DNA from: Spirochaetes bacterium GWE1_32_154
Lineage (GTDB): Bacteria > Spirochaetota > GWE2-31-10
Direction of reading: 5' to 3'
Assembly: GCA_001829315.1 (NCBI GenBank)
Contig: MIAY01000010.1
Span: 84,871-148,870 of the forward strand
Length of the DNA: 64,000 nucleotides
The translations under genes were made by a program, and so were the position numbers. Every line of letters starts with the position of its first letter. Position 1 is the first letter of the stretch. Positions 1-64,000 of this stretch are shown here, one piece after another. The notes under the pieces are model-generated. The model was not told where the DNA came from, ran no database searches, and saw only the letters and a program-made list of their open reading frames with translations.

Positions 1-273
1 ACCCAGATCTGTTGAAAAACTGGAACGGTATAATTCATTATCCGACGATAGTGATCCTCTGATATCCCATGTATAAGCAGCACATCCTATCGGACCGTGA
101 ACAATATGTAACGCATCAGTTACGGGATACAAAACAACTCTTGAACCACAAAATACACAAGCTCTCTGACTTACCGATCCTGCGATACTTTGTTTTCCGC
201 ATGCAATTTTAAAAGGCTCTTTTCCCTTTCTGACAATTTGTTTTTCTCTATCTTTCAGTATGCTGATTTCCAT
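1..273 (-). CDS. nifE: NifE, nitrogenase cofactor scaffold subunit (5' part only)
   Basis: This is the first 91 codons of NifE, cut by the left window edge. NifE pairs with NifN as the scaffold on which the iron-molybdenum cofactor is finished before insertion into NifDK. The N-terminus carries the family signature [10 protein letters not shown] followed by [15 protein letters not shown], close to known NifE proteins and distinct from NifD because of the CxxC-like CVFCG and the TWDIRG stretch. The start ATG at 273 has a good AGGAGG ribosome site (281-286). It is the last visible gene of the nif operon and is separated from nifK by two strong hairpins. nifN and nifB would be expected to the left. 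Confidence 0.93.
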
Positions 274-304
274 GATATACCTCCTCGTATGATAAACCGG
301 TTCA

Positions 305-339
305 TTAACCGGACATTCTAATACAGACTGTCCGGTTAA
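305..339 (-). promoter_or_regulatory. Hairpin 2 in the nifK-nifE gap
   Basis: TTAACCGGACA at 305-315 pairs perfectly over 11 bases with TGTCCGGTTAA at 329-339, with a 13-base loop. No run of T follows in the nif direction, so a classical terminator is unlikely. It sits between hairpin 1 and the nifE ribosome site and may act in mRNA processing or stability. Confidence 0.6.
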
Positions 340-349
340 TACCCCGGGA

Positions 350-386
350 TATCAAGGATAGAGAATTTAATTCTCTATCCTTGATA
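350..386 (-). promoter_or_regulatory. Hairpin 1 just after nifK
   Basis: A 17-base arm at 350-366 (TATCAAGGATAGAGAAT) pairs without mismatch with 370-386 across a 3-base loop, ending 7 bases from the nifK stop codon. There is no U-tract on the nif strand, so I read it as an mRNA-end stabiliser or processing site that keeps the structural-gene message more abundant than nifE, rather than a full stop. This is inference from structure and position. Confidence 0.65.
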
Positions 387-393
387 GTGCCAT

Positions 394-1773
394 TTACATA
401 ACCAGTTCAAATTTCTCTTCAGGAGCATCTTTATCCTGTTTATCAAGTAAACACGTTAAAATCTTTTCTAACAATCTCATAGCACCTTTATATCCCGCCA
501 TCGGGAAATATTGGTGACCGACTCTGTCAAGTATTGGAAAACCAAATCTGATTGAAGGGATATCTTCATCTCTTGCAATATATTTGGTATAGGTATTACC
601 TATTATTAGATCAACACTCTCGTTCTTAATCCATTGATGAAGCGTAAATAAATCTGAAGGAACGGTATAATTAACTTTATAAGGAAGATTCTCAGTTAAT
701 TCTTTAATTCTTCTTTCAAATTTATTACCCGGTGTTCCTGTTACAATATGTACCGGTTTCATATCAATCGAGATAAGAAACTCAGTAAGGGCAACTAACT
801 GATCAGGGTCACCTGCTAATGCAACTTTTTTTCCGTAAAAATACTGGTGCATATCAGTTATCATATCAACAAGCTGACCTCTTTCTTCCATTAAAGATTC
901 CGGTACAGATTGCCCTGAATATTTTTTCAGCATTTCAACATATCGATCTGTTGCTGCTAATCCTATTGGAAGATCCAGTAATTCACAAGGCACTTTGTGT
1001 TTTGTATCAAGTAGTTTTGCACCAATTCCCGTTGCAAATCTGCCTAATGCAAGAGTAACTTTACTGTCACCTGATAATGCAATGTCTTCCGTTTTTGCTC
1101 CACCCTTTGGATACATTTTAAATTTTCCTGTCATAGGGCTGTTTAATACATTTGATGTATCCGGGTACATGATTACTTTTTTCCCAAATAACTCGGCAAT
1201 TCTTTTTATTTCAGCCATGTCGGATGGTTCGACAAAACCCGGTATAACATTGATCTGGTCAAGTTTTTTTGCCGTTGTTGATACAGCGAGTAAATCAACC
1301 ATTCCACGAACCATGTTTGCATAACCGGTTACATGAGAACCGACATAACTTGGTGTACTTGCATAGATAACTTTTTTTCCTGCCGGTACATACCCTTCAT
1401 CTTTTGCTTTTTGAGCCATTTGAGTCAGGTCATCACCGATTGTTTCCGATAGACAGGTTGTGTGAACTGCAATAACATCCGGGTTATACACCGTGAAGAT
1501 ATTATTGATAGCTTCAACAAGGTTTGCCTGTCCTCCAAATACTGAGGAACCTTCTGTGAATGAACTTGTCGATGCCATAGCAGGTTCTTTAAAATGTCTT
1601 GTCAGTGTACTTCTATGATATGAACAGCATCCCTGTGACCCGTGACTATGGGGTAAACAGTTATGAATACCCAAAGCAGCATACATTGCACCGATAGGCT
1701 GGCATGTTTTTGCAGGGTTTATAGTCAGTGCCTTTCTTTCAATTGTTTCTTGTGGCGTGTGTCTTAATAACAT
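394..1773 (-). CDS. nifK: NifK, nitrogenase MoFe protein beta chain
   Basis: Beta subunit of the MoFe protein, which with NifD forms the alpha2-beta2 component reducing N2. The P-cluster cysteines are visible as C24, C49 and C107, with the same spacing (25 and 58) as Cys70, Cys95 and Cys153 of Azotobacter NifK. At 459 residues it lacks the roughly 50-residue N-terminal extension of proteobacterial NifK, as is usual for the clostridial/methanogen-like groups. The ATG at 1773 has an AGGAGGAG ribosome site. It follows nifD by 12 bases in one operon and is followed by two hairpins before nifE. No nifG-type delta gene is present, so this is the molybdenum and not the vanadium or iron-only enzyme. 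Confidence 0.96.
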   Translation of the reverse strand: MLLRHTPQETIERKALTINPAKTCQPIGAMYAALGIHNCLPHSHGSQGCCSYHRSTLTRHFKEPAMASTSSFTEGSSVFGGQANLVEAINNIFTVYNPDVIAVHTTCLSETIGDDLTQMAQKAKDEGYVPAGKKVIYASTPSYVGSHVTGYANMVRGMVDLLAVSTTAKKLDQINVIPGFVEPSDMAEIKRIAELFGKKVIMYPDTSNVLNSPMTGKFKMYPKGGAKTEDIALSGDSKVTLALGRFATGIGAKLLDTKHKVPCELLDLPIGLAATDRYVEMLKKYSGQSVPESLMEERGQLVDMITDMHQYFYGKKVALAGDPDQLVALTEFLISIDMKPVHIVTGTPGNKFERRIKELTENLPYKVNYTVPSDLFTLHQWIKNESVDLIIGNTYTKYIARDEDIPSIRFGFPILDRVGHQYFPMAGYKGAMRLLEKILTCLLDKQDKDAPEEKFELVM

Positions 1774-1785
1774 GTTCTCCTCCTT

Positions 1786-3423
1786 TTAATCGCAAGCATA
1801 GGTAGCTGCAAGTTGTGTTTCTTTCTCCCACGGAGCCTTTACATACTTCCATACTTTGCTGTTTACCATTCTGTCGATTTCTTTATAGAAATTAACAGCG
1901 CCGACAAATCCGGCATAAGGACCGCTATAATCATAACTATGTAATTGTTTTACAGGAACACCTGATTTTTGAACTACATATTTTTCTTTAATACCGGCAC
2001 AGAAAATATCCGGTTTATACTTTTCAATAAGTACTTCTGCTTCATGATGATTAAGATCATCAATAATCAGTGTGTTTTCATCCATTTCAGGCATCATTCC
2101 AATATAGTCATTCATTTCCATATTCTTATTGGCTTTCAATGAGTCTAATTCTGATGCTTTCTTTCGTTCTTTGAACTTTTCAGGATCAGCACTTACTTTA
2201 AGTTCTTCAATATTTCTTGAATCCGCATCAATTTTAACGGTTGGAAGAACCTTTCTTCCTTCGTAGTCATCTCTATGTGCAAATTCATATCCTGCAGAAA
2301 TAGTTTTCATTCCCATTTCTTTAAATAGTTCCTGGTAATGATGTGCTCGTGATCCGCCGACAAATAACATTGCTGTTTTACCGGTAGTTCTTGTTGTTAC
2401 ATCTTTTTTTATTTCCTCAACAACTATCATTTCTTCTGCAATGACTTTTTCTATTTTGTCTTTAAGTTCTTTATCCCCAAAATACTCACCAATTTTTCGT
2501 AATGATTTTGCAGTATCATACGCTCCGATAAAGTTTACTTTAAACCATGGTAAACCGTATTTCTTCTCCATCATTTCAGCAAGATAGTTAATCGAACGGT
2601 GACACATAACAAGATTAAGATCCGCAGTATGAGCTCTGGTAAAATCATCATACGTTGAGTTACCGCTGAATGTTGATACAACGGTAATTCCGCATTTCTC
2701 AAATATTCTATCCAGTTCAAAAGCATCCCCGCCTATGTTATACTCACCAAGAAGGTTAATTTTATATTTTCCTTCTTTAACAGTGTCATTTAAGCCGACA
2801 ACATCAGTAAAAACTTTGTTATTTGCTACATGATGACCTGCTGATTGACTGACCCCTCTATATCCTTCACAACTGAATCCGAAAATATTTACTTCAGGAT
2901 GCAGAGATTCCATTTCACGGGCAACAGCATGTATATCATCCCCGATAAGACCGACAGGACATGTTGCAAATATACCGATTGCTTTGGGGTGAAATATTGA
3001 AATTGCTTCTTCAATCGCAGCTTTCAGTTTTTTCTCACCACCAAATATGATTTCATTCTCAGTCATATCTGTTGACATACTGTACGTCATAAAGTTCTCA
3101 TCTTTATCTGTTGCCGGTTTTGTCTGGTTTCTTCGTGTCAGCCATGCATAAAATCCACAACCGATTGGTCCGTGAGTTATCTGCAGTATGTCTCGTGTCG
3201 GTCCTAAAACAACCCCTCTACATCCTGCATACGAACAACCACGCATTGTTAAAATACCGGGAATTGTTCTTACATTTGCCATTATTTCAGGTACTTCATC
3301 AGTTGCTTTATCAACACTGTTTATAATGATTTGCTTTGCTCTTTTCTTTGCTACTTTAGCAGGATATGAGCGTAGCAGTTCATCTTTTATCTCCTCAGGA
3401 GAAATTGTTGTATTCTGATTCAT
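1786..3423 (-). CDS. nifD: NifD, nitrogenase MoFe protein alpha chain
   Basis: Alpha subunit holding the FeMo-cofactor. P-cluster cysteines C63, C89 and C155 keep the family spacing (26 and 66). Cofactor ligands are C274 (in VMCHRS) and H495 (in KQLHSYDYSGP). At 545 residues it is about 50 longer than Azotobacter NifD. The extra, charged segment lies around residues 390-450, before the conserved cofactor histidine, and matches the insertion characteristic of Clostridium pasteurianum-type NifD. Ribosome site GGGAGG precedes the ATG at 3423. It lies between nifI2 (11-base gap) and nifK (12-base gap). Its low-GC codon use matches the window, so there is no sign of recent transfer. Confidence 0.97.
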   Translation of the reverse strand: MNQNTTISPEEIKDELLRSYPAKVAKKRAKQIIINSVDKATDEVPEIMANVRTIPGILTMRGCSYAGCRGVVLGPTRDILQITHGPIGCGFYAWLTRRNQTKPATDKDENFMTYSMSTDMTENEIIFGGEKKLKAAIEEAISIFHPKAIGIFATCPVGLIGDDIHAVAREMESLHPEVNIFGFSCEGYRGVSQSAGHHVANNKVFTDVVGLNDTVKEGKYKINLLGEYNIGGDAFELDRIFEKCGITVVSTFSGNSTYDDFTRAHTADLNLVMCHRSINYLAEMMEKKYGLPWFKVNFIGAYDTAKSLRKIGEYFGDKELKDKIEKVIAEEMIVVEEIKKDVTTRTTGKTAMLFVGGSRAHHYQELFKEMGMKTISAGYEFAHRDDYEGRKVLPTVKIDADSRNIEELKVSADPEKFKERKKASELDSLKANKNMEMNDYIGMMPEMDENTLIIDDLNHHEAEVLIEKYKPDIFCAGIKEKYVVQKSGVPVKQLHSYDYSGPYAGFVGAVNFYKEIDRMVNSKVWKYVKAPWEKETQLAATYACD

Positions 3424-3434
3424 ATGTTCCTCCC

Positions 3435-3815
3435 TTATTCTTCATCGAGAATATCATTTCCATTCTCGCCGGTTCTAACTCTAATAGCATCAAAAATTGG
3501 CAAAACAAATATTTTACCGTCTCCTGATTTCCCTGTTTTATTCGTTTTAATAATAGTTGTTACTACTTTTTTAACTAATGTATCAGGCACAATTACCGTT
3601 AATATTCTTTTTGGTATGAGTCTCTGGCTTTGTCCCAGTTGAGATATTGCCTCTTCATAACCATTTTCAGCACCTTTTAAAACCTTAAAATCAACCAAAC
3701 CTGTTCCTCTTCCAAGACATTCTCTGGCGGTAATAGAGCTTATACCGGCATCAGAAAGAGCTTTTTTGGTCTGATTGATCATGTTCATTCTGATCACAGC
3801 CATTATCTCTTTCAT
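3435..3815 (-). CDS. nifI2: NifI2, PII-family nitrogenase switch protein
   Basis: PII-like regulator of 126 residues. NifI1 and NifI2 form a hetero-oligomer that binds NifDK directly and inhibits it when 2-oxoglutarate is low (nitrogen sufficiency), as shown in methanogens. The PII fold is seen in MAVIRMNMINQTKKAL, in the ECLGRGTG turn before a long T-loop, and in the GDGKIFVLPIFDAIRVRTGE C-terminal signature. It starts inside the nifI1 stop codon (ATGA overlap at 3812-3815), so the two are probably made in equal amounts by translational coupling. The longer T-loop, second position and divergence from GlnB separate it from general PII proteins. Confidence 0.92.
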   Translation of the reverse strand: MKEIMAVIRMNMINQTKKALSDAGISSITARECLGRGTGLVDFKVLKGAENGYEEAISQLGQSQRLIPKRILTVIVPDTLVKKVVTTIIKTNKTGKSGDGKIFVLPIFDAIRVRTGENGNDILDEE

Positions 3816-4168
3816 AATTTTACCTCCTCCAAAGTTCCGTCTGATTTTTCTTTTATTCCTGAACTCACCGTGTAAGACTCTTCAACAGGTGAAATAAATA
3901 TTTTACCATCTCCGAAAGAGCCTTTCTCTGATGTTTTAGCAACTTTAAGTATGGTTTTTACAACAAGATCTTTATCTTTATCTGCAACAACCATCAAAAG
4001 CATTTCCTTGGGTATCTCATCATAGACAATATCACCTATTTTAATACCTCTTTGTTTACCTCTACCTAGAACATTCATTTTTGTAACAGCAGGGAAGCCT
4101 GCTCCCATTAACGCTGCCAAAACATCATCAACTTTCTCCGGTCGTACAATAGATCTAATTAATAACAT
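3812..4168 (-). CDS. nifI1: NifI1, PII-family nitrogenase switch protein
   Basis: 118-residue PII-family protein placed between nifH and nifD, the diagnostic position of nifI1 in archaeal and anaerobic bacterial nif operons. Visible signatures are MLLIRSIVRPEKVDDVL (first beta-alpha unit), NVLGRGKQRG (loop entry) and GSFGDGKIFISPVEESYTVSSG (C-terminal signature). It partners NifI2 in 2-oxoglutarate- and ATP-responsive inhibition of the MoFe protein. The 25-base gap to nifH and 4-base overlap with nifI2 place it firmly in the operon. There is no glnK/amtB context that would suggest a general PII role. Confidence 0.93.
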   Translation of the reverse strand: MLLIRSIVRPEKVDDVLAALMGAGFPAVTKMNVLGRGKQRGIKIGDIVYDEIPKEMLLMVVADKDKDLVVKTILKVAKTSEKGSFGDGKIFISPVEESYTVSSGIKEKSDGTLEEVKL

Positions 4169-4193
4169 AGTGTATCCTCCTAATTTTTTTGAA

Positions 4194-5030
<837 letters not shown>

Positions 5031-5061
5031 TTATCTTCTAAAGTCTAACTTACAGTCTTAA

Positions 5062-5077
5062 AGCAATGAGTGTGCCA
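5062..5077 (-). promoter_or_regulatory. Sigma-54 promoter of the nif operon
   Basis: On the minus strand the sequence reads TGGCAC-ACTCA-TTGCT, an exact match to the -24/-12 consensus (TGGCAC-N5-TTGCW) with invariant GG and GC at the right 10-base phasing. Transcription would start about 12 bases downstream, leaving a leader of roughly 30 bases before nifH. I could not find a TGT-N10-ACA NifA activator site in the 270 bases upstream, so the activator is not identified. Confidence 0.88.
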
Positions 5078-5230
5078 ATGTTGAAGTAATCGTATAAGTT
5101 GTTTTATAGTATTGATTTATACTGGTTGATTGCTTTCCTGGGAATATGAAATTTGTTACATTTATGAAAAAAATAAGGTAGATATTACTTTTGTGCTGTT
5201 TTTACTGAAAGGTAATTTTTGTTGTTGTTA

Positions 5231-5250
5231 TTTTGCAAGAGGCTTGAGCA
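5231..5250. repeat. Degenerate copy of the dispersed GCAAGAG repeat
   Basis: TTTTGCAAGAGGC followed by TTGAGCA, in the 332-base gap between nifH and the variable-protein gene, shares the core TTTTGCAAGAG with the other copies in this window. The rest of this gap is AT-rich and holds the nif promoter and the promoter for the plus-strand gene; I see no other gene in it. Confidence 0.45.
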
Positions 5251-5302
5251 AATAAAAAAGGTATACTATAAAAATCAGAAATGATATTTTTTTTAAGAAA
5301 TA

Positions 5303-5311
5303 TGGTATACT
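5303..5311 (+). promoter_or_regulatory. Extended -10 promoter for the variable-protein gene
   Basis: TGGTATACT is an extended -10 element (TGN plus TATACT) 39 bases before the ATG at 5351. The -35 position (about 5283-5288) is weak, which extended -10 promoters tolerate. A second TATACT lies at 5262-5267. Confidence 0.5.
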
Positions 5312-5350
5312 AATTTTGTTAGTGTGAAATTATTATAGGGGTTTATTGTA

Positions 5351-7072
5351 ATGAAAAATTTAATAATTATTTTTTTATTTTCAACGATTGTATGTAATGC
5401 AGAAATTTTTTTATTAAAAGATGGTTTAATAAAAAAGGGTAAAATAATAAAAACATCAGAAGATATTATCGTAATTCTCAATGCGTCAGAAGAGTTCGTT
5501 ATTGAAACCGAAAATATTGATTCAATTTACTTTAATGATTCGGTATATGAATCAATGGTACATGAAAAAGAAAAGAATCTACAATTGTCCGAAGAAGAAT
5601 TAGCAAAAACAATGAAAGAAAATGAGATAAAAAAAGCTCTTTATTTAAAAAATAATTATTCAGAAATAAAAGTAGAGGATATTTTAAAGTCGATTATTGA
5701 AACGGAAAAAATAGTACTTGAAATGGAATATAGTTTTGATACTGCAAAAAATAAAATAGTAAATCTGATAAAAAATGACTATAAATCTAATTATGCTGCA
5801 ATAAATGAACTTGTAAAAGATAAATTTGAACTATCCGAAGAGTTTGAAAATCGGAAAAAAAGTGATTTTGAGAAAATACAGGAAAATGAAATTACTGAAA
5901 TAAATCAAGCTGTAAATACATATGATACGGAAAAAGAAAAAGCGACAGAGGATATAAAAAATAAATTAGAAAGATTATCAGAAATGACCGTAACGGTAAA
6001 AGATAATATAAAAGTTGTATTTGGGCAATATAACGAAAAAGAACAGTTTTTTCCTGTAAATATACTCTATGATTCATCGTTTGCAAAAATAAATGAAAAT
6101 GCTTTTATTGAAATAATAAGCCAGACAAGTGCAGAGCGTAAAGAAAAGGGTTTAAAAATTGAGAAAATGATTCAATCAAATGGTTATTTAGCAGAAATTG
6201 ATTTCATTTTTTCGTGTGGTGCTGCAGACAGGAAATGGAATATCATTTTAAAAACAATAAGAATCATTGATTTGTCAGACAATATGATTGTTATGGATAA
6301 AAAATCAGAAAGATACAAAAAAATGGAGAACTTACAGTCATTTGTTTTTGTAAAAGGCGGTACATTCAAGAATACAAAATCAAATTATTATAACACCCAG
6401 ACTACGCTATCAGACTTTAACATAGGTATATATGAAGTAACGCAAAAAGAATGGTTTGATATAATGGGGAATAATCCGAGTAATTTCAAAGGAGATACCT
6501 TACCGGTTGAAACAGTCTCATGGTACGATTGTGTTGAATACTGCAATCAAAGAAGTAAAAAAGAAGGTTTAAAAAACTATTACACGATTGATAAAAATAA
6601 AAAAGACCCTAATAATAAAAATGAAGATGATGATTTAAAATGGACAATAACGATCAATGCAGGCAGTAACGGTTACAGGTTGCCGACCGAGGCAGAGTGG
6701 GAATATGCAGCAGGTGGCGGACAAAAGAGTTTGAGTTACGAATTGAGCGGAAGTGATATTGCAACTGAAGTTGCTGTATTTTATGAAAACAGCAATGATT
6801 CAACAAAACCTGTCGGCAGTAAAAAACCGAATGAACTCGGCTTGTATGACATGTCAGGTAATGTGTATGAATGGTGCTGGGATTGGTATGGTGAAGAAAT
6901 CAGCAACGGTCGTGATCCGCTCGGTCCGATTCCGATGGCCGGTTTGTACCGGCTTCTTCGCGGTGGTAGCTGGCTCGACAGCAGCGGCATCGTGCAGGTC
7001 GGCGACCGGGGCCGCTACACCCCGGGCCGTGCGGGCCTCATCAACGGTTTCCGCGTTGCAAGGTCAAATTAG
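5351..7072 (+). CDS. Exported FGE-sulfatase (C-type-lectin fold) protein with DGR-like variable tail
   Basis: 573 residues. Residues 1-17 form a signal peptide (hydrophobic LIIIFLFSTIV, likely cut after CNA; a spirochaete-type lipobox ending at C15 is possible). Residues about 75-215 are charged and helical, coiled-coil-like. From about 328 the protein is a formylglycine-generating-enzyme/SUMF domain (FVKGGTF, EVTQKEW, PVETVSWYDCVEYCN, YRLPTEAEWEYAA, GLYDMSGNVYEWCWDW, LRGGSW, GFRVAR). Such domains are the C-type-lectin scaffold of retroelement-diversified proteins such as Treponema TvpA. The last roughly 110 coding bases are sharply GC-rich and nearly every codon between GGSW and GFR is NNC, the signature of an adenine-mutagenised repeat. 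Probably surface-exposed binding protein rather than an enzyme. Confidence 0.85.
   Translation: MKNLIIIFLFSTIVCNAEIFLLKDGLIKKGKIIKTSEDIIVILNASEEFVIETENIDSIYFNDSVYESMVHEKEKNLQLSEEELAKTMKENEIKKALYLKNNYSEIKVEDILKSIIETEKIVLEMEYSFDTAKNKIVNLIKNDYKSNYAAINELVKDKFELSEEFENRKKSDFEKIQENEITEINQAVNTYDTEKEKATEDIKNKLERLSEMTVTVKDNIKVVFGQYNEKEQFFPVNILYDSSFAKINENAFIEIISQTSAERKEKGLKIEKMIQSNGYLAEIDFIFSCGAADRKWNIILKTIRIIDLSDNMIVMDKKSERYKKMENLQSFVFVKGGTFKNTKSNYYNTQTTLSDFNIGIYEVTQKEWFDIMGNNPSNFKGDTLPVETVSWYDCVEYCNQRSKKEGLKNYYTIDKNKKDPNNKNEDDDLKWTITINAGSNGYRLPTEAEWEYAAGGGQKSLSYELSGSDIATEVAVFYENSNDSTKPVGSKKPNELGLYDMSGNVYEWCWDWYGEEISNGRDPLGPIPMAGLYRLLRGGSWLDSSGIVQVGDRGRYTPGRAGLINGFRVARSN
6955..7062 (+). other. Putative DGR variable region (VR)
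   Basis: This segment encodes LLRGGSW...GFRV at the end of the preceding protein. Codons after TGG run CTC GAC AGC AGC GGC ATC, then after CAG GTC: GGC GAC CGG GGC CGC TAC ACC, then GGC CTC ATC AAC before GGT TTC CGC. That pattern is expected if template AAC codons had been mutated at A only. It is much richer in GC than anything around it. No reverse transcriptase or template repeat is visible in the window, so the retroelement would act in trans. Confidence 0.72.
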
Positions 7073-7183
7073 TTGAGCAGTCCGCCAGAGATATTGGGGT
7101 TAGCAAGTCAAACCTGGTTACCGAAATATGGAATTGGAGCGGTAGTGGAACGGACGCGTTATTTGAAAATAAGGGAGGGGTAA
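7072..7183 (+). pseudogene. Remnant of an IS3-type transposase OrfA
   Basis: Reading from 7072 without a start codon gives VEQSARDIGVSKSNLV, then W and GSGTDALFENKGG. This resembles the helix-turn-helix and following linker of IS3-family OrfA proteins (typically ARELGIS...W...GTDAFPGKG). It begins at the stop codon of the variable-protein gene and runs into the next gene's start, with no flanking inverted repeats or OrfB. I read it as a decayed fragment; the match is by eye and short. Confidence 0.45.
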
Positions 7184-8746
7184 ATGAAAAAATTACCGAT
7201 TGGTATAAATACATTAAGTACCATACTTGAAAATGATATGATTTATATTGATAAAACAGAATTGATTAGCACATTGATTTCCACTCCGGGCAGGTATTTT
7301 TTGTCCCGCCCCCGTCGATTTGGTAAAAGTTTGTTTGTCGATACATTAAAAGAGATATTTGAAGGGAATAAAGAACTTTTCAAAGGTTTGTTTATCTACG
7401 ATAAATGGAATTGGGATAAAAAGTATCCGGTGATAAAGGTTGATTTTGCCGGTGGGGTGATACAAAGTAGAGTTGAACTTGATGTCAAATTATTATACAT
7501 AATAAAAAGTAATGCGATTCGCCTCGGTCTTACAATTGATTTAAGTAGTGATATATCCGGTATTTTTTCTGATTTGATAAAAGCAGCATTATTAAAATAC
7601 AAATCAAAAGTGGTTGTACTCATCGATGAATACGACAAACCGCTTCTTGACAATATCGAAAAACCTGAAATGATAGCCGAGATCCGTGATGGTTTGAAAA
7701 ACTTTTATTCGGTACTCAAAGAGCAGGATGCTAATCTTCAGTTTGTCTTTTTGACCGGCGTCAGTAAGTTCAGCAAAGTGAATATTTTCAGCGGTATCAA
7801 TAATTTGAAAGATATAACTTTAAGTAAAGAATATGCAACTATTTGCGGTTATACACAAAATGATTTACGAACATCATTTGTGCAGCATCTTGCCGGTGTT
7901 GATTGGGATGAATTAAAAAAATGGTATAACGGGTATAATTTTCTCGGTGAAAGTGTTTATAATCCTTTTGACATACTGCTTTTTATCAGCGAAGATAAAT
8001 CATACAGAAACTACTGGTTTGAAACAGGGACACCGACATTCCTCATTAAACTTTTTCAGAAAAACCAGTATTTTTTACCTGATCTTGATAATATCGTTGT
8101 CGGAGAGGAACTTTTGTCATCATTTGAAATCGACAGAATCGAACCGGTGACGCTTTTGTTTCAAACCGGTTATCTGACGATCAAAGAAACATTTATAGAA
8201 ATGGGGGAAATCCTCTATAAATTGACATACCCGAATATTGAAGTAAAGCGGTCATTAAATAAATATTTTATTCATGGTTATGCACTTTTAACTCAGGAAA
8301 AACTCCAGTATGAACGAAGTACCTACGAAGCCCTGATGAAAGCTGATTTGCCGGCACTCGAAAAAACTATCAAACGGTTATTCGCTTCGATACCGTACAG
8401 AAATTTCACAAATAACAAACTCCTTGAGTCAGAAGGGTATTATGCCTCTGTTCTCTACGCGTTTTTTGCAGCGATAAACTGTGAGATTATCCCGGAGGAT
8501 ATAACAAACCACGGTCAGGCGGATATGACGGTGACTCTCGGTGAAAATATATATGTGATGGAAATAAAACTTGTTAAAACAGGCATCACATGTAATCCGG
8601 AAGTAAACGAAGCACTTGCGCAAATACAGGAACGGAAGTATTCTGAGAAATATATCGGGATAACCGGGAAATCGGTGTTTGAAGTCGGGATTGTATTCGG
8701 CGAGGAAGGACGGAATCTGCTGCAGTTCGGGTTTGTAAGATGTTAA
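7184..8746 (+). CDS. AAA-ATPase-like / PD-(D/E)XK nuclease-fold protein
   Basis: 520 residues of the family combining an AAA-ATPase-like domain with a C-terminal PD-(D/E)XK nuclease-like domain, abundant as paralogues in Treponema, Bacteroidetes and clostridia. N-terminal signature LPIGINTLSTILENDMIYIDKTELI; P-loop region SRPRRFGKSLF at 41-51; Walker B VVVLIDEYD at 143-151. The nuclease-like end shows D447 (GQADMTV) and E460 with K462 (VMEIKLVK), a plausible metal site. ATG at 7184 follows GGGAGGGG. GC content is higher than in neighbours, consistent with a laterally spread family, and it lies beside a transposase remnant. Cellular role is unknown; a mobile or defence role is possible. Confidence 0.85.
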   Translation: MKKLPIGINTLSTILENDMIYIDKTELISTLISTPGRYFLSRPRRFGKSLFVDTLKEIFEGNKELFKGLFIYDKWNWDKKYPVIKVDFAGGVIQSRVELDVKLLYIIKSNAIRLGLTIDLSSDISGIFSDLIKAALLKYKSKVVVLIDEYDKPLLDNIEKPEMIAEIRDGLKNFYSVLKEQDANLQFVFLTGVSKFSKVNIFSGINNLKDITLSKEYATICGYTQNDLRTSFVQHLAGVDWDELKKWYNGYNFLGESVYNPFDILLFISEDKSYRNYWFETGTPTFLIKLFQKNQYFLPDLDNIVVGEELLSSFEIDRIEPVTLLFQTGYLTIKETFIEMGEILYKLTYPNIEVKRSLNKYFIHGYALLTQEKLQYERSTYEALMKADLPALEKTIKRLFASIPYRNFTNNKLLESEGYYASVLYAFFAAINCEIIPEDITNHGQADMTVTLGENIYVMEIKLVKTGITCNPEVNEALAQIQERKYSEKYIGITGKSVFEVGIVFGEEGRNLLQFGFVRC

Positions 8747-8849
8747 ATTAAATTAACGAGGCATTAACATTTGAGATTGTTATGACAAAAATGATTTCCT
8801 GGTTTGTAAGATATGTGTGGGAATGATGCTTGATCAGACCTTAGAAAAG

Positions 8850-8883
8850 AACCTTCGGTTCAATTGAAATATCACCGAAGGTT
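8850..8883. terminator. Bidirectional terminator
   Basis: AACCTTCGGT (8850-8859) pairs with ACCGAAGGTT (8874-8883). On the plus strand TTTGAGTTTTTTT follows; on the minus strand TTCTTTTCT follows. It serves the plus-strand AAA gene and the minus-strand chemoreceptor, which converge here. Confidence 0.8.
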
Positions 8884-8899
8884 TTTGAGTTTTTTTCTA

Positions 8900-10753
8900 T
8901 TACACTTTAAATTTTTTAATTAAATCATCAAGATTTTTAACCGTTTCTGCGTTTTGAACGCCTGCATTGGATATTATTCCGGCAGCGCTGTAGATTTCAT
9001 TGATACCAATATTCATTTCAGACATACCATTTTTTGTATCTGCTGAAATCATATTTAAACTGTTGAGAGAACTTGTTATATTTTCAATTTTATCATCAAT
9101 ATCCGAAGATGCTGTTTGGACATCCTGTGTTATTTGAATAAGTGATGTTAATGCTTCAAGTATTTGAGTGCTTCCGGTTGATAACTCATGGGTTGATTGA
9201 TTCATTTCATGCATACTGCCTGTTACTTCTTTTATACCTGAAACTATTTTGTTAAACATAGCACCGGTTCGACTTGTTGAATCTTCCGACGTTTTTATGT
9301 ACTCACTTATTTGATTGAGTGAATGTGCAATATGTTTTGCCGATTCACTAGAAGATTCAGCTAACATTCTAATTTCATCAGCAACTACAGCAAACCCTTT
9401 ACCGAATTCTCCGGCATGGGCAGCCTCAATTGCAGCGTTCATTGCAAGCAGATCTGTTTTTGAGGCAATTTCATCAATGACGTTGATCATATCAAGTATG
9501 CTGTTTGCCGATTCGGAAACTTTATTGATTACCTGAACAGTTTCCTCCATTTCACTTTCACCCATCGCCGCTGTTTTTTCAAGCTCACTTGCAAGGATTT
9601 TTTTCTCTTCGGTAACTTTTGCAATAGCCTGAATTGATGCTGTCATTTCTTCAATTGATGCTGAAGATTCGGTAATAGCTGCTGACTGTGATGATATTAA
9701 ATCAACAAGGTTTGTAACAAATTTTTTTACATCAGCAGTGGATCTGAATGAAGAGTTGACTTCAGAGTCAAGGTGATCAATTTTTGATTTAAGGTTTTCT
9801 GTATTGACCCGCATTTCTTCAAGTGATGATAATGTTTCTTCTGTTGTTGCAGATAAATCTGAACTTATTTCGGATGTTTTTGCTGATTCTATTTTTACTT
9901 TTGAGATCATTTCAGAGAGTGATTTTATAAAACTGTTAAAGTAATTGGATAAAACACCTATTTCATCTTTTGAGTTTTCATTTGATCTGACAGTTAAATC
10001 ACCTGATGATGCTTTGTTAAAATTTTCTATGTATTGTGCTAATGGTTTTAAAACAAATGAAACGGTTAATGTCATAATTAAACCGATTATTAAAATGATT
10101 CCGACTACAATTAATACTATTTTAATAACTCCGTTTTTTTGTATTTCTTTTGCTTTACTTAATGAACTGATTATTTGAAATGCACCATGGACTTCACCGA
10201 CTTTCCAGCCTTCTTTTATGCCACCGACCGGATCGGGATCACCTGCGGGAGAGCCGTGACAAAGCAAACATTCTTTTGTTAATACAATTGGTCTGAAAAA
10301 TCTGATCTGATTTTTTTCCTGTATGACTTTTTCTTTTATATCACCTCGTTCAAGTTGTAATAATACTTCTTTTTCAAGTTCTGTGGGTTCATTTTCACTG
10401 TTTCGAGGGGATATTTTAGGTACTCTGAATTCATAATTGGCTTCTTTTGCATTTACTCGTACGCTATTAATTGCAGTAAGAACCGGAACAGCTTCAACTA
10501 ATCCTTCAGTGTTGCCTTCTTCAATGAGCTGGGAAAATTTTTTTATTACACCCATATCAATTTTTTTTGCCATTTCATTTCTTGTCGCTTCTGCGGTAAG
10601 TACAATGGCACGGCTTTTTTCAATAATACCGTCAACAGCTTGTTTTTCGATATCGTTTACATATACAAGTGCTATTATTATTCCGAGTAATAATAAACCA
10701 ATAACTGATATCAGTATTATTTTAATTTTTAAACTCAAGTCTTTGAAATTCAT
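8900..10753 (-). CDS. Methyl-accepting chemotaxis protein with periplasmic heme-c (DUF3365/Tll0287-like) sensor
   Basis: 617-residue chemoreceptor. Membrane segment 1 at about 10-31, periplasmic sensor 32-207, membrane segment 2 at 208-234, HAMP about 235-290, signalling coiled coil to the end with the hairpin tip [35 protein letters not shown]. The sensor contains C162-L-L-C-H166 in [14 protein letters not shown], the covalent heme-c motif of DUF3365 (Tll0287-like) domains, so it likely senses redox state, oxygen or NO. No pentapeptide CheR tether is seen at the C-terminus. It lies just downstream of the cytochrome c assembly pair but has its own promoter at 10795-10822. Confidence 0.93.
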
Positions 10754-10794
10754 TTTTTTCTCCGGTTTAAAATTGATATATAGAGCCTCTATAA

Positions 10795-10822
10795 ATCATA
10801 TTTATTAATCGGTATAAGTCAA
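10795..10822 (-). promoter_or_regulatory. Sigma-70-type promoter of the heme chemoreceptor
   Basis: On the minus strand: TTGACT (10822-10817), 16-base spacer, TATGAT (10800-10795). The start point would fall about 40 bases before the ATG at 10753. It allows expression independent of the upstream ccs genes. Confidence 0.6.
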
Positions 10823-10846
10823 TAGTTGGTTAGCTAATTTGTTATA

Positions 10847-11566
10847 TTATTTATAACTATGTAATCCCGAAAATATAAATGATACGCCAAAGTATGTGAA
10901 TAGCATTGATAGAAAAGCAATTGAAATACAAAGTAGTCTGAGTTTTTTGTTGTTACAGTGTAATGTTAGAAGTGTCAACAGCCATGTGATAAGTGCCCAA
11001 ATCTCTTTCGGATCCCATCCCCAGAAGTGTGACCAGCTCAAATTTGCCCAGGCAGAACCGGTTAGTAAACCGATAGTCATAAAAAAAGCTGATAGTTGCA
11101 ACTCATTGGTAATTGTTTTACGTTCATTATTTTTATTGAAAATTTGAATAATTGATAGAATAAAAGCGAATAACAAAGATACATATCCAATAAAGTATGA
11201 AGGAACATGAATATAAAACCAGAAACTGTCAAGTATTGCCGGAAGTTCTCGTGGTTGTCTCAAACTTTCAGGAAAAAGAAAGGTTATTGTGATGAGTAGA
11301 ACGCCGGGTATTTTTAATAGTAGTGAATCGCGTACTGATTTGTCAGAAAAACATATTTTAAGCAGGTATAAGGTTGCAAACATTACGACTGTTTCAAAAA
11401 CATTTGAAAATGGGGCATGATGAGTCATAAAAGTTCTAATTAAGAGCCAGATTATTAATAAAAAAGTGGATGTAAATATCTGGTTTTTTGCAAAGCGGGA
11501 TTGTGTGAATGTTACAATTAATAATAATAAAGCTGTTGTTAATAGAAGGTAATCAAAAAGTATCAT
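10847..11566 (-). CDS. ccsA: CcsA/ResC-type cytochrome c assembly protein
   Basis: Integral membrane heme-handling subunit of System II cytochrome c biogenesis, which with Ccs1/ResB carries heme out and ligates it to CxxCH apoproteins. About eight hydrophobic segments and the tryptophan-rich heme motif SWSHFWGWDPKEIWALITW (WWD domain), flanked by histidines (HVPSYF; LTLLTLH), are visible. I place the start at ATG 11566, whose A-T-G overlaps the ccs1 stop as ATGA; a longer reading from TTG 11593 overlaps ccs1 by 31 bases and adds only MGKTKGNKQ. 239 residues is short for CcsA, closer to HemX/CcsA-like forms. Confidence 0.88.
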   Translation of the reverse strand: MILFDYLLLTTALLLLIVTFTQSRFAKNQIFTSTFLLIIWLLIRTFMTHHAPFSNVFETVVMFATLYLLKICFSDKSVRDSLLLKIPGVLLITITFLFPESLRQPRELPAILDSFWFYIHVPSYFIGYVSLLFAFILSIIQIFNKNNERKTITNELQLSAFFMTIGLLTGSAWANLSWSHFWGWDPKEIWALITWLLTLLTLHCNNKKLRLLCISIAFLSMLFTYFGVSFIFSGLHSYK

Positions 11567-12390
11567 CTGTTTGTTTCCTTTGGTTTTCCCCAAAATGACC
11601 AGTAGAGGACAATAAGAAATATGAGTGAAAAAATCATCGCTATTGTGTTTGCCGGTGTAATTGAAACGGTTAAGGTTACGGTATAATCTAATTTTTCATT
11701 TGATGTTGTGAATGTATAAGGACTTGTTGCATCATAGTGATATTGTATTGTTCCGTCATCTAAAATTTTTTCAGGATATATAATAATCGTATCAGTGTCG
11801 ATTGTTGTTTGTAGATATCCATTATCTCCTGAGAGATATTCTTTACCATTTATTATGTATGTTATTGTTTGTATTGTTGCAGACCATTCTTTAAAATAGA
11901 GCTTGATTTTTCCCAATCGTACAGGTTTATTTATTGCAATTGTTCTTTCAATGGTATCCGGTAGCGTTAGTATTTGAACTGAATATTCATGTGATGCCTT
12001 TTTTCTGCGGGTTATCGTTTTTATTGCGAAATCTTTTAGTTTAATCTGAATAGTATCGGATACTATTGTGTTTTTGTCTTTTGAAATTATTATATCGTAG
12101 TTTTTAGCTGATAGCAACGCAAATAGAGCTGACCAGATCATCATGAGGAATGAGAGGTGAATTATATAATAACGGATTATCTGTACAGGTTTTTCTGCAA
12201 AGAATGGATATATAAGTATAGTGAAGGCAATAACAAACCATAAAGCAGCGTGTTCGATTGAATAAATCATTCTCAGTGTATCTGATTTATTTCCCGCTGA
12301 TATGAATGTTATTGCTCCATAATATACGCATAATGCGATTACTGAAAAAATTGACATCCCGAATATTACTTTTCCGGTCGTTAATTTCAT
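11563..12390 (-). CDS. Ccs1/ResB-like cytochrome c assembly protein (divergent)
   Basis: 275 residues with three N-terminal membrane segments (about 7-30, 45-62, 73-92), a periplasmic beta-rich domain and a C-terminal membrane segment (about 248-268). The phrase INKPVRLGKIKLYFKEWS aligns with the ResB pattern in which a bound ligand ('N-P...G...YQ..W') precedes the heme-chaperone domain. Usual Ccs1 is 400-450 residues, so this is a compact version. It overlaps leuS by 4 bases (ATGA) and ccsA by 4, so the three are translationally coupled. Assignment rests on topology, this motif and the ccsA partner; sequence similarity is weak. Confidence 0.72.
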   Translation of the reverse strand: MKLTTGKVIFGMSIFSVIALCVYYGAITFISAGNKSDTLRMIYSIEHAALWFVIAFTILIYPFFAEKPVQIIRYYIIHLSFLMMIWSALFALLSAKNYDIIISKDKNTIVSDTIQIKLKDFAIKTITRRKKASHEYSVQILTLPDTIERTIAINKPVRLGKIKLYFKEWSATIQTITYIINGKEYLSGDNGYLQTTIDTDTIIIYPEKILDDGTIQYHYDATSPYTFTTSNEKLDYTVTLTVSITPANTIAMIFSLIFLIVLYWSFWGKPKETNR

Positions 12391-14807
12391 TGAACTACAA
12401 AGTTTACCAGTCTGTCCTGAACGACAATTTCTTTAATAATTGTTTTTCCTTCAAGCAATGGTTTCATTTTTTCAGAGTTTTTTGCTTCTTTTATCGCTTC
12501 TTCCTGAGAAGCTCCTTTCGGTAAATCAGCTTTGTCTCTAAGTTTGCCATTTATCTGGAATACAACGGTAACTACATCATCAATACATTTTGCAGGATCA
12601 TAGATTGGCCATTTTGATTGTAATAACCCTGTTTTGACTCCTGATTTTTCCCATAATTCTTCCGTTATAAACGGAGCAAAAGGGTGCAGTAATTGAATGT
12701 ATGTTTTTAATACATCAGTATTTAATGTTTCTTCTTTCGACAGGCTGTTAATCAATATCATTAATTGACTTATTGCCGTGTTAAATTCGAGATTATCGAG
12801 TTTTTCACCTGTAATTTTTATTGTTTTATGAAGAAGTTTTTCAGTTTCCTCAGGTAATTGAGCATTATCAGAGATGTTTTTATCAATTAATTTCCATGAT
12901 TTTTCCAGGAATCTTCTAATACCAATGATGTTTTTTGTGCTCCATGGTTTGTCTGCATTCAAAGGTCCCATAAACATTTCGTACATTCTCAATGTATCAG
13001 CACCGTGTTCTTTTATTACATCGTCAGGGTTTATTACATTTCCTCGTGATTTTGACATTTTTTCGCCATTTTCACCGAGGATCATTCCCTGATTTCGTAG
13101 TGCAATAAATGGTTCTTTTTCAGATACAACGCCAATATCGAATAATACTTTGTGCCAGAATCGTGAATAGAGTAAGTGTAATACTGCGTGTTCTGCTCCA
13201 CCGACATACAGGTCAACCGGTCCCCAGTAATCAAGTTTTTTTCTATCAGCAAAAGCGTTTTTATTTGCAGGATCTATGAATCGTAAGTAATACCAGCAAC
13301 TTCCAGCCCATTGAGGCATTGTATTTGTTTCTCTTTTTCCTTTTCCGCCACAAACCGGGCATGTTGTGTTTACCCATTCTTCTATGTTTGCAAGCGGTGA
13401 TTCGCCCGTTCCTGATGGTTTGTAACTATCAACATCGGGAAGTAGTAAAGGAAGATCTTTTTCGTCCATTGGAACAATTCCACATTTTTCACAATGAATT
13501 AAAGGTATTGGTTCTCCCCAGTATCGTTGTCTTGAAAAGACCCAGTCACGAAGTTTATAGTTAATTGATTTTTTTCCGATTTTATTTTCTTCAAGCCACT
13601 GAGTGATTTTTTGTTTAAAATCTTCTGTTTTCATACCGGAGAAGTTTCCTGAGTTTACGGCTATTCCTTCTTCAGTAAATGCTTCTTCAAGTTTTTGGGA
13701 TGTTCCATCTTTTGATACTACTTGAATTATCGGAATATTAAATTTTGTGGCAAACTCAAAATCTCTTGCATCGTGACCTGGTACTGCCATGATAGCACCG
13801 GTTCCATAACTAATTAAAACATAATCGGATATCCAAATGGGAATTTTTGCTCCATTTACGGGATTTATTGCATATCCGCCTGTGAAAACACCAGTTTTCT
13901 CCTTACTTAGTTCGGTTCGATCAAGATCTGACTTGGATGAAGCTTCTTCAATATACTGTAGTACAGCTGCTTTGTGCTCAGCCGTAGTTATTGTATGTAC
14001 AAGTGGATGTTCAGGTGCCATTACCATATAGGTTACGCCGAACAGAGTATCGGGCCTTGTAGTATAAATTTCAAGTTTTTCACCGGTTAAATCGATGGTG
14101 AACTCAACTTCCGCGCCTTCACTTTTTCCTATCCAGTTTCGTTGCATTAATTTTATTGAATCATTCCAGTCAAGGTCGTCAAGATCGTTTAATAATCGTT
14201 CTGCATAAGCAGTGATTTTTAACATCCATTGTCTGATTCGTTTTCGCTCTATCGGCGAGTCACATCGGTCACATTTTCCATCTTTTACTTCTTCATTTGC
14301 CAGTCCTGTTTTGCATTTCGGGCAAAAATTGATGGGCATATCAGATTCATAAGCTAAACCTTTTTTAAATAATTGAAGAAATATCCATTGTGTCCATTTA
14401 TAATAATCACTATCACACGTTGCAATTTCTCTATCCCAATCGTAACAAAACCCAAATGTTTTTATTTGGGTTCTGAATGTATCTATATTTTTGTATGTTG
14501 TAATCGATGGGTGAGTCCCTGTTTGAATTGCATAATTTTCAGCAGGAAGGCCGAATGCATCAAATCCCATGGGATGTAAAACATTATATCCGCACATTTT
14601 TTTGTATCGTGAATATATATCAGTTGCTGTATAGCCTTCGGGGTGACCGACATGGAGACCTGAACCTGATGGATAGGGAAACATATCGAGTACATAAAGT
14701 CTTTTATCTACTGGAAATGATTCATCTTCTGTTACTTTAAATGTTTTATTCTCATCCCATTTTTTTACCCATTTTCTTTCAATAGATGTAAAGTCATAGT
14801 CACTCAT
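12387..14807 (-). CDS. leuS: Leucyl-tRNA synthetase
   Basis: Class I aminoacyl-tRNA synthetase charging tRNA-Leu; 806 residues, the usual bacterial length. The HIGH motif is read as HVGHPEGYTATD (after MFPYPSGSGL), the editing domain is at about 220-420 (TTRPDTLFGVTYMV) and the KMSKS loop as EKMSKSRGN. Two zinc-knuckle-like clusters are present, CPKCKTGLANEEVKDGKCDRC and CEKCG/CPVCGGKG. ATG at 14807 with a GGAG site. It is first in an operon with ccs1 and ccsA, an uncommon partnership that may reflect shared growth-rate control only. No T-box leader is seen upstream. Confidence 0.98.
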   Translation of the reverse strand: MSDYDFTSIERKWVKKWDENKTFKVTEDESFPVDKRLYVLDMFPYPSGSGLHVGHPEGYTATDIYSRYKKMCGYNVLHPMGFDAFGLPAENYAIQTGTHPSITTYKNIDTFRTQIKTFGFCYDWDREIATCDSDYYKWTQWIFLQLFKKGLAYESDMPINFCPKCKTGLANEEVKDGKCDRCDSPIERKRIRQWMLKITAYAERLLNDLDDLDWNDSIKLMQRNWIGKSEGAEVEFTIDLTGEKLEIYTTRPDTLFGVTYMVMAPEHPLVHTITTAEHKAAVLQYIEEASSKSDLDRTELSKEKTGVFTGGYAINPVNGAKIPIWISDYVLISYGTGAIMAVPGHDARDFEFATKFNIPIIQVVSKDGTSQKLEEAFTEEGIAVNSGNFSGMKTEDFKQKITQWLEENKIGKKSINYKLRDWVFSRQRYWGEPIPLIHCEKCGIVPMDEKDLPLLLPDVDSYKPSGTGESPLANIEEWVNTTCPVCGGKGKRETNTMPQWAGSCWYYLRFIDPANKNAFADRKKLDYWGPVDLYVGGAEHAVLHLLYSRFWHKVLFDIGVVSEKEPFIALRNQGMILGENGEKMSKSRGNVINPDDVIKEHGADTLRMYEMFMGPLNADKPWSTKNIIGIRRFLEKSWKLIDKNISDNAQLPEETEKLLHKTIKITGEKLDNLEFNTAISQLMILINSLSKEETLNTDVLKTYIQLLHPFAPFITEELWEKSGVKTGLLQSKWPIYDPAKCIDDVVTVVFQINGKLRDKADLPKGASQEEAIKEAKNSEKMKPLLEGKTIIKEIVVQDRLVNFVVQ

Positions 14808-14887
14808 TTTTATGCTCCAATAACGATATAATGAGTTGGTAGTATAGAATATATGGGATTAAAGGTCAATGAAATTTATTATTGAAC

Positions 14888-15949
14888 TTATAGAACAGAG
14901 GCTGGTAGTTTCTCACTGGAAATAATTCCCCCGCCTACGACGATATCCTCATCATATATAACAAGATGCTGACCTGGCGCGTTTTCAGAGTTTGGGATTT
15001 TGTAGCTAATTATCAGGTCATTGTTTTCCTGGTGTATTGTTGCAGGATGACCTTGGCTTGAATTTCTGGGACGAACGGTGTACTCTTTTTTTGTTATTAT
15101 TTCTTTGTAATTTTCATGAATTATTGAATTTTTTAATTTTACGTTTGAAATTTTAAGCTGATTAAAGTCACCTAAAATTATTTTATTTTCTGATGCAATA
15201 ATTTCTGTGATAAAAAGTGGTGTATTGTAGTTTATACCAAGACCTCTTCTTTGCCCCACCGTATACAATTGATACCCATTATGTAAACCAATAATTGTAT
15301 TATCTTTAAGGCAGAAGTATCCTTTTTTTAATTGTGAATCAATTTTTGATTTGATAAAGTTTATATATCCGGATTGAGCGAAGCAGAGTCCTTGACTATC
15401 AGGCCGTGTCGCAGGTGATAATTGATGGTCAGCTGCGATTTTTCTAATTTCAAATTTATGATAATTTCCTAGAGGAAACAATAACCTTTTCTTTATTTCC
15501 TGGTTAAGCCGGTAAAGCATGTATGATTGATCTTTTAATGGATCAATACCTTTCTGTATGAAATACATATTGTTTATTGTTTTTATTTTTGCGTAATGGC
15601 CTGTGGATATGTAATCAATTTTTTGATTATCAGCAATTTGTTTTAACATAGAGAATTTAAATATATCATTACATAAAGGGCAGGGGGAGCCCATAATTCC
15701 ATCTTGAATTGATTTTATATAGTCTGAAATGATTCTTTGACTAAATATATCCTCAGCATTAATGAACATATGTTTTATTTTTAAATTATTTGCAGATAAT
15801 TGTACGGATTTTATATTTTCATCAGCCCATTGATTGTTTATTATGAATGTAACTCCCGTTACATCGTAGCCTTGTTGCTTTAATAAAAAAGCTGAAGTAC
15901 TTGAATCAACACCTCCGGAAAATCCAATGATTACACTTTTTATTGACAA
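14888..15949 (-). CDS. mnmA: MnmA, tRNA-specific 2-thiouridylase
   Basis: Adds sulfur to U34 of tRNA-Lys, -Glu and -Gln. 353 residues. PP-loop GFSGGVDSS near residue 10; catalytic cysteines in GSPCPLCNDIFKF (about 92-95) and in RPDSQGLCFAQ (about 193); C-terminal barrel VRPRNSSQGHPATI. Start is TTG at 15949 with a GAGG site 6 bases upstream; no nearer ATG keeps the PP-loop in place. It ends 80 bases before leuS on the same strand. No IscS-type sulfur donor is in the window. Confidence 0.94.
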   Translation of the reverse strand: MSIKSVIIGFSGGVDSSTSAFLLKQQGYDVTGVTFIINNQWADENIKSVQLSANNLKIKHMFINAEDIFSQRIISDYIKSIQDGIMGSPCPLCNDIFKFSMLKQIADNQKIDYISTGHYAKIKTINNMYFIQKGIDPLKDQSYMLYRLNQEIKKRLLFPLGNYHKFEIRKIAADHQLSPATRPDSQGLCFAQSGYINFIKSKIDSQLKKGYFCLKDNTIIGLHNGYQLYTVGQRRGLGINYNTPLFITEIIASENKIILGDFNQLKISNVKLKNSIIHENYKEIITKKEYTVRPRNSSQGHPATIHQENNDLIISYKIPNSENAPGQHLVIYDEDIVVGGGIISSEKLPASVL

Positions 15950-16053
15950 TTAAAACCTCTTTTAATATATTATGACTTGCTTGAAAGAGAATATGTTTAT
16001 ATCAATTAGAAGAATTAAGTCAAGAATATTATTAATTTCGATAATTTAAAAAA

Positions 16054-16620
16054 TTAGTAGTCTGGTGGTGAATACTTTTGAATTATTTGACATAAAATGT
16101 TTGACTGATCATATATATATGTTGTTGAACGATGATTTTTTTGGGACATATGTCCCAAATGCGCTTTCTCCCAAATTCCATCATTATTGAGTGTTTGTTT
16201 TCTCTTTTTATCATCCCATATTTTTCGACAACGTTTTAAAACATCTTTTCTAATTTTCTTTTCCCCTAAATACCATTTTTCAAATTTATTATAATATTTT
16301 CTGATAATATATCTTAAAATTGAAGCCTTGCTTCGAATCTGAAAATGATCTTGAAGTTGAAATAATTTTCTTTTAAAATTAATATTTAATCGAATTTTTA
16401 AATTATGCAACATAACTAATTCATCTTCTTTAAAATCAGAAGGTTTTACTCTCTTTAGTGTAAAATCAACTTGTTCTAATAAAAACATAGATTTATGTAA
16501 AATAAAATCTATTATATCAGAAATTCGCATTCCATATTTAATTGAATATGAATTTAATTTTTCATATAGATCTGTATCAATAACAAAATGAAATTGTTGA
16601 TTAATTGAAAGTTTTAACAA
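16054..16620 (-). CDS. Small protein with two tandem ribbon-helix-helix-like units
   Basis: 188 residues, no named family recognised. Two stretches look like Arc/CopG ribbon-helix-helix units: QFHFVIDTDLYEKL plus helices to about residue 50, and KIRLNINFKRKLFQL with SKASILRYIIRKY at about 72-110. The tail contains HLGHMSQ. It is a paralogue of the 35657-36160 protein (shared FHFxIDTxLxE start, ILRxIxR second unit and HMG/GHM tail), so this is a small family in this genome. Start is TTG at 16620 with AGGAG six bases upstream. A DNA-binding regulator is the likeliest role, by inference. The tail codons form an 18-base palindrome at 16141-16158. Confidence 0.6.
   Translation of the reverse strand: MLKLSINQQFHFVIDTDLYEKLNSYSIKYGMRISDIIDFILHKSMFLLEQVDFTLKRVKPSDFKEDELVMLHNLKIRLNINFKRKLFQLQDHFQIRSKASILRYIIRKYYNKFEKWYLGEKKIRKDVLKRCRKIWDDKKRKQTLNNDGIWEKAHLGHMSQKNHRSTTYIYDQSNILCQIIQKYSPPDY
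16141..16158. repeat. Perfect 18-base palindrome inside a coding region
   Basis: TTGGGACATATGTCCCAA is identical to its reverse complement and encodes GHMSQ in the gene above. A related core, CCATATGTGTC, recurs in the paralogous gene at about 35751-35761 and just at its start codon (36158-36168). Confidence 0.6.
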
Positions 16621-16698
16621 AGTAATCTCCTTATTTATTTCTTTATTTAATGATTTATTAATTCTCTATAGTTATTTATTCAAAAAAAGTAAAAATTA

Positions 16699-16727
16699 TT
16701 GACAAAAAAATAAAAAAAATAATTAAT
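16699..16727 (+). promoter_or_regulatory. Likely galU promoter
   Basis: TTGACA at 16699-16704, 17-base spacer, then ATTAAT at 16722-16727 as a weak -10 in a run of A and T. It is 37 bases before the galU ATG. Confidence 0.4.
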
Positions 16728-16763
16728 TTTAATAAATTTTACTAATGATATAAGAGGCATAAA

Positions 16764-17615
16764 ATGAAAGGTATCATAATAGCTGCTGGTTATGGAACGA
16801 GATTTCTACCTGCAACAAAAACTATTCCTAAAGAAATGTTTCCGTTAATTGATACTCCTGCTATAGATTTTATAATAGATGAATTTGAAAAGTCCGGTAT
16901 AAAAGACATTTTAATTGTAACAAGTAGAAGAAAAAAATCTCTTGAAGATTATTTTGATAAAGAAATTGAATTAGAAACTGTATTTAATGCTGAAGAAAAT
17001 ATATCAAAATTAGAAAGTATTAAAACAAGAGATTTAAATATATTTTTTACACGCCAAATGGAAATGAAAGGTACCGGGCATGCTATTATGACCGCAAAAG
17101 CATTTGTAGCAGAAGAACCCTTTATTATTGCATATCCGGATGATTTGGTTTTTTCTGACATCCCGTTATCAAAACAATTAATTGACATTTATAATAAAAC
17201 AGGTGGTTCTGTTCTTGCTGTTGAAGAAGTTTCAGGTGATGTCTCCAGATATGGAGTTATAAAATATTCAAAACAGAATGATCTATTAAAAGTAGAACAA
17301 ATAATTGAAAAACCTGCAAAAGGCACCGAACCTAGTCAAATGATATCGGTCGGTCGATATCTATTCACACCTGAATTATTCAAACTACTGGAAAAAGATT
17401 ATGCAAATCATTCAAAAGGTGAATTCTATCACATAAATGCAATAAATTCTATGGCCACAAAAGAACATCTGTTTGCATGTCAATATACTGGTAAAAGAAT
17501 AGATGTCGGTGATAAATTGGGATATTTTGAAGGAATAATACGATACGCATTAATGCGGGATGACCTTAAAAGCGGTGCTGAGGAAATTCTAAAAAATATT
17601 TATAAAAATCTTTAA
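16764..17615 (+). CDS. galU: UTP-glucose-1-phosphate uridylyltransferase
   Basis: Makes UDP-glucose for glycan, glycolipid and envelope synthesis. 283 residues. Nucleotide-binding signature IIIAAGYGTRFLPATKTIPKEMFPLIDTPAI at the N-terminus; KGTGHAIMTAKAF and YPDDLVFSD hold the UTP and metal sites; the KPAKG segment and VGRYLFTPELF complete the GalU pattern. ATG at 16764 follows AGAGG. It is a single gene 67 bases before ssb. HasC-type homologues have the same fold, but the sequence is a plain GalU. Confidence 0.95.
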   Translation: MKGIIIAAGYGTRFLPATKTIPKEMFPLIDTPAIDFIIDEFEKSGIKDILIVTSRRKKSLEDYFDKEIELETVFNAEENISKLESIKTRDLNIFFTRQMEMKGTGHAIMTAKAFVAEEPFIIAYPDDLVFSDIPLSKQLIDIYNKTGGSVLAVEEVSGDVSRYGVIKYSKQNDLLKVEQIIEKPAKGTEPSQMISVGRYLFTPELFKLLEKDYANHSKGEFYHINAINSMATKEHLFACQYTGKRIDVGDKLGYFEGIIRYALMRDDLKSGAEEILKNIYKNL

Positions 17616-17682
17616 AAAAATCTGCAGTTTTTTCATGTTTCTTGCATTTAATATTAATATAAAAATATTAAGGAGTTGAAAC

Positions 17683-18072
17683 ATGGAAAAACAATTAAAC
17701 CTCAGTTTACTTGAGGGCCGATTAACACGGGATCCTGAGCTAATGAAGACAAATAATGGGAAACCGGTATGCAAATTTGATCTGGCTGTAAACAGTTCTT
17801 TTAAATCAGGTGACGAATACAAAGAAAATGTTGATTTTTTCTCAATCAATGCATGGGAAAATCTTGCTGAAACTTGTGTGAAATATCTGAAAAAAGGAAC
17901 AAAAGTCAGAGTTAGAGGGAAATTAAAACAGGATAACTGGACATCAAGTGATGGCAGAAAAATGAGTAAAGTCAAAATTGAAGCAAGTCATGTCGAATTC
18001 ATCGGTGATGATACTAAAGAAAAAAAGCCACAAACTGAAACGATTCATTCAAAAATAACAACGCCATTTTAA
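17683..18072 (+). CDS. ssb: Single-stranded DNA-binding protein
   Basis: 129 residues, OB fold at 1-108 with the signature LSLLEGRLTRDPEL, FDLAVN and KGTKVRVRGKLKQDNWTSSDGRKMSKVKIEA. The C-terminus ends ITTPF, a degenerate version of the acidic DDIPF tip that recruits repair and replication partners; it lacks the usual acidic residues right before PF. The linker is very short for an SSB. ATG at 17683 with AAGGAG. It could be a secondary SSB (recombination or mobile) rather than the main replication SSB, since it is not next to rpsF/rpsR. Confidence 0.88.
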   Translation: MEKQLNLSLLEGRLTRDPELMKTNNGKPVCKFDLAVNSSFKSGDEYKENVDFFSINAWENLAETCVKYLKKGTKVRVRGKLKQDNWTSSDGRKMSKVKIEASHVEFIGDDTKEKKPQTETIHSKITTPF

Positions 18073-18083
18073 TCTTTAATAGT

Positions 18084-18164
18084 AATATAATCTGCAAAAT
18101 AGTGGTAAATAATAATACCCTCACAATCAAAAAGGTATTTAAAACCAATAAGCAGATTTATATT
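18084..18164 (+). terminator. Imperfect hairpin after ssb
   Basis: AATATAATCTGC (18084-18095) pairs with GCAGATTTATATT (18152-18164) with one bulge; an inner AATACC/GGTATT pair strengthens it, and ACTTTT follows. Probably a weak terminator for ssb. Confidence 0.4.
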
Positions 18165-18211
18165 ACTTTTATATAATTTATCGCACTATTAAAAAAATCA
18201 GGAGCAATTAC

Positions 18212-18346
18212 ATGAATACTATATTAAAAAAACTATTAAAGAAAACTTTAAAAAAAATAAAAACAGAAACTCAATATCATATTGAAGAACTTGAAAGAAG
18301 AGTCCAACTGTCATGTGGAATACCGACATTTTTATTCTTTAAATAA
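18212..18346 (+). CDS. Small peptide gene (44 aa), possible precursor peptide
   Basis: ATG at 18212 preceded by AGGAG (9 bases upstream). The product begins MNTILKKLLKKTLKKIKTET, strongly basic and helical, then YHIEELERRVQ, and ends LSCGIPTFLFFK. This short charged N-terminal half plus a small hydrophobic Cys-Gly-Pro tail resembles a leader/core precursor. It is directly followed by a 16-base perfect hairpin and then by genes with PqqD, M50 protease and acyltransferase features, the classical layout of a ribosomal-peptide locus. I recognise no named precursor family. Chance ORF is possible in AT-rich DNA, but the ribosome site, isolation from other genes and hairpin support it. Confidence 0.55.
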   Translation: MNTILKKLLKKTLKKIKTETQYHIEELERRVQLSCGIPTFLFFK

Positions 18347-18360
18347 CTTTCATGTGTATT

Positions 18361-18398
18361 TTATAAGCAAAATCAGGAAAATCTGATTTTGCTTATAA
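18361..18398 (+). terminator. Strong hairpin after the small peptide gene
   Basis: TTATAAGCAAAATCAG (18361-18376) pairs with 18383-18398 over 16 bases without mismatch around a GAAAAT loop. The following CTTTATATAAAAA is only a loose U-tract, so read-through to the lipoprotein genes is likely. Such leaky hairpins often set precursor mRNA above that of processing enzymes. Confidence 0.7.
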
Positions 18399-18451
18399 CT
18401 TTATATAAAAATAGTCTTTTCGTGTAAGCATAATTAAAAAAAGGATAAAAA

Positions 18452-19786
18452 ATGATAATAAAAAAAAGTTTAGCACTAATAACAATGTTTTTTCTGTTTA
18501 GCTGTAATGTACCGGATAATAATGCTCCGGATTTACAATACGAACGGGAAAATACCCCAATTGATAAAATAGCATATACCTGTGCATCAGTTCGTCTTGA
18601 AGAAATGAAAATATCACAATCTGCCGAAAGTTGGACTGATGAAACAAAAATTTCAGAACAATTTTCATTATTTACTCCCGGTATACAAGGTATTTCATAT
18701 TATGAATATAAAGTAAAAACAGGAAATAAAGATGCCGGATACATTGTCGTAAGCAAGACCGAAATGGATATTGAAATACCGGAAATATCAACTGAAGGAA
18801 TTACTCTCACAGAGGAATTCAGGCAGAAAACAGGTAAAAATGATATAAAAATAATACGATATAACTGGACAGACAGTGCTTGTCTTGACATTCAGACAAA
18901 TTCATTAATTGCTTTAAAAAATACGAATGGCATTATCGGTGTTACCAACACAAATAGTACTCAATTAAATACAATATATAATGAAATAAATTGGAAGTAT
19001 GAAATTGAAGTTTTAAAAAATAAACAATTACCCCACCTAAACGGTGACGCATTAAGAAAATACTATGCACAATCAAATAAAAATTTATTAATTGAGCGAT
19101 TAAACGGGTCTGTACCGGTAACAAAAATAGAAGATACCGTATACTTAAGAAATAATTTTTCTAATTCCTCACGAACTCCGGATTGGAGGCAAGTTGATAT
19201 TGATGGAGGGGCTTTACATAACAGAGCAACAGGATGTGGAGCGGTTGCCTGGGCCATAACACTTGGATATTGGAGTGCATTCAAAGGGAAAACAAATCTA
19301 TTTAATGGTCTGAATATAAAAGAACAATATCAATATTATTATTCATATAAAGCAAATTCACCAAAAATTCATAATGGAATAATGGCGTTACGAAATGATT
19401 TAGCATCATGGAATGCAATTGATATGGCAACAGGCACATGGCCGGTTAATATGCCCCGTGTTAGCAGATACATTAATCGTCAACAGTATGGTAATTCAGT
19501 ACGACATACAAATGCCGGAGATTTTAATGGAATCTGGAATGAAATAAATGCTGATAGACCGGTTGTTATGCTAATCAATGCCGTTTCATTCATAGTTCCC
19601 GATCACTATGTTGTAGTTGAAGGTGTTTCTAAGAAATACTGGAGTAATACAAATGCAATTATAAGTCAGGGCTTTTTAGTTAATTATGGAAGTGGCGGGA
19701 CTAGAAAATGGTTATATTCAATAAATTGGGATAATCCATTATCTGTGAAGAATCTTTATGATACGTTCTTCTTATCAATATATTAA
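18452..19786 (+). CDS. Lipoprotein with papain-like (C39_2/C10-type) peptidase signature
   Basis: 444 residues. Lipoprotein signal with lipobox LFSC at about residues 15-18, then a long N-terminal region (about 20-240) without a recognised domain. From about 246, DWRQVDIDGGALHNRATGCGAVAWAITLGYWS gives a candidate nucleophile cysteine in GCGAVA, and DHYVVVEGVSKKYW supplies a candidate histidine, the order seen in C39-like and streptopain-type proteases; an Asn/Asp partner may be in LVNYGSGG. It would face the periplasm or cell surface. It follows the small peptide and hairpin and leads a run of four more genes. Activity and substrate are unknown; processing or binding of the peptide is speculation. 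Confidence 0.65.
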   Translation: MIIKKSLALITMFFLFSCNVPDNNAPDLQYERENTPIDKIAYTCASVRLEEMKISQSAESWTDETKISEQFSLFTPGIQGISYYEYKVKTGNKDAGYIVVSKTEMDIEIPEISTEGITLTEEFRQKTGKNDIKIIRYNWTDSACLDIQTNSLIALKNTNGIIGVTNTNSTQLNTIYNEINWKYEIEVLKNKQLPHLNGDALRKYYAQSNKNLLIERLNGSVPVTKIEDTVYLRNNFSNSSRTPDWRQVDIDGGALHNRATGCGAVAWAITLGYWSAFKGKTNLFNGLNIKEQYQYYYSYKANSPKIHNGIMALRNDLASWNAIDMATGTWPVNMPRVSRYINRQQYGNSVRHTNAGDFNGIWNEINADRPVVMLINAVSFIVPDHYVVVEGVSKKYWSNTNAIISQGFLVNYGSGGTRKWLYSINWDNPLSVKNLYDTFFLSIY

Positions 19787-19806
19787 AAATATACAGGGAG
19801 TACAAA

Positions 19807-20571
19807 GTGAAAAAAATATTAATTTTTTTATTGATATGCGTTACTTTTATTGGTTGCCCTGCATATACACCCCCTGTTGTAGAATGTGAAATTCTGGAAA
19901 CTGAAGTAAAACCAGGTGATTTTGCAACATTATACAGTAAGAAATATTCAATATTCAATGATGACTGGAGTGGAAATGGTGTCGAATCAGCAATCGAACA
20001 GGTTGGAATCATTTGCAATGGTGCATACAAAGAAAATAATCAACTTTTTATAAACTATCTTCATATTCAGGATATGACAATAACAAAAATATCAGGAGAT
20101 ACAGCAACATTTGCAGTACCCTTCAATAGTGTAACAGGTGTTGTATACTTTAGATCAGGATATACAACAAATAAGTTAGCTATTCAATATCCCCAAGAAC
20201 TTGATATGAGTGATGATTCTGTTAGTGTTGGCGATGAAGTAACAATAACAAGTGGAAAAGATTTCTTTGATAAAGACACATTCTCAAAGAAAAAATTGCA
20301 ACAGTTATCTGATATTGGATATAATCTTGTATGGATAACCACGGGTGATAATAATAAATTACCTCTGGACAGAAAGAAGTTGATAATTGAAAAAATTACA
20401 TCAAATTCAGTAACTTTTATAATACCTGAGGAAATGAAAACTGGAACAGTCAATATCATTAATGAAGGCGGATTTGAAAAGTCAAATTATACCGATGAGG
20501 CTTTAATTGTGTGTAAAGCAAATGAAAATGCATTTTATTCAACTAAAAAAGCGTTAGAAATAACGCGCTGA
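19807..20571 (+). CDS. Lipoprotein with IPT/TIG-like beta domains
   Basis: 254 residues with lipobox FIGC (C about 17). The body shows repeated phrases typical of IPT/TIG immunoglobulin-like domains: VKPGDFATLYS at about 37, VSVGDEVTITSGKDF at about 140, and strands such as DTATFAVPFNSVTGVVYF and NSVTFIIPEEMKTGTVNI that mark two repeats. No enzyme motif. GTG start at 19807 with AGGGA upstream; 20 bases after the previous gene. Probably a surface or periplasmic binding partner of the neighbouring lipoproteins; no specific function recognised. Confidence 0.6.
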   Translation: MKKILIFLLICVTFIGCPAYTPPVVECEILETEVKPGDFATLYSKKYSIFNDDWSGNGVESAIEQVGIICNGAYKENNQLFINYLHIQDMTITKISGDTATFAVPFNSVTGVVYFRSGYTTNKLAIQYPQELDMSDDSVSVGDEVTITSGKDFFDKDTFSKKKLQQLSDIGYNLVWITTGDNNKLPLDRKKLIIEKITSNSVTFIIPEEMKTGTVNIINEGGFEKSNYTDEALIVCKANENAFYSTKKALEITR

Positions 20572-20587
20572 TAAACTACAAAACGAC

Positions 20588-20611
20588 ATCCTCCCTAAAA
20601 ATAGGGGGGAT
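20588..20611 (+). promoter_or_regulatory. Hairpin between lipoprotein genes
   Basis: ATCCTCCCTA (20588-20597) pairs with TAGGGGGGAT (20602-20611), ten bases with one G-U and an AAAA loop. No T-run follows. It probably protects or processes the message ahead of the third lipoprotein gene. Confidence 0.55.
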
Positions 20612-20630
20612 ACATATAATGGAGTTACAA

Positions 20631-21437
20631 ATGAAAAAAATACTGATAACGATGCTAATTACTTTATTTCTATCTTGTTCTATCACTGAAAATGTAAATC
20701 TGGATGAAAGTGAAATATCTAAAAAGAAAACTATATTACCGGCCGGATTTGCCACTCCGTGGGTTATAACCGAAATCGAGAAGAAAATGAATGAATTCGG
20801 CTATAAGTCACAGCGACTTGATGCATTAAACGAGTCATATTTGAAAACTTTTTATAGTTATATAATGCTTGAAATATACAAACGCACAATAGAATTTACA
20901 GTAATCAGGGAAGAAAAATATCCTGCTATTTCATCCAATTTAGACATAAAAAACATAGAAAAGGGTGATGTTTTACTTACGGTCAACCGCAATCCTTCTT
21001 TAATGGCACTTGATAATGAAGATACGGTACACCACGCCTTATTATGCACTGCTAAACCGGCATCAGAAAACGATCAGGTGTTTATCACGTCAGATATTGG
21101 AGATGATCAAAGCCTTCAGGTAAAAATGGTTTCTTTGGGATATATAAATTCGTCTGATGATACTGTAATAGTACTACGATTGTATAAAAATAATGTAGAA
21201 ACAATCGAAAAAGCAATAGATTTTGCGATAAGACAAATCGGGAAACCTTACAATATAAATTTTACCAATAAATGGGATGTTCACTCATACTATTGTTCAC
21301 AATTAGTGTGGCGTTCATATTATGAAGCCGGAATTGATATCGATAATAACAGCTTATCGTATAATGATTATGGTCTTGTTTTAGCAAGTGATATATACAG
21401 ATCATCCGAATTATATATTGTGGATTATTCAAATTAA
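20631..21437 (+). CDS. Lipoprotein with permuted papain-like (YiiX/C92-type) domain
   Basis: 268 residues from ATG 20631, chosen over the in-frame ATG at 20619 because GGAG at 20621-20624 fits it and the signal peptide MKKILITMLITLFLSC then begins cleanly, with a lipobox FLSC. The mature part matches the permuted NlpC/P60-like YiiX (C92) fold: GDVLLTVNR near 105, VHHALLC with the candidate His, then IGKPYNINF and YYCSQLVWRSYYEAGI with the candidate Cys. The Cys follows the His in sequence, which marks the permuted order. Members cut amide or acyl bonds. Fifteen bases before the acyltransferase-like gene. Confidence 0.7.
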   Translation: MKKILITMLITLFLSCSITENVNLDESEISKKKTILPAGFATPWVITEIEKKMNEFGYKSQRLDALNESYLKTFYSYIMLEIYKRTIEFTVIREEKYPAISSNLDIKNIEKGDVLLTVNRNPSLMALDNEDTVHHALLCTAKPASENDQVFITSDIGDDQSLQVKMVSLGYINSSDDTVIVLRLYKNNVETIEKAIDFAIRQIGKPYNINFTNKWDVHSYYCSQLVWRSYYEAGIDIDNNSLSYNDYGLVLASDIYRSSELYIVDYSN

Positions 21438-21452
21438 AAATACAGGATAAAT

Positions 21453-22412
21453 ATGAAAAAATTATATAACTATATCAAACTTTTTATAATCAATCTGACT
21501 GCGAAAACACTATCATATTTTGTGTCAGATTCAGTTGATAAAAGATTACTTACCATTCTCAATTTGAGAGCTGTTATTGGAAAGTGTAATTATAGAAAAA
21601 TAGTAACTACTATTGTATTCTACAGAATATATCAGTTTTTATTAGCCCGAAATCTTACGTTACTCAAATATTTTCGATTCAATATCATCAATTATGCTAC
21701 ATTAGAAAAAGCACTACACTGTGCAAATGGTTTATTTATACCGTCTATTTCATTTTCCCTGAATACAGAACTTTTTTATTTTCTATCAAGTCGCGGTTTT
21801 AAAGTCACTTTTGTTTTTAATAATGCAAGCTACCTGGATGGATTTAATACATCAATACAACAATATCAGAAAATTCATGGCGAAGGTTCTTTTACCGGAA
21901 AAATTGTTTTACTTGATGAAACACCCGGAGCTTCAATTGATTCATTAAAAAAAGTAGTTGAAGCATTTCGCTCAAATGAAATTGTAATAAGCTATATTGA
22001 TAATGTAAATACACAAAAAAACAGTACAAAACGGATGAATTATCAATTCCTTGGTATGGAAATGTCGGAATCATCAGGCCTTTTTGAAATAGTCCGAAGA
22101 TTAGGAACTCCGGTTTTACCTGCTGTTGCAATCAATACATCATTTTGTAAAACGAATATTGTATTCCATGATGAATTTTTCTTTGTATATACATTGCCTG
22201 AGTGTTGTGCAATAGCAGAAATTTATAATTTTTTTACATCAATAATACGGCATTATCCTGAAAAATGGTTAAATTGGTATAGTATTAAAAAGAAATATCG
22301 TGATCAATTACAAAGTGAAAATCAAGTTGCTGATAGTATTGAATATAAAAGCAATGGAAGAAAATATACAATTAATATACCATCAGAAGTTATTATTGAG
22401 TCGCTATCATGA
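21453..22412 (+). CDS. LpxL/HtrB-like acyltransferase, catalytically atypical
   Basis: 319 residues with an N-terminal hydrophobic stretch. The C-terminal half carries the LpxL/HtrB (LPLAT) pattern MNYQFLGMEMSESSGLFEIVRRLGTPVLPAVAIN, corresponding to 'FLG..A.T..G...A...G.PVVP', and ends with a PEKWLNWY segment like the usual P..W.W. The catalytic H-x4-D/E motif is missing: the matching place reads SISFSLNTELFYFL. It may be a divergent or non-canonical transferase, or a binding protein. It sits between a C92-type lipoprotein and a PqqD-M50 gene, overlapping the latter by 4 bases, so lipid attachment to a peptide or protein is an attractive but unproved role. Confidence 0.6.
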   Translation: MKKLYNYIKLFIINLTAKTLSYFVSDSVDKRLLTILNLRAVIGKCNYRKIVTTIVFYRIYQFLLARNLTLLKYFRFNIINYATLEKALHCANGLFIPSISFSLNTELFYFLSSRGFKVTFVFNNASYLDGFNTSIQQYQKIHGEGSFTGKIVLLDETPGASIDSLKKVVEAFRSNEIVISYIDNVNTQKNSTKRMNYQFLGMEMSESSGLFEIVRRLGTPVLPAVAINTSFCKTNIVFHDEFFFVYTLPECCAIAEIYNFFTSIIRHYPEKWLNWYSIKKKYRDQLQSENQVADSIEYKSNGRKYTINIPSEVIIESLS

Positions 22413-23257
22413 AAATAGATTCAAATTATATACCGGAATTGAGAAAAGATTTAAAGTATTATTCCGTTGAAAATAATTCAGTTATTATTTATTTAGCAGA
22501 TTCAAAGAGAACATTAAAAGTAACTCAATCTGTTCTTTCAATTTTATTAGAAATTGATGGAAAGAAAACACTAGAAGAAATATATCAGACTAATTTCTAT
22601 GGAATTAAGACATACAGTGATTTTGAGATACTATTTATTGAACTTTTTGATAAGACCCGCATGTTAGAAGAAGAAAAATCTGAAACTTCAGTAGCTCAAT
22701 CGGCATTATGGTTAAGTTGTATATGCATTAATACAAAAATACTAATTTCAATATATAGTATTTTAAAAATCCTTCTGATAAAAAAAATTGTCGTTGCTAT
22801 AATGATGCTTTTTGTATTGTTGAAAATAATTTTTTACTATAATTATCATTCATCGTTTGTATTTGTGTTTAGTTTTAGTATTTCAAAAATCGTTATTTTC
22901 TATCTCATTTTTTTATGTATATTAATTTTTCATGAAATTGGACATTTTTCTGTTTCCCGGCACTATGGCTTGCAGGGGGATGGTATTGGCATCGGTTTGT
23001 ATTATCTGTTACCGGTTTTTTATACGGACATTTCAGAAATGTGGACAATTAATAAACAATATCGTCTTTATATTGATTGTGGAGGTATTTATTTCCAGGT
23101 AATAGCAAGTCTTGTTTTTCATTTTATATTGTTTTTTAATAATTCAACACTTCTTGTAACAGGAATATTGATGAATGATATTGGAATATTAATAAATATT
23201 ATACCTATTGGTCGTTTAGATGGTTACTGGATACTAAAGGATGTAAAAAAAAGTTAG
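22409..23257 (+). CDS. PqqD-like domain fused to M50 (site-2-type) membrane protease
   Basis: 282 residues. Residues 1-85 match a PqqD/RRE-type peptide-binding fold (DLKYYSVENNSVIIYL, then LLEIDGKKTLEEIYQ). From about 100 there are several membrane segments with the zinc motif HEIGH (LIFHEIGHFSVSRHYG) and the distal LDG motif in IPIGRLDGYWILKD, both needed for M50 catalysis. This architecture resembles YydH-type proteases of peptide (RiPP-like) clusters, but it ends just after LDGYWILKD where relatives usually continue through further membrane segments. ATGA overlap with the acyltransferase gene shows coupling. Confidence 0.75.
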   Translation: MKIDSNYIPELRKDLKYYSVENNSVIIYLADSKRTLKVTQSVLSILLEIDGKKTLEEIYQTNFYGIKTYSDFEILFIELFDKTRMLEEEKSETSVAQSALWLSCICINTKILISIYSILKILLIKKIVVAIMMLFVLLKIIFYYNYHSSFVFVFSFSISKIVIFYLIFLCILIFHEIGHFSVSRHYGLQGDGIGIGLYYLLPVFYTDISEMWTINKQYRLYIDCGGIYFQVIASLVFHFILFFNNSTLLVTGILMNDIGILINIIPIGRLDGYWILKDVKKS

Positions 23258-23325
23258 TAAAATTGTAGATACTACAAACATTGATTGACGATGAATAGAA
23301 TTAATAATATCATCTTTTTACGGAA

Positions 23326-23363
23326 GCAAAAATCAAGTACCCTTGATTTTTGCAAGAGCCTCT
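23326..23363. repeat. Copy of the dispersed GCAAGAG repeat, upstream of the GGDEF gene
   Basis: GCAAAAATCAAG (23326-23337) and CTTGATTTTTGC (23342-23353) form a perfect 12-base hairpin, continuing TTTTTGCAAGAGCCTC. The right part (AAGTAC..TTGATTTTTGCAAGAGCCTC) matches the right ends of the copies at 50272-50301 and 53050-53078. It lies between the M50 stop and the real GGDEF start. Confidence 0.75.
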
Positions 23364-23389
23364 ACGGGTTTTTATTACGAGGTATAATT

Positions 23390-24457
23390 GTGAATCATCA
23401 AGTTTCTTTATTATTAATAACAGATTTAATTGCTGAAAAATCAGATTTATTATCATTAGTGCGTGAGAATTCTTTTTCAGGTATACAATTACATGAAATT
23501 GAATCAAATGAGAAATTACTGTCTTCTGACAATGTCTTATTTGTTTTTGAATATTCTGAGAATACTGAAGCTCACATTGTACATATTAAAAATCAGTTAA
23601 AGCAAAAGAAAATATGCAACCCATATTTTATTATTATATCAGATTGTGAAGTTACACTTCAGAAGTCAACAAGCGTTTCTGTATATTCAAAATTAGATTT
23701 TATACAAGGGATCCATGTTTTACTTCCTTTGATTGTTGAAAAAATAATTTATATTGCCCGAATTGATGATTATATCCAGAAGTCATTTAAAATTATTGTA
23801 AATAATGAAATAATTGCTCAGCAGAAGAGTGAAATAGAAATGTTATACAGTGAACTTGAGGTGTTAAGTAAAATAGATCACTTAACCGGAGTACTTAATC
23901 GGAGAGCTTTTTTTGATTCACTTGAGGGAGAGCGAAAAAGAGCATTACGGGATTTATGGAGAATTAGTAAATTTGCTAATTCTGAAGATGATGTAATAGA
24001 AGACGGCGTATCAACTCAATTCGAAATCTTCAATCATCTTGGTAATTTTTCCTGTATTATGCTTGATATTGATTTTTTTAAAAAAATTAATGATACCTAT
24101 GGGCATTTAGTTGGCGACAGAGTTTTAAAAAGAATTGGAGAGTTGCTTAATAAAAATGGTATATTTAGAGATAATGATATAATCGGCAGGTTTGGCGGTG
24201 AGGAATTTGTTGTTATTTTGCCCCAAACAAATAGTGTCGATGCGTTAATTCCTGCTGAGCGATTAAGAAAAATAATTAAGAATGAAGTGTTCTACGATTT
24301 ATCAGGAAATCAGTTTTCCATAACTATCAGTATGGGGATCTCAGAATTTTATATTGGTGATAATAAACCTGAAGACATTGTGGAAAGAGCGGATAAAGCT
24401 CTTTATACTGCCAAGGAAACTGGTCGTGACAAGATTGTTATTTATAAACCATCTTAA
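23390..24457 (+). CDS. Diguanylate cyclase with degenerate receiver-like N-terminus
   Basis: 355 residues from GTG 23390, which has a GAGG site at spacing 7; the open frame extends to 23285 but that part is dispersed-repeat sequence. Residues about 1-125 look like a receiver fold (VSLLLITDLIAEKS...) without the phospho-acceptor aspartates. A short coiled-coil leads to a GGDEF domain: DHLTGVLNRRAF, LDIDFFKKINDTYGH, RFGGEEFVVILPQ, with an intact GGEEF active site making cyclic-di-GMP. An insertion of about 35 residues between the first helix and the LDIDFFK strand is unusual. No RxxD inhibitory site is evident. Confidence 0.88.
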   Translation: MNHQVSLLLITDLIAEKSDLLSLVRENSFSGIQLHEIESNEKLLSSDNVLFVFEYSENTEAHIVHIKNQLKQKKICNPYFIIISDCEVTLQKSTSVSVYSKLDFIQGIHVLLPLIVEKIIYIARIDDYIQKSFKIIVNNEIIAQQKSEIEMLYSELEVLSKIDHLTGVLNRRAFFDSLEGERKRALRDLWRISKFANSEDDVIEDGVSTQFEIFNHLGNFSCIMLDIDFFKKINDTYGHLVGDRVLKRIGELLNKNGIFRDNDIIGRFGGEEFVVILPQTNSVDALIPAERLRKIIKNEVFYDLSGNQFSITISMGISEFYIGDNKPEDIVERADKALYTAKETGRDKIVIYKPS

Positions 24458-24461
24458 TTTT

Positions 24462-25118
24462 TCATTGGGTTGTTAATTTTTTTACAAACTCATCAATTCT
24501 TTTATAATTCAGTTTATATAAACTGGGATTTGCGATAATTTCAACCTGAGTTTTACCGATCTCTTCGATAACTGATAAGTTGTTTTCTTTCAAAGTTGTA
24601 CCCGTTTCTACAAGATCCACAATGAAATCAGATAATTGCAAAATTGGCGCCAACTCTACTGAACCGGTTAATTTAATTATCTCAATAGGGATGCCTTTAT
24701 TAACAAAAAAATCTTTTGTAAATTTAATAAATTTTGTTGCTATTCGTATATCTTTAATAAAATTACCATCTTTTCCGGCATTGTCTAATAAAAATCGTTT
24801 GCTGTCATAACCGGCAATACAAATTCGGGTACTGCCAAATGGTAATGTGCCAAGTCTCATAAATTCAAAATCGCCCTCATAAATAACATCAGAACCGGAT
24901 ATTCCCATATGAGCAACGCCATAATTAACATAAACAGGAACATCACTGTTTTTCACAAATAAAAACCGGTAACCGTTTGGAGGGTCAATATAATCTAACT
25001 TTCTTGATTCTTCTTTTATCACAACACCTTTATTTGCAACAAATTCACTAATCTGATTTTGCAGTCTTCCTTTTGGTATCGCAATATTTATGTAATTATT
25101 ATTATCCATTATCATCAT
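24462..25118 (-). CDS. hisG: ATP phosphoribosyltransferase, short catalytic form
   Basis: First step of histidine synthesis. 218 residues, the short form HisGS that lacks the C-terminal allosteric domain and therefore depends on HisZ, encoded next to it. IAIPKGRLQNQISEF is the N-terminal signature; the PRPP loop is read as DLVETGTTLKENNL. Start is one of a cluster of ATGs (25118, 25115, 25109) with no clear ribosome site, so it is probably coupled to hisZ, whose stop is 4 bases away. The gene ends 4 bases from the convergent GGDEF gene. Confidence 0.93.
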   Translation of the reverse strand: MMIMDNNNYINIAIPKGRLQNQISEFVANKGVVIKEESRKLDYIDPPNGYRFLFVKNSDVPVYVNYGVAHMGISGSDVIYEGDFEFMRLGTLPFGSTRICIAGYDSKRFLLDNAGKDGNFIKDIRIATKFIKFTKDFFVNKGIPIEIIKLTGSVELAPILQLSDFIVDLVETGTTLKENNLSVIEEIGKTQVEIIANPSLYKLNYKRIDEFVKKLTTQ

Positions 25119-25121
25119 CCA

Positions 25122-26204
25122 TTAGTATTTAAGATTTATTTTTTTTCCTGATTTTACTGATTGAATCGCTTTTTGTATATCGCCGGTTACAGTATTATCA
25201 TTAATTTCAATATCAATTGCATTAGAATTACAATCAAACCCTGCATTTAATAACTTTTCCAAAGGATACAGCCAGTAACTAAAACCTACAGCATTTCTTT
25301 CTAACCCTAAATGAGTAAATAATGTATCATAACGACCTCCGGAGACCAAAGGAGATTCGGCACCTTTGGCATAGAGATGAAAAATGATCCCGTTGTAATA
25401 ATTAAGTTCTGATAATTCGGAAGGGTCAATTACAATTTTATTTCCATAACCGAGGTTATTTAGTTGGAGACAAAGTTTTTTAAGTGGTGCAACTGCTATT
25501 TGTGCTTTTTCAGACAGTGGCAAGGCACTAAACTCATCTAATGAACCTATAAAACTTGAAATTAAAATAATATCCTTTTCTAACTGTTTACTGATATTTA
25601 ATTCTTTGACCCTGTCTTTTAACCCCTGAATATTTCTGACCCGTATACATGACAAGAGTTCTGTTACTGTATTGAGTGAAAAATCTTTAAATAACTCATT
25701 ATACAAAGATATGTCACCTATATGAACAAGATAATCAGATAATTTGAGTTCATCGGCAGATTCTAATAATAAAACAAGGATTTCGATTTCTTCATAGGTG
25801 AATTTGGTAGATACAATTTCACATCCGATTTGAAAGTACTCTTCCGGGGAGTCTTTTGCCTGGCAACGAACAATCTGATCTGAATAATAATACTTTAAAG
25901 TTTCTTCAACATTATTACCCCGTGATGCTAATGATTTTGCTGCAAATAAAGTAATATCGTTTCGTAATAAAACAAGATCTCCATCCCTGTTTATAAATCG
26001 GACAGACCCTTTTTTTTGTTTTTCCGATAAAAAATGAGAATAAATATCAAAGTAGTCTATCATGGGAGTTTCAACAGGAAAATAATTCCATTTTTCAAAA
26101 AAGGATGTTAATTTTTTTTCAATGCTATTTCTGAATAATGCTTCTTCTTTGTATAATGGCTTACTACCCGGCGGGGTATGTAGAAAATGTGTTTGATGCT
26201 TCAT
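25122..26204 (-). CDS. hisZ: HisZ, regulatory subunit of ATP phosphoribosyltransferase
   Basis: Histidyl-tRNA synthetase-like protein of 360 residues without the anticodon-binding domain. Class II core motifs are visible as LLRNDITLFAAKS (motif 2 region), the histidine-site phrase LNYYNGIIFHLYAKG and SGGRYDTLFTHLG. It forms a hetero-octamer with HisGS and confers histidine feedback. The gene order hisZ-hisG agrees. ATG at 26204 with an AAGGA site. The other his genes are not in the window. Confidence 0.92.
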   Translation of the reverse strand: MKHQTHFLHTPPGSKPLYKEEALFRNSIEKKLTSFFEKWNYFPVETPMIDYFDIYSHFLSEKQKKGSVRFINRDGDLVLLRNDITLFAAKSLASRGNNVEETLKYYYSDQIVRCQAKDSPEEYFQIGCEIVSTKFTYEEIEILVLLLESADELKLSDYLVHIGDISLYNELFKDFSLNTVTELLSCIRVRNIQGLKDRVKELNISKQLEKDIILISSFIGSLDEFSALPLSEKAQIAVAPLKKLCLQLNNLGYGNKIVIDPSELSELNYYNGIIFHLYAKGAESPLVSGGRYDTLFTHLGLERNAVGFSYWLYPLEKLLNAGFDCNSNAIDIEINDNTVTGDIQKAIQSVKSGKKINLKY

Positions 26205-26240
26205 TGCAGTTTCCTTAATGGATTTTTATAAAAAATAAGT

Positions 26241-26612
26241 TTATATGACTTCTTTAGTGATTTTACTTGGATTTAAAAAAGAAACAGTAGTTATGCTGGA
26301 ATCTTGCCATAAATATTCAGAGTTGCAAATAAAATTCATCATGTATTCCTGATCATCAGGTAAGGACTTTTGCATAATAATCCAACTGACCAGTTCTTTA
26401 ATTGATGATGAATTGATATAACTTAAACCGGTTATGTCAATATTAATTTTCTTAACATTACTACTTACAATTTGTTCGTGTAGTGATTTAAAAAAAGGCG
26501 AAAGAAATTCTCCGGGTGTTGAACTATCTATAGTACCTATTATTTTTAAAGTATCAGCACTAACAATGAACTCTGCACCAAGATAATTAGATTTTGATTC
26601 TGCTAATGACAT
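26241..26612 (-). CDS. STAS-like domain protein
   Basis: 123 residues from ATG 26612, preferred over GTG 26624 because GAGGG lies 5 bases upstream. The centre NVKKINIDITGLSYINSSSIKELVSWI matches the STAS/anti-sigma-antagonist strand-helix, with NSS where a phosphorylatable DSS usually sits. The end EYLWQDSSITTVSFL resembles slr1659-type regulators. It may belong to the RsbU-type pathway of the distant phosphatase at 58014, but nothing in the position links them. It lies 37 bases before hisZ on the same strand. Confidence 0.55.
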   Translation of the reverse strand: MSLAESKSNYLGAEFIVSADTLKIIGTIDSSTPGEFLSPFFKSLHEQIVSSNVKKINIDITGLSYINSSSIKELVSWIIMQKSLPDDQEYMMNFICNSEYLWQDSSITTVSFLNPSKITKEVI

Positions 26613-26680
26613 AATCACCCTCACAAATAATCAGTTTTAATTTATAATAGTACATATTAAAAAAATATTCAATACATAGT

Positions 26681-28663
26681 TTAACTTAATTTAAAAAGTT
26701 TTGAAGAAAATGGCTTCATATTTTTCAGGGTAATTGAATCTGAATTATTTAATGACATTATTTCACCCGACCATATATTTGTTAATGATTTAATGTTTTT
26801 TAATACGAAACGATGTTTTTTTAAATTGATAGTCATATCTATTGACCGATTGCTGAAGTTAAATATGCCAAGAATACCATTTGTATTGTATATAATGCCC
26901 GGTATCTCACTTTCCATAAGGTCTAAAGGTAGCGTTTCTCCGGTATGGCAAAGATCAGATAATTGAATTATCTGAGGAACTTTTTTTAGTATATGTTCAG
27001 GTAAGGTAGTAAAGTCATCGCTAAACATAAGCATTCCGCCCGATAGAATAATTGCATTAATCTGGGTATCATGCTGTTCTTTATTGAGCTTTGTATTTGT
27101 TCTTAAAATCATACAGTCCGGATCATTAATCCACAAATTGCCATTCATGAAGCTTCGTACAGAAAAGTTACGAATAGAATTTTTAACACCGAGCATCGCA
27201 CTTGTTTGCAGGAATAAACCGGCAATTTTTCTCCAGTAAGGCGCGGTATCAGGACCGACTCGCATACAATTTACTTTGCCTATTCCCGGGCTGATCGGCA
27301 TACCGCATCCCTCGAGGATAGTATTTTTACCGGCCTCATCACGAATGATGTCCATCCCGAATTTTAAAACCTCAGCTTTGGATAATCTTTGGTTTAAGTG
27401 ATTTCCCCCTCTCATACAGGCACCAAACATGAAGTCAAGTTTGAGATAGGTATACCCCCAGTCTTTTACCATTGTCCGGATTACCATTCGTATATATTCT
27501 TCAACTGATCTGTTGGTTATGTCAATGCTGTAATAAAATTTCCCCGGCCACATAGGATTATATCCGCAAATAATGGGTTTCCCATATTCAGTCCGTAACA
27601 GAAAATCGGGGTTTTCTTTGATGATTTTTGATGTTTTGTCAGCAATAAATGGCGCAAGCCAAATGCCCGGTTTAAAACCATTGGTTTTTATGTAATCAGC
27701 AAGAGATTTCATTTTTCCCTGAAACGGCGGGGTAAGATCAAGCCAGTCGCCAACTAATTTCTGGTACCCGTCATCTAACTGTATGTAATCAAGTTCTATC
27801 TTTTTTTCTTTAATACTATCGACATTACTCATTACTTTCTCGGGTGTTACTTTGTTAAAATAAATATACCATGACGACCACCCTTTTATATTGGGCTGAA
27901 GAATTTTTATGTTTTCTTTTTTTTGAATGTAATTAAAGTATTGATTTTGCAATTCCGTTGTTTCACCTTTTGCTAAAAGGATACCGTCAAGTTCTATAGA
28001 TTCTCCGGGTAATAACATTTTTCGACCAAAATCATATACCACTTCAAAATGACTTTTTTTCTTTTCATTTTTGTTTAATAATAATTTAATATAGAGAAAC
28101 TGATTGAAAGGGGATAGTTGACCGACTATAAATGATTCATCGGTATGTATGTTTGAAATTAGGCTGTACATTTCTGATGAAAACACACCGGGGATATTTG
28201 ATGGTAAATTAGCCATGTTACTTGATGTTAATGAAACTAAACTTAACCATGGACGAAGCGGTTTTTCAGATAACCGGTAGCTTCGTGTTGTTGACCATGA
28301 CTGATATCCATTTCGAAGAAATGAAATTGAGCCGGGTTTAAAATCACTTAAAAAGTAATCAATACCATTCTCAGCAGGAAAGAAAAGTCTTGTTAATCGA
28401 ATCGTTGTTTTACTGATATTTTTTAACCGTAAGGATAGCGATGAACCGAAACCTGGTGAGTTATCCCATTTCCCTTTTAGTTCTACATAATTATTTACAT
28501 AGTATAAATTTCCGCGACCACTAATAAATTGTTTGGTAAGAGGAATTTTTTTTCGAACAATGCCGAATTTTAACTCGATTTTCGGTAAAAGACCTAAATC
28601 ATCCCATAAGATATCATGATTTTTGAAATTCGGATCCCATTTTTTATCAGTTTCATTTCCCAT
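26681..28663 (-). CDS. GH36-family alpha-galactosidase
   Basis: 660 residues, no signal peptide, so cytoplasmic. Hydrolyses alpha-galactosides such as melibiose or raffinose-type sugars. GH36 barrel signatures: GWSSWYIYFNKVTPEKV, YIQLDDGYQ, KPGIWLAPF, catalytic nucleophile Asp in YLKLDFMFG, and the acid Asp in MRVGPDTAPYW. N-terminal beta-sandwich (about 1-250) and C-terminal beta domain are present. The phrase GYQSWS-type (NGYQSWSTTRSY) is conserved in the spirochaete/clostridial branch. ATG at 28663 follows GGAGG; 7 bases after the ComFB gene on the same strand, a likely operon. No sugar transporter is adjacent. Confidence 0.9.
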   Translation of the reverse strand: MGNETDKKWDPNFKNHDILWDDLGLLPKIELKFGIVRKKIPLTKQFISGRGNLYYVNNYVELKGKWDNSPGFGSSLSLRLKNISKTTIRLTRLFFPAENGIDYFLSDFKPGSISFLRNGYQSWSTTRSYRLSEKPLRPWLSLVSLTSSNMANLPSNIPGVFSSEMYSLISNIHTDESFIVGQLSPFNQFLYIKLLLNKNEKKKSHFEVVYDFGRKMLLPGESIELDGILLAKGETTELQNQYFNYIQKKENIKILQPNIKGWSSWYIYFNKVTPEKVMSNVDSIKEKKIELDYIQLDDGYQKLVGDWLDLTPPFQGKMKSLADYIKTNGFKPGIWLAPFIADKTSKIIKENPDFLLRTEYGKPIICGYNPMWPGKFYYSIDITNRSVEEYIRMVIRTMVKDWGYTYLKLDFMFGACMRGGNHLNQRLSKAEVLKFGMDIIRDEAGKNTILEGCGMPISPGIGKVNCMRVGPDTAPYWRKIAGLFLQTSAMLGVKNSIRNFSVRSFMNGNLWINDPDCMILRTNTKLNKEQHDTQINAIILSGGMLMFSDDFTTLPEHILKKVPQIIQLSDLCHTGETLPLDLMESEIPGIIYNTNGILGIFNFSNRSIDMTINLKKHRFVLKNIKSLTNIWSGEIMSLNNSDSITLKNMKPFSSKLFKLS

Positions 28664-28670
28664 AAAAAAT

Positions 28671-29369
28671 TTAATCCTCCGGACTTACGTAGATATCATC
28701 TAATCGATAAACACGGTCTGATAAATTGACCTCACCGCTATTTTCTGAAGAGATTGAAGTGATTTCAAAAAATTTGCGTAATGATGAATTATTATTCCAT
28801 TTTATTTCAATATTCATCTGAAAACTTTTCTGGATGCCGTTGTTTGTTGCTTTTTCAGGTTTCGGCCAGAATGAAAAAGTGCCGTCCATTTTTGGCAGTA
28901 ACTGAATAGGGTTCTCCCAGCGGTGGTTAAACATTGTAACCGGTATTTCGCTATTGCTCTGGTAGAGAAAAACGGTAGCATTACTAATCGGATTGAGTGT
29001 ATCAGAGTCGATTATTCTTCCTACTATTGCCGGGAAAACAAAAATATGTTTATCCTGTGGGGTTGATGACTGTATTAACTGCTGTTCTTCAATTGAATCG
29101 TCGGTATGTCTTGGTGTTCTTGATATTACATCAACCGCTTCTTTTACCAGTGATAATATATCAATATCCGCCTGATTACTTTCTCTCTTATTATTTTCTG
29201 AATGTATTATACCACGAGAGGAAACAACATACATTGGTTTGGTTTTATTGAGTATATAGCATGCCATGTCAAGCCGGCATTGTTCACATTTACAAATGTC
29301 TTTTTTTTCATTCAGTATATCATTAAGAAATCTTTTTACTAAATCTTCAACTATGTTGTGAACATCCAT
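28671..29369 (-). CDS. ComFB-family protein fused to a beta-sandwich domain
   Basis: 232 residues from ATG 29369, which has GGGAG at spacing 6; the frame opens earlier (29405) without a ribosome site. Residues 1-90 match the ComFB family (MDVHNIVEDLVKRFL, KCEQCRLDMACYILNKTKPMYVVSSRG), with the characteristic CxC/CxxC-like cysteines; ComFB proteins have recently been described as cyclic dinucleotide receptors. After a linker, residues about 110-232 (FPAIVGRIIDSDTLNPISNATVFLYQS) look like a carboxypeptidase-regulatory-type beta-sandwich. The fusion is unusual. Cytoplasmic; no signal peptide. Confidence 0.72.
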   Translation of the reverse strand: MDVHNIVEDLVKRFLNDILNEKKDICKCEQCRLDMACYILNKTKPMYVVSSRGIIHSENNKRESNQADIDILSLVKEAVDVISRTPRHTDDSIEEQQLIQSSTPQDKHIFVFPAIVGRIIDSDTLNPISNATVFLYQSNSEIPVTMFNHRWENPIQLLPKMDGTFSFWPKPEKATNNGIQKSFQMNIEIKWNNNSSLRKFFEITSISSENSGEVNLSDRVYRLDDIYVSPED

Positions 29370-29398
29370 GGTATTCTCCCTTAAATTTAAAGCCCCTA

Positions 29399-29427
29399 TT
29401 GACAAATAATAAGTAATAAATTATATT
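29399..29427 (+). promoter_or_regulatory. Consensus sigma-70 promoter directly on the trmL start
   Basis: TTGACA (29399-29404), 17-base spacer, TATATT (29422-29427). The predicted start point falls on or next to the ATG at 29434, implying a leaderless message; no ribosome site is seen. ATTGACAAA (29398-29406) and TTTGTCAAT (29427-29435) are inverted copies around the promoter and could be an operator. Confidence 0.7.
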
Positions 29428-29433
29428 TTGTCA

Positions 29434-29925
29434 ATGATAAGTATCGCATTATATAATCCGGAAATTCCTCAAAATACAGGCAACATTGCCAGGCTTGCTG
29501 TTGGTCTTAATATACAACTTTACATCGTTGGTAAACCATCATTTTCTATGGATGATAAACATGTACGAAGAGCCGGTCTTGATTACTGGAAATTTTTACA
29601 TTTACAACAATTTGAGTCGCTTGAAACATTTCTTGCCGCCACATCCGGTAGAAGAAAAATTCTTGCAACAACAAAAGGGGCCTGTCCCTATTATTCATTT
29701 CAATATCAGAAAGACGATATAATTATATTCGGTTCGGAAGGTTCCGGTTTACCAAAGGATTACATTACATCAAATCTTGATCTGTCAGTTACTATTCCCA
29801 TGCCCGGTGAAGTTCGCTCTCTTAATCTTTCAAATAGTGCCGCAATTTTAGGATATGATGCTCTATTACGAACCGGGTATTTTGAAGGTTTTGATAAAAA
29901 TATCAATTTTTTTACAGAATTGTAA
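29434..29925 (+). CDS. trmL: TrmL, tRNA (C34/U34) 2'-O-methyltransferase
   Basis: SPOUT methyltransferase that methylates the wobble ribose of leucine tRNAs. 163 residues from ATG 29434. The N-terminus ISIALYNPEIPQNTGNIARL is diagnostic; the SAM knot appears as IIFGSEGSGLPKDY and IPMPGEVRSLNLSNSAAI. A TTG at 29428 is the only alternative start, inside the -10 box. Diverges from the ComFB gene. TrmH-family proteins share the fold, but the length and NPEIPQNTGN favour TrmL. Confidence 0.93.
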   Translation: MISIALYNPEIPQNTGNIARLAVGLNIQLYIVGKPSFSMDDKHVRRAGLDYWKFLHLQQFESLETFLAATSGRRKILATTKGACPYYSFQYQKDDIIIFGSEGSGLPKDYITSNLDLSVTIPMPGEVRSLNLSNSAAILGYDALLRTGYFEGFDKNINFFTEL

Positions 29926-30010
29926 AATCAATCACTATTTCTAAAACATAATAGTTTTTATTCTTATTATGGTCTACAATAGTATTAGGTGGTTTTGCGG
30001 GGGGCGAATA

Positions 30011-30445
30011 ATGATATTAAATTTTACCGATGTTTATTATGATAAAGTGGAAGATGTGCCTTTGGCTGTTTTAATTGACGACATAAAAAAATGTTATTAT
30101 TATCCTATTTCATATTCAATTGCGGAAGATTTGATTAGTGCTTCTCTTGGTGAGAATGATTTTGATTTGCCTCTTAAAGATATTATAAGGGATTTAGTAA
30201 CCTATTCCAATGCTCAGGTTTTGTCTTTATCATTAATTGATGGTACTGACGGGAAATGTTCGGGACGTTTTCTTGTAAGGTATCATGATCAGGTTAAGGA
30301 ATATACCATGGTACCTGATCAGTTAATTTTATTTTCAATTTTATTTGAGATACCAATTTTTGTTGAAAAACCGTCACTTGTCGGTTTAATGTCTGCCGAT
30401 TCATATTATGCACAGTCTATTTTTGATTGTAATACTCTTAATTAA
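30011..30445 (+). CDS. Bifunctional-nuclease (DUF151)-like protein
   Basis: 144 residues from ATG 30011, which follows GGGGGG; the frame also opens at 29969 without a site. The order AEDLIS...PLKDIIRDLVTYSNAQVLSLSLIDGTDGKCSGRFLVRY...VPDQLILFSILFEIPIFVEKPSL fits the BFN/DUF151 fold, in which 'RPSDAIALALR...PIYV' is typical; here that helix reads VPDQLILFSILFEIPIFV, so conserved residues are substituted. Nuclease activity is doubtful. It converges with, and overlaps by 4 bases, the hybrid kinase gene. Confidence 0.6.
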   Translation: MILNFTDVYYDKVEDVPLAVLIDDIKKCYYYPISYSIAEDLISASLGENDFDLPLKDIIRDLVTYSNAQVLSLSLIDGTDGKCSGRFLVRYHDQVKEYTMVPDQLILFSILFEIPIFVEKPSLVGLMSADSYYAQSIFDCNTLN

Positions 30446-32829
30446 TTAGATTTTTTCAGATCGATTCGTGCTTGAATCTTCTTTCTGAACTCTTCTTTAT
30501 CGATTGGTTTTGATATGTAGTCATTGCCACCCATTTGTATGAATCTGTCTTTATCACAACTTAAGGCGTGAGCGGTAAATATAATAACATGGATATTTTT
30601 AAGTTTTGCATCCAATGTGATAATCTTCAATAATTCTTCTCCACTCATAACAGGCATTTGCATATCAAGTAATAATAAATCATAATCAGTTTTTTGTAGT
30701 TGCTCAAGGGCGTCCTGACCGTTATTTGCAAAATCACATTCAACTTCGAGGTGTTTTAAAAGCAGTTCAACTAATTTTTGATTAATGATGTTATCATCAA
30801 CTACTAATATTTTAAATGATGAGTTATTTTTTATTCTAACACGAGGGGTTTTATGTATGTTTGGCATTTCATGGGGGGGATTTGTTGCATTTATTACAGG
30901 AGGATTGTTGATTTTTCGATTTCCTTTATTAATTGGTATTGAGATAGTGAATTTTGAGCCGGTATTAGGGATGGTTGAAACGGTAATTTGCCCTTTCATA
31001 AGCTCTATAAGCTTTTTTGTAATTGTTAAACCAAGTCCGGTTCCTCCAAACTCTCTGGTAATTGATGAATTTGCCTGATAAAACGGGAGGAAAATATCAG
31101 ATAGTTTATCCTGATCAATTCCGATGCCGGTATCTTCAATTGTGATGCTAAGTAAATCATTTTTAATAGAGCAGAAAAAACTCACACCGCCGGCTGTTGT
31201 AAATTTAAAAGCATTGCTAAGCAGGTTGTTTATTATCTGGTATAATCTGAAATCATCAATTATTATACAACCAGTAATGCTTTCGTCTATAAATAGGTTG
31301 AAATAAAGTTTTTTCTCATCAGCAATATATTGAAATTGTTTTTGAAATGTAATCATAAATATTCGAATGTCACATGATTTTTCTGTAATAGTTAATCGAC
31401 CGGATTCAATTTTGGAAAGGTCAAGAATTCCGTTTATTATGTGAAGAAGGTTATTTCCTGAGGTATTAATGATTTTTAGTATATCTTTTTTCTCTTTATT
31501 TTTTTCTTCCTCAATGAGTACTTGAGTAAAACCAATAATTGAGTTTAAAGGAGTTCTAATTTCATGACTCATATTCGCAATAAATTCACTTTTTATTCTG
31601 TTACCGGCCTCGGCAGCTTCTTTTGCCCAGATTAAATCAATTTCTGCTTGTTTCGCATCTGTTATATCTCTTTCTACGCAGACAAACGCTCCTTTTTCAT
31701 CATTGGTTTGATTGTATAATGGTGTGACTTTTATTTCACTGATGAAAAAAGACTGGTCTTTTTTCTTACCGCTTACAGTGCCTGTCCAGATTCCATTGTG
31801 TGAAACCTGACTCATTATTTCAGATTGCAATCTGAGTGGATTTTCTGTTGGTAAAAGGTCAAAAAGTGATTTTGAGAGAATCTCTTGTAAATTATACCCA
31901 TAATGCGATAGAGTTGCATTATTTGCATATTTAATTTTGAAATTAAAGTCAAATGCGATAACGCCATCGTAAATATTATCAGCAACCTGGGTTATGAAAA
32001 TATCCTTCTGTCTGAAATTAATTTCATCGGTTACATCTTCAATAATCAGAATAATTGAATCTTCATTAATCGCACTCATTTTAGCATTATAATATTTTAT
32101 GCTTCCCCGGTTTTCTCCTTTATAACTGAATGTTACGGGAAAGTCATGTTGTGTTGTTTTTTTAATAAATGAATAGATTACTGATGATGTTTCATTGGTA
32201 AAAAGTTCTGAAACTTTTTTACCGATAACAGATTCCGGTAAAGTCCGTTCGTTTTTATAGGGTTTGTAGCCGGTACAAGTACCGGCTTTATCCAGATATA
32301 AAATACTATCGGGTATAAGTGATAGTATTGCCCGGTTAGTAAGTTTTTGTTGTATGAGTTGTTTATTTGTATAGTAATGCGAAAAGTAAAACTGTAACGT
32401 ATTTGAAATGGATGTAAGTATTGATTGTAATTCATCAGAAAGTGTTGTTAATTGAGTATATTCTAAAAGAATAGAGCATTTGAACCCATTATTAATAGTG
32501 AATGGAATACTAATCAACGTTTCAATCATATCATTTTTTAGTATTTTATTAATCATCATATTCTGTGAAGCAGTTGTATATTCATTACTGTTTTCTGTAT
32601 CAATCTGAGATATAAAACTTTGATAATCCATTGTGCAATTATGATTGTGATCCGCTGATGACTGTATGTAATCAATGGTTTTATTAGTATTATAAACAAG
32701 AACTGTTACTTTGCAGGATCCTGTTATAATACGTATTAAATCTAAAGCAACTGATTCACGATTTTTTGAAGTTCCTTCCTGACTGAATAATACATTTGAA
32801 AATTCAAGAAATTGTGTCTGAAAATTCAT
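30442..32829 (-). CDS. Hybrid histidine kinase (GAF-like, PAS, PAS, HisKA, HATPase, receiver)
   Basis: 795 residues, no membrane segment. N-terminal about 165 residues look GAF-like; two PAS domains follow (LSLIPDSILYLDKAG and NIYDGVIAFDFNFKIKYANNATLSHYGY), the second with a PAC end (FVCVERDITDAKQAE). H-box FIANMSHEIRTPLNSIIGF, N-box NNLLSNAFKF, G-boxes DTGIGIDQDK and GGTGLGLTITKKL. The C-terminal receiver shows KILVVDDNIINQ, phospho-acceptor DMQMP and the lysine in YISKPID. No output partner is adjacent, so signals may leave through a phosphotransfer protein such as the HPt of the 55981 kinase. Confidence 0.92.
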   Translation of the reverse strand: MNFQTQFLEFSNVLFSQEGTSKNRESVALDLIRIITGSCKVTVLVYNTNKTIDYIQSSADHNHNCTMDYQSFISQIDTENSNEYTTASQNMMINKILKNDMIETLISIPFTINNGFKCSILLEYTQLTTLSDELQSILTSISNTLQFYFSHYYTNKQLIQQKLTNRAILSLIPDSILYLDKAGTCTGYKPYKNERTLPESVIGKKVSELFTNETSSVIYSFIKKTTQHDFPVTFSYKGENRGSIKYYNAKMSAINEDSIILIIEDVTDEINFRQKDIFITQVADNIYDGVIAFDFNFKIKYANNATLSHYGYNLQEILSKSLFDLLPTENPLRLQSEIMSQVSHNGIWTGTVSGKKKDQSFFISEIKVTPLYNQTNDEKGAFVCVERDITDAKQAEIDLIWAKEAAEAGNRIKSEFIANMSHEIRTPLNSIIGFTQVLIEEEKNKEKKDILKIINTSGNNLLHIINGILDLSKIESGRLTITEKSCDIRIFMITFQKQFQYIADEKKLYFNLFIDESITGCIIIDDFRLYQIINNLLSNAFKFTTAGGVSFFCSIKNDLLSITIEDTGIGIDQDKLSDIFLPFYQANSSITREFGGTGLGLTITKKLIELMKGQITVSTIPNTGSKFTISIPINKGNRKINNPPVINATNPPHEMPNIHKTPRVRIKNNSSFKILVVDDNIINQKLVELLLKHLEVECDFANNGQDALEQLQKTDYDLLLLDMQMPVMSGEELLKIITLDAKLKNIHVIIFTAHALSCDKDRFIQMGGNDYISKPIDKEEFRKKIQARIDLKKSN

Positions 32830-32898
32830 GCTGAATCCTTTATCATAGTATAGTTCAATATGAGAATAAGTGCAAATTTAAAAAATTATAAAAAGTAT

Positions 32899-32927
32899 TT
32901 GACATTCAATGAAACTTAACTTATACT
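32899..32927 (+). promoter_or_regulatory. Consensus sigma-70 promoter of the XRE-cupin / leuCD operon
   Basis: TTGACA (32899-32904), exactly 17 bases, TATACT (32922-32927). Start point predicted near 32934, about 29 bases before the ATG at 32963. Confidence 0.8.
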
Positions 32928-32950
32928 TAATTTACTTAAATATAAGTTAA
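32916..32950. promoter_or_regulatory. Probable operator, inverted repeat over the -10 box
   Basis: TTAACTTATA (32916-32925) and TATAAGTTAA (32941-32950) are perfect 10-base inverted copies separated by 15 bases, covering the -10 and start site. The placement suggests autorepression by the XRE-cupin protein encoded just downstream. Confidence 0.65.
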
Positions 32951-32962
32951 TTAAGAGGTTTG

Positions 32963-33535
32963 ATGAAATATACATTTGGTGATAAACTCAGAGCAGTTAG
33001 AGAAAAGAAAAAAATGACAATGAAAGATGTTGCAGAGAAAGCGGGTGTAAGTGAAAGTCTTATATCCCAAATAGAAACAAATAAAGTGTCACCGGCTATT
33101 GAAACCCTTTTGACAATTAGTGAAATATTGGATATAGATCTTGAATACTTATTTAGCGATTTGAAAAAGACACGCAAAGTTAATCTTGTGCGGTTTGATA
33201 TGAGAAATAAAATTATTTTACAGAATGTGACATATGAGCAACTTGTAAAAACTGTTGAAGAAAAAAATGAACATGGTATAGAAGCATATTATATGACTAT
33301 AGAAAAAGGCGGAAAAAGCGGATCTGACGAATATGGTCATAAAGGAAAGGAACTCGGGGTTATCATATCAGGAAGTGGTGATTTCACTATCGGGGGGCAG
33401 ACAATGCACTTGAACGAAGGTGATAGTATTTCTTTTGATTCTGATGTGCCTCATTCACTTGTTAACAGTGGAAATAAAGATCTGAAGGCGTTTTGGGTAA
33501 TAACCCCGCCAAAGACTTTTATGAATACAATTTAA
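32963..33535 (+). CDS. XRE-family regulator with cupin sensor domain
   Basis: 190 residues from ATG 32963 with GAGG upstream. Helix-turn-helix at about 5-60 (LRAVREKKKMTMKDVAEKAGVSESLISQIETNKVSPAIETLLTI), then a cupin beta-barrel at about 110-185 (HKGKELGVIISGSGDFTIGGQTMHLNEGDSISFDSDVPHSLVNSGNKDLKAFWVITPP). Cupin regulators of this type respond to small metabolites. It is transcribed with the dehydratase genes, 14 bases ahead of leuC, so it probably controls them and senses a pathway intermediate. A palindromic operator lies over its own promoter. Confidence 0.9.
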   Translation: MKYTFGDKLRAVREKKKMTMKDVAEKAGVSESLISQIETNKVSPAIETLLTISEILDIDLEYLFSDLKKTRKVNLVRFDMRNKIILQNVTYEQLVKTVEEKNEHGIEAYYMTIEKGGKSGSDEYGHKGKELGVIISGSGDFTIGGQTMHLNEGDSISFDSDVPHSLVNSGNKDLKAFWVITPPKTFMNTI

Positions 33536-33549
33536 AAAGGAGCACTACT

Positions 33550-34842
33550 ATGGGCAAAACAATTGCAGAAAAGATTTTTGATGCTCATCAGGTCGATAAG
33601 CCGTTTGAAGATACGACTATTGTTAAACTTGATGCTGTATTCTGTCATGAAATAACAACTCCTATTGCTATAACAGATCTTATGGCAAGGGGAATGGACA
33701 GGGTTTTTGATCCGTCAAAAATTAAAGCGGTAATCGATCATGTTACACCGGCTAAAGATTCTAAAACAGCTGAACAGGGTAAAATCCTTAGAGACTGGTC
33801 ACGAAGACATGGTATAAAAGATTTTTTTGACATTGGTAATAATGGTGTGTGTCATGCAATATTTCCGGAAAAAGGTTTTGTCCGACCGGGGTATACCATA
33901 ATAATGGGTGACTCTCATACATGTACTCATGGTGCATTTGGTGCATTTGCCGCAGGTGTCGGTACTACAGATCTTGAAGTTGGTATATTAAAAGGTGTAT
34001 GTTCATTCAAGGCTCCTAAGACCATTAAGTTTGAGTTAACAGGAGAGTTACAAGAAGGTGTATATGCTAAAGATGCCATTCTATTTATAATCGGGCAGAT
34101 TGGTGTAAATGGAGCAACGAATTGCGTAATGGAATTTACCGGTACTATCGTTGATGATATGTCAATGGAATCAAGAATGACATTATGTAATATGGCAATT
34201 GAAGCCGGCGGAACCTCAGGTGTTTGTTACCCTGATATGACAACTGTTGAATATTTGTGGCCATACATAAAAAATGATTTTGCTTCAAAAGATGCAGCAT
34301 TAAAAGAATACAGCAAATGGGTTTCAGATTCTGATGCAAAGTATGACCGGGTTTTCAAATATGATTTATCAAAACTTGAGCCTATGGTAACATTCGGATA
34401 TAAACCGGATCAGGTAAAAACAGTTCGTGAATTAACCGGAGAAAAAGTTGATCAGATATATATCGGTTCATGCACAAATGGTAGAATAGAAGATTTGAGA
34501 ATTGCAGCAGCCGTTTTAAAAGGTAAGAAAATTGCACATAGTGTTCGAGGTGTTCTATCACCTGCTACACCTGAAATCTATAAAATAGCATTAAAAGAAG
34601 GTTTAATCGATATTTTTATGGATGCCGGTTATTGTGTAACGAATCCAACTTGCGGTGCCTGTCTTGGAATGAGTAATGGTGTTCTTGCAGAAGGTGAGGT
34701 TTGTGCTTCAACGACAAACAGAAATTTTAACGGTAGAATGGGTAAGGGCGGTATGGTTCACTTAATGAGCCCCGCAACAGCAGCAGCAACTTCATTGACT
34801 GGAACAATAACAAACTCATCACTTTTTAAAGGAGGAAAATAA
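33550..34842 (+). CDS. leuC: LeuC-type 3-isopropylmalate / homoaconitase-family dehydratase, large subunit
   Basis: 430 residues from ATG 33550 with AAAAAGGAG; an upstream in-frame extension overlaps the regulator gene and lacks a site. Aconitase-superfamily [4Fe-4S] enzyme: GDSHTCTHGAFGAFAAGVGTTDLE, the cluster cysteine in IGSCTNGRIEDLRIAA, and CGACLGMSNGVL. The compact two-subunit form is that of archaeal-type LeuC, homoaconitase and 2,3-dimethylmalate dehydratase. With leuD 1 base apart it forms the enzyme. The leuA and leuB partners are absent, and a dedicated cupin regulator is present, so the substrate may differ from isopropylmalate. Confidence 0.85.
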   Translation: MGKTIAEKIFDAHQVDKPFEDTTIVKLDAVFCHEITTPIAITDLMARGMDRVFDPSKIKAVIDHVTPAKDSKTAEQGKILRDWSRRHGIKDFFDIGNNGVCHAIFPEKGFVRPGYTIIMGDSHTCTHGAFGAFAAGVGTTDLEVGILKGVCSFKAPKTIKFELTGELQEGVYAKDAILFIIGQIGVNGATNCVMEFTGTIVDDMSMESRMTLCNMAIEAGGTSGVCYPDMTTVEYLWPYIKNDFASKDAALKEYSKWVSDSDAKYDRVFKYDLSKLEPMVTFGYKPDQVKTVRELTGEKVDQIYIGSCTNGRIEDLRIAAAVLKGKKIAHSVRGVLSPATPEIYKIALKEGLIDIFMDAGYCVTNPTCGACLGMSNGVLAEGEVCASTTNRNFNGRMGKGGMVHLMSPATAAATSLTGTITNSSLFKGGK

Positions 34843-34843
34843 T

Positions 34844-35368
34844 ATGAAATCATTTAGCGGAAAAGTATTATTTTTGGATAGAAGTGACATTAATACCGAT
34901 GAAATTATCCCGGCAAAATATCTTACTGAAATAACAAAAATGGCATTAAAACCATATTTACTTGAAGACTTGAAAATGAATGGTTTTAATCCGGTAACTG
35001 ATATTGCAGGAAAAAAAGTTATCATTACAAGAGAGAATTTCGGTTGTGGCTCTTCAAGAGAACACGCACCGTGGGCTTTAGAAGTAAATGACATTAACAC
35101 CGTGATAGCAGTTAATTATGCACGAATTTTCAGGCAGAATATGTATAATTGTGGTATGCTTGCAATTGATTTATCGAAAGAAACGGTTGATGATATTTTT
35201 ATAACATTTTCCGGTAAAGATACTGATTGTGTTATTGATACAAAACAATCAACTATTCAGTTAAAGTCCGGCGCAACTGCAAAAACGATTAATTTTAAAC
35301 TTGACGGTTTTGATAAGGCACTTGTTGAGTCTGAAGGCTGGGTTGGTTACGCTGATAAGAATTATTAA
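34844..35368 (+). CDS. leuD: LeuD-type dehydratase small subunit
   Basis: 174-residue swivelling domain that completes the active site of the LeuC partner. Signatures: DRSDINTDEIIPAKYLTE, then the active-site loop ITRENFGCGSSREHAPWAL. The substrate-loop residues after IIPAKYL are TE; this loop separates isopropylmalate, homoaconitate and dimethylmalate enzymes, and I cannot assign this variant. ATG at 34844 with GGAGG, 1 base after leuC. A terminator follows at 35390-35421. Confidence 0.85.
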   Translation: MKSFSGKVLFLDRSDINTDEIIPAKYLTEITKMALKPYLLEDLKMNGFNPVTDIAGKKVIITRENFGCGSSREHAPWALEVNDINTVIAVNYARIFRQNMYNCGMLAIDLSKETVDDIFITFSGKDTDCVIDTKQSTIQLKSGATAKTINFKLDGFDKALVESEGWVGYADKNY

Positions 35369-35389
35369 TAAACGAGATCTGTAACTAAT

Positions 35390-35421
35390 AAAACGGGGTG
35401 TGATACGTAGCACTCCGTTTT
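35390..35421 (+). terminator. Terminator of the leuCD operon
   Basis: AAAACGGGGTG (35390-35400 with the preceding A) pairs with CACTCCGTTTT (35411-35421) over 11 bases with one G-U pair; a short TTGTAAC follows, so it is moderately strong. Confidence 0.65.
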
Positions 35422-35473
35422 GTAACAGGTAAAATAGTGCTGTCAGGAAGTATAAAATAGTAAGTTTTTATTA

Positions 35474-35523
35474 TAGAGCTTCTTGTAAAAATATTTTTTT
35501 ATTTTGAATCTTTGCAGGAGTTT
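35474..35523. repeat. Degenerate copy of the dispersed GCAAGAG repeat
   Basis: GAGCTTCTTGTAAAAATATTT and, further right, GAATCTTTGCAGGAGTTTCT follow the same left-arm, T-run, right-arm plan as the copy at 50112-50160. It lies in the 288-base gap between leuD and the minus-strand RHH-like gene; the rest of the gap shows the leuD terminator and no gene. Confidence 0.5.
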
Positions 35524-35656
35524 CTAAACTAAATAAATTATGACAGATAGTTACCAGTAAGTATGAAAATGGAGAGTGTATTGTGTAAATGGCATTATAC
35601 TTCTTAATAATGCAGAATTATTAAAAGAAATTAAGTTTGAGTGTGATTTTATTTTT

Positions 35657-36160
35657 TTATCCAGGATGTTTGTAAATAATAGTCATATCTATGAGTTCAT
35701 AATTTGAATTCAGGTGTAATATGCAGTTATTATTATTTCTCATCGTTCCCATATGTGTCTGAAATTCTGTAGAACTTACAATCAAATCCCGGTTACGTTC
35801 AATAATCTCTTTAAGTAAACCTAAAATCACACTGTTTTTTAAAACAAGAAAAACTCTTAATATAAATCTTAAAATAGTAGCAAAACTAAAGGAATGAAAT
35901 CTAAGTCTTAAAAATCGTATAACATCAAAATTATACTCACGTATTTTAATGGTAATATCTTCAGAAACAGAAACTGCTCCATCATTTAATCCAATACTAT
36001 AAGGATTTTTAATTTCTTCGTTTATATAAGGCATCATTTTTTCAAAAATCCAATTGATTACACCTTCCCGGCTAGTAATATTCATTTTATCGCGATATTT
36101 ATCGATTTCCTCAAGCAAAAAAGTATCAATTTTAAAGTGAAATCTATGAGTAGTATACAT
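35657..36160 (-). CDS. Second tandem ribbon-helix-helix-like protein (paralogue of 16054-16620)
   Basis: 167 residues from ATG 36160, with GGGAG upstream; the frame opens at 36244 but that extension has no site and reads like AT-rich filler. The start RFHFKIDTFLLEEIDKY matches the other protein's QFHFVIDTDLYEKL, and ITIKIREYNFDVI plus FATILRFILRVFL corresponds to its second unit. Both are consistent with tandem ribbon-helix-helix folds. The tail contains THMGTMRN. No transmembrane segment is certain, though residues near 100-115 are hydrophobic. Function unknown; DNA binding is inferred. Confidence 0.5.
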   Translation of the reverse strand: MYTTHRFHFKIDTFLLEEIDKYRDKMNITSREGVINWIFEKMMPYINEEIKNPYSIGLNDGAVSVSEDITIKIREYNFDVIRFLRLRFHSFSFATILRFILRVFLVLKNSVILGLLKEIIERNRDLIVSSTEFQTHMGTMRNNNNCILHLNSNYELIDMTIIYKHPG

Positions 36161-36394
36161 ATGTGTCTCCCTATTTATTAAAGGAGAAAAAGTGAAAAAT
36201 ATTGAAGAAAAACAAAAAAAAATTGATAATTTATTTTCTATCAACTTTTTATATACAAATATTTAACTAAATGGAAACAAAATCCAGATAATAATGAATG
36301 CACAATTAAAAAAATATGTTATGAGTACACCAAAGTCTTGAAAAATAATTATTAATACAATATTATAAATTTATAAAATTTCGTGGAGAAAAAA

Positions 36395-38458
36395 ATGGAA
36401 TTAATGTCACCGGCAGGAAATTTAAAAAGTCTGATAGCTGCAATAGAAGCCGGGGCTGATTCTATTTATATGGGGTATTTAAAATTCAATGCCAGAAGAC
36501 CTGCTGATAATTTTGATGTTGTGTTATTAAAAAAAGTAGTCGATTTTGCTCATTCAAAGGGTAAAAAAATATACCTTGTACTTAACATTGATTTAAAATC
36601 AAGTGAATTAAGTGAGGCGTTACGAGTTATTGAATATTCAGTAAAGATTAATATAGATGCGATTATTGTTAAGGATTACGGTCTTGTTTCTATTCTCAGT
36701 TCGTATTATAAAGGAAAGATTCAATTTCATGCATCCACGCAAATTGCCATTACATCAAGTGAAGGTGCGCTGTTTGCCCAGAAAACCGGGTTTTCAAGAA
36801 TTGTATTAGCAAGAGAACTTGATATAGATGAAATTAAGGCGATTACAGAGAAAATCACCATTTCAACAGAAGTTTTTGTCGAAGGTTCAATGTGTTTTTC
36901 TGTATCAGGAAGATGTCTTATGTCATCGTGGGTCGGGGGAAGAAGCGGTAATCGTGGTGGTTGCACAGCTCCTTGCCGTTTACAGTGGGATAGTTCAGGT
37001 AAAAAGTATACATTCTTTTCTATGAAAGACATGCTTTTAGTATCCCGTTTATCGGATATTGAAAAAAGTGGTGTTGATTCACTGAAAATTGAAGGCCGGC
37101 TGAAAAGTTATGCGTGGGTTTACGCAATTACAAAAGTGTATCGTGAAGCGCTGGCGATTGTTGATGATAAAGAAAAAATTGAGAATTTCAAATCTGAACT
37201 TTCTAAATATTCAGCTCGTGATACCGGGGAAGGTCACTTTTTCGGACATTCTGATTTAATCGGTTCAAACGACAATTGGGATAATTATAAAAAAGGAACA
37301 GAGGTTTCTCTTGAAATCAATCCCGGTTTATTTGATATTGTAATTATCATTGATATAATTGAAAGTGAAAATAATAATCTTATCTGTAGAGTGCAGGTTG
37401 AAAATACCGTGGAATCAATGGAGTTTGCTAAACCGCTTCCGGCAAAAAAAGGAAGGTCGGTTGAGTTAACCGAAATTAAATCCACAATTCAATCATTAAT
37501 AGAATATAAAACTGCTGTTATAAATATAAACGTAACTGAACATACAGCGGCTGCTACTCAGATTTTGAAAATCGCTGAAACAATTGTTAATAAAGTAAAA
37601 TTACTGGTTAAAAGGGTAAATGAATTACCCGTAGTCAGTGATGAGCTAAAGAAAGTTGTTGAGTATAATTATGAGGATTTCAATAGACCGGTGGCAGTTG
37701 GTGGTTTTCCTGATAAATTACTGATTGATTATACCCAGTTTTCCTATTTCGCAAACGAAGAAAAAATAAAAAATATCAAAACAATTACCGCTGAAATAGT
37801 TTCTCTTCCGGATATTAATATCCTGAAAAAAATAGCAAAAAAATATAATCTGATAATTTCATTACCCCATATTATATATGAAAAAGATATTGAGTTCTAT
37901 AAAAAAATGATTAGCCAGTTAGTGGCAGAAGGACTTACTCATTTTGAAGCAAATTCATTTACCGGTATATCACTTATTTCTACCGTTGAATGCAGTAAAT
38001 ATGCAGGTATCGGGATTCCGGTTTATAACCACTTAGCGGCTGATTTCCTGTTTAAACAGGGGTTTCAATCGGTTTATTGTGCGTATGAGGCAGAATCGGC
38101 AGTTATTGAGGCTTTAAGTAAGACCGTGAGAGGCAGTGTTGAGGTTTTAGTATATTCAAAATTGGCATTATTCATATCAAGAGTTGATGGAGCGGACTTT
38201 AAAGATGGTGCTGTTTTTAAAGATAAAATCGGAACCGAAGTGGAATGTCGCTCTTATGGTGGAACAAAACATTTTATCAGTAAAAAACAATTTTCTTTAA
38301 TTGATGAAAAGGTAAAAAAAATGAATATTAGTGCTGATTCATTAACAGCTGATATCAGGCATACTAAAAATACAAATGAAATAATGAAGAAATTATTTAC
38401 CGGTAATTTTGATGAAAATGACTCATCATCGTTTAATTTTTTTGGAAAACTTGTATAA
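36395..38458 (+). CDS. U32-family peptidase-like Fe-S protein (RlhA/YhbU type)
   Basis: 687 residues from ATG 36395 (GGAG at spacing 6; GTG 36383 is less likely). U32 signature: MELMSPAGNLKSLIAAIEAGADSIYMGYLKFNAR, FHASTQIAITSSEGA, and four cysteines in GSMCFSVSGRCLMSSWVGGRSGNRGGCTAPCRL that hold an Fe-S cluster. A C-terminal DUF3656-like region follows the TIM-barrel domain. Relatives are RNA hydroxylases (RlhA, TrhP) acting with prephenate, or collagenase-like proteases by old name. A tRNA or rRNA hydroxylation role is the better guess. Monocistronic. Confidence 0.85.
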   Translation: MELMSPAGNLKSLIAAIEAGADSIYMGYLKFNARRPADNFDVVLLKKVVDFAHSKGKKIYLVLNIDLKSSELSEALRVIEYSVKINIDAIIVKDYGLVSILSSYYKGKIQFHASTQIAITSSEGALFAQKTGFSRIVLARELDIDEIKAITEKITISTEVFVEGSMCFSVSGRCLMSSWVGGRSGNRGGCTAPCRLQWDSSGKKYTFFSMKDMLLVSRLSDIEKSGVDSLKIEGRLKSYAWVYAITKVYREALAIVDDKEKIENFKSELSKYSARDTGEGHFFGHSDLIGSNDNWDNYKKGTEVSLEINPGLFDIVIIIDIIESENNNLICRVQVENTVESMEFAKPLPAKKGRSVELTEIKSTIQSLIEYKTAVININVTEHTAAATQILKIAETIVNKVKLLVKRVNELPVVSDELKKVVEYNYEDFNRPVAVGGFPDKLLIDYTQFSYFANEEKIKNIKTITAEIVSLPDINILKKIAKKYNLIISLPHIIYEKDIEFYKKMISQLVAEGLTHFEANSFTGISLISTVECSKYAGIGIPVYNHLAADFLFKQGFQSVYCAYEAESAVIEALSKTVRGSVEVLVYSKLALFISRVDGADFKDGAVFKDKIGTEVECRSYGGTKHFISKKQFSLIDEKVKKMNISADSLTADIRHTKNTNEIMKKLFTGNFDENDSSSFNFFGKLV

Positions 38459-38566
38459 AATGAAACATAACCCCGAAATACTTTAAAATGTAAATTGTAC
38501 TTGATAATCACCTGCTAAATCAGTTATACTACGTTTTATCAGTATAATTAAAAAGTGAGGGGTAGA

Positions 38567-39466
38567 ATGAATAAACGAATATTTCCGATATCAAAAAATT
38601 GCTACATTATATACACCGGACAATCATCATCAGATGAAAAATCATTTTTACGAATAGGTTCAAACGGCAGTATCGATAAAGATATTCAACGGCATATTGG
38701 TTATATCGTTATACCTGACGCAACCAAAGTTGATTATCCGGCTGAAATAAATGATATTAAATATATGGAAAAGGGTAAAATCCGGTATATTTGTAATAAG
38801 GAAAATCAGGAAAAATTATTCAAAAAACTTGAAGAATCGGGCGTTAATGAATCTGATATTTTTCATAAAGATTTATCAAAAGATCTTGATAATATAAGTC
38901 GAATTGATAATAAAAAACATTTTTTTACCGTATTTTATGAAAATAAAAATGTTAAAATTGTTTCTGATGATGAAGTTTTCTTTGAATTATTTGACAGCAC
39001 TACCGAAGGTGAAGATTTCGTAGAACAGGAAAAAAGATTAAGAAATTTTATTGATACTTTAGAAAAACTTAAAATTGAAAATACCGATAAAAAGATTTTT
39101 ACTGGCATTAAAACTTATTCAACAAATAAAGACATTGAAAATAAAAAGTGTTCATTCTTTCTTCTTCAGGAAAAATCATATATACCATTAAACCCCCGAA
39201 TGTTTAGAGTTGTACGAACAAGCGAGTTAAAAGCCCGGTTTATCTGTAACAGTTCTGTCAGGTTTAATATCGGTAAAGAAATCAAACTTGCTGTTGTAAT
39301 TGACGGTCGTGAGGATTGTGTCTGCAAAGGGATGATTGATTCCGGTGAAGTTATTGAAAGTCAGGTGTTGTATTCATATTCATTTGATGTGAAATTTAAA
39401 TCTATAGAAGATATGTCAAAAGTACTCAGTATTTATTCCATTCTTTTGACAAGGGTAGCGCGATGA
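38567..39466 (+). CDS. Protein with C-terminal PilZ-like domain
   Basis: 299 residues from ATG 38567 with GAGGGG. The N-terminal 200 residues are not recognised (charged, no signal peptide). Residues about 205-299 (NPRMFRVVRTSELKARFICNSSVRFNIGKEIKLAVVID...YSYSFDVKFKSI) resemble a PilZ barrel, with R..R at the entry where the cyclic-di-GMP RxxxR motif sits; the D/NxSxxG part is unclear, reading CKGMIDSGE. It overlaps the P83/100 gene by 4 bases, so the two are coupled. Possible cyclic-di-GMP effector. Confidence 0.5.
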   Translation: MNKRIFPISKNCYIIYTGQSSSDEKSFLRIGSNGSIDKDIQRHIGYIVIPDATKVDYPAEINDIKYMEKGKIRYICNKENQEKLFKKLEESGVNESDIFHKDLSKDLDNISRIDNKKHFFTVFYENKNVKIVSDDEVFFELFDSTTEGEDFVEQEKRLRNFIDTLEKLKIENTDKKIFTGIKTYSTNKDIENKKCSFFLLQEKSYIPLNPRMFRVVRTSELKARFICNSSVRFNIGKEIKLAVVIDGREDCVCKGMIDSGEVIESQVLYSYSFDVKFKSIEDMSKVLSIYSILLTRVAR

Positions 39467-41502
39467 AAAGATTAATCATAGCACTATGTATTTTGTCAAT
39501 GTTTACATCTGTATTTGGACAGATTGCCGATGATGAAATAAAAATTAACGATAAGGGCGTTTTTTTTGAGGATTTTAAAGGCGAATATACCTATACAGAA
39601 CCGCAATCAGAAATTATACGAATCGGTATATTATTATCACAAGGGTTAAAAGAAAATAAAAAATCGTTTCAATACCATTCAAAATATTCAGTTACGTATT
39701 CCGGGGATACTGAATCTGACGGGAAATATAACGCAATCATTTTTTCCATCGATAAAGATGCGAAGGTTGATACAATTAAAAATGTACGGGCAATTCTGTC
39801 CTCATTCTTAATGGCTCACTATGAATATACTCAGAAAGATGCTGATATTTTATCGTATTTTCTGACTGTCTATAATAATGTATATAGAGGAAATACAGGT
39901 TTTTTTGCCGGTAAATACAAGCCGTCAGTTACTGAATATATTACAGAAAAAAATGCAGGAATTGACCGGGTTTACTCCGAATGGATTGGTCAAACGAAGA
40001 TAATTATACCATTAACAAGAGAAGGGTTTATGCAAATCCCCGAGGTTCTTGAGTTGTCTGATAAAAAAGTGACTGACCGGGTTAAAACGGATGCTGATGC
40101 AAGTGTCGTGACAAATGAAACTGGGACTGATCAGGGTAAAACAAATGTTGATGTTAATGTAGCACCAAATAAAACTGCCAGTGATCTGGTTAAAACAAAT
40201 GCTGATGCAAATGTATCAACAAATAAAACTATAACCGATGAAGCTGTGCAAACACAGGGTGATAATACTGCTAAAGGTGTTGCCGATCCACTTACACAAC
40301 TTACTGAAATAAAAGAAAAGGATATTGCAAGAAGAGAAACCGCAATTGCCGGGATTGAGACCTCAGCTGATTTAACTGCTGCTATTAAAACTGAAATTTC
40401 CGAAGTGAAAAAAGAGTTAACAACGGAAAAAGAAAAACTTAAAGAAGTTTATGCGAATGTTCAAGAAGAAGATGCCACGAAAGATTCGATTGTTCAAAAG
40501 ACTCTGCGTGCGTATTCAATCAATCAGTATTTCTGGATTATACCGCTTATTGTGTTACTTTTAATTCTACTTATTTTCATCGCATTGCGGTTAATGAAAA
40601 AGAAACCATCACATTCTCAGTCAGGCAACAGTATTAGACGTGATTATTCAACTGATTTATATACAGAGAAAAAATCGACTGTTTCAAAATCACCGTATCC
40701 TGAGAGTTCAAAGACTGAGGTTTTAAAAAATAATCAGGAAAAGAAAACAGAATCAAAAAAGGATGTTGAGGATATAACCAGTGAACATCCAGTTGAATCG
40801 GATGTTGCTGATAATGATACAAAAGCGGATGAAGAGATTGCAGGTGAGAATGAAGAGGTTGCGATTGATACGGTTATTTTGCAGAATGCAAAATTCAGGA
40901 CTAAAATTGATATGTTACGAAGAGAAAAAATCAGTAAATTTCAGTTGTTGTATAATAAGGAAGCTTCATTTATTGATGAAGAGGAACATTCCGGCGAACT
41001 GGTTGTTATTGAATCAAAGCTAAGTGTAACAGATATCGGGCTTGATTATTTGATGACTACCGGTGATATCGGGTTGTATCTTGATGAAATTGTTGAGTTA
41101 AAGAGTATTAAATTACGGGTTGATAATGCTGATTTTAATCGAAATGATGCTTTGTATACCTATAAACTGGTGGTGGTTGAGCCTTTAAAACGGGAATTAA
41201 GCAAACTCTTTACTGTTAAAGATTCAGTTGTCGGGCAGAAGAAAATGCCTGTTTTCGGTCAGGATTCTGCGGTTATCGATAAGCTTGTGCTATCAGATTT
41301 AGAAAAGCCGACTCAAAATAAAACATCGGTGAATTGGCAGGATTGTAAGATAAGGGATGAGCATGTTATAGCAAGTTTTATAAGTACTTCACAACCTCTT
41401 ATTGATACCGTGGTAGAACTATCAGTTAATGGATCGGTTAAAGAATTTTTCATTTATAAAGTAAAATGCTCAAATGATGTTTTCGAGTGTTTTGTGAGGT
41501 AG
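39463..41502 (+). CDS. P83/100-family spirochaete envelope protein
   Basis: 679 residues. Signal peptide 1-20 (cut near VFGQ), periplasmic domain, transmembrane segment at about 352-374 (FWIIPLIVLLLILLIFIALRL), and a C-terminal beta-rich domain. The N-terminal domain phrase VYRGNTGFFAGKYKPSVTEYITEKNAGIDRVYSEWIGQTKIIIPL matches the Borrelia P83/100 family core, almost exclusively spirochaetal. Between about 205 and 265 are imperfect repeats of T-D/N-A-D-A-x-V-x-T-N-x-T type. A charged linker and an acidic stretch precede the last domain. Overlaps the PilZ-like gene by ATGA. Function unknown; an antigen in Borrelia. Confidence 0.72.
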   Translation: MKRLIIALCILSMFTSVFGQIADDEIKINDKGVFFEDFKGEYTYTEPQSEIIRIGILLSQGLKENKKSFQYHSKYSVTYSGDTESDGKYNAIIFSIDKDAKVDTIKNVRAILSSFLMAHYEYTQKDADILSYFLTVYNNVYRGNTGFFAGKYKPSVTEYITEKNAGIDRVYSEWIGQTKIIIPLTREGFMQIPEVLELSDKKVTDRVKTDADASVVTNETGTDQGKTNVDVNVAPNKTASDLVKTNADANVSTNKTITDEAVQTQGDNTAKGVADPLTQLTEIKEKDIARRETAIAGIETSADLTAAIKTEISEVKKELTTEKEKLKEVYANVQEEDATKDSIVQKTLRAYSINQYFWIIPLIVLLLILLIFIALRLMKKKPSHSQSGNSIRRDYSTDLYTEKKSTVSKSPYPESSKTEVLKNNQEKKTESKKDVEDITSEHPVESDVADNDTKADEEIAGENEEVAIDTVILQNAKFRTKIDMLRREKISKFQLLYNKEASFIDEEEHSGELVVIESKLSVTDIGLDYLMTTGDIGLYLDEIVELKSIKLRVDNADFNRNDALYTYKLVVVEPLKRELSKLFTVKDSVVGQKKMPVFGQDSAVIDKLVLSDLEKPTQNKTSVNWQDCKIRDEHVIASFISTSQPLIDTVVELSVNGSVKEFFIYKVKCSNDVFECFVR

Positions 41503-41522
41503 AGACCTCACTCGTGGTGAGG
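41494..41522 (+). terminator. Overlapping hairpins after the P83/100 gene
   Basis: GTGAGGT (41494-41500) can pair with ACCTCAC (41505-41511), or CCTCAC (41506-41511) with GTGAGG (41517-41522); the two exclude each other. A run of eight G follows and no T-run, so termination is uncertain. Confidence 0.4.
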
Positions 41523-41576
41523 GGGGGGCGGTTACCTTAGGAATATGCTCGAATGATGGGCTTTAATGGGGACTAA

Positions 41577-42071
41577 TATATTTCTACAGATAAGCAGAAA
41601 GATGGGGAGAAGCAAAGCAGTAAAAGCGCAAAAATTGGGGATACATTTGATACTTTGATTGGCGTTGTGTCAAACGTTAATAATGTTGTCGATCCAGTGT
41701 TTACTATCGGGGGATCTTCATTAAATAAAATGACAAATTTTTCACTTGCAGAAATCTCCTTTAAGTCTGGTTTACTCGGTTTAGCCGGTGGAGGAACAAT
41801 GATTTTTGGAGGAGTACTTGCGTTAAATGATGCGATTAATGCTGGGAAAAATGGTGCAGATTATTCATTTGCACGAGCTTTTTTAAGAGGTATGCGGAAT
41901 GGTCTTTCCATAACTGCTGGAACAGTTGTTACAGGTACTCTATGTGGTGCAATAGGATGGACTGGTGTAGGTGTGCCAGTAGCTGTAGGATTAGGAATAA
42001 TGACTTCATACACTGCTGATAGTATTCTTGGGTCATTTGAGGGGTATTTAATTAATAAATGGGGTTTATAA
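41577..42071 (+). pseudogene. Glycine-zipper, toxin-like C-terminal fragment without a start codon
   Basis: The frame is open from the TAA at 41574 but has no ATG, GTG or TTG with a ribosome site before TTG 41655. It reads STDKQKDGEKQSSKSAKIGDTFDTLIGVVSN and then a glycine-rich hydrophobic domain (GLLGLAGGGTMIFGGVLAL, ITAGTVVTGTLCGAIGWTGVGVPVAVGLGIM). Such tails end polymorphic (Rhs/LXG-like) toxins. Probably the decayed 3' end of a longer gene whose front is lost; the next gene would be its immunity partner. If TTG 41655 is used, a 138-residue protein results. Confidence 0.5.
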
Positions 42072-42530
42072 ATGAGAGTATTTAGGTTGTCTTTCTTCTC
42101 AAAAACAATTAATATATTTTTTTCTTTGTGTTTTCTTCTAGTAGTAATAGTCGGCTTAGATATGTATAGTAAAACCAAGGAATCAATAGCATTATTTGGT
42201 GTATTCTTTTTTTTGTTTTTCTCTGTTTTACTTCCTGCATTTAATCAAACGTACAAATACAAACTTTACGATGATCACATGCAGATCATCTGGTTTGGTA
42301 TGAAAATTCCGATCCAGAATTATTATTATAATATTAAAGCGATTAATAGGTTTATACCCGGTATGTATTTTATGGATTACCATGATCAGTATTCTGGCAA
42401 AAATATGGTATTCTGGCTTTTTACAATGGAAAGGAAGTACAAATTTTTCAAGTTTCTTATGGATAAGAATGACCAGATAAAGTTTGATGAAAGTATTATT
42501 AAAGCGATGAAGAAAAAGGGATTGATTTAA
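42072..42530 (+). CDS. Small membrane protein with PH-like domain, candidate immunity protein
   Basis: 152 residues starting 1 base after the toxin-like fragment. Two membrane segments at about 10-30 and 37-56, then a soluble part of strands (YKYKLYDDHMQIIWFGMKIPIQNYYYNIKAINRF) like a bacterial PH domain, ending in a lysine-rich tail. No named family recognised. The abutting position, membrane topology and absence of other partners fit an immunity protein for a membrane-acting toxin, but this is inference. No ribosome site is visible, so translation would depend on the upstream frame. Confidence 0.45.
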   Translation: MRVFRLSFFSKTINIFFSLCFLLVVIVGLDMYSKTKESIALFGVFFFLFFSVLLPAFNQTYKYKLYDDHMQIIWFGMKIPIQNYYYNIKAINRFIPGMYFMDYHDQYSGKNMVFWLFTMERKYKFFKFLMDKNDQIKFDESIIKAMKKKGLI

Positions 42531-42784
42531 GGGGAACGTGTTAAGTGTCTGTGCCACTTGCACGATAAAACAAGAAAAACCCTTGTTAATCATCTAACCC
42601 AATCTCCGTCATCGTGACGTCGATTCGCGTCGCAAACTTCACAATTAGCTAAAATTGTCCAGAGAATCATTAGAGTATACGGGACGATCTATGATGTTAA
42701 ATCTAAAGTAAACTAAAAAAATGATTGATATTTGCTATGGAGTACAGTATATTAATGTAAAGTATTATTTGATTGGAGGTTTTA

Positions 42785-43009
42785 ATGGTTGCTTTAAAAG
42801 AAAAGGTTCTGTCAGAGGCTTTAAGTTTATCTCCAATTGATAGAGCAGAATTAATTGAACGGGTATATTCGAGTTTTGATTTTTCATCAAAAGAAGAAAT
42901 TGATGAAAAATGGGCAATAGAGGCGGAATCCAGAATAAAAGCATTTGAAGAAGGAAAAATACAAAGGGTATCTGTTGATGATGTTTTTGCGGGCATAAAC
43001 AATGGTTGA
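42785..43009 (+). CDS. Addiction-module antitoxin (ParD/RelB-like, Unstab_antitox type)
   Basis: 74 residues from ATG 42785 with GGAGG at spacing 5. VLSEALSLSPIDRAELIERVYSSFDFSS...DEKWAIEAESRIKAFEEGKIQRVSVDDVFAGI is the standard pattern of the small 'stabilisation' antitoxins that accompany ParE/RelE toxins. The toxin gene 6 bases downstream is truncated, so the antitoxin is orphaned. The 254 bases before it (42531-42784) hold no gene I can support; a short dyad CGTCATCGTGACG at 42608-42620 is present. Confidence 0.85.
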   Translation: MVALKEKVLSEALSLSPIDRAELIERVYSSFDFSSKEEIDEKWAIEAESRIKAFEEGKIQRVSVDDVFAGINNG

Positions 43010-43015
43010 TACTAT

Positions 43016-43123
43016 ATGAAAATAAGTTTTTTAAAAATTGCTCAGATAGAGTTTGAAGAAGCTGTAGATTATTATAACCATCAAAGTGAGGGATTGGGAT
43101 TTGACTTTGCACTTGAAGTGTGA
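43016..43123 (+). pseudogene. Truncated ParE/RelE-type toxin
   Basis: 35 codons from ATG 43016: MKISFLKIAQIEFEEAVDYY...GLGFDFALEV, the N-terminal helix pair of a ParE-type toxin. A TGA at 43121 stops it at about a third of the normal 95-100 residues, and the rest is missing, replaced within 25 bases by the lepA terminator. It follows the intact antitoxin. Probably inactive. Confidence 0.8.
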
Positions 43124-43146
43124 AGAAGACTCTTCATAATAAAAAA

Positions 43147-43179
43147 ACCTGCCTTAGTGAATTGTATTCACCGGCAGGT
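43147..43179 (-). terminator. Rho-independent terminator of lepA
   Basis: On the minus strand ACCTGCC (43179-43173) pairs with GGCAGGT (43153-43147), with an inner TGAAT/ATTCA stem, followed by TTTTTTT (43147-43141). It lies about 75 bases after the lepA stop. Confidence 0.9.
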
Positions 43180-43252
43180 CATTGTTTATTTTGAGTATGA
43201 ATTTAATATAATTTATAGTATTAAGTATGACGCGACATCTTAATTCTATTAT

Positions 43253-45052
43253 CTAATCACCTGTTTTCAAAATTGATAAGAATGCGTTTTGCGGAATTTC
43301 AACATTTCCTACCATTTTCATTCGCTTTTTACCTTCTTTCTGTTTTTCAAGAAGTTTTCTCTTTCTTGAAATATCACCACCATAACATTTAGCAGTAACG
43401 TCTTTACGGTATGCAGAAATCGTTTCACGGGATATTACTTTTCCGCCGATTGACCCTTGAATCGCAATTTGAAACTGCTGTTTTGGTATGGTTTCCCGCA
43501 GTTTTTCACAGGCAACCAGTGCTCTTTCCCTTGCTTTATCTTTATGAACAAGCATCGATAATGCATCTACTATATTACCGTTAACAAGAATATCAAGTTT
43601 TACAACGGTAGTTTCCTGCGATGAGGAAAACTCATAATCGAATGAGGCATATCCTTTACTGTATGATTTTAATTTATCATAAAAGTCATATACAATCTCA
43701 GATAATGGCAATTCGTATATTAATTCAACACGTTTTTCATCTAAATAGGTCAGGTTTTCCTGAGTTCCTCTTTTATCAAGACATAAGTTAAAAAGTGAAC
43801 CTAAATAAGTATCCGGTGTTATGATAGTTGCTTTTACAAATGGTTCTTTTACAGACTCGATTGTAATCGGGTCCGGATAATTTACCGGATTATCAACAAT
43901 CAGCACCTCACCGGTTTTTAAGGTTACTTCATACTGCACCGAAGGAGCTGTTAATATAATGGAAACATCAAATTCCCTTTCCAGTCGTTCCTGCACAACT
44001 TCGAGATGTAATAAACCTAAAAAACCGCATCGAAAACCGAACCCTAAGGCTTGAGAAAAGTCTTTGGCGTATGTTAAAGATGCGTCATTCAATTTCAATT
44101 TTTCTAATGCAGTTAATAAATCATTATACTCATCACTTGCTACCGGATATATTGATGAAAAAACAACCGGTTTTGCTTCTTTAAAACCTTTAAGCGGTTC
44201 TTTAGCTCTTCTAGTATTGAGAGTTATTGTATCACCGACATTTATATCACATATTGTTTTAATATTTGCAATAATATACCCGACTTCACCTGATTCAAGT
44301 TTATCTTTTTTATCAAGCCCGAGTTTAAAGTAACCAACTTCCTCAACCTGATACACTTTATCAGTATGCATTAAATATACCTGATCTCCGGCTTTTAACT
44401 CACCCTCAAAAACTCTGACATGAATAACAACACCTCTGAATTCATCATAATGACAATCAAATGCTAATGCCCGAAGCGGTTTTGCAACTGCAGCTTCAGG
44501 AGGCGGTATTCTTTTAACTATTGCTTCAAAAATATCATCAATTCCAATGCCTGCTTTTCCTGAAGCCAGAATTGCCTCATCCGAATCAAAACCAAGGTCT
44601 TTATCGATCTGCCGTTTTACTTCTTCAATATTTGCAGAGGGTAAATCTATTTTGTTAATGACAACAATAATTTCAAGATTATGCTCTAAGGCAAGATATA
44701 GATTTGCCAGTGTTTGAGCTTCAATCCCCTGTGTTGAATCGATTAATAACAGAACTCCTTCGCAGGAATTTAATGCTCTTGATACTTCGTAGGTAAAATC
44801 AACATGCCCCGGTGTATCAATAAGGTTTAAATTATATGTTATACCATCTTTTGCTTTGTAAGGAAGAGTAATAGCATTACTTTTTATAGTAATTCCACGT
44901 TCCCTTTCAATATCCATATTATCTAATATCTGATCCTGGAAATTTCTGTCTGCAACGAGATTACAGTGCTGTATTAATCGGTCTGCCAGTGTTGACTTAC
45001 CATGATCGATATGGGCAATTATAGAAAAATTTCGTATTCTTTCTGCGTTCAA
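43253..45052 (-). CDS. lepA: LepA / elongation factor 4
   Basis: 599-residue GTPase that back-translocates stalled ribosomes. G1 [14 protein letters not shown]; switch [14 protein letters not shown]; the LepA-specific C-terminal domain with [32 protein letters not shown]. Length is normal. The start is TTG at 45052 with an AGAGG site; there is no better ATG. Single gene with a strong terminator. Near-invariant, so the call is secure. Confidence 0.98.
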
Positions 45053-45116
45053 TGTATACCTCTTTAAATAATTAAGCGTTTACTAGTCTCTAGCAAAAAC
45101 ACCATACGTTAATAGA

Positions 45117-45187
45117 ATCTTTGCAAGAGACTTCCCGAAATGTACGGGTAAAATGTCATGATTTTGGTACCCCGAAATCTCAGGGGT
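45117..45187. repeat. Copy of the dispersed GCAAGAG repeat
   Basis: AATCTTTGCAAGAGACTTCCCG begins the copy. TTTTGGTACCCCGAAAT at 45164-45180 nearly repeats TTTTCGGTACCCCGAAAT at about 50211-50228 of the large copy. It lies in the 265-base gap between lepA and the TPR gene; the remainder is AT-rich with no gene. Confidence 0.6.
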
Positions 45188-45317
45188 TTTACATGAATCA
45201 TTGATCTATAACATATTTTAATAATAAAATAAAGAAATGCTTATTTTTATTTTACTAAATGTTATAATATGTTATTATTGTATTATCTATCTTAAATGAA
45301 TACAGAGCGATTTTATT

Positions 45318-46418
45318 GTGTTCAAATTTAAATTAAAGTTGGTGGTTACTTTGCAGAAAAACATTTTTTTCCTACTATATTTGTTGATAAATACAATGTT
45401 CATTTTCGGTTATGACGGAGTAACAAAAGCCACAGATTATGAAGAGGATATCAAATTACAAGCAACTCTTGAAGTCACAACTGATACTGTAATAACAGAA
45501 GAAGTTATTATTGAAGAACCTGTGGTAGTTGAAGAACCACTAAAAAAAGAAATAAAGACTGTTGAAGAACCTGTAAAAGATATAGAAGAGCCGGTTGTTG
45601 TTCAGGAAAAAGATGAAAACCCGGTATCTAAAGATCCGACAACAGATAGTAAACCGGTACGATTAGTTATTAAAGAAGAAGCCGATATTGTTTTAGATGA
45701 AACATCAGATTTAATCCCGCAATTTGTTGGTAATTTAATTCTATTCAGACCTGACGCTTTGCAGCGAACTGCTCCGGGTTTACGATATGAAAAAAGTACT
45801 AAAAATGATAATAAAACTGATTATGAAATGCCTGATTTCTTACCGGATAGTGAAAAGGATTTTTATTTAGCTTATCCGAAATTAAAGAGAAGCAACAACA
45901 TTATTATACCAAGTGACTTAAAAATTAAAGATGATTTAGGTGTCATCATTTTTAATCAGGCAGAAAATAGTATTAAATCTAATACTATCAGTACTGCTAT
46001 TACAATACTTGAAAAATTACTTTACTATAATTATGACGTATATTCAACAACCTATTCTTTAGCGTACTGTTATTATAAAATATCAGATTTTGATATAGCA
46101 AATAAATACTTGGCTGTTTCAAAAACTGTTGTTAATGATTTAAACTTGCAGTCTATGAGTTTTGAGTTGTCTGCCGAAATACAATATAATCTAAAAGAAT
46201 ATAATCTTGCGTATAATGATTATTTAAAAGCACTTTCAAAGGATAGGGGAACATTAAGAGATGGTGATTTATTCTATAAAGCAAGTTTGTGTCTGATTAA
46301 ACTAAATAAATTAGGTGAAGCAAAAGAATTATTAGAAATAGCAGTTAAGAATGGCAATCGCCTTGCAAAAATAAATCTCAAATGGCTTAATGAAAAATTA
46401 ACTAATGTAAATAAATAA
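45318..46418 (+). CDS. Exported TPR-repeat protein
   Basis: 366 residues from GTG 45318. A better signal peptide arises from the in-frame TTG at 45351 (QKNIFFLLYLLINTMFIFGYDG, with GGTGG upstream), so the true start is uncertain. Residues about 40-105 are a Glu/Val/Pro-rich linker with repeated VEEP phrases. From about 215 to 366 are tetratricopeptide helices (NQAENSIKSNTISTAITILEKLLYY, YSTTYSLAYCYYKISDFDIANKYL, MSFELSAEIQYNLKEYNLAYNDYLKAL, GDLFYKASLCLIKLNKLGEAKELLEIAV), a scaffold for protein contacts. Periplasmic assembly role is plausible; specific function unknown. Confidence 0.65.
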   Translation: MFKFKLKLVVTLQKNIFFLLYLLINTMFIFGYDGVTKATDYEEDIKLQATLEVTTDTVITEEVIIEEPVVVEEPLKKEIKTVEEPVKDIEEPVVVQEKDENPVSKDPTTDSKPVRLVIKEEADIVLDETSDLIPQFVGNLILFRPDALQRTAPGLRYEKSTKNDNKTDYEMPDFLPDSEKDFYLAYPKLKRSNNIIIPSDLKIKDDLGVIIFNQAENSIKSNTISTAITILEKLLYYNYDVYSTTYSLAYCYYKISDFDIANKYLAVSKTVVNDLNLQSMSFELSAEIQYNLKEYNLAYNDYLKALSKDRGTLRDGDLFYKASLCLIKLNKLGEAKELLEIAVKNGNRLAKINLKWLNEKLTNVNK

Positions 46419-46430
46419 ACGATTTTTTAT

Positions 46431-47828
46431 TTATTTATGCTTTGAAAATTGTTCCTGTTCAATAATAAATTTTCTTCGTAATGCACCAATGTTGCTTAAT
46501 ATTGTTTCAAGCTGTTGGGCATTGTTCGTTAAGTCTCTAAATCTTTTCTTAATTGTAGCAGGAGCTTTTGACCTTACTTCAGTATTAATGCTAACGATTC
46601 TTTCTTTTAATAAAACCAGATTGAAATATGTAGTATCTAGAAATTTTAACAAAGATTCATTCGTTCCATTTTTTATTTTATAATTTGCATCACTATTGGG
46701 TTTTACGATTTCATCAAATGTTTGAATCTTCTTTTTAATAGATAGTGAAAACTCATCAATTTTAATTATATCTTTTTGAACCCGTTTTGTACTCGGGTTT
46801 ATATACTCAATATGATAAAAATCAGAATCATCCTGAATATTAAACATAATTTTCAGAGTTCTAACAAATTTTTCCATAAATGAAAGTTCTACAGATTTTG
46901 TTAGTTTTACATTGTGATCCAGATCATAATATATGTCTTGAAGTATTTTTTTTGTACCGGCAATATCAAAAATTAATATGATTAAGCGTTCTCTCGGTGA
47001 TAATGTTCTTTTGTCATTTGCTGTTTTATTTTCAGTTTCGCCAATTAAATCTTTTTGCATTTTTGAAAGCATTTCAACTTCATCGATAGTGTAATAGTCA
47101 TTTAATGCTTCAGTAATCCATTTTGATTTATATGAAACACCTGGACAGTTTGATGCAAGGTATAAATTTAAGTTATCTAAATATTTTTGCATATTCGATT
47201 TAAAAAGTTCTTCGGTAAATTGTGTGCTAGGAATATCAGGCATTACTTCAAATCTGATTTGAGCTTTGTAAAGTGATTTTAATATTTTATTTATTTCTTC
47301 AATTGTGTTTTTTATCATGTGAAATGAGTCAATCAGTAATTTTAAATTATCAGACATAACTCTTTTAAATATTTCATCTCCTGAACCTTGTGCCTTATCA
47401 GTAATTTCTTTAATAGTTCTGGTATTTACATTACTTGCAGAACTCAAATTATGAAAAGCAAAATATTCTGTACATTTTATAATATTTTCCAAATATAGAT
47501 CATTCATTTCTTCTATCGTATTAGGAGTAGAGTCAGCAAGAAAATTTAATGCACCGGATAATGCTTTTAATCTTATATATAAATCTTCACTTTTTTTTGT
47601 AGTTTCAAATGCTTTTTCTTCAGGTAATTCAAATTTGCTTATGATGGCATCATCATATTTATATAAATCTTCTTTGATAAAAGATTTTCGTACAAGTATA
47701 TCAATTAAGTTTGATATATTTGCCGATGCACTTCTCATATTAATCTTTATTTTTGGCAGTATTTTTAACTGTAAATTATTTTCGACCACTGTAAAAATTT
47801 CTCTATACGCATCAAAACCCTCACTCAT
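46431..47828 (-). CDS. Helical protein of unknown function
   Basis: 465 residues, mostly alpha-helical, with no signal peptide, membrane segment or catalytic motif that I recognise. It is rich in Lys, Glu, Asn and Ile, as is the rest of the window. ATG at 47828 follows GGGAG. Similar long helical orphan proteins occur in spirochaetes, but I cannot name a family. It precedes the minus-strand transglycosylase-like and outer-membrane genes in transcription order reversed (those lie upstream at 47924-50027), with a 95-base gap, so co-transcription is possible. Confidence 0.6.
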   Translation of the reverse strand: MSEGFDAYREIFTVVENNLQLKILPKIKINMRSASANISNLIDILVRKSFIKEDLYKYDDAIISKFELPEEKAFETTKKSEDLYIRLKALSGALNFLADSTPNTIEEMNDLYLENIIKCTEYFAFHNLSSASNVNTRTIKEITDKAQGSGDEIFKRVMSDNLKLLIDSFHMIKNTIEEINKILKSLYKAQIRFEVMPDIPSTQFTEELFKSNMQKYLDNLNLYLASNCPGVSYKSKWITEALNDYYTIDEVEMLSKMQKDLIGETENKTANDKRTLSPRERLIILIFDIAGTKKILQDIYYDLDHNVKLTKSVELSFMEKFVRTLKIMFNIQDDSDFYHIEYINPSTKRVQKDIIKIDEFSLSIKKKIQTFDEIVKPNSDANYKIKNGTNESLLKFLDTTYFNLVLLKERIVSINTEVRSKAPATIKKRFRDLTNNAQQLETILSNIGALRRKFIIEQEQFSKHK

Positions 47829-47923
47829 AAGTATACTCCCAATCTGTTTGTGCAGTTTTCAAAAAATAATGCACTTATTTATCAAAGCTGCATAATTAAT
47901 TTTAATTATACATGCTATTATTT

Positions 47924-48544
47924 TTATAAATCATAGTTTTGTTTGATGAAATTGTCAACTATTTGTTTAAATCTATTTCTTTCTGTGTAAATACTCTCAA
48001 TAAAATTGAGTTCATCTTTACCATATTTATTATTTACATTGGTATTACTTGATTTAAGCAATGCTAATGCTTTGATTTCATTTCCATTTGAAAGTGTTAA
48101 TTTTTTCTTAAAATCATTTATTCCTAATTGTAAATTTAATTCCGTTTTTAATAAACTTTTAGGTCGATATGAGTAGTGTTGAGTCGGATCTAATTGAAAT
48201 AGACCATAATATTTTTTATCTGCAACTTCAGTAATAAGCTCAGGATTGAAATTAGAGCTTGTTTTGATTATTCCAAAGAGTAAATAAAGATCACAATGTA
48301 ATTCATTTGATAATTTTATCATACTTTCAACAATATTTTTATCAGGTATTTCATTGGATAAACATTTTTCTATTATTAAATTTTTTGTCTTATTCTGATT
48401 TAAACTAATTGGAAGATCTTTCATTACGGAAATATTAAGCAATACAATTATACAAATAAAATAAATAATAAAGGGTGTGAAAAAGTTATTTAATGTTTTA
48501 ATTGTATTTTTATATATGTTGAATATTTTTAGTATGTTTATCAT
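47924..48544 (-). CDS. Lytic-transglycosylase-like protein lacking the catalytic Glu
   Basis: 206 residues with an N-terminal membrane anchor (about 18-40). LIKLSNELHCDLYLLFGIIKTSSNFNPELITEVADKKYYGLFQLDPTQHY follows the SLT pattern 'AVIRQESGFNPxAVS..GAxGLMQ', but the catalytic glutamate of QES is replaced (KTSS), so the enzyme is probably inactive and used as a peptidoglycan-binding or structural part. GLFQLDP keeps the GLMQL motif. ATG at 48544 with GGAG. Follows the outer-membrane protein by 13 bases. Confidence 0.6.
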   Translation of the reverse strand: MINILKIFNIYKNTIKTLNNFFTPFIIYFICIIVLLNISVMKDLPISLNQNKTKNLIIEKCLSNEIPDKNIVESMIKLSNELHCDLYLLFGIIKTSSNFNPELITEVADKKYYGLFQLDPTQHYSYRPKSLLKTELNLQLGINDFKKKLTLSNGNEIKALALLKSSNTNVNNKYGKDELNFIESIYTERNRFKQIVDNFIKQNYDL

Positions 48545-48557
48545 GACTTACTCCGGA

Positions 48558-50027
48558 TTAAAAAACATCATTAAGTGATATGGTTAATTCCACATGTGGT
48601 GCGTTTTTATAAATAATTGTATCAAGTAAATTAATGCCAATATCAAGTCTTACCATAAAGTGAAGGAAATACGGATAAATTCTTAATCCGCCACCGGCAG
48701 TAAAACTGTAATTGAAATAATTATCTGAATCAGGAAAATATAATCGATACTCTTTTAAATAGTTATTAGTATACTCAAATTCACAATTATTTATACTTAA
48801 TGTATCGTTGTTTAGTGCAATACCGCCGTCAATAAATAAAGCTAAATACATAATGAAATTGACTTTTTGTCTAAAAACAACATCAGCTGCACTATTAATA
48901 TTAATGTTAACCATTGGTAACAATAAATCTATGTTTGCCAAAAGATATGTGAAGCCGGTAAAATCACCTTTATTAAGACCTCGAACCATTCCATCACCGG
49001 AAAGGTTTTCTCTTGAATTAAAATTAAGACCGCCTAAAATTCTTGTTTTTAAAGCGAAATCCTTGTATATTTTTTTTGTATATACATTACTGATTTTCAG
49101 ATTAAGTTCCGGTGTGCGATCAAAACCATCTTTTAATAGTGGAAATGAGGCCATCCCATAAACTCTCACGATTTCACCAAGAAGCAGTGCTTTATCCTGC
49201 TTTTGCATTGAAAATGTAAGAGTTTCCATTATATTTATATATAATTCCGATTTTTGAATATTTTTCTCATCTGCAGGGTAAATAATTCTGTAAGGATCTG
49301 TTAGTATTGTATCAGTAAAATTATAATCAACAGCAATAGAAGTGTCAGAAACTATATCTTTGAAAGGTAGAACAACTTCAATTCCGGCACCATACGAGAA
49401 CCCTGTTTTATTATAGTTTGTCTGGTCAATTTTTAATCTTTTAAATAATCTTCCGATATATCCGCCTGAAGAGGCGTGAAAATCTTTTAGAAATGAGAAT
49501 TGAGGGGCTGTTGTATAGATTGATGCATTGTTGTAGATTTTTATTTTTTTGTCTTTACTAAAATCGGGATATATATCAAATTGCGTAAATGTTATAAAAC
49601 TACCTGTGCTGGTAAATGAGTTTAATGTTGTAAATGAAGCAGTCCCTCGTAATAAGGTTTCCATTTTATAAAGAAACCCGATATCAAAACCTCTAAAGCC
49701 ATAATGTGAGGTATTATTAAATCCGAGATTAACACCGCCAAAAGGGATAAATGTAAATGGAAAACGAAGAGAAACATTGGTATTGTAAGTAATGTTGTGA
49801 ATATCTATTTCATCATTATATGTTTTCAGGTTTTTAATCCGGGTGATTCTTTTGATATAATTTTCATCAATACCGAACTTTTCAGGATTATAAACTAAAT
49901 ATGGATCTTCAGATTCTGTTAACGTGCTATTTTTATTCAAATCAGAACTTTCATCATCTATAGAACAAAAAAGGTTATAATTGAATACAATTCCGACCAA
50001 GCATACAAAGACAATCTTATATTTCAT
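48558..50027 (-). CDS. Outer-membrane beta-barrel protein
   Basis: 489 residues. Signal peptide about 1-22 (IVFVCLVGIVFNYNLFCS). Many alternating amphipathic strands with aromatic girdles (LRFPFTFIPFGGVNLGFNNTSHYGFRGFDIGFLYKM; SFTAGGGLRIYPYFLHFMVRLDIG) and a terminal phenylalanine (ELTISLNDVF), the BAM recognition signal. No named porin family recognised. The next two genes on the strand (transglycosylase-like and helical protein) may work with it in the envelope. No clear ribosome site except a GGGG region about 12 bases upstream. Confidence 0.65.
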   Translation of the reverse strand: MKYKIVFVCLVGIVFNYNLFCSIDDESSDLNKNSTLTESEDPYLVYNPEKFGIDENYIKRITRIKNLKTYNDEIDIHNITYNTNVSLRFPFTFIPFGGVNLGFNNTSHYGFRGFDIGFLYKMETLLRGTASFTTLNSFTSTGSFITFTQFDIYPDFSKDKKIKIYNNASIYTTAPQFSFLKDFHASSGGYIGRLFKRLKIDQTNYNKTGFSYGAGIEVVLPFKDIVSDTSIAVDYNFTDTILTDPYRIIYPADEKNIQKSELYINIMETLTFSMQKQDKALLLGEIVRVYGMASFPLLKDGFDRTPELNLKISNVYTKKIYKDFALKTRILGGLNFNSRENLSGDGMVRGLNKGDFTGFTYLLANIDLLLPMVNININSAADVVFRQKVNFIMYLALFIDGGIALNNDTLSINNCEFEYTNNYLKEYRLYFPDSDNYFNYSFTAGGGLRIYPYFLHFMVRLDIGINLLDTIIYKNAPHVELTISLNDVF

Positions 50028-50111
50028 TAATAATCAAACCCCGCCATATTTATCTTTTTTTAATTTTTACAATAATAACATTTTAAATTCAAGAGGAAAT
50101 AGTATTTATCT

Positions 50112-50303
50112 GAGCCTCATGGAAAAATACTTTTTTTATCTCGAATTTTCGCATGAGGCTACTCAGGTTGCATGCCCGAGCAGTAATGTATCCATTACGA
50201 CCAGGTACAGTTTTCGGTACCCCGAAATACTGCGTAATGCGATTATATCGCATATGGCGGACGCAAAAAAAAAGTACTCTTTATTTTTGCAAGAGCCTCA
50301 TCT
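50112..50303. repeat. Large copy of the dispersed palindromic repeat (about 190 bases)
   Basis: Left arm AGCCTCATG (50113-50121) pairs with CATGAGGCT (50152-50160); the interior holds GGTACCCCGAAAT and GTAATGCGA; the right end AAGTACTCTTTATTTTTGC continues AAGAGCCTC to 50300. The last bases overlap the nth stop codon. Arms and blocks are shared with the copies at 52961-53078, 45117-45187 and 23326-23363. It fills the 270-base gap between the barrel protein and nth. Confidence 0.78.
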
Positions 50304-50963
50304 GTATTTCAGTACATCGTTTTTTTGACAAAAGTCTGATAGTTTACATAGAGAACAATGTGGGGATAGAGGGGTACATACAGTTTGTCCGTAACTGACC
50401 ATGTAATCGTTAATTGACCGCCAGTATTCGGGGGGTAGTAATTCCCGAAGTTTGAATTCTGTTTGTTCTGGTTTTTTAGTTTGTACCCAACCTAAGCGAT
50501 TTGATATCCTGTGAACATGTGTGTCAACGCAGATTCCGGGTTTGTTGTATCCTAAAATTAAAACAAGGTTAGCTGTTTTTCTACCGACACCGGGAAGTTT
50601 TAATAATTCATCAATTTCATCAGGAATAATTCCGTTATATGTATTTAAAATTATGCCGGCAATTTTTTTCATATTTCCTGCTTTAGTTTTGTAAAAACCG
50701 CATGGATATATTAATTGGGCGATTATTTTTTCATCTGTTTCGTTTAATGACTCAAGAGAATCTGCAACCTCAAATAGTCTCATCGAACTTTTTAGAGTAA
50801 CCTCATCTTTCGTTCGCAAACTGATTATTGTTGAAATCAGTATGTGATAGGGCGTTTTTTTTAATGAGGCTATCAAGGTTACTGAAGGAGCATTATTTTT
50901 TTTGTATGCATCTTCCAGAATTGAATTGACTAATGCAAAATCATATATTGTATTATTGAGCAT
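50298..50963 (-). CDS. nth: Endonuclease III
   Basis: Base-excision repair glycosylase/AP lyase for oxidised pyrimidines. 221 residues. Helix-hairpin-helix LPGVGRKTANLVL, catalytic Asp in CVDTHVHRI, Fe-S cluster CTPLSPHCSLCKLSDFC. The lysine of the family's LPGVGRKTA is present. ATG at 50963 overlaps the thioesterase stop by 11 bases, implying coupling. The stop codon lies inside the repeat element, suggesting the repeat supplied the gene's present end. Confidence 0.95.
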   Translation of the reverse strand: MLNNTIYDFALVNSILEDAYKKNNAPSVTLIASLKKTPYHILISTIISLRTKDEVTLKSSMRLFEVADSLESLNETDEKIIAQLIYPCGFYKTKAGNMKKIAGIILNTYNGIIPDEIDELLKLPGVGRKTANLVLILGYNKPGICVDTHVHRISNRLGWVQTKKPEQTEFKLRELLPPEYWRSINDYMVSYGQTVCTPLSPHCSLCKLSDFCQKNDVLKYR

Positions 50964-51351
50964 CAGACTGTATTTGTTTTAAGACTTTTAGAATGTGTTC
51001 GGGAATTGGTATAAGTTTTTTTGTTTCTAGATTGATTATTACCATTTCTGTCTCAGATACTGTCATTAATTTACCAGAGCGTTTTATTTCATAATGAAAT
51101 GTAAACCGGTATGTATCAATATGTTTTGTTGTAAGCTCTAAAATTAGAGTGTCAAACATGAGTATTTGAGATTTTAATTGAATATTAATATTTCGTAAAA
51201 CAAGACCGTTTTTCTCTGTCTTAATAGAAATGCCGTTGTCATTAAAAAAATTGACCCTCGCCCTTTCCATATAATATAATACTTTCGGATGATGAATAAT
51301 TCCATAACTGTCAATGTCTTCAAATTGCACTACAATAGGGTATGTATACAT
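50953..51351 (-). CDS. YbgC-type acyl-CoA thioesterase (hotdog fold)
   Basis: 132 residues of the 4-hydroxybenzoyl-CoA thioesterase family. QFEDIDSYGIIHHPKVLYYMERARVNFF carries the active-site region, with Asp (DIDSYGIIHH) and the helix of the hotdog. YbgC-like proteins trim acyl-CoAs near the envelope. The usual D-x-x-G-H is slightly altered to D-S-Y-G-I-I-H. ATG at 51351 with GGGAAG; first gene of a pair with nth. Confidence 0.85.
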   Translation of the reverse strand: MYTYPIVVQFEDIDSYGIIHHPKVLYYMERARVNFFNDNGISIKTEKNGLVLRNINIQLKSQILMFDTLILELTTKHIDTYRFTFHYEIKRSGKLMTVSETEMVIINLETKKLIPIPEHILKVLKQIQSDAQ

Positions 51352-51388
51352 TTTCTTCCCATTTAACTATAATTTAATAAAAATACCT

Positions 51389-52879
51389 TTAAATAGGATT
51401 TTTCTCTACTGCCTGCAGGTCATGAACGCCACCTTCAATTATTGAAGATTGACTTCGTATTTGCATTTTTAAACTGCCCGTTACTAAACCGTCATGAAGT
51501 TCTTTAATATTCCTAAAACCGGTATCCTGAAATGCGTGTTTTAGCCCTTGTGAAAGGTATGGAATAAAATTATCAATACTGCCTCTATCAACAACCGCAC
51601 CGACAACTCCTTGAGCAACTTTTATTTTAGAGTTATCTGCAAAATATCGTTTGTCACCACCTGATTTTTGAGCTTCAAGACTCGCCATCCCACGATATTT
51701 TTTTAATCTGATACCGTCTTTGTAAAAAAATTCACCCGGTGATTCATGGGTTCCGGCTAATAAACCGCCCATCATAACAGCTGCGCCACCAAAGGATAAT
51801 GCCTTCATTATATGACCGATTTGACTGATACCCCCATCGGCAATAATTGGAACACCGTATTTTCTTGCCGTATTAGCAGTATGATATACTGCTGTTGCTT
51901 GTGATCTGCCGGTAGCCATGGTTTCTTGGGTTGTACAAATGGAACCCGGTCCCATACCAATTCGCAGTGCATCTGCACCTGCTTTTAAGAGTGCTTCAGC
52001 TTGTTCTGAAGTGACAACATTCCCGCCGATAACATCTATTTCAGGATATGTCTTTTTTATAAATTTAATCATTTCAATTTGCCATCGGGTATAACCTTGT
52101 GAAGAATCAATAACGATAACATCAACTTTGGCATTGTGTAATTCTGCAAGTCGATCTTTATCTTTTTCATGCGTGGATATAGCTGCTCCAACCCGTAGTT
52201 GTTTATTAGCATCTTTTGTAGAAAGTGGAAAATCACGGTTTTTCTTTAAATCTGTTCGTGATAACAGTGATTTTAATCTTCCCTGATTATCAATAATTGG
52301 TAATTTGCCTACTTTTGTTTTTCTTAAAATTGAGTTGGCTTCAGACAGGGTTATACCTTCCTGAGCTGTTACAAGATTGGTTGTCATTACATCTTTTAAT
52401 TTTTTTGATGTATCTTTTTCAAAGTCAATATCCCGGTTTGTTACGATTCCAATAACTTTTGTATTGAGTGTTCCGTCTTCTGTAACCGGAATTCCCGAAA
52501 AACCTAAAGTAGTTTTTATTTTATATATACTTTCAATAGTGTCCTCTGGTGATAGAACCACCGGATCATTGATAAACCCATTTTCATATCTTTTAACTTT
52601 GCGAACCATTTCAACTTGTTCTTCAATAGTATTATTATAATGAAGAATACCGATTCCTCCAAGTAAAGCCATGTGAATTGCCATGTTGTCTTCTGTAACA
52701 GTATCCATTGGAGATGAAACAAAAGGTAAATTAAGAGTGATATTTCGTGTTAGTTTTGTTTTTAAATCGACTTCATCGGCACTGAAATCAAGGTATCGTG
52801 GCATCAGAATAATATCATTATAGGTATATCCTGTCATTTGATTGAAAATGTCCTTTGCTTCAAATCCGTCACCGGCCAT
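51389..52879 (-). CDS. guaB: Inosine-5'-monophosphate dehydrogenase
   Basis: NAD-dependent oxidation of IMP to XMP for guanine nucleotides. 496 residues with tandem CBS domains at about 100-220. The catalytic loop is [14 protein letters not shown] (Cys nucleophile), the phosphate site is [25 protein letters not shown], and the flap RKYGV...RGMASLEAQ is present. ATG at 52879 with GGAG. Monocistronic. Followed upstream by a repeat copy in the gap to the uridine-kinase gene. Confidence 0.97.
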
Positions 52880-52960
52880 AATGATTTCTCCTGTTATGCT
52901 ATGTTTTGATACTGAGTATACGTCAATCTAATAAGTAACAAAAACTATCTGTTAGGTCAA

Positions 52961-53078
52961 GAGCCTCATGCAAAAATACCATGATTTTACAAAGTTTTTG
53001 CACGAGGCTAGCTAATCGCATTTATATTGAGTAATGCGAGAAAAAAAACAAGTACTATTGATTTTGCAAGAGCATCTC
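52961..53078. repeat. Copy of the dispersed palindromic repeat (about 118 bases)
   Basis: AGCCTCATGCAAAAA (52962-52976) pairs with TTTTTGCACGAGGCT (52995-53009) with one mismatch; the right end AAGTACTATTGATTTTGC runs on AAGAGCATCTC to 53078. GTAATGCGAG occurs in the interior as in the large copy. It fills most of the 210-base gap between guaB and the kinase gene. Confidence 0.78.
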
Positions 53079-53089
53079 AAGTAAAAATA

Positions 53090-54742
53090 TTAATAACTGA
53101 AAAACGAACCGCCAATAAATTCACGTAATAATGATGTTGGTGGTACATAATCTGCCGGGACACTTAAAAAATATGAAAGAAATCGTAACAATCTTCGTGC
53201 TTCTCCATATTCATGATCGTCAGGAGAAACTTGCAGCAATATAGGTTCTGCGTATGACTTCAAAATTGATAATTCATAGTCGAGTGCAGAGTTAAAGTAT
53301 CCGTCAGCATCATTCTGGAACGGGAATATATTTCTTTCCTCACCTTTTCGTACAGAAGGCCACATTTGCAGTGTTTTAATTGCTGAATGTCCCCGGTATC
53401 TATAATCACGGACAAGTCTTCTAAGAACTCTATTGTCAGTTGTTGGAATTCTGTTGATGTTATCAATATTCATCTGGGTTAAGGCGGAAATGTAAACTTT
53501 ATATTTATTGTCTCTGGCTATTGAATATGTTAGTTTTTCATTTAAACAGTGGATCCCTTCTATAATGATAATTTCATTATCAGCAAGCTTCATTGCGTTA
53601 TCTGATGGAACAGAAAGACCGGATATAAAATCATATCGTGGCGGATTAATTTCTTTACCATTTAATAAAACATCAATATGTTCATTGAATAAATTGAGAT
53701 TCAGTGCATCGAGTGATTCGTAATCATATTTGCCGTCACTATCAAGAGGGGTTTTATTTCTATCAACAAAATAATTATCAACTGAAATTGTTTTTGGTTT
53801 CAAACCGTGAGCTTTTAATTGCAACTCAAGTCTTTTTGAGAATGTTGTTTTACCTGATGATGAGGGACCTGCTATAGTTATTATTTTAATTTTATCTGAT
53901 TTATTCAGAATGTCAGTAGCCAGTTTTATTATTTGTCCTTCCTGTAATGCCTCTTCAACCTGTATAAAGTCTTTAATGTGTTTTGTGCTGATTATTTTAT
54001 TGAGTGACCCTACATTATCAGCATTTAATGCTTTACCAAGTTCTTTATATTTTTGGTAAACTTCAAAAATTTTTCTTTGCTCAGTAAATGGGGCAGGAAT
54101 TGTCATGTTTGAGCGTTTGGGAAATTGAAGAATAAAACCATTTTCATATTTGATGAGTTCAAATACTGTAAGTATTCCGGTTGATGACGCTAAAGGAGCG
54201 TCCAGTATTTCAAAATAATCATCGCATTTATAGTACACTAATACCGGATTGTTAAGTGTTTCAATCAGTTTTATTTTGTCATGGGCGTTATTTTTTTTTA
54301 GAATTTCAACCGCTTCGGCGTGGCTTATTTTCCCTCTTGAAATCGGTTTGTTAGCCCGTATTTCTCCGGTAATTTGTTTTTTAATGTCTAATATATCCTG
54401 ATCAGTTACGATGTGGTTATCAAGTTCATAGTAATAACCCGGACCTAGAGAATGCCGGATAACAAGGTTGCTTTTGGGGTATAATACAGAAGTGGATTTG
54501 GCAAGTAAAAATGAAAGTGATCTTCGGTATACTTCCATGCCCTCATGAGAATCAGAGGTGATGAATTCGACAATGCTTTTTACTTTTAATGAGTATGATA
54601 ATGATGTTATTGCATTGTTTACCCGTGCAGTAATAAATGCACCTTCGTCCTCCGGTTTTAATAAATTGAAGATCTTTGTTCCTGATGGTATTACGACAGT
54701 TTTATTATAATTTTTTATTGTAATGGTAATATTTGTATCCAT
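53090..54742 (-). CDS. TGS-domain uridine kinase-like nucleoside kinase
   Basis: 550 residues. N-terminal TGS-like domain (MDTNITITIKNYNKTVVIPSGTKIFNLL), then a threonyl-tRNA-synthetase-second-domain-like part (ending before about residue 280), then a uridine kinase/phosphoribulokinase fold: P-loop TIAGPSSSGKTTFSK, ISVDNYFVDRNKTPLDSDGKYDYESLDALN, and IIIEGIHCLN. This fusion is known in Thermotoga, Firmicutes and spirochaetes as a nucleoside kinase; substrate not certain. ATG at 54742 with GGAG. Good match in length and order. Confidence 0.85.
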   Translation of the reverse strand: MDTNITITIKNYNKTVVIPSGTKIFNLLKPEDEGAFITARVNNAITSLSYSLKVKSIVEFITSDSHEGMEVYRRSLSFLLAKSTSVLYPKSNLVIRHSLGPGYYYELDNHIVTDQDILDIKKQITGEIRANKPISRGKISHAEAVEILKKNNAHDKIKLIETLNNPVLVYYKCDDYFEILDAPLASSTGILTVFELIKYENGFILQFPKRSNMTIPAPFTEQRKIFEVYQKYKELGKALNADNVGSLNKIISTKHIKDFIQVEEALQEGQIIKLATDILNKSDKIKIITIAGPSSSGKTTFSKRLELQLKAHGLKPKTISVDNYFVDRNKTPLDSDGKYDYESLDALNLNLFNEHIDVLLNGKEINPPRYDFISGLSVPSDNAMKLADNEIIIIEGIHCLNEKLTYSIARDNKYKVYISALTQMNIDNINRIPTTDNRVLRRLVRDYRYRGHSAIKTLQMWPSVRKGEERNIFPFQNDADGYFNSALDYELSILKSYAEPILLQVSPDDHEYGEARRLLRFLSYFLSVPADYVPPTSLLREFIGGSFFSY

Positions 54743-54773
54743 ATTATCTCCATAAATTGATAGTTTAAATGAC

Positions 54774-55976
54774 TTAAAAATCAGATTTCAATATTTCACT
54801 TGCTTTTTTTATAATTAACTCAGGATCAATCGGTTTAACAATATAACTTCGTACACCATATTTTAAAACTCTTGTTACCGTTTCTTTTTGGGATAATGAT
54901 GAAAAAATTATCACGGGAATAGTATATTTTTTTTCTTTCATTTTTTCAAGGATTTCAAATCCTGTTATTGATGGCATCATCAAATCAAGGAATACTAAAT
55001 CAGGAATGTTGCCTTTTGCAACTTCATCAAGAAAGAGGTTTCCGTTTGTAAATTTGATAATATTTAATTCGAGTGGCTGAAGTGAGGCTTCAACCAGATC
55101 TATAACGAATTCATCATCATCAACCAGCGCAACGGTAGCTTTGTTAAAATATTTACTGGTAAGTTCTGAATCTGCTAATGAAAATTCACCTGAATTTTCA
55201 ATGTTTGAGTTTGATACAAGTGATTCAATATTAATTGTACCAATAGAATCCATCGCTAATGATAAATCGTTAAAAACATCAATTTTACTGTATTTTTCAT
55301 TTTTCTCAAGGTTTAATTTAACTGAGGCATTGGTTGATAGTATTTTTATCATAGTCGGACTTGCTTTTGTCGTTTCTAAAATCGTCTTAATCAGGCAAAA
55401 TAGTCTGTCTTCATTGAATGTGACATCATTAAACATAATCAGCGATTTTATTTTATTAAATTTATATAATTTCATAAGTTCAATGATTTTATATTTTAAT
55501 GAATTAAGTTTTTCATAATTGATCCCCATGCCTATTTCAATAAATAACATATCATTATTAAGTGATACCTCCATAATAGAAGGGGTATCATCAAATTTTA
55601 AATCTCTTTTTAATAATTCACTGACTGCTTTTAAAAGAAAATCCTGTTTAATTGGTTTTTCAAAAAATTTATAAACTTTATTTTTACCTGCTTTAAGTAT
55701 TGAATTCATATCGACTTTTGAAGACAGACAAATGATTGGTATTTCAGAAATCGGTTTATATTCCTTTTTTTCTTTAAAGAAATCAATTTTTTCATCCATA
55801 ACAAGTTGATATTCAATAATAACAAGATCCGGTAATTCGTTTTTTAGTTTAATAATTGCATCGAATGGGTTTTTTACAATGATTAATTCAATATTATATT
55901 TTTTAAAACAATCGGTTAGAAAATTATTTAATAAATCAGAATTATTAACAATTAGTATTTTATCTTCATAAGGCAT
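54774..55976 (-). CDS. Double-receiver protein, first receiver with Glu in place of Asp
   Basis: 400 residues. Receiver 1 (about 5-125) reads KILIVNNSD and LVIIEYQLVMDE: the usual phospho-acceptor Asp is Glu and the acidic pocket is lost, so it may be permanently active or only a binding unit. The middle (about 130-270) has a STAS-like alternating pattern but no clear family. Receiver 2 (about 280-400) is complete: VALVDDDEF, VFLDLMMPSITG, FSSLS and KPID. Its ribosome site lies inside the end of the hybrid kinase gene (4-base gap), so the kinase is the likely phosphodonor. Confidence 0.82.
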   Translation of the reverse strand: MPYEDKILIVNNSDLLNNFLTDCFKKYNIELIIVKNPFDAIIKLKNELPDLVIIEYQLVMDEKIDFFKEKKEYKPISEIPIICLSSKVDMNSILKAGKNKVYKFFEKPIKQDFLLKAVSELLKRDLKFDDTPSIMEVSLNNDMLFIEIGMGINYEKLNSLKYKIIELMKLYKFNKIKSLIMFNDVTFNEDRLFCLIKTILETTKASPTMIKILSTNASVKLNLEKNEKYSKIDVFNDLSLAMDSIGTINIESLVSNSNIENSGEFSLADSELTSKYFNKATVALVDDDEFVIDLVEASLQPLELNIIKFTNGNLFLDEVAKGNIPDLVFLDLMMPSITGFEILEKMKEKKYTIPVIIFSSLSQKETVTRVLKYGVRSYIVKPIDPELIIKKASEILKSDF

Positions 55977-55980
55977 TATG

Positions 55981-57849
55981 TTACTCCAATAAATTGTTTG
56001 GATGTTGCTTTGTAAATTTAGTATACGAAATAAGTTCGTTTTTTAAGTTTATTTCGTTAAATGGTTTAAAAAGATGCGAATTAAAGCCGGAATATTTTAT
56101 TTTACTAAGAATGAATCTGTCAGTATCTCCCGTTGCCGCAATAAAATAAGCACATGGTACCATTTTTTTTAAAATAGTAAGTAAATCAAATCCGGAAATA
56201 TCAGGCATTTGTAAATCCAGTAGTATTATGTCATATTTATTTTTTTTTACAAGTGCTATTGAATCATTTTTTCCTTCAGCAAGATCACAATTAAGTTTTA
56301 AAATATTTATATAATATGCAAACAGGTTTCTGTTTTCAGGAAGATCATCAATGTATAGTATTTTAATAGTGTTTTCAATTATTACTTCATTGTGAAATGA
56401 TTCTGTTTTATAATTCAGATATTTATCCGGAATTACATGAAGTATTGCATTGATTTTATTTATATACTGCCCGAATGTTTCTTTTGGGGTTATGACCTCT
56501 TTGCAATCTTTATCAAATAATTTAATAACATCATACAATTCTGTAAATCCGTAACTACCGGTAAATCCTTTTAATTTATGGACATTAAATTTAATTTCAT
56601 CAATATTATTTGCAATAATAGCATTATTAAGAATATTAATTCTTTCCGGCAGATTTTTAATAGCTTCAAGAATCAGTGTGCGTAGTCTGGGGTTAGTTCC
56701 CATTTTATTTAACCATCTGAAAATCATTTCTTCATCTTTATCAAGTGATGCAACGGTGTCTGTTTCGTTTACTATTCTAAAGGGAATTGTAATTGTAAAA
56801 GAAGTGCCGGTATTTTTTATTGATGAAACTGATATTGTACCTTTCATAAGTTGTATAAGTTCTTTTGTTATCGCTAGCCCTAATCCGGTGCCTCCATACG
56901 CTTGTGCAATCTTATTTGAACTTTGTTCAAAAGGTAAGAAGATTCTGTCAAGATCGTGAGATTCAATGCCTGCTCCTGTATCAGAAATTTTTAATGTTAA
57001 AGCATTATCGTTATAATCACATTGAAAGGTAATAGTTCCATTCTCTGGTGTAAATTTAAATGCATTCGATAATAAATTTAATATAACTTGTGTAAACCTG
57101 AATTCATCTCCTTCTACAATAACCGGGCAGGTATTTGAATAGATTAGATTAAAAGTTATGTTTTTCTGTACTGCTCTTATTTTAAAGATATTTGTAATAT
57201 ATTCGATTGTATTTTTTAGTATAAACTGTATTTCATTGATTTCAAGTTTTCCCGATTGTAGTTTGGTAAAGTCGAGAGTATCATTGATGATATTAAGCAT
57301 GTATTTACTTGAATCGTAAATTATTTTTATGTTATTTTTTTTTATAGGATCCTGTTCGTTTTCACCAAGGATTGAGGTATATCCGATAACAGAATTAAGA
57401 GGAGATCTTAATTCATGGATTACATTTGCGAAATATAAACCTTTTTCAATTATGTTTTTTTGTATAAAACTATCATATTTTGCTATTGCTGATGAAATAG
57501 AAGCAATGATTTTTTTTTCAAATTCTTTGGTATTGATGTTGAGTAAGTCATAGTAGCCTTTTTGAATGATTTTTTTGTACATTAAACGACTTGACGTATC
57601 GCTGATTAAGATAACCGGTGAGTTATTGCATATTGAAATAATATTTCGTTTCAAGTGCTTTATAGAGGTAATTATTATTTTATTTCCTGACTGATTAATT
57701 AGTGAGCCGGTATTATTAATAAATGATACTGTTATATGGTTTTCTGAAGGTGAAAAAGTGTTTTTAATTCTTGAACTGATTGCATTATCAATATTTGTTT
57801 GAAAGAATATAATTTTATATTTATTACTATTTTTATTATTTGTAATCAT
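55981..57849 (-). CDS. Hybrid histidine kinase with HPt and receiver domains
   Basis: 622 residues from ATG 57849; the frame extends to 58029, overlapping the divergent phosphatase gene, but that front part reads like AT-rich filler. No clear ribosome site. H-box FANVIHELRSPLNSVIGY, N-box VILNLLSNAFKF, G-boxes DTGAGIESHDL and GGTGLGLAITKEL. An HPt-like helix bundle contains VHKLKGFTGSYG with the phosphorylated His, then a C-terminal receiver IKILYIDDLPENR with LLDLQMP and LFKPF. The order kinase-HPt-receiver is uncommon. N-terminal about 130 residues have a degenerate receiver look. Confidence 0.88.
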   Translation of the reverse strand: MITNNKNSNKYKIIFFQTNIDNAISSRIKNTFSPSENHITVSFINNTGSLINQSGNKIIITSIKHLKRNIISICNNSPVILISDTSSRLMYKKIIQKGYYDLLNINTKEFEKKIIASISSAIAKYDSFIQKNIIEKGLYFANVIHELRSPLNSVIGYTSILGENEQDPIKKNNIKIIYDSSKYMLNIINDTLDFTKLQSGKLEINEIQFILKNTIEYITNIFKIRAVQKNITFNLIYSNTCPVIVEGDEFRFTQVILNLLSNAFKFTPENGTITFQCDYNDNALTLKISDTGAGIESHDLDRIFLPFEQSSNKIAQAYGGTGLGLAITKELIQLMKGTISVSSIKNTGTSFTITIPFRIVNETDTVASLDKDEEMIFRWLNKMGTNPRLRTLILEAIKNLPERINILNNAIIANNIDEIKFNVHKLKGFTGSYGFTELYDVIKLFDKDCKEVITPKETFGQYINKINAILHVIPDKYLNYKTESFHNEVIIENTIKILYIDDLPENRNLFAYYINILKLNCDLAEGKNDSIALVKKNKYDIILLDLQMPDISGFDLLTILKKMVPCAYFIAATGDTDRFILSKIKYSGFNSHLFKPFNEINLKNELISYTKFTKQHPNNLLE

Positions 57850-58013
57850 ATAATATTTTAACACATAATTTAATAATATGGCATTTTTTCTAAAATAAAT
57901 TATTACGAAACTATAAAAAATACAAAAAAGAAAAATATTAATTTGAATTTTAGTAATTATTATAATAAAATAGAAACGGGTTAACTGTTTCTTTAAATTA
58001 AATTGGAGTTTAC

Positions 58014-60116
58014 ATGAAAGATATAACAATGCGAAAAAGGGTTTTAATGACTATTTTGCCGATTGCAATTATTCCGATTATTTTGGTTGCAAGTTTTTCA
58101 GCATACAGATTATTCGGTAAATTAAAAGAACAGGGGAATGTGTTTTATTCAACGATACTGACACAAATATCGACAAATATTGATTTTATATATTCATTAA
58201 ATGCTATGTCTTTTGTAGATATAACAAAGATGGATAATTTCAATAAAATTATTAATGCCCCTCAGTTTCGTACTATGAATGATGAACGGGGGTTTTTAGA
58301 AAGTATTGGCGAAGCAATTGGTGAGAGTACCGGCAATTCAATTACACGAGTAGCTTCTGCTAAGTTTAAAGGTGCTTTTTTTATCGCTGAAACTGACAAA
58401 AAGTCACTTTTTCTAAATACCGATTACTTATATTACCGTTTAAGTCTTACTGATTATGTTATTGATTTTGCAAAACTTAGAGAAGACCGGTTTTTTCTTG
58501 ATGTAGCAAAAAGTCCTGAAACAGCCAGACTAAATTTTGGTAAACCATCTGATGGTATTTTAAAAGGTTTTGAAGCTGATTTAGCAACAATGTTTCTTTA
58601 TCCGTATTTTAGAGAAGGTGAAAATGAATGTAATAAATTCATGATTGTTATCACCAATAAAGATTTTATTACCGATGTTTATAAAAATATTGATAGTATA
58701 AAGTATGGGACTTTGTATGTTCTTGATAAGTATAATAATACAATTAATGCCAATCATCCTTCAAAAGATGATTATTACGAGTTTGATGAAACAAAAAAAC
58801 GTTATATGCTAAATGGTGATGACCCTTATGTAAAGGATGAAAATATGGGAATTGCCGATTACAGGTTATTAAATACAAATAGCGCAATATTAAACCATCC
58901 GGTTGTTAAAGATGCTATTACGGCAATATCAGATCCTGGTTATGAGGAAAAAAGTGTTATAAGAACATTGTCATATAGTGGTGTTGAGTATTTATTTCTG
59001 GCAAAATATGCTCAGGATTCCGGTGTTAAATTAATATATTTTCATCCTTTAAAACAAATATACAAACCAATTTATAATATAATTTTCTGGATAATAATTA
59101 TAAGTTTGCTAGTCAGTATAATTATTGTTATTATAAGTTATTTTCTTAGTTATAAAATAAATAAACCAATTAGTTTGTTGACTAACGGTTCTTATAAAAT
59201 CACTTCAGGCGACTATAAAACTCAAATTAACACTGAAGGTTTTTTTGGTGAATTTATTAATCTTGGTAAATCATTTAATTTAATGGCTCATACAATTAGT
59301 GAATATAGTGAAAATCTGGAAGAGCTGGTTAAAAAGAGAACAGAAGAATTAAATAAAGCTGTGAATTCTCTTCAGGATGCATATGATGAAAATAAAAGAG
59401 AACTGGCTATTGCTCAAAAAATTCAATCTTCACTGATACCAACAATTTTTCCGGACTCAGATCATATTGATTTTTCGGGAATGTATCTTCCAATGGAAGC
59501 GTTAGGTGGCGATTTATATGATGTTCATAAGATATCTGAAACAAAAATGGGTATTCTTATTCTCGATGTTTGCGGACATGGTGTTCCTGCTGCTTTAATT
59601 ACAACGATGGCAAAGATATCATTTAATTCAAATTGTAAGAAATTTGAAACTACCAATGAAATTATGCTTGAAGTTAATAATGAACTTTGTGAGGCAATTC
59701 AGGGGTCAGGTGATTATTTAACCGCTTTTTATTGTATCGTTGATGCTGAAAAAAGAACTGTTGAATTTACAAATGCTGCTCATAATGATATTTATATTCT
59801 TCGATGTGATGGAACAATTGATTCATTAGAGCAAACAGGTCCCGTTGTCGGTGTATTAAAAGATGTTCCTTATCAGTCAATTCAGATGCAATTATCAAAG
59901 GGTGACAGACTTGTTTTGTATACTGACGGGGTAATAGAGGCACGAAATGAAACAAGTACTCTGTATGATAGTGCACGATTTATTGAAGTTATTAAAGAAA
60001 ATCAAAATAAAACGCCAAAAGAATTTGTGAAGTTTCTCTATGATGATATTTTACGATTTAAAAATAATACACCTCATGATGATGATATTGCTATTTTGAT
60101 AGCAGATATTATTTAG
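58014..60116 (+). CDS. RsbU/SpoIIE-type membrane phosphatase with HAMP
   Basis: 700 residues. Transmembrane segment 1 at about 9-33 (VLMTILPIAIIPIILVASF), periplasmic sensor about 35-350, segment 2 about 352-378, HAMP (INKPISLLTNGSYKITSGDYKT), coiled coil, then a PP2C-type phosphatase (IAQKIQSSLIPTIFP, GGDLYDVHKI, ILDVCGHGVPAAL, FTNAAHNDI, LYTDGVIEARN, PHDDDIAILI). Such proteins dephosphorylate STAS antagonists. GGAG precedes ATG 58014. It is divergent from the kinase/receiver pair, suggesting one signalling unit; no anti-sigma factor or STAS gene is next to it. Confidence 0.93.
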   Translation: MKDITMRKRVLMTILPIAIIPIILVASFSAYRLFGKLKEQGNVFYSTILTQISTNIDFIYSLNAMSFVDITKMDNFNKIINAPQFRTMNDERGFLESIGEAIGESTGNSITRVASAKFKGAFFIAETDKKSLFLNTDYLYYRLSLTDYVIDFAKLREDRFFLDVAKSPETARLNFGKPSDGILKGFEADLATMFLYPYFREGENECNKFMIVITNKDFITDVYKNIDSIKYGTLYVLDKYNNTINANHPSKDDYYEFDETKKRYMLNGDDPYVKDENMGIADYRLLNTNSAILNHPVVKDAITAISDPGYEEKSVIRTLSYSGVEYLFLAKYAQDSGVKLIYFHPLKQIYKPIYNIIFWIIIISLLVSIIIVIISYFLSYKINKPISLLTNGSYKITSGDYKTQINTEGFFGEFINLGKSFNLMAHTISEYSENLEELVKKRTEELNKAVNSLQDAYDENKRELAIAQKIQSSLIPTIFPDSDHIDFSGMYLPMEALGGDLYDVHKISETKMGILILDVCGHGVPAALITTMAKISFNSNCKKFETTNEIMLEVNNELCEAIQGSGDYLTAFYCIVDAEKRTVEFTNAAHNDIYILRCDGTIDSLEQTGPVVGVLKDVPYQSIQMQLSKGDRLVLYTDGVIEARNETSTLYDSARFIEVIKENQNKTPKEFVKFLYDDILRFKNNTPHDDDIAILIADII

Positions 60117-60164
60117 TATGTTTTATTAAATCACTTTATTTTTATTTCAATATAAGATATATAT

Positions 60165-60202
60165 AGGGTAACTTATGAAGCATTATGCTTAAAAGTTACC
60201 CT
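60165..60202 (+). terminator. Hairpin between phosphatase and queuosine genes
   Basis: AGGGTAACTT (60165-60174) pairs with AAGTTACCCT (60193-60202), with an inner AAGCA/TGCTT stem. No T-run follows. It may terminate the phosphatase gene or act in the leader of queD; the conserved preQ1 riboswitch core is not seen. Confidence 0.5.
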
Positions 60203-60225
60203 GTATTAATTATCGGGAGCTATGT

Positions 60226-60594
60226 ATGGATTTGACTTTATACACAGAGGGTTTTTTTGATGCTGCCCATTTCATAAAAAATCATGAAGGACAATGTGCA
60301 TTATTGCACGGTCATACATGGAAAGTATCCGTATGGATTCGTGGAACACGTGATATGCTCGATAGCAAGGGTATTTTATGGGATTTTGGCAATTTGAAGA
60401 AAATAATACAGTTTTTTGATCATCATAATCTTAATGAGATTCTGCCGGTAAATCCGACAGCTGAGAATCTCGTTATTTACATATATGAACAATTAAAAAA
60501 AGAATATTCATATTTGCTTTTTAAAGTTCGAGTGTATGAAAGTGTTGTATCGAAACAGTCATATTGTGACGGGGGAGATAGTTTTGTTGTTTAA
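60226..60594 (+). CDS. queD: QueD, 6-carboxy-5,6,7,8-tetrahydropterin synthase
   Basis: Second step of 7-deazaguanine synthesis. 122 residues. Zinc histidines and catalytic residues in FFDAAHFI and LLHGHTWKVSVWI; IILWDFGNLKKII-like (KGILWDFGNLKK) and LNEILPVNPTAENLVIYIY, YESVVSKQSYC complete the PTPS/QueD pattern. ATG at 60226 with GGGAG. Heads the que operon; overlaps queE by 11 bases. Its GTP-cyclohydrolase partner FolE is not in the window. Confidence 0.95.
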   Translation: MDLTLYTEGFFDAAHFIKNHEGQCALLHGHTWKVSVWIRGTRDMLDSKGILWDFGNLKKIIQFFDHHNLNEILPVNPTAENLVIYIYEQLKKEYSYLLFKVRVYESVVSKQSYCDGGDSFVV

Positions 60595-61243
60595 TATAGT
60601 AGAAAAATTCTATACGATAAGTGGAGAAGCTCCAAATGCCGGTGCACCGGTTTATTTAATCCGGTTTACGGGATGTAACCTTGATTGTTCATACTGCGAT
60701 ACTGAGTATAAAAATGAAATTAATTATACATTATCATTTGATGATTTAGTTTCTGATATACAAAAAGCCATACATAATTACCCGTCTGTCTCTGTTCTGT
60801 TAACCGGCGGTGAGCCTCTTCTTGATGACAGGCAGGAGGCTTTAATAAAGCTGGCATCGGTTTTATTTCAAACAACATTTTATATAGAAACAAATGGTGC
60901 CATTAAAATTAGTGATTTTACTGCACAGAATGTTCACTATGTTGTTGATTGGAAAACACCGTCATCAGGGTATGGAAATTCCTTTTTCTTAAATAATCTG
61001 GGAAGTTTAAGGCCCGGTATTGATGTAATAAAAATTGTTACATCACTTGATGATTTGTCAGTGGTCTTAAAGAATATTGAAATAATAAAAAAGGTTAATC
61101 CGGATTTGGGTGTTTACCTATCCCCTCAATGGGGCAAAATTTCATTTGTAGAATTATCGTCATTTATTATTGATAACAAATTACCGGTTTCATTATCGTT
61201 ACAGTTGCATAAAATAATATGGGGTGAACAAAGAGGGGTTTGA
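60584..61243 (+). CDS. queE: QueE, 7-carboxy-7-deazaguanine synthase
   Basis: Radical SAM enzyme of 219 residues from TTG 60584, chosen because GGGGGAG lies 6 bases upstream and MLFNIVEKFYTISGEAPNAG starts cleanly; the earlier frame to 60536 overlaps queD. The cluster motif is GCNLDCSYCD, followed by LTGGEPL. QueE normally uses the C-x3-C-x2-C seen here. No gap to queC (stop codon 1 base before its ATG). Assigned with the flanking queD/queC genes. Confidence 0.93.
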   Translation: MLFNIVEKFYTISGEAPNAGAPVYLIRFTGCNLDCSYCDTEYKNEINYTLSFDDLVSDIQKAIHNYPSVSVLLTGGEPLLDDRQEALIKLASVLFQTTFYIETNGAIKISDFTAQNVHYVVDWKTPSSGYGNSFFLNNLGSLRPGIDVIKIVTSLDDLSVVLKNIEIIKKVNPDLGVYLSPQWGKISFVELSSFIIDNKLPVSLSLQLHKIIWGEQRGV

Positions 61244-61244
61244 T

Positions 61245-61940
61245 ATGGAGCAGTGTTATTTGAATGAAGATGCGGTTGTTTTAACCAGCGGTGGTCAGGA
61301 CTCAACAACTTGTTTAGTGTGGGCGTTACAAAATTTCAGAAAGGTTCATGCGATTAGTTTTTTTTATAATCAGAAACATTCAAATGAAAATGATATTGCC
61401 AGGCGAATATGCGAAAAACTGTCTGTTCCTTTTAAATTGGTTGATATTTCATTTATGAAAGATCTTGTTATTTCCAATCTTTTTAAAGGTGGTGGTGATT
61501 TAAACGAAAAACATCAATCATCAAACTCAGTTCCATCCAGTTTTGTTCCCTATAGAAATTTATTATTTTTAACGCTTGCTTCGGCATGGGCAGGGACAGT
61601 TGGTGCAAGACATATCGTTACGGGAGTATGTGAAACTGATTTTTCAGGGTATGCAGATTGCCGTGATGTTTTTATTAAGTCAACCCAGGTGACATTAAAT
61701 CTTGCCACTGACTTTAAAGATAAAAATGTTGTACTGCATACACCGCTTATGTGGTTAACAAAAGCAGAAGAATTTAAAATGGCAGCTGATATCGGGTGTC
61801 TTGATTTAATACTTAAAGAAACACTAACCTGTTATAATGGTGTTGAGACAATGAATGAGTATGGAAAGGGGTGTGGTGAATGCCCTTCCTGTCTTTTAAG
61901 AAAAAAAGGGTATGATGAGTTTAGAAAAAAATACAATTAG
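61245..61940 (+). CDS. queC: QueC, 7-cyano-7-deazaguanine synthase
   Basis: Converts carboxydeazaguanine to preQ0 with ATP and ammonia. 231 residues from ATG 61245, with GAGGGG upstream. PP-loop VVLTSGGQDSTTCLVW near residue 10; zinc site GKGCGECPSCLLRKKGY at the end. The family's FYNQKHSNE and VPYRNLLFLTLA-type phrase (SFVPYRNLLFLTLA) are clear. Stop codon runs directly to queF. Confidence 0.96.
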   Translation: MEQCYLNEDAVVLTSGGQDSTTCLVWALQNFRKVHAISFFYNQKHSNENDIARRICEKLSVPFKLVDISFMKDLVISNLFKGGGDLNEKHQSSNSVPSSFVPYRNLLFLTLASAWAGTVGARHIVTGVCETDFSGYADCRDVFIKSTQVTLNLATDFKDKNVVLHTPLMWLTKAEEFKMAADIGCLDLILKETLTCYNGVETMNEYGKGCGECPSCLLRKKGYDEFRKKYN

Positions 61941-61949
61941 GTGTCGTTT

Positions 61950-62771
61950 ATGAAGAGTAATCCATTAGGAAATAAAACAGAATATAAACCTTATTATGAT
62001 AAATCTTTATTATTTCCAATTAAACGGGATGTAAATAGAGCAAATGCGCAAATAGATTCTACTGTATTTACCGGGTATGATATCTGGAATTGTTATGAAT
62101 TAAGTTATCTTAATCGTAATGGTGTACCTCAGGTACGAAAATGCAGGATAGTTTATCCATCTGATTCGGTGTGTATTGTTGAGTCGAAATCATTAAAATT
62201 GTATCTCGGAAGTTTTATTATGACTCAGTTTGATGGTGATGAATCCGTTCAAAAAATAATTCAAACTGATTTGCAGGAAATCCTTTTGTCATCCTTTGTT
62301 AAAGTTGAGTTATTTGATTATATAGCAACCGGAGTTATATATCCGATACCTTCAAATCAGCTATTGGATAATCTGGATGTTGTATGTGATGTCTATACGG
62401 TAGATTCGTCATTGTTGTCATGCAAAAAACATGAAGAATCAGCAGTGTATTCACATTGGACAAATCTGTTAAAAACGAATTGCCCGATAACCGGACAGCC
62501 GGATTGGGCAACAGTTCAAATTGAATACAAGGGTGTTTTCGAAGTGATTCCACAATCGTTATTGAAATATATAATTTCATATCGGGAACATGGCGATTAT
62601 CACGAAACGTGTTGTGAAAAAATATTTACTGATCTATTTACGATATTAAATCCTGAATATTTATTTGTAAAATGTTTTTTTACAAGAAGAGGCGGTATTG
62701 ATATTAATCCATGCAGATTTTACGGTATCGGGTCAGATGGTATTTTTAATGAAAAACATTGGAGGCAATAA
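61950..62771 (+). CDS. queF: QueF, NADPH-dependent preQ0 reductase (long form)
   Basis: Reduces preQ0 to preQ1. 273 residues from ATG 61950 (AGGTG upstream; GTG 61941 is possible). Long E. coli-like type with tandem T-fold halves. The active-site cysteine is in TNCPITGQPDWATV and the QueF motif EYK... with EHGDYHETC; IDINPCRFYG ends the enzyme. It completes the preQ1 route after queD-E-C. Followed at once by the radical SAM gene. Confidence 0.95.
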   Translation: MKSNPLGNKTEYKPYYDKSLLFPIKRDVNRANAQIDSTVFTGYDIWNCYELSYLNRNGVPQVRKCRIVYPSDSVCIVESKSLKLYLGSFIMTQFDGDESVQKIIQTDLQEILLSSFVKVELFDYIATGVIYPIPSNQLLDNLDVVCDVYTVDSSLLSCKKHEESAVYSHWTNLLKTNCPITGQPDWATVQIEYKGVFEVIPQSLLKYIISYREHGDYHETCCEKIFTDLFTILNPEYLFVKCFFTRRGGIDINPCRFYGIGSDGIFNEKHWRQ

Positions 62772-64000
62772 TTGAAAATTTTAGTAGTAGCTGCAAATAG
62801 AGAGAAATTTCCTGATCCTGTATTTCCATTAGGTGCATCATACATTGCAAATTCCCTGGAACTGGCCGGATATTCAGTTGATATTTTCGATGCAAATTTT
62901 TCAGAAAACCCGCAGGATGATTTAAAACAAAAACTTACTGATTTTAACCCTGAAGTGGTAGCATTTTCTATACGAAATGTTGATAATAATGCATTCCCAA
63001 AAGCAACAAGCTATCTTGATTATTATAAATCAATGACAAAGGTAATTAAAGAAACGGGTAATTCACTATTGGTTGTAGGCGGCTCGGCTTTTACTATTTT
63101 TCCCGAATATTTTCTTCAGGAATTACAGGCTGATTTTGGCATTTCGGGTGAGGGCGAGTATGCTTTTCTAAAATTGCTTGATGAAATCAAAACGGGAGTT
63201 TTTGAGAAAAATAAAGTTATTTATTCTGATTCAATTAAAGATATAAATTTTGAGCATTTTCCATCGAGAAACGGGTTTGATGTAGAAAAATATTTTCAGA
63301 TGGGCGGGTGTATCAATATTCAAATGAAACGAGGTTGTGCTTTTGATTGTTCATACTGCACATATCCCTCAATTGAAGGTCATTGTTATCGAATGCGGGA
63401 GCCTAAGAAAATTGTTGATGAAATTCAGTACTGGTATGAAACGAAAGGGGTAACCCATTATTTTTTTGTTGACAGTGTTTTTAATCATCCCGAAGAGTAT
63501 GCTCTTGAAGTAATAAATGAAATTGTAAAAAGAAAACTTGATATAAAATGGTCAGGTTTTTTTGCACCGATTTTTTCGGAAACTTTCGTAGATGCCTGTT
63601 TAAGTGCCGGACTTGCTTCGATGGATCTTGGAACAGATGCTTTTTCAAATGTAACATTAAAAGGGTTTCATAAGTTTTTTACCGTTGATGATATTTTTAG
63701 AAGTTGTGAAATCTGTACAAGAAAAGGTATTAAATTTAATCACAGTATGATATTTGGCGGACCCGGTGAAACAATGGATACTCTGAAAGAAACTATTCGA
63801 AATATTGATCTTTCAAATCCGACATCAGTTATTGGTTTTATTGGTGTTCGAGTGTATCCTAATACACCTATAGCAAAAGAACTTGGGTGGGATGACGTTG
63901 GTATAGAACCTGTATTTTATGTTTCTCCCGATGTTCAGGACACTTTAGTTGATTATCTTAAAGAAGTTGTAGAAAATCGTCGTGGCTGGATTGTGCCAGG
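62772..64000 (+). CDS. B12-binding radical SAM protein (3' end cut by window)
   Basis: 409 codons visible from TTG 62772, with GGAGG 6 bases upstream and the queF stop directly before it. N-terminal cobalamin-binding Rossmann part (KILVVAANREKFPDPVFPLGASYIANSLELAGYSVDIFD; GGSAFTIFPEYF), then a radical SAM barrel with RGCAFDCSYCTYPSIEG (C-x3-C-x2-C) and GGPGETMDTL. Class B radical SAM methylases and rearrangement enzymes have this plan. No known queuosine step uses this type, so it may be an accessory modification or simply adjacent. Confidence 0.85.
   Translation, partial: MKILVVAANREKFPDPVFPLGASYIANSLELAGYSVDIFDANFSENPQDDLKQKLTDFNPEVVAFSIRNVDNNAFPKATSYLDYYKSMTKVIKETGNSLLVVGGSAFTIFPEYFLQELQADFGISGEGEYAFLKLLDEIKTGVFEKNKVIYSDSIKDINFEHFPSRNGFDVEKYFQMGGCINIQMKRGCAFDCSYCTYPSIEGHCYRMREPKKIVDEIQYWYETKGVTHYFFVDSVFNHPEEYALEVINEIVKRKLDIKWSGFFAPIFSETFVDACLSAGLASMDLGTDAFSNVTLKGFHKFFTVDDIFRSCEICTRKGIKFNHSMIFGGPGETMDTLKETIRNIDLSNPTSVIGFIGVRVYPNTPIAKELGWDDVGIEPVFYVSPDVQDTLVDYLKEVVENRRGWIVP

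Follow-up and report, generated by a model that had tools for sequence, protein, structure and literature searches.

A probable orphaned target gene of a diversity-generating retroelement in a spirochaete genome

Introduction

In the 64-kb stretch of spirochaete DNA analysed here (the window), an AT-rich gene on the plus strand (5351-7072) turns GC-rich over its last codons. Was this end written by a diversity-generating retroelement (DGR) and, if so, is the writer still at work? The original prediction described a DGR-like variable region (VR) in a protein of the same fold as the Treponema targets and supposed that a reverse transcriptase (RT) elsewhere in the genome writes the gene. In the DGR of Bordetella phage BPP-1 (Mtd, Brt, Avd), the target has a C-type-lectin (CLec) fold and carries the VR at its C-terminus. 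The window target likewise appears to combine a CLec fold with a C-terminal VR, whereas the BPP-1 system is phage-borne and complete, and its target is a tail protein. In Treponema, remote targets of a single RT are usual (PMC4891356). In eight of 17 T. denticola strains, including AL-2, H-22, and ATCC 33520, two to six targets are found without RT or template repeat (TR) and have been read as leftovers (PMC4891356).

Results

An FGE-sulfatase gene with an NNC-rich end

The gene encodes a target-like protein of 573 aa whose last residues before the stop codon are LRGGSWLDSSGIVQVGDRGRYTPGRAGLINGFRVARSN. Its C-terminal part (residues 329-571) matches the FGE-sulfatase family of Pfam (PF03781, E=6e-45), a domain of C-type-lectin fold, in agreement with the formylglycine-enzyme fold named in the original prediction. 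The best solved-structure match obtained with phmmer is TvpA (PDB 2Y3C, E=8.7e-38), itself a DGR target of T. denticola. Within the FGE/CLec-fold domain compared with TvpA (6335-7069, plus strand), the C-terminus RGGSW...GFRVA aligns without gaps to the TvpA variable region, with RGGSWLDSSGIVQVGDRGRYTPGRAGLINGFRVA in the window protein facing RGGSWAGSADYCAVGERVNISPGVRCSDLGFRLA in TvpA. The hydrophobic N-terminus, MKNLIIIFLFSTIVCNAE, read by eye and not by a predictor, is signal-like and suggests that the protein is exported. Judging from its fold and family, the product would carry a putative ligand-binding face and may act as a displayed binding protein.

No inverted repeats were found 3' of the gene. 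The short frame that follows it (7072-7224) was considered as transposase-derived and set aside, as it has no Pfam match. The adjoining minus-strand cluster (394-5018) reads, by sequence, as nifH, two PII-like nifI genes, nifD, and nifK. Another neighbor is an AAA-ATPase_like/PDDEXK_9 gene (7184-8746; PF09820/PF08011). Genes of this type adjoin FGE genes at three places, the one in the window and two assigned by sequence (L209:6717-8279 and L008:4224-5786), and two of the three places lie beside VR-like targets; this adjacency may be due to chance if the family is abundant in the genome.

The DGR-type variable region, RGGSW...GFRVAR, spans positions 6959-7063 of the plus strand, the 105 bases that were aligned to the templates of other DGRs. 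Its core, between GGSW and GFR (6974-7042, plus strand), consists of 23 codons, 17 of which are NNC. A likely 3' anchor, the counterpart of an IMH, is GGTTTCCGCGTTGCAAG at 7046-7062 on the same strand, the segment used in the anchor search of the genome. For most of its length the gene has a GC content of about 0.15-0.35; the value climbs to 0.71 at 6950-7049 and is 71-73% in the last ~30 codons. At third codon positions, the core has 17 C, 5 G, 1 T, and no A (n=23), whereas the remainder of the gene has 217 A, 187 T, 79 G, and 58 C. The NNC fraction is 0.72 in the VR and 0.10 upstream.

When a 23-codon window was slid along every ORF of 150 aa or more within the 64-kb stretch, the maximum was 17/23 NNC codons, and the 15 top-scoring positions are all located at 6952-6997. 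More than 99% of these 23-codon windows contain eight NNC codons or fewer. Given the NNC rate of 0.12 across the window, the binomial probability of 17 or more NNC codons out of 23 is 1.3e-11. The GC-rich gene end and the excess of NNC codons between GGSW and GFR, both part of the original prediction, are thus borne out, and its limits of 6955-7062 are a fair outer bound for a GGSW-GFR segment that occupies 6974-7042. The variable region may in fact begin some 25 bases further upstream. The VR is clean and NNC-rich, with an intact frame and little decay.

Adenine-biased differences from foreign templates

A search with Brt of BPP-1 located the DGR RTs of two relatives, one from the same family (G003) and one from the same order (G008). 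In both genomes, template adenines explain the differences seen in the nearby VR, with no non-A mismatch over the best 80 bases, and several further VR-like FGE genes are remote from the RT. The layout is target, HRDC gene, template, and RT in G003, and target, HRDC gene, bAvd-like protein, RT, and template in G008. In G005, which belongs to the genus of G008, the best RT match scores 108 bits, in the non-DGR range, and VR-like FGE ends are present; the NNC fractions at L149, L159, and L163 are 0.52, 0.48, and 0.44, compared to 0.17-0.22 upstream. Matches to DGR RTs in two spirochaetes, L179 (G152) and L181 (G345), each contain one TGA and are possibly inactivated.

From 15 template repeats belonging to separate DGR loci elsewhere, we derived 13 consensus AAY columns. 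At these columns the window VR shows 12 NNC codons and 13 NNY codons, with no Asn left. The paralogous targets described below have 11, 9, and 12 NNC codons at the same columns; in two ordinary FGE paralogues, L018 and L019, the count is 0 and 1. Within the core (6974-7042), 15 codons stand opposite AAC/AAT codons of the G008 template, and all 15 are changed.

The nearest template is that of the G008 DGR (L053; same order, other family), a locus in which RT, bAvd-like protein, HRDC protein, and template are present; it reads RGGSYNNNANNLQVGNRNNNNPNNENNNIGFR where the window has RGGSWLDSSGIVQVGDRGRYTPGRAGLINGFR. Over the 105 aligned positions (40 A and 65 non-A), the window VR is changed at 29/40 A and is unlike the template at 16/65 non-A positions (Fisher P=1.6e-6). 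The bias is similar for the paralogue L012 (27/40 A and 12/65 non-A, P=5.5e-7) and weaker for L013 and L015 (P about 0.02), while the ordinary paralogues display no A bias (P=0.14 and 0.51). For comparison, the RT-linked VR of G008 itself differs from its template at 21/40 A and 1/65 non-A positions. The A bias of the window VR is therefore strong with respect to the G008 template, yet not confined to A, and the cognate template is absent from the assembly. Since the templates used are foreign, the comparison reveals the signature of DGR writing, not the writing event.

Three further VR-like genes in the genome

The genome containing the window (G000) is a 4.03-Mb draft in 43 contigs, 97.58% complete. 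It encodes 11 FGE domains, four of which are VR-like. Besides the window gene, these are L012 on contig C36 (NNC 0.64 in the VR and 0.18 upstream), L013 on C30 (0.52 and 0.18), and L015 on C43 (0.69 and 0.16); ordinary FGE paralogues sharing the RGGS...GFR end have NNC fractions of 0.04 and 0.12. The long frames are intact in all four VR-like genes. Their VRs have unlike 3' anchors and differ from each other at third codon positions. Non-A positions also vary, both among the four VRs and relative to all known templates, so that no single template explains them; either several templates were used in the past, or the sequences diverged after the loss of the system.

The sister target L013 contains a separate stretch with 15/23 NNC codons inside a List-Bact repeat. 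The gene ending in an Lcl_C domain beside the C43 target was considered as a second target type, but with an NNC fraction of 0.14 it is not VR-like now. The C36 target is followed, at a distance of about 200 bases, by a DDE_Tnp_1_3 transposase gene (L012:2478-3413). Contig C33 carries a 1232-aa lipoprotein-like gene (L008:227-3925) in which List-Bact-like repeats are combined with two FGE domains, neither of which is VR-like.

Search for the reverse transcriptase and the template

The original prediction was right that the window holds neither RT nor template, and it holds no other FGE gene either. In the G000 assembly, Pfam RVT_1 identifies two RTs, a group II intron RT (TIGR04416, 371 bits) and a UG17 RT (468 bits); in the latter, QG..S[PN] replaces the DGR motif. 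Membership of the DGR clade was judged by the motif [IVL]GxxxSQ; the form [IK]GxxxSQ, present in seven of seven aligned DGR RTs, occurs in neither of the two. A profile of these seven DGR RTs, run on G000 at E<=10, returned only the UG17 RT (99 bits) and the group II RT (70 bits), while the same profile exceeds 170 bits in 27 of 393 spirochaete genomes. The group II RT gene (L002:1129-2364, C42) is split into a 298-aa frame and a downstream 81-aa frame, and the intron is probably decaying. The UG17 RT (L003:976-2325, C28) is a candidate defence RT, and its neighbor is a 200-aa membrane-like protein.

BLASTN of the window VR against its own genome gave only the self-match, because the VRs have too little exact sequence in common; degenerate patterns admitting the base or A at each position were used instead. 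Allowing up to three mismatches, the patterns built from three of the four VRs (those of the window gene, L012, and L015) matched only the VRs themselves. No second copy of the anchor GGTTTCCGCGTTGCAAG that could mark a template end was found in the genome with up to three mismatches; besides its own position, it matches only where two other FGE genes end. A match of the anchor GGTTTCCG near a contig end (C33:234) was discarded as a template since it is the end of the gene with two FGE domains, with ordinary codons. A generic template pattern had four matches in G000 and ten in the reversed control; its match near another contig end (C6:283) sits in unrelated AT-rich sequence and was likewise discarded. 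Viral contigs contained no matching template, and phage and plasmid records contained no similar VR.

The supposition that an RT elsewhere writes this gene is thus unsupported, with only a group II RT and a UG17 RT at hand, and the genome search by which it was to be checked is negative for both DGR RT and template in this assembly. As the assembly is a draft, their absence is not proof. The negative result speaks against an active DGR in the assembly, not against a DGR origin of the gene end.

A truncated accessory gene beside a sister target

On contig C30, a frame of 160 aa (L207:10172-10654) begins 7 bases after the stop codon of the sister target. Among all loci compared, its residues ~52-159 match only HRDC-type accessory proteins of RT-bearing DGR loci, with E down to 3e-20 for the best match; the values are 38% over 119 aa with the T. 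denticola accessory protein and 35% over 106 aa with that of G003. The frame includes HRDC positions 2-30 of 68 and the homology stops at the frame end, with a dispersed short repeat starting within bases of the stop codon. The gene that follows is unrelated, and the spacer between the target and the accessory gene contains no visible template. A recQ gene lies 1.3 kb downstream, but an origin of the fragment as a piece of it was rejected, because the match sets in some 70 residues ahead of the HRDC domain and is restricted to DGR loci. In the DGR of T. denticola ATCC 35405 type, the order is target, template, accessory gene, and RT. Set against this order, the C30 fragment without RT looks like a DGR cassette that has lost its 3' part.

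The repeat, with core CTCCGCGAACTCATAACCTCCGCGTGAAACACTCC, is intergenic and dispersed, with copies at L207:10652-10736, 11750-11796, and 7941-7980, at L209:8325-8395, and at L208:5640-5661.

Discussion

A DGR origin of the window gene end is well supported by these comparisons. The predicted variable region of TvpA type agrees with the codon pattern and with the alignment to 15 templates, and it gains further support from the A-biased differences from the nearest template, the three similar paralogues, and the accessory-gene remnant. We consider it probable that the segment is the VR of an orphaned DGR target, that is, that a DGR wrote these genes and that its core was then lost. As RT and template are missing and one broken remnant is found elsewhere, we regard a frozen leftover as the likeliest status of the window gene. 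This reading is based on what was observed: the codon pattern corresponds to templates, paralogues resemble the window gene, an accessory gene is truncated, and the assembly lacks a DGR RT and matching templates.

We infer that retrohoming took place in the past and that diversification has now ceased, with events in the following order. A DGR of TvpA/T. denticola type would formerly have acted in this lineage, its RT copying a template repeat with many AAC codons and misreading template adenines. The cDNA would have replaced the end of the window gene, leaving the putative ligand-binding face with NNC codons, and the same writing would have taken place in at least three other genes. Template and RT would have been lost afterwards, so that the C30 cassette would now consist of a target and an accessory gene cut inside its HRDC domain at the dispersed repeat, and the window gene would remain as an intact, frozen variant. 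It is possible, although rather unlikely, that selection has preserved at least four receptor-like proteins, each fixed by the DGR, from decay and maintains them as a frozen innate repertoire, a domestication after the loss of the mutator.

The little decay of the window VR could point to a recent or still active writer and counts against the reading as an orphan. An intact RT and template might reside in an assembly gap, an unbinned replicon, or a phage and still rewrite the gene in trans. The remote targets usual in Treponema (PMC4891356) and in the RT-bearing relatives would fit such an arrangement, as would the clean, NNC-rich VR, the intact frames, and an assembly that is 97.58% complete. 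Nonetheless, we judge it unlikely: the assembly is without DGR RT, template, or template 3' anchor, the cassette remnant is truncated, viral contigs are without a matching template and phage and plasmid records without a similar VR, and one active template could not easily serve all four VRs, given their different 3' anchors.

The lineage may instead never have written the VR and have received the gene by horizontal transfer with its end already written, a scenario to which we give very little credence. Four separate targets and a truncated accessory gene in one genome argue for a resident system, and the codon use of the gene body is AT-rich like the rest of the window, even though the best template match comes from another family of the order, the sequence flanking the window gene continues no cassette, and, for one remote target, acquisition of the target gene alone has been mentioned as another possibility (PMC4891356). 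An origin unrelated to any DGR is already disfavoured and appears extremely improbable; the GC-rich C-terminus would then have come from biased codon use, from a GC-rich donor through recombination, or from ordinary diversifying selection acting on a lectin-like loop. NNC-rich stretches do arise in other ways, as in the List-Bact repeat of L013. However, the NNC codons of the window VR fall on template AAY columns where ordinary paralogues have almost none, the bias is specific to A (P=1.6e-6), and a DGR accessory remnant lies beside a sister target.

The orphaned target that we favor has close counterparts in the T. denticola strains without RT and TR. They have in common with this genome several targets of FGE-sulfatase/CLec fold, the lack of both RT and TR, and adenine-biased differences from foreign templates, and their targets have been interpreted as what remains after loss of the core (PMC4891356). 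Unlike those orphans, the genes described here belong to another family of Spirochaetota, and the truncated HRDC accessory gene shows part of the loss. The ATCC 35405-type DGR shares the TvpA fold and VR position, an HRDC accessory protein homologous to the C30 remnant, and the template architecture NNN-A-NN...R-NNN; it is complete, with seven targets read as sharing one template, whereas the assembly examined here is without RT or TR.

Orphaned targets after DGR loss are already known from T. denticola (PMC4891356). The present case extends this picture of gain and loss to another spirochaete family, with the break in the cassette partly visible, and the scar of a DGR is recognisable from a single target gene, without RT or template. 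It provides a natural case for asking whether selection keeps targets after the mutator has been lost.
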